Shown here: positions 1 to 9,184 of the stretch, piece after piece
Layout: the number at the start of each line of letters is the position of its first letter
Numbering within the stretch: the first letter of the stretch is position 1
From: Treponema sp.
Lineage (GTDB): Bacteria; Spirochaetota; Spirochaetia; Treponematales; Breznakiellaceae
NCBI GenBank assembly: GCA_031278025.1
Contig: JAITLF010000108.1
Coordinates: 1-9,184, forward strand
Direction of reading: 5' to 3'
DNA: 9,184 bases
Position numbers and translations under genes: made by a program
Notes under the pieces: generated by a model
The model's input: the letters and a program-made list of their open reading frames with translations, nothing else
Database searches by the model: none
Told to the model about the DNA's origin: nothing

Positions 1-342
1 GGAGGTATTGAATTTTTCTGGGGGAGTAAAAACCTGGGAAAGGAGCAGCCAGGAGAAGGCCGCCATAAGGATGCCGGGAAAAACGTAAAAGCTAAGACCA
101 AAACTCACCGTCAGCGTCATGGCGGCGGGACCCAGGGCCCCAAGTATACCGGCCTCCCTGGTGGAGACGGCACCGTTTTTCTTGTTCAGCATGGCAGCGA
201 ACTCAGCGGCCCCCAGAGCGCTCAAGAGGATAACAATGCAGCTTGTGGCTAGATAGCTCCGGTACGGCAGGAATACCACAACAACCATGACGAACGGCAG
301 GGTGATGACGAATAGAAGGATACGCTGGATTAGTTTTTTCAT
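1..342 (-). CDS. cdsA: Phosphatidate cytidylyltransferase (CDP-diglyceride synthase), N-terminal part
   Basis: The gene starts at ATG 342-340 and runs off the left edge, so only the first 114 residues are visible. The product would make CDP-diacylglycerol from CTP and phosphatidic acid in the inner membrane. The visible part is strongly hydrophobic, with membrane segments at about residues 8-26, 32-50, 67-86 and 88-104, as expected for the N-terminal half of this polytopic enzyme. The C-terminal signature and catalytic residues lie outside the window, so identity rests on topology and on position directly after uppS, the usual place of cdsA. The start overlaps the uppS stop by four bases (ATGA) and has no clear ribosome binding site, which suggests translational coupling. 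Another polytopic membrane protein is possible but less likely. Confidence 0.75.
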   Translation of the reverse strand, partial: MKKLIQRILLFVITLPFVMVVVVFLPYRSYLATSCIVILLSALGAAEFAAMLNKKNGAVSTREAGILGALGPAAMTLTVSFGLSFYVFPGILMAAFSWLLLSQVFTPPEKFNTS

Positions 343-1076
343 CCGGTTACGCCGCCATACCGCCGTTCACGGCCCTGAAATCGGGTTACCGTCACGGCAA
401 AGTCTTCTTCCGTAAAATCGGGCCACAGTTTTTTCGAAACCCAGTATTCCGCATAGGCCCCTTCCCACAGGAGGAAGTTACTGATCCGCATTTCCCCGGC
501 GGTCCTGATGATAAGATCCGGATCGGGGATATCGGGGTTGTCCAGGTATTGCCGGAAGGCGGCTTCCGTAAGTTCCCCGCCGGAAGGACGGGCCTCCAAA
601 AGCCGCCGTATCCCCCGGACTATCTCATCCCTGCCCCCGTAATTCAGGGCCAGAATGACCTGCAGCCCCGAAAAATCCCGTGTGTCGTCGCATATCTCCC
701 GAATCTCCCTGGCGATGTCCGGGGGCAGTCCCCGAACATCCCCGGCATGTCGTATCCTAATGCGGTTCCGCCTGAAAAAATCCAGTTCCGCCGCCATGTA
801 CTTTTTTACAAGGCCCATGATAAACCCCACTTCTTCAGCGGTACGCTTCCAATTTTCGGTGGAGAAAACATACAGGGTCAGGTAGGCAATACCCATATCA
901 CTCGCGGCCTTAACAATTTTTTTTGCCGTCTTGAGTCCTTCAAGGTGCCCCTGCGTACGGATTTGCCCATGCCGTACCGCCCAGCGGCCATTACCGTCCA
1001 TGATAACGCCCACATGAGCAGGGAAAGAACCTTCTTCCAGAAAGGGCTTTGAGCCGGCATCTTGTTTAGCGGACAT
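339..1076 (-). CDS. uppS: Undecaprenyl diphosphate synthase (cis-prenyltransferase)
   Basis: A 245-residue protein with every hallmark of the family. MDGNGRWA at 26-33 contains the catalytic Asp27. FSTENW is at 71-76 and LNYGGRDEI at 144-152. The C-terminal block DPDLIIRTAGE followed by R-SNFLLWE-AYAE (about 185-210) contains the diphosphate-binding Arg191, Arg197 and Ser199 and a conserved Glu210. The enzyme condenses isopentenyl diphosphate onto farnesyl diphosphate to give the C55 lipid carrier used in peptidoglycan and glycan export. Length is normal. Its ATG shares one base with the frr stop (TGATG), its stop overlaps the cdsA start, and no strong ribosome binding site precedes it, so coupled translation within the operon is likely. 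Confidence 0.97.
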   Translation of the reverse strand: MSAKQDAGSKPFLEEGSFPAHVGVIMDGNGRWAVRHGQIRTQGHLEGLKTAKKIVKAASDMGIAYLTLYVFSTENWKRTAEEVGFIMGLVKKYMAAELDFFRRNRIRIRHAGDVRGLPPDIAREIREICDDTRDFSGLQVILALNYGGRDEIVRGIRRLLEARPSGGELTEAAFRQYLDNPDIPDPDLIIRTAGEMRISNFLLWEGAYAEYWVSKKLWPDFTEEDFAVTVTRFQGRERRYGGVTG

Positions 1077-1630
1077 CAGTCTTCCATTATTTCTTTTTCT
1101 TTTTCATCCAGAACCTGGTTGATTTTTTCGATAGAGGAATCGGTCAATTTTTGCAATTCGTCAGAATGCCGGCTTTCTTCATCCTCCGTAAGCTCCCCGG
1201 CCTTGAGGATTTTCTTTAGCTCGTCATTGCCGTCCCGCCGGATGTTCCGCACCGCCACCCGGCTTTGTTCCGCCTGGCTTTTGGCGAGCTTGGCAAGCTC
1301 CTTCCGGCGTTCCTCCGTCAGGGGCGGAATGGCGAGCCGGATAACCTTTCCGTCATTGCTGGGATTCAGGGAAAGTTCCGAAGTCCGTATGGCCTTCTCA
1401 ATCTCCCCGATAAGCCCCTTGTCCCAGGGCTGTATCACGATAAGCCGGGCTTCGGGGATGGAAATAGTCGCCACCTGGTTGAGCGGCATTTTATCCCCGT
1501 AACAATCGATCTTTATCTTATCGAACAGGGACGCCGACGCCCGGCCAGTTCTCACTGCAGCAAACCCCTCTTTCAGATTGACGATAGTTTTTTTCATCCG
1601 CTCCTCGGATGAAGAAATAACGTAATGCAT
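1076..1630 (-). CDS. frr: Ribosome recycling factor
   Basis: This 184-residue protein has the normal family length and the diagnostic blocks: EERMKK at 9-14, RTGRAS at 27-32, PWDKG at 68-72, the NPSNDG and PPLTEERRKEL region at about 89-112, and VAVRNIRRD at 125-133 including the conserved Arg132. With EF-G it splits post-termination ribosomes so that subunits can be reused. The start ATG shares one base with the tsf stop (TAATG). An AGGAG about seven bases upstream, inside the end of tsf, supports this start. Many bacteria have pyrH between tsf and frr; here the genes touch and there is no room for it. Confidence 0.98.
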   Translation of the reverse strand: MHYVISSSEERMKKTIVNLKEGFAAVRTGRASASLFDKIKIDCYGDKMPLNQVATISIPEARLIVIQPWDKGLIGEIEKAIRTSELSLNPSNDGKVIRLAIPPLTEERRKELAKLAKSQAEQSRVAVRNIRRDGNDELKKILKAGELTEDEESRHSDELQKLTDSSIEKINQVLDEKEKEIMED

Positions 1631-2481
1631 TAACTATCTCCTACCTTAAAGTACGCATAATCAGCCACGCTTACTGTTGTTCCAAGCTGTTTCCCCGTGT
1701 CAGCGAGAACCTGGGCCACGGTGAATTTTTCGTCCTTTACATACCCTTGTTCCATAAGGCATATATCCGACAGGTATTTATTTACTTTTCCTTTAAGGAT
1801 ATTGTCCAGCACATTGGCGGGTTTTCCCTGGAACTTTTCATCCCCATCCATCTGCTTGCGGAAAATTTCCTCCTGCTCTTTGAGGAAGGCCGCGTCAACA
1901 TGGTCCCGGTCCAGGGCTGCGGGGTTAAACGCCGCGACATGGAGGGCCAGGTTAAAGGCCAGGGCCTTGAATTCCTCCTTTTGAAGGACCTCCGGATGAG
2001 CGGCGCTCAGTTTTACCACGACCCCTATGGCCCCATCCCCATGTATGTACTTAACGAGGTACTCGCCGGTCCCTGCCGTAACCAGATGGACCCGCTTAAG
2101 GCTCATATTTTCCCGAATCTTCGTTGCCAGGTCCGTTACCATGCCCGCAAGCTCTTCATACGGCTCGGCATAGCCCTTTTCCAGGACCCGGTCCGCGACC
2201 GCGTTCCCCAAGGCGATGAATTCAGGGTTTCTGGCTACAAAATCCGTTTCCGACGCCATCTCCACCAAGGCCGCCGTGCTGCCCCCGATCTTTACAAAAA
2301 TCTTGCCCTCATTTGTCGCCCGGTCGGAACGTTTTTCCACCGCCGCAAGCCCCTTTTCCTTCAAGAGCTTCTCCGCACCGGCAAAATCCCCGTCGGTCTC
2401 CACCAGGGCGTTCTTACATTCCATCATACCCGCTCCGGTTTTTTCCCGGAGCTTTTTGACATCTTCTGCGCTAATCCCCAT
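1630..2481 (-). CDS. tsf: Translation elongation factor Ts
   Basis: A 283-residue EF-Ts, the guanine-nucleotide exchange factor for EF-Tu. The N-terminal UBA-like module contains LREKTGAGMMECKNAL (11-26), and the exchange motif TDFVARN lies at 79-85, where Asp80 and Phe81 are the residues known to disturb the Mg-GDP site of EF-Tu. The rest fits the core dimerisation subdomains, including the conserved LALHVAAFNP segment. AAGGAG eight bases before the ATG supports the start. It follows rpsB after a 96-base gap holding a double hairpin, which could tune its expression relative to S2. The stop overlaps the frr start by one base. Confidence 0.97.
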   Translation of the reverse strand: MGISAEDVKKLREKTGAGMMECKNALVETDGDFAGAEKLLKEKGLAAVEKRSDRATNEGKIFVKIGGSTAALVEMASETDFVARNPEFIALGNAVADRVLEKGYAEPYEELAGMVTDLATKIRENMSLKRVHLVTAGTGEYLVKYIHGDGAIGVVVKLSAAHPEVLQKEEFKALAFNLALHVAAFNPAALDRDHVDAAFLKEQEEIFRKQMDGDEKFQGKPANVLDNILKGKVNKYLSDICLMEQGYVKDEKFTVAQVLADTGKQLGTTVSVADYAYFKVGDS

Positions 2482-2536
2482 TTGTCTGACTCCTTAAAAG
2501 GGTTTGTTTATTGAGCCTGTTCCAAAACTAATTGAA

Positions 2537-2567
2537 CGAACCGCAGGTTCGGCGAACCTTTGGTTCG
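2537..2567. repeat. Tandem pair of short palindromes in the rpsB-tsf gap
   Basis: Two near-identical hairpins stand head to tail: CGAACC-GCA-GGTTCG (2537-2551) and CGAACC-TTT-GGTTCG (2553-2567). Arms are identical six-base sequences and only the three-base loops differ; the period is 16 bp. There is no T-run after either, so this is not a canonical intrinsic terminator for rpsB. It may be an mRNA processing or stability element, or a REP-like interspersed repeat, since the same pattern of duplicated small palindromes recurs elsewhere in this window. Confidence 0.75.
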
Positions 2568-2577
2568 AGAACTGCCG

Positions 2578-3474
2578 CTATTCCTTGTCGTAAACTTTAT
2601 CAACATCCACCGGAAGCTCATCATCATCCTCAGCGACAGCTTCCTCAGTTTTCTTTTCATCCACCGGAGCCGCACCGGAAGAATAGGATTCGATGTCGAT
2701 CTCCCGGTCCTCCTCCTTGACGGAGACATCGGTCATGATTTCTTCCAGGTCTTCGTTTTCGTCCCCCAGGGTCTCAATGATCTTGAGCCCCGCCTCGTTA
2801 TCCGCCTCAACCACTGCGTTGGCGACAATCTGGGTAAAGAGGGTGATGGCCCGGATGGCGTCGTCGTTCCCAGGAATGGGGAAATCTATCCCCTCAGGAT
2901 TACAGTTAGTATCCACCACCGCAACAATGGGAATACCCTGCCGCTTGGCCTCCGCCACGGCGATGGCTTCCTTACGGGTGTCAATGATGAAAAGAACGCC
3001 CGGAAGCTCCTTCATTTCTTTTATGCCCCCTAGGTTTTTCTGGAGCTTTGCCCGCTCCTTACCCAGAGACGCAATTTCTTTTTTCGTCAGATTTTCAAAG
3101 GTCCCGTCAATCTCCATCTTTTCCAGTTTTTTAAGACGGAGCAGAGACTTTTTGATGGTTACAAAATTGGTGAGCATACCGCCAAGCCAGCGGTTGTTGA
3201 CGTAAAACATACCGCATCGTTCAGCTTCTTTTTGGATTGCCTGCTGAGCCTGTTTCTTGGTTCCCACAAACAACACGGTCTTGCCCGCCGAAACATTCTT
3301 CCTGACCGCATCGTAGGCGTCTTTGATCGCCTGAATGGTTTTTTGAAGATCGATAATATGGATGCCATTCCGTTCGGCGAAGATGTACTTCTTCATCCGA
3401 GGGTCCCAGCGTTTTACCTGGTGACCAAAATGCACCCCTGATTCCAACAGGCTTTTCATGGTAACTACCGCCAT
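2578..3474 (-). CDS. rpsB: 30S ribosomal protein S2 with a long acidic C-terminal tail
   Basis: A 298-residue S2. Typical blocks in order are [11 protein letters not shown] then [24 protein letters not shown] (about 9-46), [43 protein letters not shown], and [14 protein letters not shown] followed by [11 protein letters not shown]. The protein sits on the 30S subunit near the mRNA exit side and is needed for S1 binding in many bacteria. An upstream in-frame ATG at 3582 would add 36 residues, but the start at 3474 follows GGGAGGA five bases away and gives the standard N-terminus. After the globular core comes a tail of roughly 65 residues rich in Asp and Glu, longer than in the best-known S2 proteins. 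First gene of the operon running to cdsA. Confidence 0.98.
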
Positions 3475-3650
3475 GTGTTCCTCCCGCGCGCCCTGAAATC
3501 TCCCCTCTCCGCGTTTGCGATTCGCATCGCACGAGATTCCGCCCCGCTTCCATCCGGTCCCCGAACAGGCTGTAGACGGCATCCCTTCGGAAAAGAGCGT
3601 CGTGGCGGCGCCTTCCCTCTATCTCATCCTCCAAAAAGAGGACGGAAAAT
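3475..3650 (-). other. rpsB 5' leader region
   Basis: This stretch between the hairpin after maf and the rpsB start should hold the promoter and leader of the rpsB operon. I find no convincing -35/-10 pair. It contains a small inverted repeat TGCGAT-TCGC-ATCGCA (3516-3531) and a weak one (TCCTC/GAGGA) near 3628-3643. S2 autoregulates its leader in some bacteria; nothing here proves that. The stretch is open in one minus-strand frame but that frame continues into rpsB out of phase and has no homology I recognise. Confidence 0.35.
3480..3485 (-). promoter_or_regulatory. Ribosome binding site deciding the rpsB start
   Basis: On the minus strand GGGAGG lies five bases upstream of ATG 3474-3472. 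The earlier in-frame ATG at 3582 has no comparable site, so 3474 is preferred. Confidence 0.85.
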
Positions 3651-3670
3651 AGGGAGTTCTAAAACTCCCT
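3651..3670 (-). terminator. Intrinsic terminator-like hairpin after maf
   Basis: AGGGAGTT-CTAA-AACTCCCT is a perfect 8-bp stem with a four-base loop, seven bases after the maf stop. On the minus strand it is followed by ATTTTCC, a short and imperfect T-run. It probably separates maf transcription from the rpsB operon, at least partly. Confidence 0.6.
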
Positions 3671-3677
3671 GAACGGG

Positions 3678-4265
3678 TTAGTTCCCGTAAGGATACCCGT
3701 TCTCGCGAAGCATGACATAAAATTCATACATTGGCAAGCCTACGATGGACGTGTAAGACCCCGTGATATGGGAAATAAGACAGGACGCCAGTCCTTGTAT
3801 CTTATACGCCCCCGCAATCCCCTGCCATTCCCCGGTATTGAGGTACCATTCGATTTCGACCTCTGAGAGGGGACTGAAGGTTACGGTACTGACCACCGAG
3901 CGGCAGTCGACAGATTTTTCCCTGCCGTTATAGAGGGCCACTGCGGTAACCACCTCATGATCCCGGCCCTGGAGGATGTTCAGCATATTCCGGGCATCTT
4001 CCCTGGACGACGGCTTTCCAAAGATATTTCCATCCAGCGAGACAACCGTATCGGCGCCGCATATCCAGGGCGGCGCCCGCCCTTGAAGCAGTTCGATAAT
4101 GCAGTTGACCTTTCGTATCGCCAACTCTTCAGTTATCTCCTGAGGACCCCAATTCACATCGTAGTCTTCATTAATGCGGGAAGGCATAATATTAAACGGC
4201 AACCCCATGAGCCGGAAATACTCCTGCCTTCGTAAAGAGCCAGACGCCAAAATGATAGATTCCAT
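3678..4265 (-). CDS. maf: Maf-family nucleoside triphosphate pyrophosphatase
   Basis: A 195-residue Maf protein. Motifs: ASGSLRRQE (7-15) with the phosphate-binding Arg pair, GADTVV (70-75), FGKP (82-85), AGAYKIQG (151-158) and GSYTSIVGLP (169-178). The Gln in the IQG motif places it nearer the YhdE (dTTP/UTP) subfamily than the YceF (m7GTP) subfamily; these enzymes hydrolyse non-canonical or selected NTPs to NMPs and affect septation. The usual Lys in the DKAGAY stretch is replaced (GIAGAY), with a Lys three residues on instead, a small departure. The start at 4265 was chosen over an in-frame ATG at 4295 because GGAGG lies seven bases upstream and the protein then begins directly with the conserved MESIILASGS. 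A promoter lies just upstream. Confidence 0.93.
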   Translation of the reverse strand: MESIILASGSLRRQEYFRLMGLPFNIMPSRINEDYDVNWGPQEITEELAIRKVNCIIELLQGRAPPWICGADTVVSLDGNIFGKPSSREDARNMLNILQGRDHEVVTAVALYNGREKSVDCRSVVSTVTFSPLSEVEIEWYLNTGEWQGIAGAYKIQGLASCLISHITGSYTSIVGLPMYEFYVMLRENGYPYGN

Positions 4266-4286
4266 TACATTCCTCCCTAGGGACGC

Positions 4287-4315
4287 AGTATACACGGTAA
4301 AGCGGGGGAAGTCTC
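4287..4315 (-). promoter_or_regulatory. Candidate sigma-70 promoter for maf
   Basis: On the minus strand GAGACT (4315-4310, three of six matches to TTGACA) is followed after 17 bases by TATACT (4292-4287, five of six). Transcription would begin near 4280, leaving a leader of about 15 bases with the GGAGG site. The strong -10 is persuasive, the -35 is weak. Confidence 0.5.
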
Positions 4316-4337
4316 CCCTTTATGCGGCATGGAGTGC

Positions 4338-4354
4338 GCGGGGAGCTGCCCCGC
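4338..4354 (-). terminator. GC-rich hairpin downstream of gpmI
   Basis: GCGGGG-AGCTG-CCCCGC forms a 6-bp GC stem 54 bases after the gpmI stop. No T-run follows on the minus strand, so it is at best a poor intrinsic terminator. The surrounding gap between gpmI and maf (4266-4407) is very G-rich on the minus strand. Confidence 0.3.
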
Positions 4355-4407
4355 ACCCCGCCGAAGGACCCCGGCCCCCCGGACCCCCGTAAAGAGACGC
4401 CGGGGCT

Positions 4408-6105
4408 TTAGAACTTCAGGACGCTCGTGTCGTAATCCGCCGGGGGCGTGTAGCCCAGAAGCTGTATACACGTAGCCGCTATCGAGCTTATCCCCAGGCC
4501 CTCGTTAAGGGAGCTTGCTCCCAGGGAGCTTGCTCCCAGGGAACCTTCTCCCGCCGTCCGGGGATATTCACCCTTGTATTCGGGATCGTAGATGACGCAC
4601 GGCACGGGGTTCAGACTGTGGCTGGTCTTAGCTTTGGGACTTCCGTCGGCTTTACGGCTTACCGCTCCCGTCTTCTTGTCGTGTTCGAACATATCATCCG
4701 AATTTCCATGATCCGCGGTGATCACCAGAATCCCGCCGGCCTCGTCAACCGCTTTCACGAGCCGGCCCAGTTGTATGTCCATGCCTTCCATGGCACAAAC
4801 CACCGCCTGGTAGATCCCGGTGTGGCCCACCATGTCGCCGTTTGGGTAGTTAAGCCTGATAAAATCGTACTTCCCCGATCCCAGGGCTTCAATCACCCGG
4901 TCGGTAATTTCCGCGCATTTCATCCAGGGCCGCTGTTCAAAGGGAACCACGTCGCTCTTGATCTCCACGTAGTCTTCAAGCGTTTCATCGAACTTGCCGG
5001 TCCGGTTGCCGTTGAAGAAGTAGGTAACATGGCCGTACTTTTGGGTTTCCGAAATCGCCAGGGTTCTGACCCCCGCCGCGGCCAGGTATTCCCCCATGGT
5101 CCGGTCTATGGCCGGGGGGCTTACCAAATAGCGCTTGGGAACGTGGGTATCCCCGTCGTACTCCATCATGCCGGCGTAGCAGACTTTGGGCCGCCTGCCC
5201 CGGTCAAATTTGCCGAAGGCGTCTTCCTCGAAGGCGGCGGTAATCTCCAAGGCCCGGTCCCCCCGGAAGTTGAAGTAGACGACCGAATCCCCGTCTTCTA
5301 TGGCGCCTACCGGCTTTCCGTTCTCGGCTACCACGAATTCCTTAAGGTCCTGATCGATGATGCCGGGAATCTCCTTCCGGCAGGTTTCCACCGCTTCCCT
5401 GGCGCCCGCAAACTGCCGCCCTTCGCCATGAACGTGGACCTTCCAGCCCCGTTCCACCATAGCCCAGTCCGCGCCGTACCGGTCCATGGTGATCCACATG
5501 CGCCCGCCCCCGGAGGCGATGCGGGCGTCAAAGCCGCCGGTATTGGCCGCTTTCAGGAACGCCTCAAAGGGGTCCAGGTATTCCAGGGCGCTGGTTTCGC
5601 CCACATCCCGGCCGTCAAACAGCACATGGACCCGGACCTTCCCTACCCCCGCTTCTTTGGCTTTAAGGATCATGGCTTTAAGGTGATCCAGATGGCTATG
5701 AACATTGCCGTCGGAAAAGAGGCCGATAAAGTGAAGGGCCCCCCCATGCCCCGCGGCGTTGGAAACGATCTCCTGCCACGCGGGACCTTCAAACAGGGCC
5801 CCGGATTCGATGGACAAGGAAACAAGGGCGGCCCCCTGGTTGAAAACCCGCCCGCAGCCCATGGCGTTGTGGCCCACCTCGCTGTTCCCCATGTCGCCGT
5901 CGGAAGGCAGCCCCACCGCCTTTCCGTGGGCCTTGAGTTTTGTATGGGGACTCTTTGATTTAACCGCATCTAAATGGTACATTTTGGCATCCGCGACCGC
6001 ATCGCCTTCGGCATATTTACCGTACCCTACGCCGTCCATGATGACCAGGGTTACCGGCCCCCGGCGGCCCTTCCACGCGGGATTTTTCTTTAAGGCATCA
6101 ACCAT
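4408..6105 (-). CDS. gpmI: 2,3-bisphosphoglycerate-independent phosphoglycerate mutase, long plant-type form
   Basis: A 565-residue enzyme interconverting 3- and 2-phosphoglycerate in glycolysis, using two Mn ions and a phosphoserine. Visible motifs: VIMDGVGYG with metal ligand Asp24; GDMGNSEVGHNAMGCGR with nucleophile Ser75; FSDGNVHSH with His136; FDGRD (163-167); GGGRMWITMDRYGADW; NFRGDRA; ETQKYGHVTYFFNGN; YPNGDMVGHTG; and the C-terminal metal site ITADHGNSDDMFEH with TSHSLNPVP. The motif spelling and length resemble the plant-type branch more than the roughly 510-residue E. coli or Bacillus type. AAGGAG (minus strand, 6116-6111) five bases before the ATG fixes the start. Near residues 523-533 a duplicated palindromic insert reads GASSLGASSL in a loop just before the conserved C-terminal helix. 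Confidence 0.97.
   Translation of the reverse strand: MVDALKKNPAWKGRRGPVTLVIMDGVGYGKYAEGDAVADAKMYHLDAVKSKSPHTKLKAHGKAVGLPSDGDMGNSEVGHNAMGCGRVFNQGAALVSLSIESGALFEGPAWQEIVSNAAGHGGALHFIGLFSDGNVHSHLDHLKAMILKAKEAGVGKVRVHVLFDGRDVGETSALEYLDPFEAFLKAANTGGFDARIASGGGRMWITMDRYGADWAMVERGWKVHVHGEGRQFAGAREAVETCRKEIPGIIDQDLKEFVVAENGKPVGAIEDGDSVVYFNFRGDRALEITAAFEEDAFGKFDRGRRPKVCYAGMMEYDGDTHVPKRYLVSPPAIDRTMGEYLAAAGVRTLAISETQKYGHVTYFFNGNRTGKFDETLEDYVEIKSDVVPFEQRPWMKCAEITDRVIEALGSGKYDFIRLNYPNGDMVGHTGIYQAVVCAMEGMDIQLGRLVKAVDEAGGILVITADHGNSDDMFEHDKKTGAVSRKADGSPKAKTSHSLNPVPCVIYDPEYKGEYPRTAGEGSLGASSLGASSLNEGLGISSIAATCIQLLGYTPPADYDTSVLKF
4508..4542. repeat. Tandem 15-bp palindromic repeat inside gpmI
   Basis: AGGGAGCTTGCTCCC occurs twice in direct succession (4508-4522 and 4523-4537) followed by a partial third copy AGGGA (4538-4542). 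Each unit contains the perfect palindrome GGGAGC-TT-GCTCCC. Being a multiple of three it keeps the gpmI frame and adds five residues per copy (LGASS type) to a surface loop. Confidence 0.9.
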
Positions 6106-6133
6106 AGGAACTCCTTAAGCATGATATTGCCCA

Positions 6134-6163
6134 ACTATACCGGAAAAAAAGAAGGAACGTCTG
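6134..6163 (-). promoter_or_regulatory. Candidate promoter for gpmI
   Basis: On the minus strand TATAGT (6139-6134, five of six matches to TATAAT) lies 18 bases after CAGACG (6163-6158, three of six). Transcription would begin near 6127, about 20 bases before the gpmI ATG, with AAGGAG in between. The -10 is good, the -35 weak. Confidence 0.5.
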
Positions 6164-6290
6164 CCCCTTTTCAGGCCCTCCGTTCTTCTGCCGCCTGCCT
6201 GTTATAGGATTTACCCCAGGATACCGGTCTTCAAAAACCGCAGCCCCCGGCAGAAAAGGCAGCGCCCATAAAAAAAATTTTTGCTGATTT

Positions 6291-6341
6291 GCATTGCACG
6301 CCGCGATGCGTCTATGCCCCGCCTGAAAACGGGGCATAGAC
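6291..6341 (-). terminator. Strong hairpin pair after the split-barrel gene
   Basis: Eight bases after the stop of the upstream gene is a perfect 12-bp stem, GTCTATGCCCCG (6310-6321) pairing with CGGGGCATAGAC (6330-6341), loop eight bases. Directly next to it is a second weaker stem (6291-6309, one mismatch). A run of eight T on the minus strand comes only at 6277-6270, too far for a classical intrinsic terminator, so it may act with processing or Rho. Between it and the gpmI promoter (6164-6290) I see no gene. Confidence 0.5.
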
Positions 6342-6349
6342 TGAATACC

Positions 6350-6751
6350 TTAAAGGGTATACGTTTTCGGGCCTTCGGCAGCGGTGAAAGTCTCTATCGT
6401 TTCCACATCAAGATAAAAAATTTTAAAAACCGGGTTGTCGGGGGTTTTGTAGATTTCTTTAATGCCGGGATTTTCCTCAAGGGCGCGGGTCTTAAGCCCG
6501 ATATCCTCCACAAAAACAGCGCTGCCGTTAACCGACAGCACCAGGGAAAAATCTTTGGCGCAGGTGCAGAAGGATGCCTGCGGGTTTGCCGTCAACTGGG
6601 CATAAACCGATTTCCCGCTGTTGGTACAAAAGTAAACTTTTTTTCCGTCAGCAAAAAGAAACTGGAAGACCCGCGTCTTAACCTTTGCGCCGTCCTGGGT
6701 TGCGAAAACCCCTGCGGGATTTTCCTTAAGAATTGGTTCAAAATTGAACAT
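6350..6751 (-). CDS. Pyridoxamine 5'-phosphate oxidase-like FMN-binding split-barrel protein
   Basis: A 133-residue single-domain protein. NPAGVFATQDG near residue 11, then VFQFLFADGKKVYFCTN, KSVYAQLTANPQASFC, a NGSAVFVED strand and a C-terminal VFKIFYLDVETIE strand match the small PNPOx-like split-barrel family. Members bind flavins (FMN, F420 or haem in relatives) and act as flavin reductases or oxidoreductases; true PdxH is longer, so vitamin B6 synthesis is not implied and the substrate is unknown. GAGGAG six bases before the ATG supports the start. The gene has its own promoter with an operator-like dyad and is closed by a strong hairpin, so it appears to be a single, regulated transcription unit. 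Confidence 0.85.
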   Translation of the reverse strand: MFNFEPILKENPAGVFATQDGAKVKTRVFQFLFADGKKVYFCTNSGKSVYAQLTANPQASFCTCAKDFSLVLSVNGSAVFVEDIGLKTRALEENPGIKEIYKTPDNPVFKIFYLDVETIETFTAAEGPKTYTL

Positions 6752-6774
6752 GCCATACTCCTCAAATGCTTTAT

Positions 6775-6793
6775 TGTAACGTTATATGTTACA
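6775..6793. promoter_or_regulatory. Operator-like dyad TGTAAC-N7-GTTACA
   Basis: A perfect 6-bp inverted repeat with a 7-bp spacer (centre to centre 13 bp) lies immediately downstream of the -10 hexamer of the split-barrel gene, across the expected start site near 6792. Position and symmetry fit a dimeric repressor site. The cognate regulator is not in the window. Confidence 0.6.
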
Positions 6794-6798
6794 CCGCC

Positions 6799-6827
6799 AT
6801 GATAACACGATACTGATGCAATGCCAA
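6799..6827 (-). promoter_or_regulatory. Sigma-70-type promoter of the split-barrel gene
   Basis: On the minus strand TTGGCA (6827-6822) and TATCAT (6804-6799) each match the consensus at five of six positions, with an optimal 17-base spacer. This is the best promoter pair in the window. The leader would be about 40 bases. Confidence 0.7.
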
Positions 6828-6837
6828 CAGGCGCACT

Positions 6838-6855
6838 AAAAAGCTCAGGCTTTTT
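6838..6855. terminator. A/T-armed hairpin, possible bidirectional terminator
   Basis: AAAAAGC-TCAG-GCTTTTT is a perfect 7-bp stem whose outer arms give a five-T run in either direction. It lies just upstream of the split-barrel promoter and may insulate it from the accessory stretch. Only two G:C pairs, so strength is doubtful. Confidence 0.4.
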
Positions 6856-6947
6856 CCCGCGTGATTTTGTGTGATGCGGTACATTTGATTAGCCCGCAGT
6901 ATCGCTGCGCTTTGAACGGGCGCATTCCCGCGGACGGGGCCGTGAAA

Positions 6948-7090
6948 GCCGCCGTGCATCCGGCGGTAACGGCCAGGCGGTAATTCCCGCCTGCCGGGGC
7001 GCCAGCCCCTTCCGCGGGGCATACGGTCCGTCTTTATTTGCGTGATTTTAACCGGGCGGCTCTGCCAAAGCAGGCCGTTTTGCCGCCCGG
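6948..7090. other. Cluster of GC hairpins, no recognised gene
   Basis: Between the split-barrel promoter and the 21-bp array (about 6856-7117) I find no supported gene. It holds perfect inverted repeats CCGCCG-N6-CGGCGG (6949-6966), CAGGCGG-N6-CCGCCTG (6974-6993) and the 9-bp pair CCGGGCGGC (7052-7060) with GCCGCCCGG (7082-7090), whose loop contains a smaller CTGC-CAAA-GCAG stem. A 10-bp direct repeat GCGTGATTTT occurs at 6859-6868 and 7040-7049. These may be decayed coding DNA or repeat remnants; a structured RNA is possible but I recognise no family. Confidence 0.45.
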
Positions 7091-7117
7091 CGGGCAGTAT
7101 CCTACCCCCCGCGGAAA

Positions 7118-7505
7118 CCGGCTTGCCCCCGGACACGTCATTTTTGCCCCCGAACGCTCCATTGCTGATCAAGAATGCCCCATTGCTGATCAAGAATGGA
7201 GCATTCCTGATCAAGAATGCCCCATTCCTGATCAGGAACGCTCCATTCTTGATCAGGAACGCTCCATTTCTGATCAGGAATACTCCATTTTTGCCCCCGA
7301 ATGGTCCATTTTTGCCCCCGAATGCTCCATTTTTGCCCCCGAATGCTCCATTTTTGCCCCCGAATGCTCCATTTTTGCCCCCGAATTTCGCGTTCGGGAC
7401 TTTGAACGGGGCGCGGCTGTTCCCGAATATTTCATTTCTGCCCCCAAAACAGGGCGTTTTTGCCCCAAATACCCCGGTTTTGCCCCAAAATTCGGCATTT
7501 GGGCC
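7118..7505. repeat. 21-bp tandem repeat array with palindromic TGATCA units
   Basis: The core (7139-7390) is twelve contiguous 21-bp units in perfect phase, each beginning with CATT. Units 2-7 (7160-7285) carry TGATCA at 7166, 7187, 7208, 7229, 7250 and 7271; units 1 and 8-12 carry TGCCCCCGAA instead. Unit 5 contains the perfect 14-bp palindrome TTCCTGATCAGGAA. Degenerate units extend to about 7118 on the left and 7505 on the right. No unique spacers separate the repeats, so it is not a CRISPR. Because 21 is a multiple of three and the unit has no stop, long frames are open on both strands, encoding heptads such as NGAFGGK and NGAFLIR (minus) or APFLPPN and APFLIRN (plus). Whether either is translated is unknown. 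It abuts the kinase relic. Confidence 0.95.
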
Positions 7506-7549
7506 TGAGAAGGGGGCGCCCGGACATCCGCCCGCCTTGCGCCCGTACC

Positions 7550-8476
7550 CGTGCCGGGGGTTTGGGACTTGGCGCGGGAGAGGAACCGGTTCTGAAACGG
7601 CGCGCGGCGGGCGCATACAAAATCCTGGAGTCAGGTTTGTCCCGGTACCGGATTTTGAGGAGGCAGGGGCAGCCCTTCAGGCAGTCCGGTTCTTCCCGGC
7701 GGGGTGCCAGCCGCCGGAAAGTACCCGCGGCATACCGGAGCGGGGAGGCCGCGTGTTTCGCAGGGCCCGCGGCTCACCTCGTCATGGTTTACCACTCCCG
7801 GCGGGATATGGCGCTCAGGACATTGCAGACAAAGCGGGGATTAACCCAGGCCCGGCGCGCGTCGAATTCCGCCTGAAGGTGGAGGAGGCCCATCTGTTCT
7901 TCCCGGCGGCGGACATAGTTCTGGCGTTTCAGCCGATCATGCTAACGGTTACCGGGTTGGACAAATTCATCATCGGCCGCGTCAATGACCGCCCGTGATC
8001 GGGGCCATTATCGGGGCCGTGATCGGGGCTGAGATCGGGGTTGTCCAAATTCGTCTGCCCTATCCGGGTGATAAGCTGCCCGATGGGCGCGGTTACCCGG
8101 AGGGGCACGAGGCGGATCACCAGGATAGATACCAGGCCGATACCCAGGGCCATCATGACGGCAGCCAGGATGATGCCGCTGCCCGCCGCAGTCATAGCCC
8201 TGCCCCGGATAGCCGCCGTATACGTGCCGGTATACGCGGAATAGCAGGAAGCGGCAATGTTCCCGGCCGCCCGGCTGACGGCCCGTTCCCGCAGCCCGCC
8301 GCCGCCTGCAGCCGGCGAAAGGAGGGGGGCATTGGCGGGGCCGCCGCATTGGGAATAGAACAGCTCCCCCCGTCCGGTGATCACCGCCTTGACCGCGCCG
8401 TCCCGGTTAAGGCGGGCGAGTCCTCCAGGCCGCGGATTTTTGCGGGAAACCGCGGAAAATCAATACTGAACTGCCC
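7550..8476 (-). pseudogene. Degraded YesM/LytS-type membrane sensor histidine kinase
   Basis: Reading the minus strand and changing frame several times gives a recognisable kinase. From 8473: SIDFPRF in one frame, then RDGAVKAVITGRGELFYSQ in the next (sensor domain remnant); a membrane segment GIILAAVMMALGIGLVSILV (about 8177-8120); a HAMP region APIGQLITRIG, 12-bp repeats, then in another frame VIDAADDEFVQ and RLKRQN; then REEQ-GLLHLQAEFDA and WVNPRFVCNVLSAISRR (about 7845-7800), matching the LQAQ-NPHF-YNVL phospho-acceptor block; NHDEV in a further frame; and LRYAAGTFRR, REEPDCLKG and KIRYRDK (7740-7636). The acceptor His is Arg (codon 7836-7834). At least four frameshifts, in-frame stops (for example 7945-7943 and 7791-7789) and loss of the ATPase domain show it is dead. 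The 21-bp array takes over where the ATPase domain should follow. Family assignment is by motif memory only. Confidence 0.65.
7993..8040. repeat. 12-bp tandem repeat, four units, in the kinase relic
   Basis: Four contiguous units, CCGTGATCGGGG (7993-8004), CCATTATCGGGG (8005-8016), CCGTGATCGGGG (8017-8028) and CTGAGATCGGGG (8029-8040). They fall in the HAMP part of the pseudogene and would add DHGP/DNGP tetrapeptides in frame; a frame change follows directly. Confidence 0.85.
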
Positions 8477-8690
8477 CGCTGCGGCGGCACATGCGCTTTA
8501 ATAGAGGGCGTGTAATGGCCGGCAAAATGCAGGCGGCGTGAGCCGTGCGAATGTTCGCCAACGATGTTGGTGCGCGCAGCGATTGTGCCGGGTGAACGCA
8601 GGGGCCTTTAGGCCCGGTGATGCGCAATATTTTATATCCAAATTTGTCGTCCCCGGCGCCCCCCGCGGCGCCTGAAATTTTCTCCCCCTT
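8477..8690. other. Intergenic stretch with several hairpins
   Basis: No gene is supported here. Inverted repeats include CGCCAAC-GAT-GTTGGTG (8556-8572, one G:T pair), GGGCC-TTTA-GGCCC (8602-8615) enclosed by ATTGTGC/GCGCAAT (8582-8588 and 8621-8627, one G:T pair), and GGCGCC-CCCCGC-GGCGCC (8655-8672) followed on the plus strand by TGAAATTTTC. The enclosed pair could fold as one structure of about 45 bases. REP-like repeat or small RNA are both possible; I recognise neither. Confidence 0.4.
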
Positions 8691-8733
8691 TCCGTGTTAT
8701 TGACATATTATCCGTTTTGAAACAGCATCGGGA

Positions 8734-8763
8734 TTGAACTTATATGAGAAAACCTTGTATAAG
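8734..8763 (+). promoter_or_regulatory. Candidate promoter for the MATE gene
   Basis: TTGAAC (8734-8739, four of six) and TATAAG (8758-8763, five of six) are 18 bases apart, giving a start near 8770 and a leader of about 100 bases. A consensus TTGACA at 8700-8705 has no good -10 at the right distance. Confidence 0.45.
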
Positions 8764-8831
8764 AGCGTCATCGGAGGGGGCGTAATCGTAATTACCGCAC
8801 CGACAAGATGCCAAGTGAGCTTGGAAATTCT

Positions 8832-8855
8832 TGCCGGTATTTTTTTATCCCGGCA
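8832..8855 (+). promoter_or_regulatory. Leader hairpin just before the MATE ribosome binding site
   Basis: TGCCGG (8832-8837) pairs with CCGGCA (8850-8855) around a T-rich 12-base loop, ending four bases before AGGAG at 8860-8864. Its position could influence translation initiation or cause pausing. There is no evidence of a ligand-binding fold. Confidence 0.35.
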
Positions 8856-8870
8856 TAGCAGGAGATCATT

Positions 8871-9184
8871 GTGGACATTATAACCGGGAATATAAAAATA
8901 ATTTATCTTCATTATTTATTTGCGGGATTCGGGAGTGCCATTATAAGTTCCGTTTACAGTACCGTAGATATGGTAGTATCGGGGCAATATGAAGGCCCCT
9001 TGGGTACTGCCGCGTTATCAGTCATTTCTCCGTTGTGGTCGCTGATTTTCGGCGTCGGCCTTCTGATTGGCATCGGAGGCGCTATTTTAATGAGCGTCCT
9101 GCGCGGCGGGGGAAATGAGGCGCAATCAAATGAGGTTTTTACGCTTTCGCTTTTTTCCGGTATTATAATAAGTATGGTTATTAC
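8871..9184 (+). CDS. MATE-family multidrug/toxin efflux transporter, N-terminal part
   Basis: The gene starts at GTG 8871 and runs off the right edge; 104 residues are visible. An in-frame TAG at 8856-8858 limits the start, and AGGAG at 8860-8864 supports GTG. The protein begins with a short amphipathic stretch (TGNIKIIYLHYLFAGFGSAI), then VYSTVDMVVSGQYEG, AALSVISPLWSLIFGVGLLIG and GIGGAILMSVLRGGGN. This matches the first helices of MATE/NorM-DinF transporters: the conserved Asp of the D-x-x-x-x-G motif, the G-x-x-A-L step and the glycine-rich GIGG turn. Such proteins export cationic drugs or metabolites using Na or H gradients. Codon use is more AT-rich than the genes on the left, with frequent ATA and TTA, which may point to separate ancestry. 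The substrate cannot be told. Confidence 0.85.
   Translation, partial: MDIITGNIKIIYLHYLFAGFGSAIISSVYSTVDMVVSGQYEGPLGTAALSVISPLWSLIFGVGLLIGIGGAILMSVLRGGGNEAQSNEVFTLSLFSGIIISMVI

What the first reader, a model, noticed from the sequence alone, without database searches (positions are those of the whole stretch)
7193..7249. An inverted cassette inside the array
The 15 bases between TGATCA sites 2 and 3 (7193-7207), read as reverse complement with the flanking cores, match the segment between cores 4 and 5 (7235-7249) at 26 of 27 positions. Other segments are in the usual orientation. Since the core is its own reverse complement, recombination or template switching between cores can flip a segment without disturbing the phase. 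That would make the array a stack of invertible cassettes.
Basis: partly seen in the sequence, partly recalled or inferred. Interest (0 to 1): 0.7.

Follow-up and report, generated by a model that had tools for sequence, protein, structure and literature searches.

The report
Flipped spacer in palindromic repeat array
One of the 21-base repeats between genes of a Treponema-like bacterium reads backwards in its middle, most likely because DNA copying briefly jumped to the wrong strand at a hairpin rather than because a switchable cassette was flipped; the array resembles others in related genomes that keep a fixed spacing while their sequence differs.

Summary
In detail: 7193-7207 with its cores matches 7235-7249 in reverse complement at 26 of 27 positions; 0 of 300 column-shuffled arrays reach that. 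The 'invertible cassette' reading does not hold. The repeat is an 18-bp quasi-palindrome (CATTCC-TGATCA-GGAATG) plus a 3-nt spacer, so orientation rests almost wholly on the spacer. The two segments are arms of one hairpin around a CCC loop (7187-7219/7223-7255, 31 pairs). A related array in another Treponema MAG (L001) has CTC where the window has GAG, with the same edges. A 3-nt spacer flip, or a 3-5 base copy from the other arm, reproduces the window segment exactly; a whole-segment flip leaves two mismatches. That is the known signature of template switching at quasi-palindromes. L001 also carries a 32/33-base inverted copy. Beyond the finding: in the related genomes sampled, 30 of 36 noncoding arrays have period 21 or 23, with many unrelated units, and 34 of 42 testable genes of an unnamed 'DWLPG' family have a 21- or 42-bp repeat within 450 bp upstream. 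The window array is of this type but has no such gene beside it. Its function is unresolved.

The parts
7124..7396 (.). tandem array, period 21 bp, about 13 units
   Evidence: TRF and phased listing; best repeat lag of the window is 21 at 0.96 identity
7145..7291 (.). quasi-palindromic block: six TGATCA units plus one edge unit; unit = CATTCC-TGATCA-GGAATG (with variation) + 3-nt spacer
   Evidence: phased listing; units 7166-7291 align with L001:79-204 in the same order
7292..7386 (.). block of the same array with TGCCCCC in place of TGATCA
   Evidence: phased listing; weakly similar to arrays upstream of DWLPG genes in G028 and G001
7193..7207 (.). segment called the inverted cassette; its spacer GAG is 7199-7201
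   Evidence: L001 counterpart has CTC with the same outer edges
7235..7249 (.). partner segment; its spacer CTC 7241-7243 pairs with GAG 7199-7201
7187..7255 (.). long hairpin: 33-nt arms 7187-7219 and 7223-7255 (31 pairs, 2 mismatches), loop CCC 7220-7222
   Evidence: DNA fold of 7187-7256: -30.3 kcal/mol, 0 of 200 dinucleotide shuffles as stable; L001 counterpart -24.0 with an open internal loop at the spacer
7442..7490 (.). degenerate repeat to the right of the array, period about 20
6350..6751 (-). neighbouring gene, pyridoxamine 5'-phosphate oxidase family (context only)
   Evidence: PF01243, 40.2 bits
8871..9182 (+). neighbouring gene start, MatE family (context only)
   Evidence: PF01554, 33.2 bits

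Best explanation
The array is a 21-bp tandem repeat whose TGATCA units are quasi-palindromes separated by 3-nt spacers. When single-stranded it can fold into hairpins centred on spacers or cores, and into one long hairpin centred on CCC 7220-7222. During replication a polymerase briefly switched template within such a hairpin and copied 3 to 5 bases from the opposite arm, or read the spacer from the other strand. This turned an ancestral CTC at 7199-7201 into GAG and made the two long arms match. Shown: the inverted match, the hairpin potential, the related array with the other spacer, and the exact fit of a 3-nt event. Inferred: the replication event itself, its direction, and that the array otherwise grows and shrinks by ordinary slippage or recombination between direct repeats. 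No invertase and no on/off switching is needed.
For: Inverted match beyond independent-mutation shuffles, 0 of 300. Window and L001 units align in one order, best register 118/146; among the six aligned units the only run of three adjacent differences is the spacer. From an L001-like 15-mer, a 3-nt flip or a 3-5 base copy from the other arm gives 0 mismatches, a whole flip 2, no event 3. The window hairpin lacks the internal loop seen in L001: -30.3 against -24.0 kcal/mol. L001 holds a second, larger inverted copy, 32/33 bases, 0 of 300 shuffles. Eight of 23 period-23 arrays in related genomes have an inverted match reached by 5% or fewer of 60 shuffles. Arm homogenisation and short spacer inversion by template switching are documented in yeast genes, four of ten with 3-bp spacers (PMC8604942: abstract, introduction and one results section read), and template switching creating and mending hairpins in PMC8794818 (abstract and opening text seen).
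Against: The register with L001 is favoured only moderately (0.808 against 0.762 one unit away and 0.755 on the reverse strand), and the flanks are not alignable, so unit-to-unit descent is not certain. The ancestral 15-mer takes the array-wide T where L001 has a private G. The TGATCA block alone is not clearly more stable than column shuffles (4 of 60 as stable) or than unit permutations (15 of 60). Within-unit arm covariation is not a general property: 1 of 14 palindromic arrays at P<=0.05, and over all 76 arrays 8 at P<=0.05 against 7 at P>=0.95. Only 2 of 21 period-21 and 2 of 23 period-23 arrays show an inverted-match excess at the 0.02 level. In the yeast paper spacer inversions were seen only on arms over 9 bp; here the 12-bp local arms have one mismatch (read from the sequence), although one yeast event (REG2) started from 5-bp arms.
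Confidence: 0.67

Rival explanations
1. Inverted gene conversion or duplication: a whole unit like 7235-7249 was copied in reverse into position 7193-7207.
For: 26 of 27 match; L001 shows that inverted copies of over 30 bases do occur in this kind of array.
Against: A copied tract of 7 bases or more leaves one mismatch, because the partner's C at 7239 is also present in the L001 counterpart and so is probably old. This is the same chemistry as the best explanation with a longer tract.
Confidence: 0.13
2. Independent point mutations in the three spacer bases.
For: Spacers do vary (CTC, CCC, GTC and others).
Against: At the divergence outside this unit (12 of 105 sites, the poorly aligned edge unit left out) three given adjacent sites changing to the three given bases has a probability of about 5.5e-5, 3.3e-4 over six units; 0 of 300 column shuffles reach the match.
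Confidence: 0.1
3. Selection for a long RNA hairpin, for example a terminator or a stabilising structure, kept compensating changes.
For: DNA and RNA folds are far more stable than dinucleotide shuffles (z -9.4 and -7.4); five terminator-like sites against a shuffle mean of 1.9, two of them this hairpin on the minus strand.
Against: Palindromic tandem units give much of this stability on their own: 4 of 60 column shuffles of the TGATCA block are as stable. The minus-strand tail is ATTCTTGATC, not an unbroken run of T. No Rfam match at gathering scores.
Confidence: 0.06
4. Site-specific invertible cassettes between TGATCA cores.
For: The cores are palindromic and the phase is kept.
Against: The edges of the segment did not flip with the spacer; segments of 15-21 bp cannot form a synaptic loop (recalled); direct repeats of the same site would be deleted as readily; no recombinase among the three window ORFs scanned with Pfam, the other ORFs and the rest of the genome not having been scanned for one.
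Confidence: 0.02
5. The array encodes a seven-residue repeat protein.
For: Period 21 keeps frame; minus-strand ORF 6789-7616 is open; one metagenome protein, P0093, has similar FLIRN/FLIKN heptads.
Against: Only that one partial hit (E 2.2e-20, 40% of the query), though only the 7994 candidates sharing most words were scored; a stop-free period keeps frames open by itself; other arrays with period 23 cannot be coding in this way. Variation by codon position was not informative.
Confidence: 0.02

Closest known systems
Template-switch mutation at quasi-palindromes (arm homogenisation and spacer inversion)
   Same: clustered adjacent changes equal to the reverse complement of a hairpin spacer or of the other arm; 3-bp spacer; other bases unchanged
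   Different: here it lies in an intergenic tandem array of palindromic units, where every unit and every pair of units is a possible hairpin
Bacterial minisatellite / VNTR arrays
   Same: head-to-tail copies of a short unit with mosaic variation
   Different: in one survey of related genomes 30 of 36 noncoding arrays had period 21 or 23 while unit sequences fall into many unrelated families; 21- or 42-bp repeats lie upstream of 34 of 42 testable genes of one family
Phase-variable invertible DNA (invertons)
   Same: pieces in both orientations bounded by palindromic sequence
   Different: no recombinase shown, segments far too short, edges not flipped, no evidence of mixed orientation in a population
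REP/BIME intergenic palindromes
   Same: intergenic, palindromic, multi-copy
   Different: here the copies are strictly tandem with a fixed period and differ from array to array (comparison recalled, not tested)

Membership tests
Template-switch event at a quasi-palindrome | an inverted repeat spans the changed bases | tested here: met
   33-nt arms (31 pairs) around CCC; 12-bp local arms with one mismatch around GAG (read from the sequence)
Template-switch event at a quasi-palindrome | several adjacent changes equal the reverse complement of the spacer or of the other arm | tested here: met
   CTC to GAG, 0 mismatches for a 3-nt event
Template-switch event at a quasi-palindrome | ancestor and descendant otherwise identical by descent | tested here: inconclusive
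   L001 aligns best in one register but the margin is moderate and the flanks differ
Phase-variable invertible DNA | the whole bounded segment is reversed | tested here: not met
   a whole-segment flip leaves 2 mismatches, a spacer flip none
Phase-variable invertible DNA | both orientations coexist in one population | not testable with these tools
   no reads held
Phase-variable invertible DNA | dedicated recombinase nearby | tested here: inconclusive
   none among the three window ORFs scanned with Pfam; the genome of the window is not held
Minisatellite | tandem copies with a constant period | tested here: met
Minisatellite | copy number differs between relatives at the same locus | tested here: inconclusive
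   L001 has a different set of units but its flanks are not alignable
DWLPG-gene leader array | a 21-bp array shortly upstream of a DWLPG gene | tested here: not met
   no tblastn match of 14 DWLPG-family proteins in 6751-8870 at E up to 1, although the array is similar in unit and period
Coding heptapeptide repeat | homologous proteins | tested here: inconclusive
   one partial, repeat-only metagenome hit

The most novel reading that the evidence does not exclude
The window array belongs to a period-locked class of intergenic arrays in Treponema relatives. Some unidentified ruler, either a copying enzyme or a factor that reads spacing rather than sequence, holds the repeat at exactly 21 or 23 bp while the units turn over completely and keep a tendency to be palindromic. 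The 21-bp form is a standard leader element of DWLPG genes, and template switching between its palindromic units is one way in which new units arise.
Probability: 0.35. Interest if true: 0.75.

Novelty: new variant of a known kind. Interest (0 to 1): 0.48.

Why it matters
The flip itself is a clean natural example of template switching in a bacterial repeat array, and it warns against reading short inverted pieces of palindromic repeats as invertible switches. The wider point is the fixed period. If arrays with unrelated sequences are held at 21 or 23 bp across related genomes, and a 21-bp array lies upstream of most members of one gene family (34 of 42 tested), then something may measure spacing without reading sequence. 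None of the papers listed in five searches for such arrays (listings and starts of abstracts seen, lists capped at 10 to 15) describes this in title or abstract start.

Tried and rejected
Plasmid collection, blastn at E 1e-5: no match. Viral contigs, exact pattern: none. Rfam at gathering scores: none. The exact pattern hit one contig of the genome collection, L001. Synteny of the PNPOx gene: matches in 9 of 39 genomes of the genus, not pursued. No 21-bp array in the 12 fetched gpmI neighbourhoods (best lag-21 identity 0.48). Phased operator array for a DNA-binding protein: considered and dropped as a general account, because unit sequences differ between arrays too much for one protein and 23 bp is not a whole number of helical turns (recalled). 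Strong palindromicity of every unit: not supported, only 4 of 49 and 5 of 17 unit families at P<0.05, although the means exceed all 500 shuffles. General arm covariation within units: not supported. The model of the DWLPG protein (helices plus a C-terminal part whose Foldseek matches are mostly Fn3 domains, along with POMGNT2 chains) gave no hint about the arrays.

Full report
OBSERVATION. The TGATCA cores lie at 7166, 7187, 7208, 7229, 7250 and 7271, 21 bp apart. The five inner segments were compared in both directions: 7193-7207 and 7235-7249 match 9 of 15 directly and 14 of 15 in reverse complement, 26 of 27 with the cores. The coordinates and the count in the finding are right. Chance must be judged against the palindromic make-up of the unit, so letters were shuffled within columns among units. 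Over 7145-7291 none of 300 shuffles reached 26/27 (mean 22.6, max 25); with a 21-base window the match was 20/21 and 2.3% of shuffles reached it. The effect is real, but it rests mostly on three neighbouring bases, GAG at 7199-7201.

ANATOMY. Each unit is CATTCC-TGATCA-GGAATG, with variation, plus a 3-nt spacer (CTC, CCC or GAG). The array runs on to the right with TGCCCCC in place of TGATCA. The two segments named in the finding flank the same centre: the repeat finder gives an inverted repeat with arms 7161-7219 and 7223-7281, 83% complementary, 3 nt apart. The fold of 7187-7256 as DNA is one hairpin with 33-nt arms, 31 pairs and loop CCC 7220-7222, -30.3 kcal/mol, 0 of 200 dinucleotide shuffles as stable; 7160-7291 gives z -9.4 and the minus-strand RNA of 7145-7396 z -7.4. 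Part of this follows from the units alone. Against column shuffles 7145-7291 is more stable (0 of 60 as stable; 2 of 60 unit permutations) but the six TGATCA units alone are not clearly so (4 of 60; 15 of 60 permutations). Of the 16 stretches tested in that call, 7 had no column shuffle as stable (window 7145-7291, L001 59-268, L112, L122, L098, L072, L075); L046 was less stable than nearly all of its shuffles (59 of 60 as stable or more so).

A RELATIVE. A pattern scan of genome contigs returned one contig, JAITIC010000066.1, 'Treponema sp. isolate Pcl387_bin1' (L001). Its array L001:79-204 aligns with window 7166-7291 unit by unit; the best register over the slightly longer stretch compared matches 118 of 146, against 112 of 147 one unit away and 111 of 147 on the other strand. 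The edge unit 7145-7165 matches only 9 of 21 and was left out of the divergence count. The flanks do not align, so descent of individual units is likely but not proven. At the unit in question L001 has AGAATGCTCCAGTCC and the window AGAATGGAGCATTCC. In the other five aligned units the two differ at 12 of 105 sites, with no other run of three adjacent differences. Taking T for L001's private G, a 3-nt spacer flip, or a 3-5 base copy from the other arm, gives the window segment exactly; a tract of 7 or more from the other arm leaves one mismatch; a whole-segment flip leaves two; no event leaves three. The L001 counterpart of the hairpin has an open internal loop at the spacer and -24.0 kcal/mol. 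L001 itself has a GAG unit elsewhere, within an inverted copy of 32 of 33 bases between the two ends of its array (0 of 300 shuffles), although over its inner stretch 80-226 alone the 27-base match is not significant (11% of shuffles).

MECHANISM. These are the two known products of template switching at quasi-palindromes: arms made alike and spacers reversed. PMC8604942 (abstract, introduction and one results section read) reports ten spacer inversions in yeast genes, four with 3-bp spacers, on arms longer than 9 bp, one of them from an ancestor with 5-bp arms; PMC8794818 (abstract and opening text) describes template switching creating and mending hairpins. For generality the evidence is mixed. 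With 60 shuffles each, an inverted-match excess at the 0.02 level is seen in 2 of 21 period-21 arrays (the window and L001) and 2 of 23 period-23 arrays; at 0.05 it is 2 of 21 and 8 of 23. Within-unit arm covariation is seen in 1 of 14 palindromic arrays at P<=0.05; over all 76 arrays the mean z is 0.42, with 8 at P<=0.05 and 7 at P>=0.95. So the event is explained, but a general flipping process is not shown.

RIVALS. Site-specific inversion is disfavoured by the unflipped edges and by segment length. Independent mutation is disfavoured by the shuffles and by a rough probability of 3.3e-4 over six units. A coding reading is disfavoured by a protein search that found one partial metagenome hit, P0093, made of the same FLIRN/FLIKN heptads; that protein suggests a further TGATCA-type array in a metagenome contig, whose DNA was not seen. 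A terminator is possible but lacks an unbroken T run.

WIDER SETTING. In the 39 genomes of L001's genus the window array has matches in 2: the L001 array and a weak second one in G001, and a weak one in G028; the two weak ones lie directly upstream of genes of an unnamed family starting DWLPG. Two members have no Pfam match at E 0.01 (one given in part). The fold model (pLDDT 93.6) has an N-terminal helical part and a C-terminal part whose matches are mostly Fn3 domains. In the genus loci printed, the arrays end within some tens of bases of the start codon. The 450 bp upstream of each gene were tested for the best repeat lag between 10 and 59. Of 30 genus loci, 20 had an intact start and at least 150 bp upstream, and in 16 the best lag was 21 or 42. 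Of 30 loci fetched out of 55 matches in a phylum search of 392 genomes, 25 were testable and 21 had best lag 21 or 42. Three loci occur in both sets, so 34 of 42 distinct genes; identities at the best lag run from 0.60 to 1.00. The exceptions are L030, L032, L040, L049, L151, L160, L166 and L167; of these L049, L151 and L160 have a best lag of 14 and L167 of 44. The family search itself found DWLPG matches in 14 of 39 genus genomes and 12 of 392 phylum genomes.

Survey of larger stretches: in 1,317,769 bases from G001, G002, G020 and G028, 65 arrays were found. Of the 36 not inside a long ORF, 23 have period 23 and 7 period 21, the other six being 10, 12, 14, 14, 24 and 45; 21 of the 23 period-23 arrays are in G020, and six of the seven period-21 arrays lie on contigs fetched for their DWLPG genes. 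The 29 inside long ORFs have mixed periods, most often 69 (10) and 21 (5). In 157,082 bases of G457 there were 20 arrays: nine of period 23, six of 21, one each of 42, 63, 14, 22 and 25 (16 of the 20 outside long ORFs); in 275,176 bases of G538 five arrays, three of 21, two of these inside long ORFs. These two genomes were chosen because they had hits; contigs 1-20 were taken in order. A small control of 74,199 bases from eight other spirochaetes held three arrayed places, with best lags 14, 18 and 12. In the family, 14 of 195 genomes have arrays similar to the window's; 8 of the 17 loci inspected have a DWLPG match within the locus. Grouping 68 arrays of period 21 and 35 of period 23 gives 49 and 17 distinct unit families; mean palindrome scores exceed all 500 shuffles in both (6.14 against 5.46 and 7.18 against 5.98), but individually only 4 of 49 and 5 of 17 reach P<0.05. 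The window array shares period, unit and palindrome with this class but has no DWLPG match in 6751-8870.

NOVELTY. The flip is a new instance of a known process. A class of arrays with a locked period was not described in the title or abstract start of any paper listed by the searches (lists capped at 10 to 15; no full text read for this point); subscription journals are mostly not in that library. That such organisms live in termite guts is recalled, not a tool result. Whether the period reflects selection on spacing, a mutational ruler or shared history cannot be decided here, and the census is too small and too biased towards genomes with hits to settle it.

Noticed in passing
L029, L031, L033-L038, L043, L044, L046, L050-L053, L056, L148-L150, L152-L155, L161-L165, L169-L177 (450 bp upstream of the gene; L154, L165, L172 repeat L044, L051, L056): Best repeat lag 21 or 42 bp upstream of 34 of 42 testable distinct DWLPG-family genes; in the genus loci printed the units look unrelated between genes.
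   Followed up: partly
L090-L125 (G020), L205-L214 (G457): Many intergenic arrays of period exactly 23 bp in several unit families (CACTATAGNCTATAGTG, TTGTACAA, GCATTGGTGTGAGATCGCGTCAA and others), dispersed next to unrelated genes.
   Followed up: partly
L178:1470-2099: Composite array of about five near-adjoining blocks with unrelated units, all with period 21 (blocks counted by eye).
   Followed up: no
L001:65-266: The ends of the L001 array are inverted copies of each other (32 of 33 bases); L001:59-268 folds as one large hairpin, z -14.3.
   Followed up: partly
L095, L096, L108, L110, L112, L116, L125: Several CACTATAG-type 23-bp arrays start alike (TTCATCATTCAGCC..., or CTGATACAAAGTTCCTGCC...), as if they were one interspersed element (by eye).
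   Followed up: no
7993-8040: A short tandem repeat of period 12 (TGATCGGGGCCA) within the minus-strand ORF 7929-8384, which has no Pfam match.
   Followed up: no
4508-4552: Three copies of a 15-bp repeat AGGGAGCTTGCTCCC (the third imperfect) inside the gpmI-like reading frame, adding GASSL-type residues.
   Followed up: no
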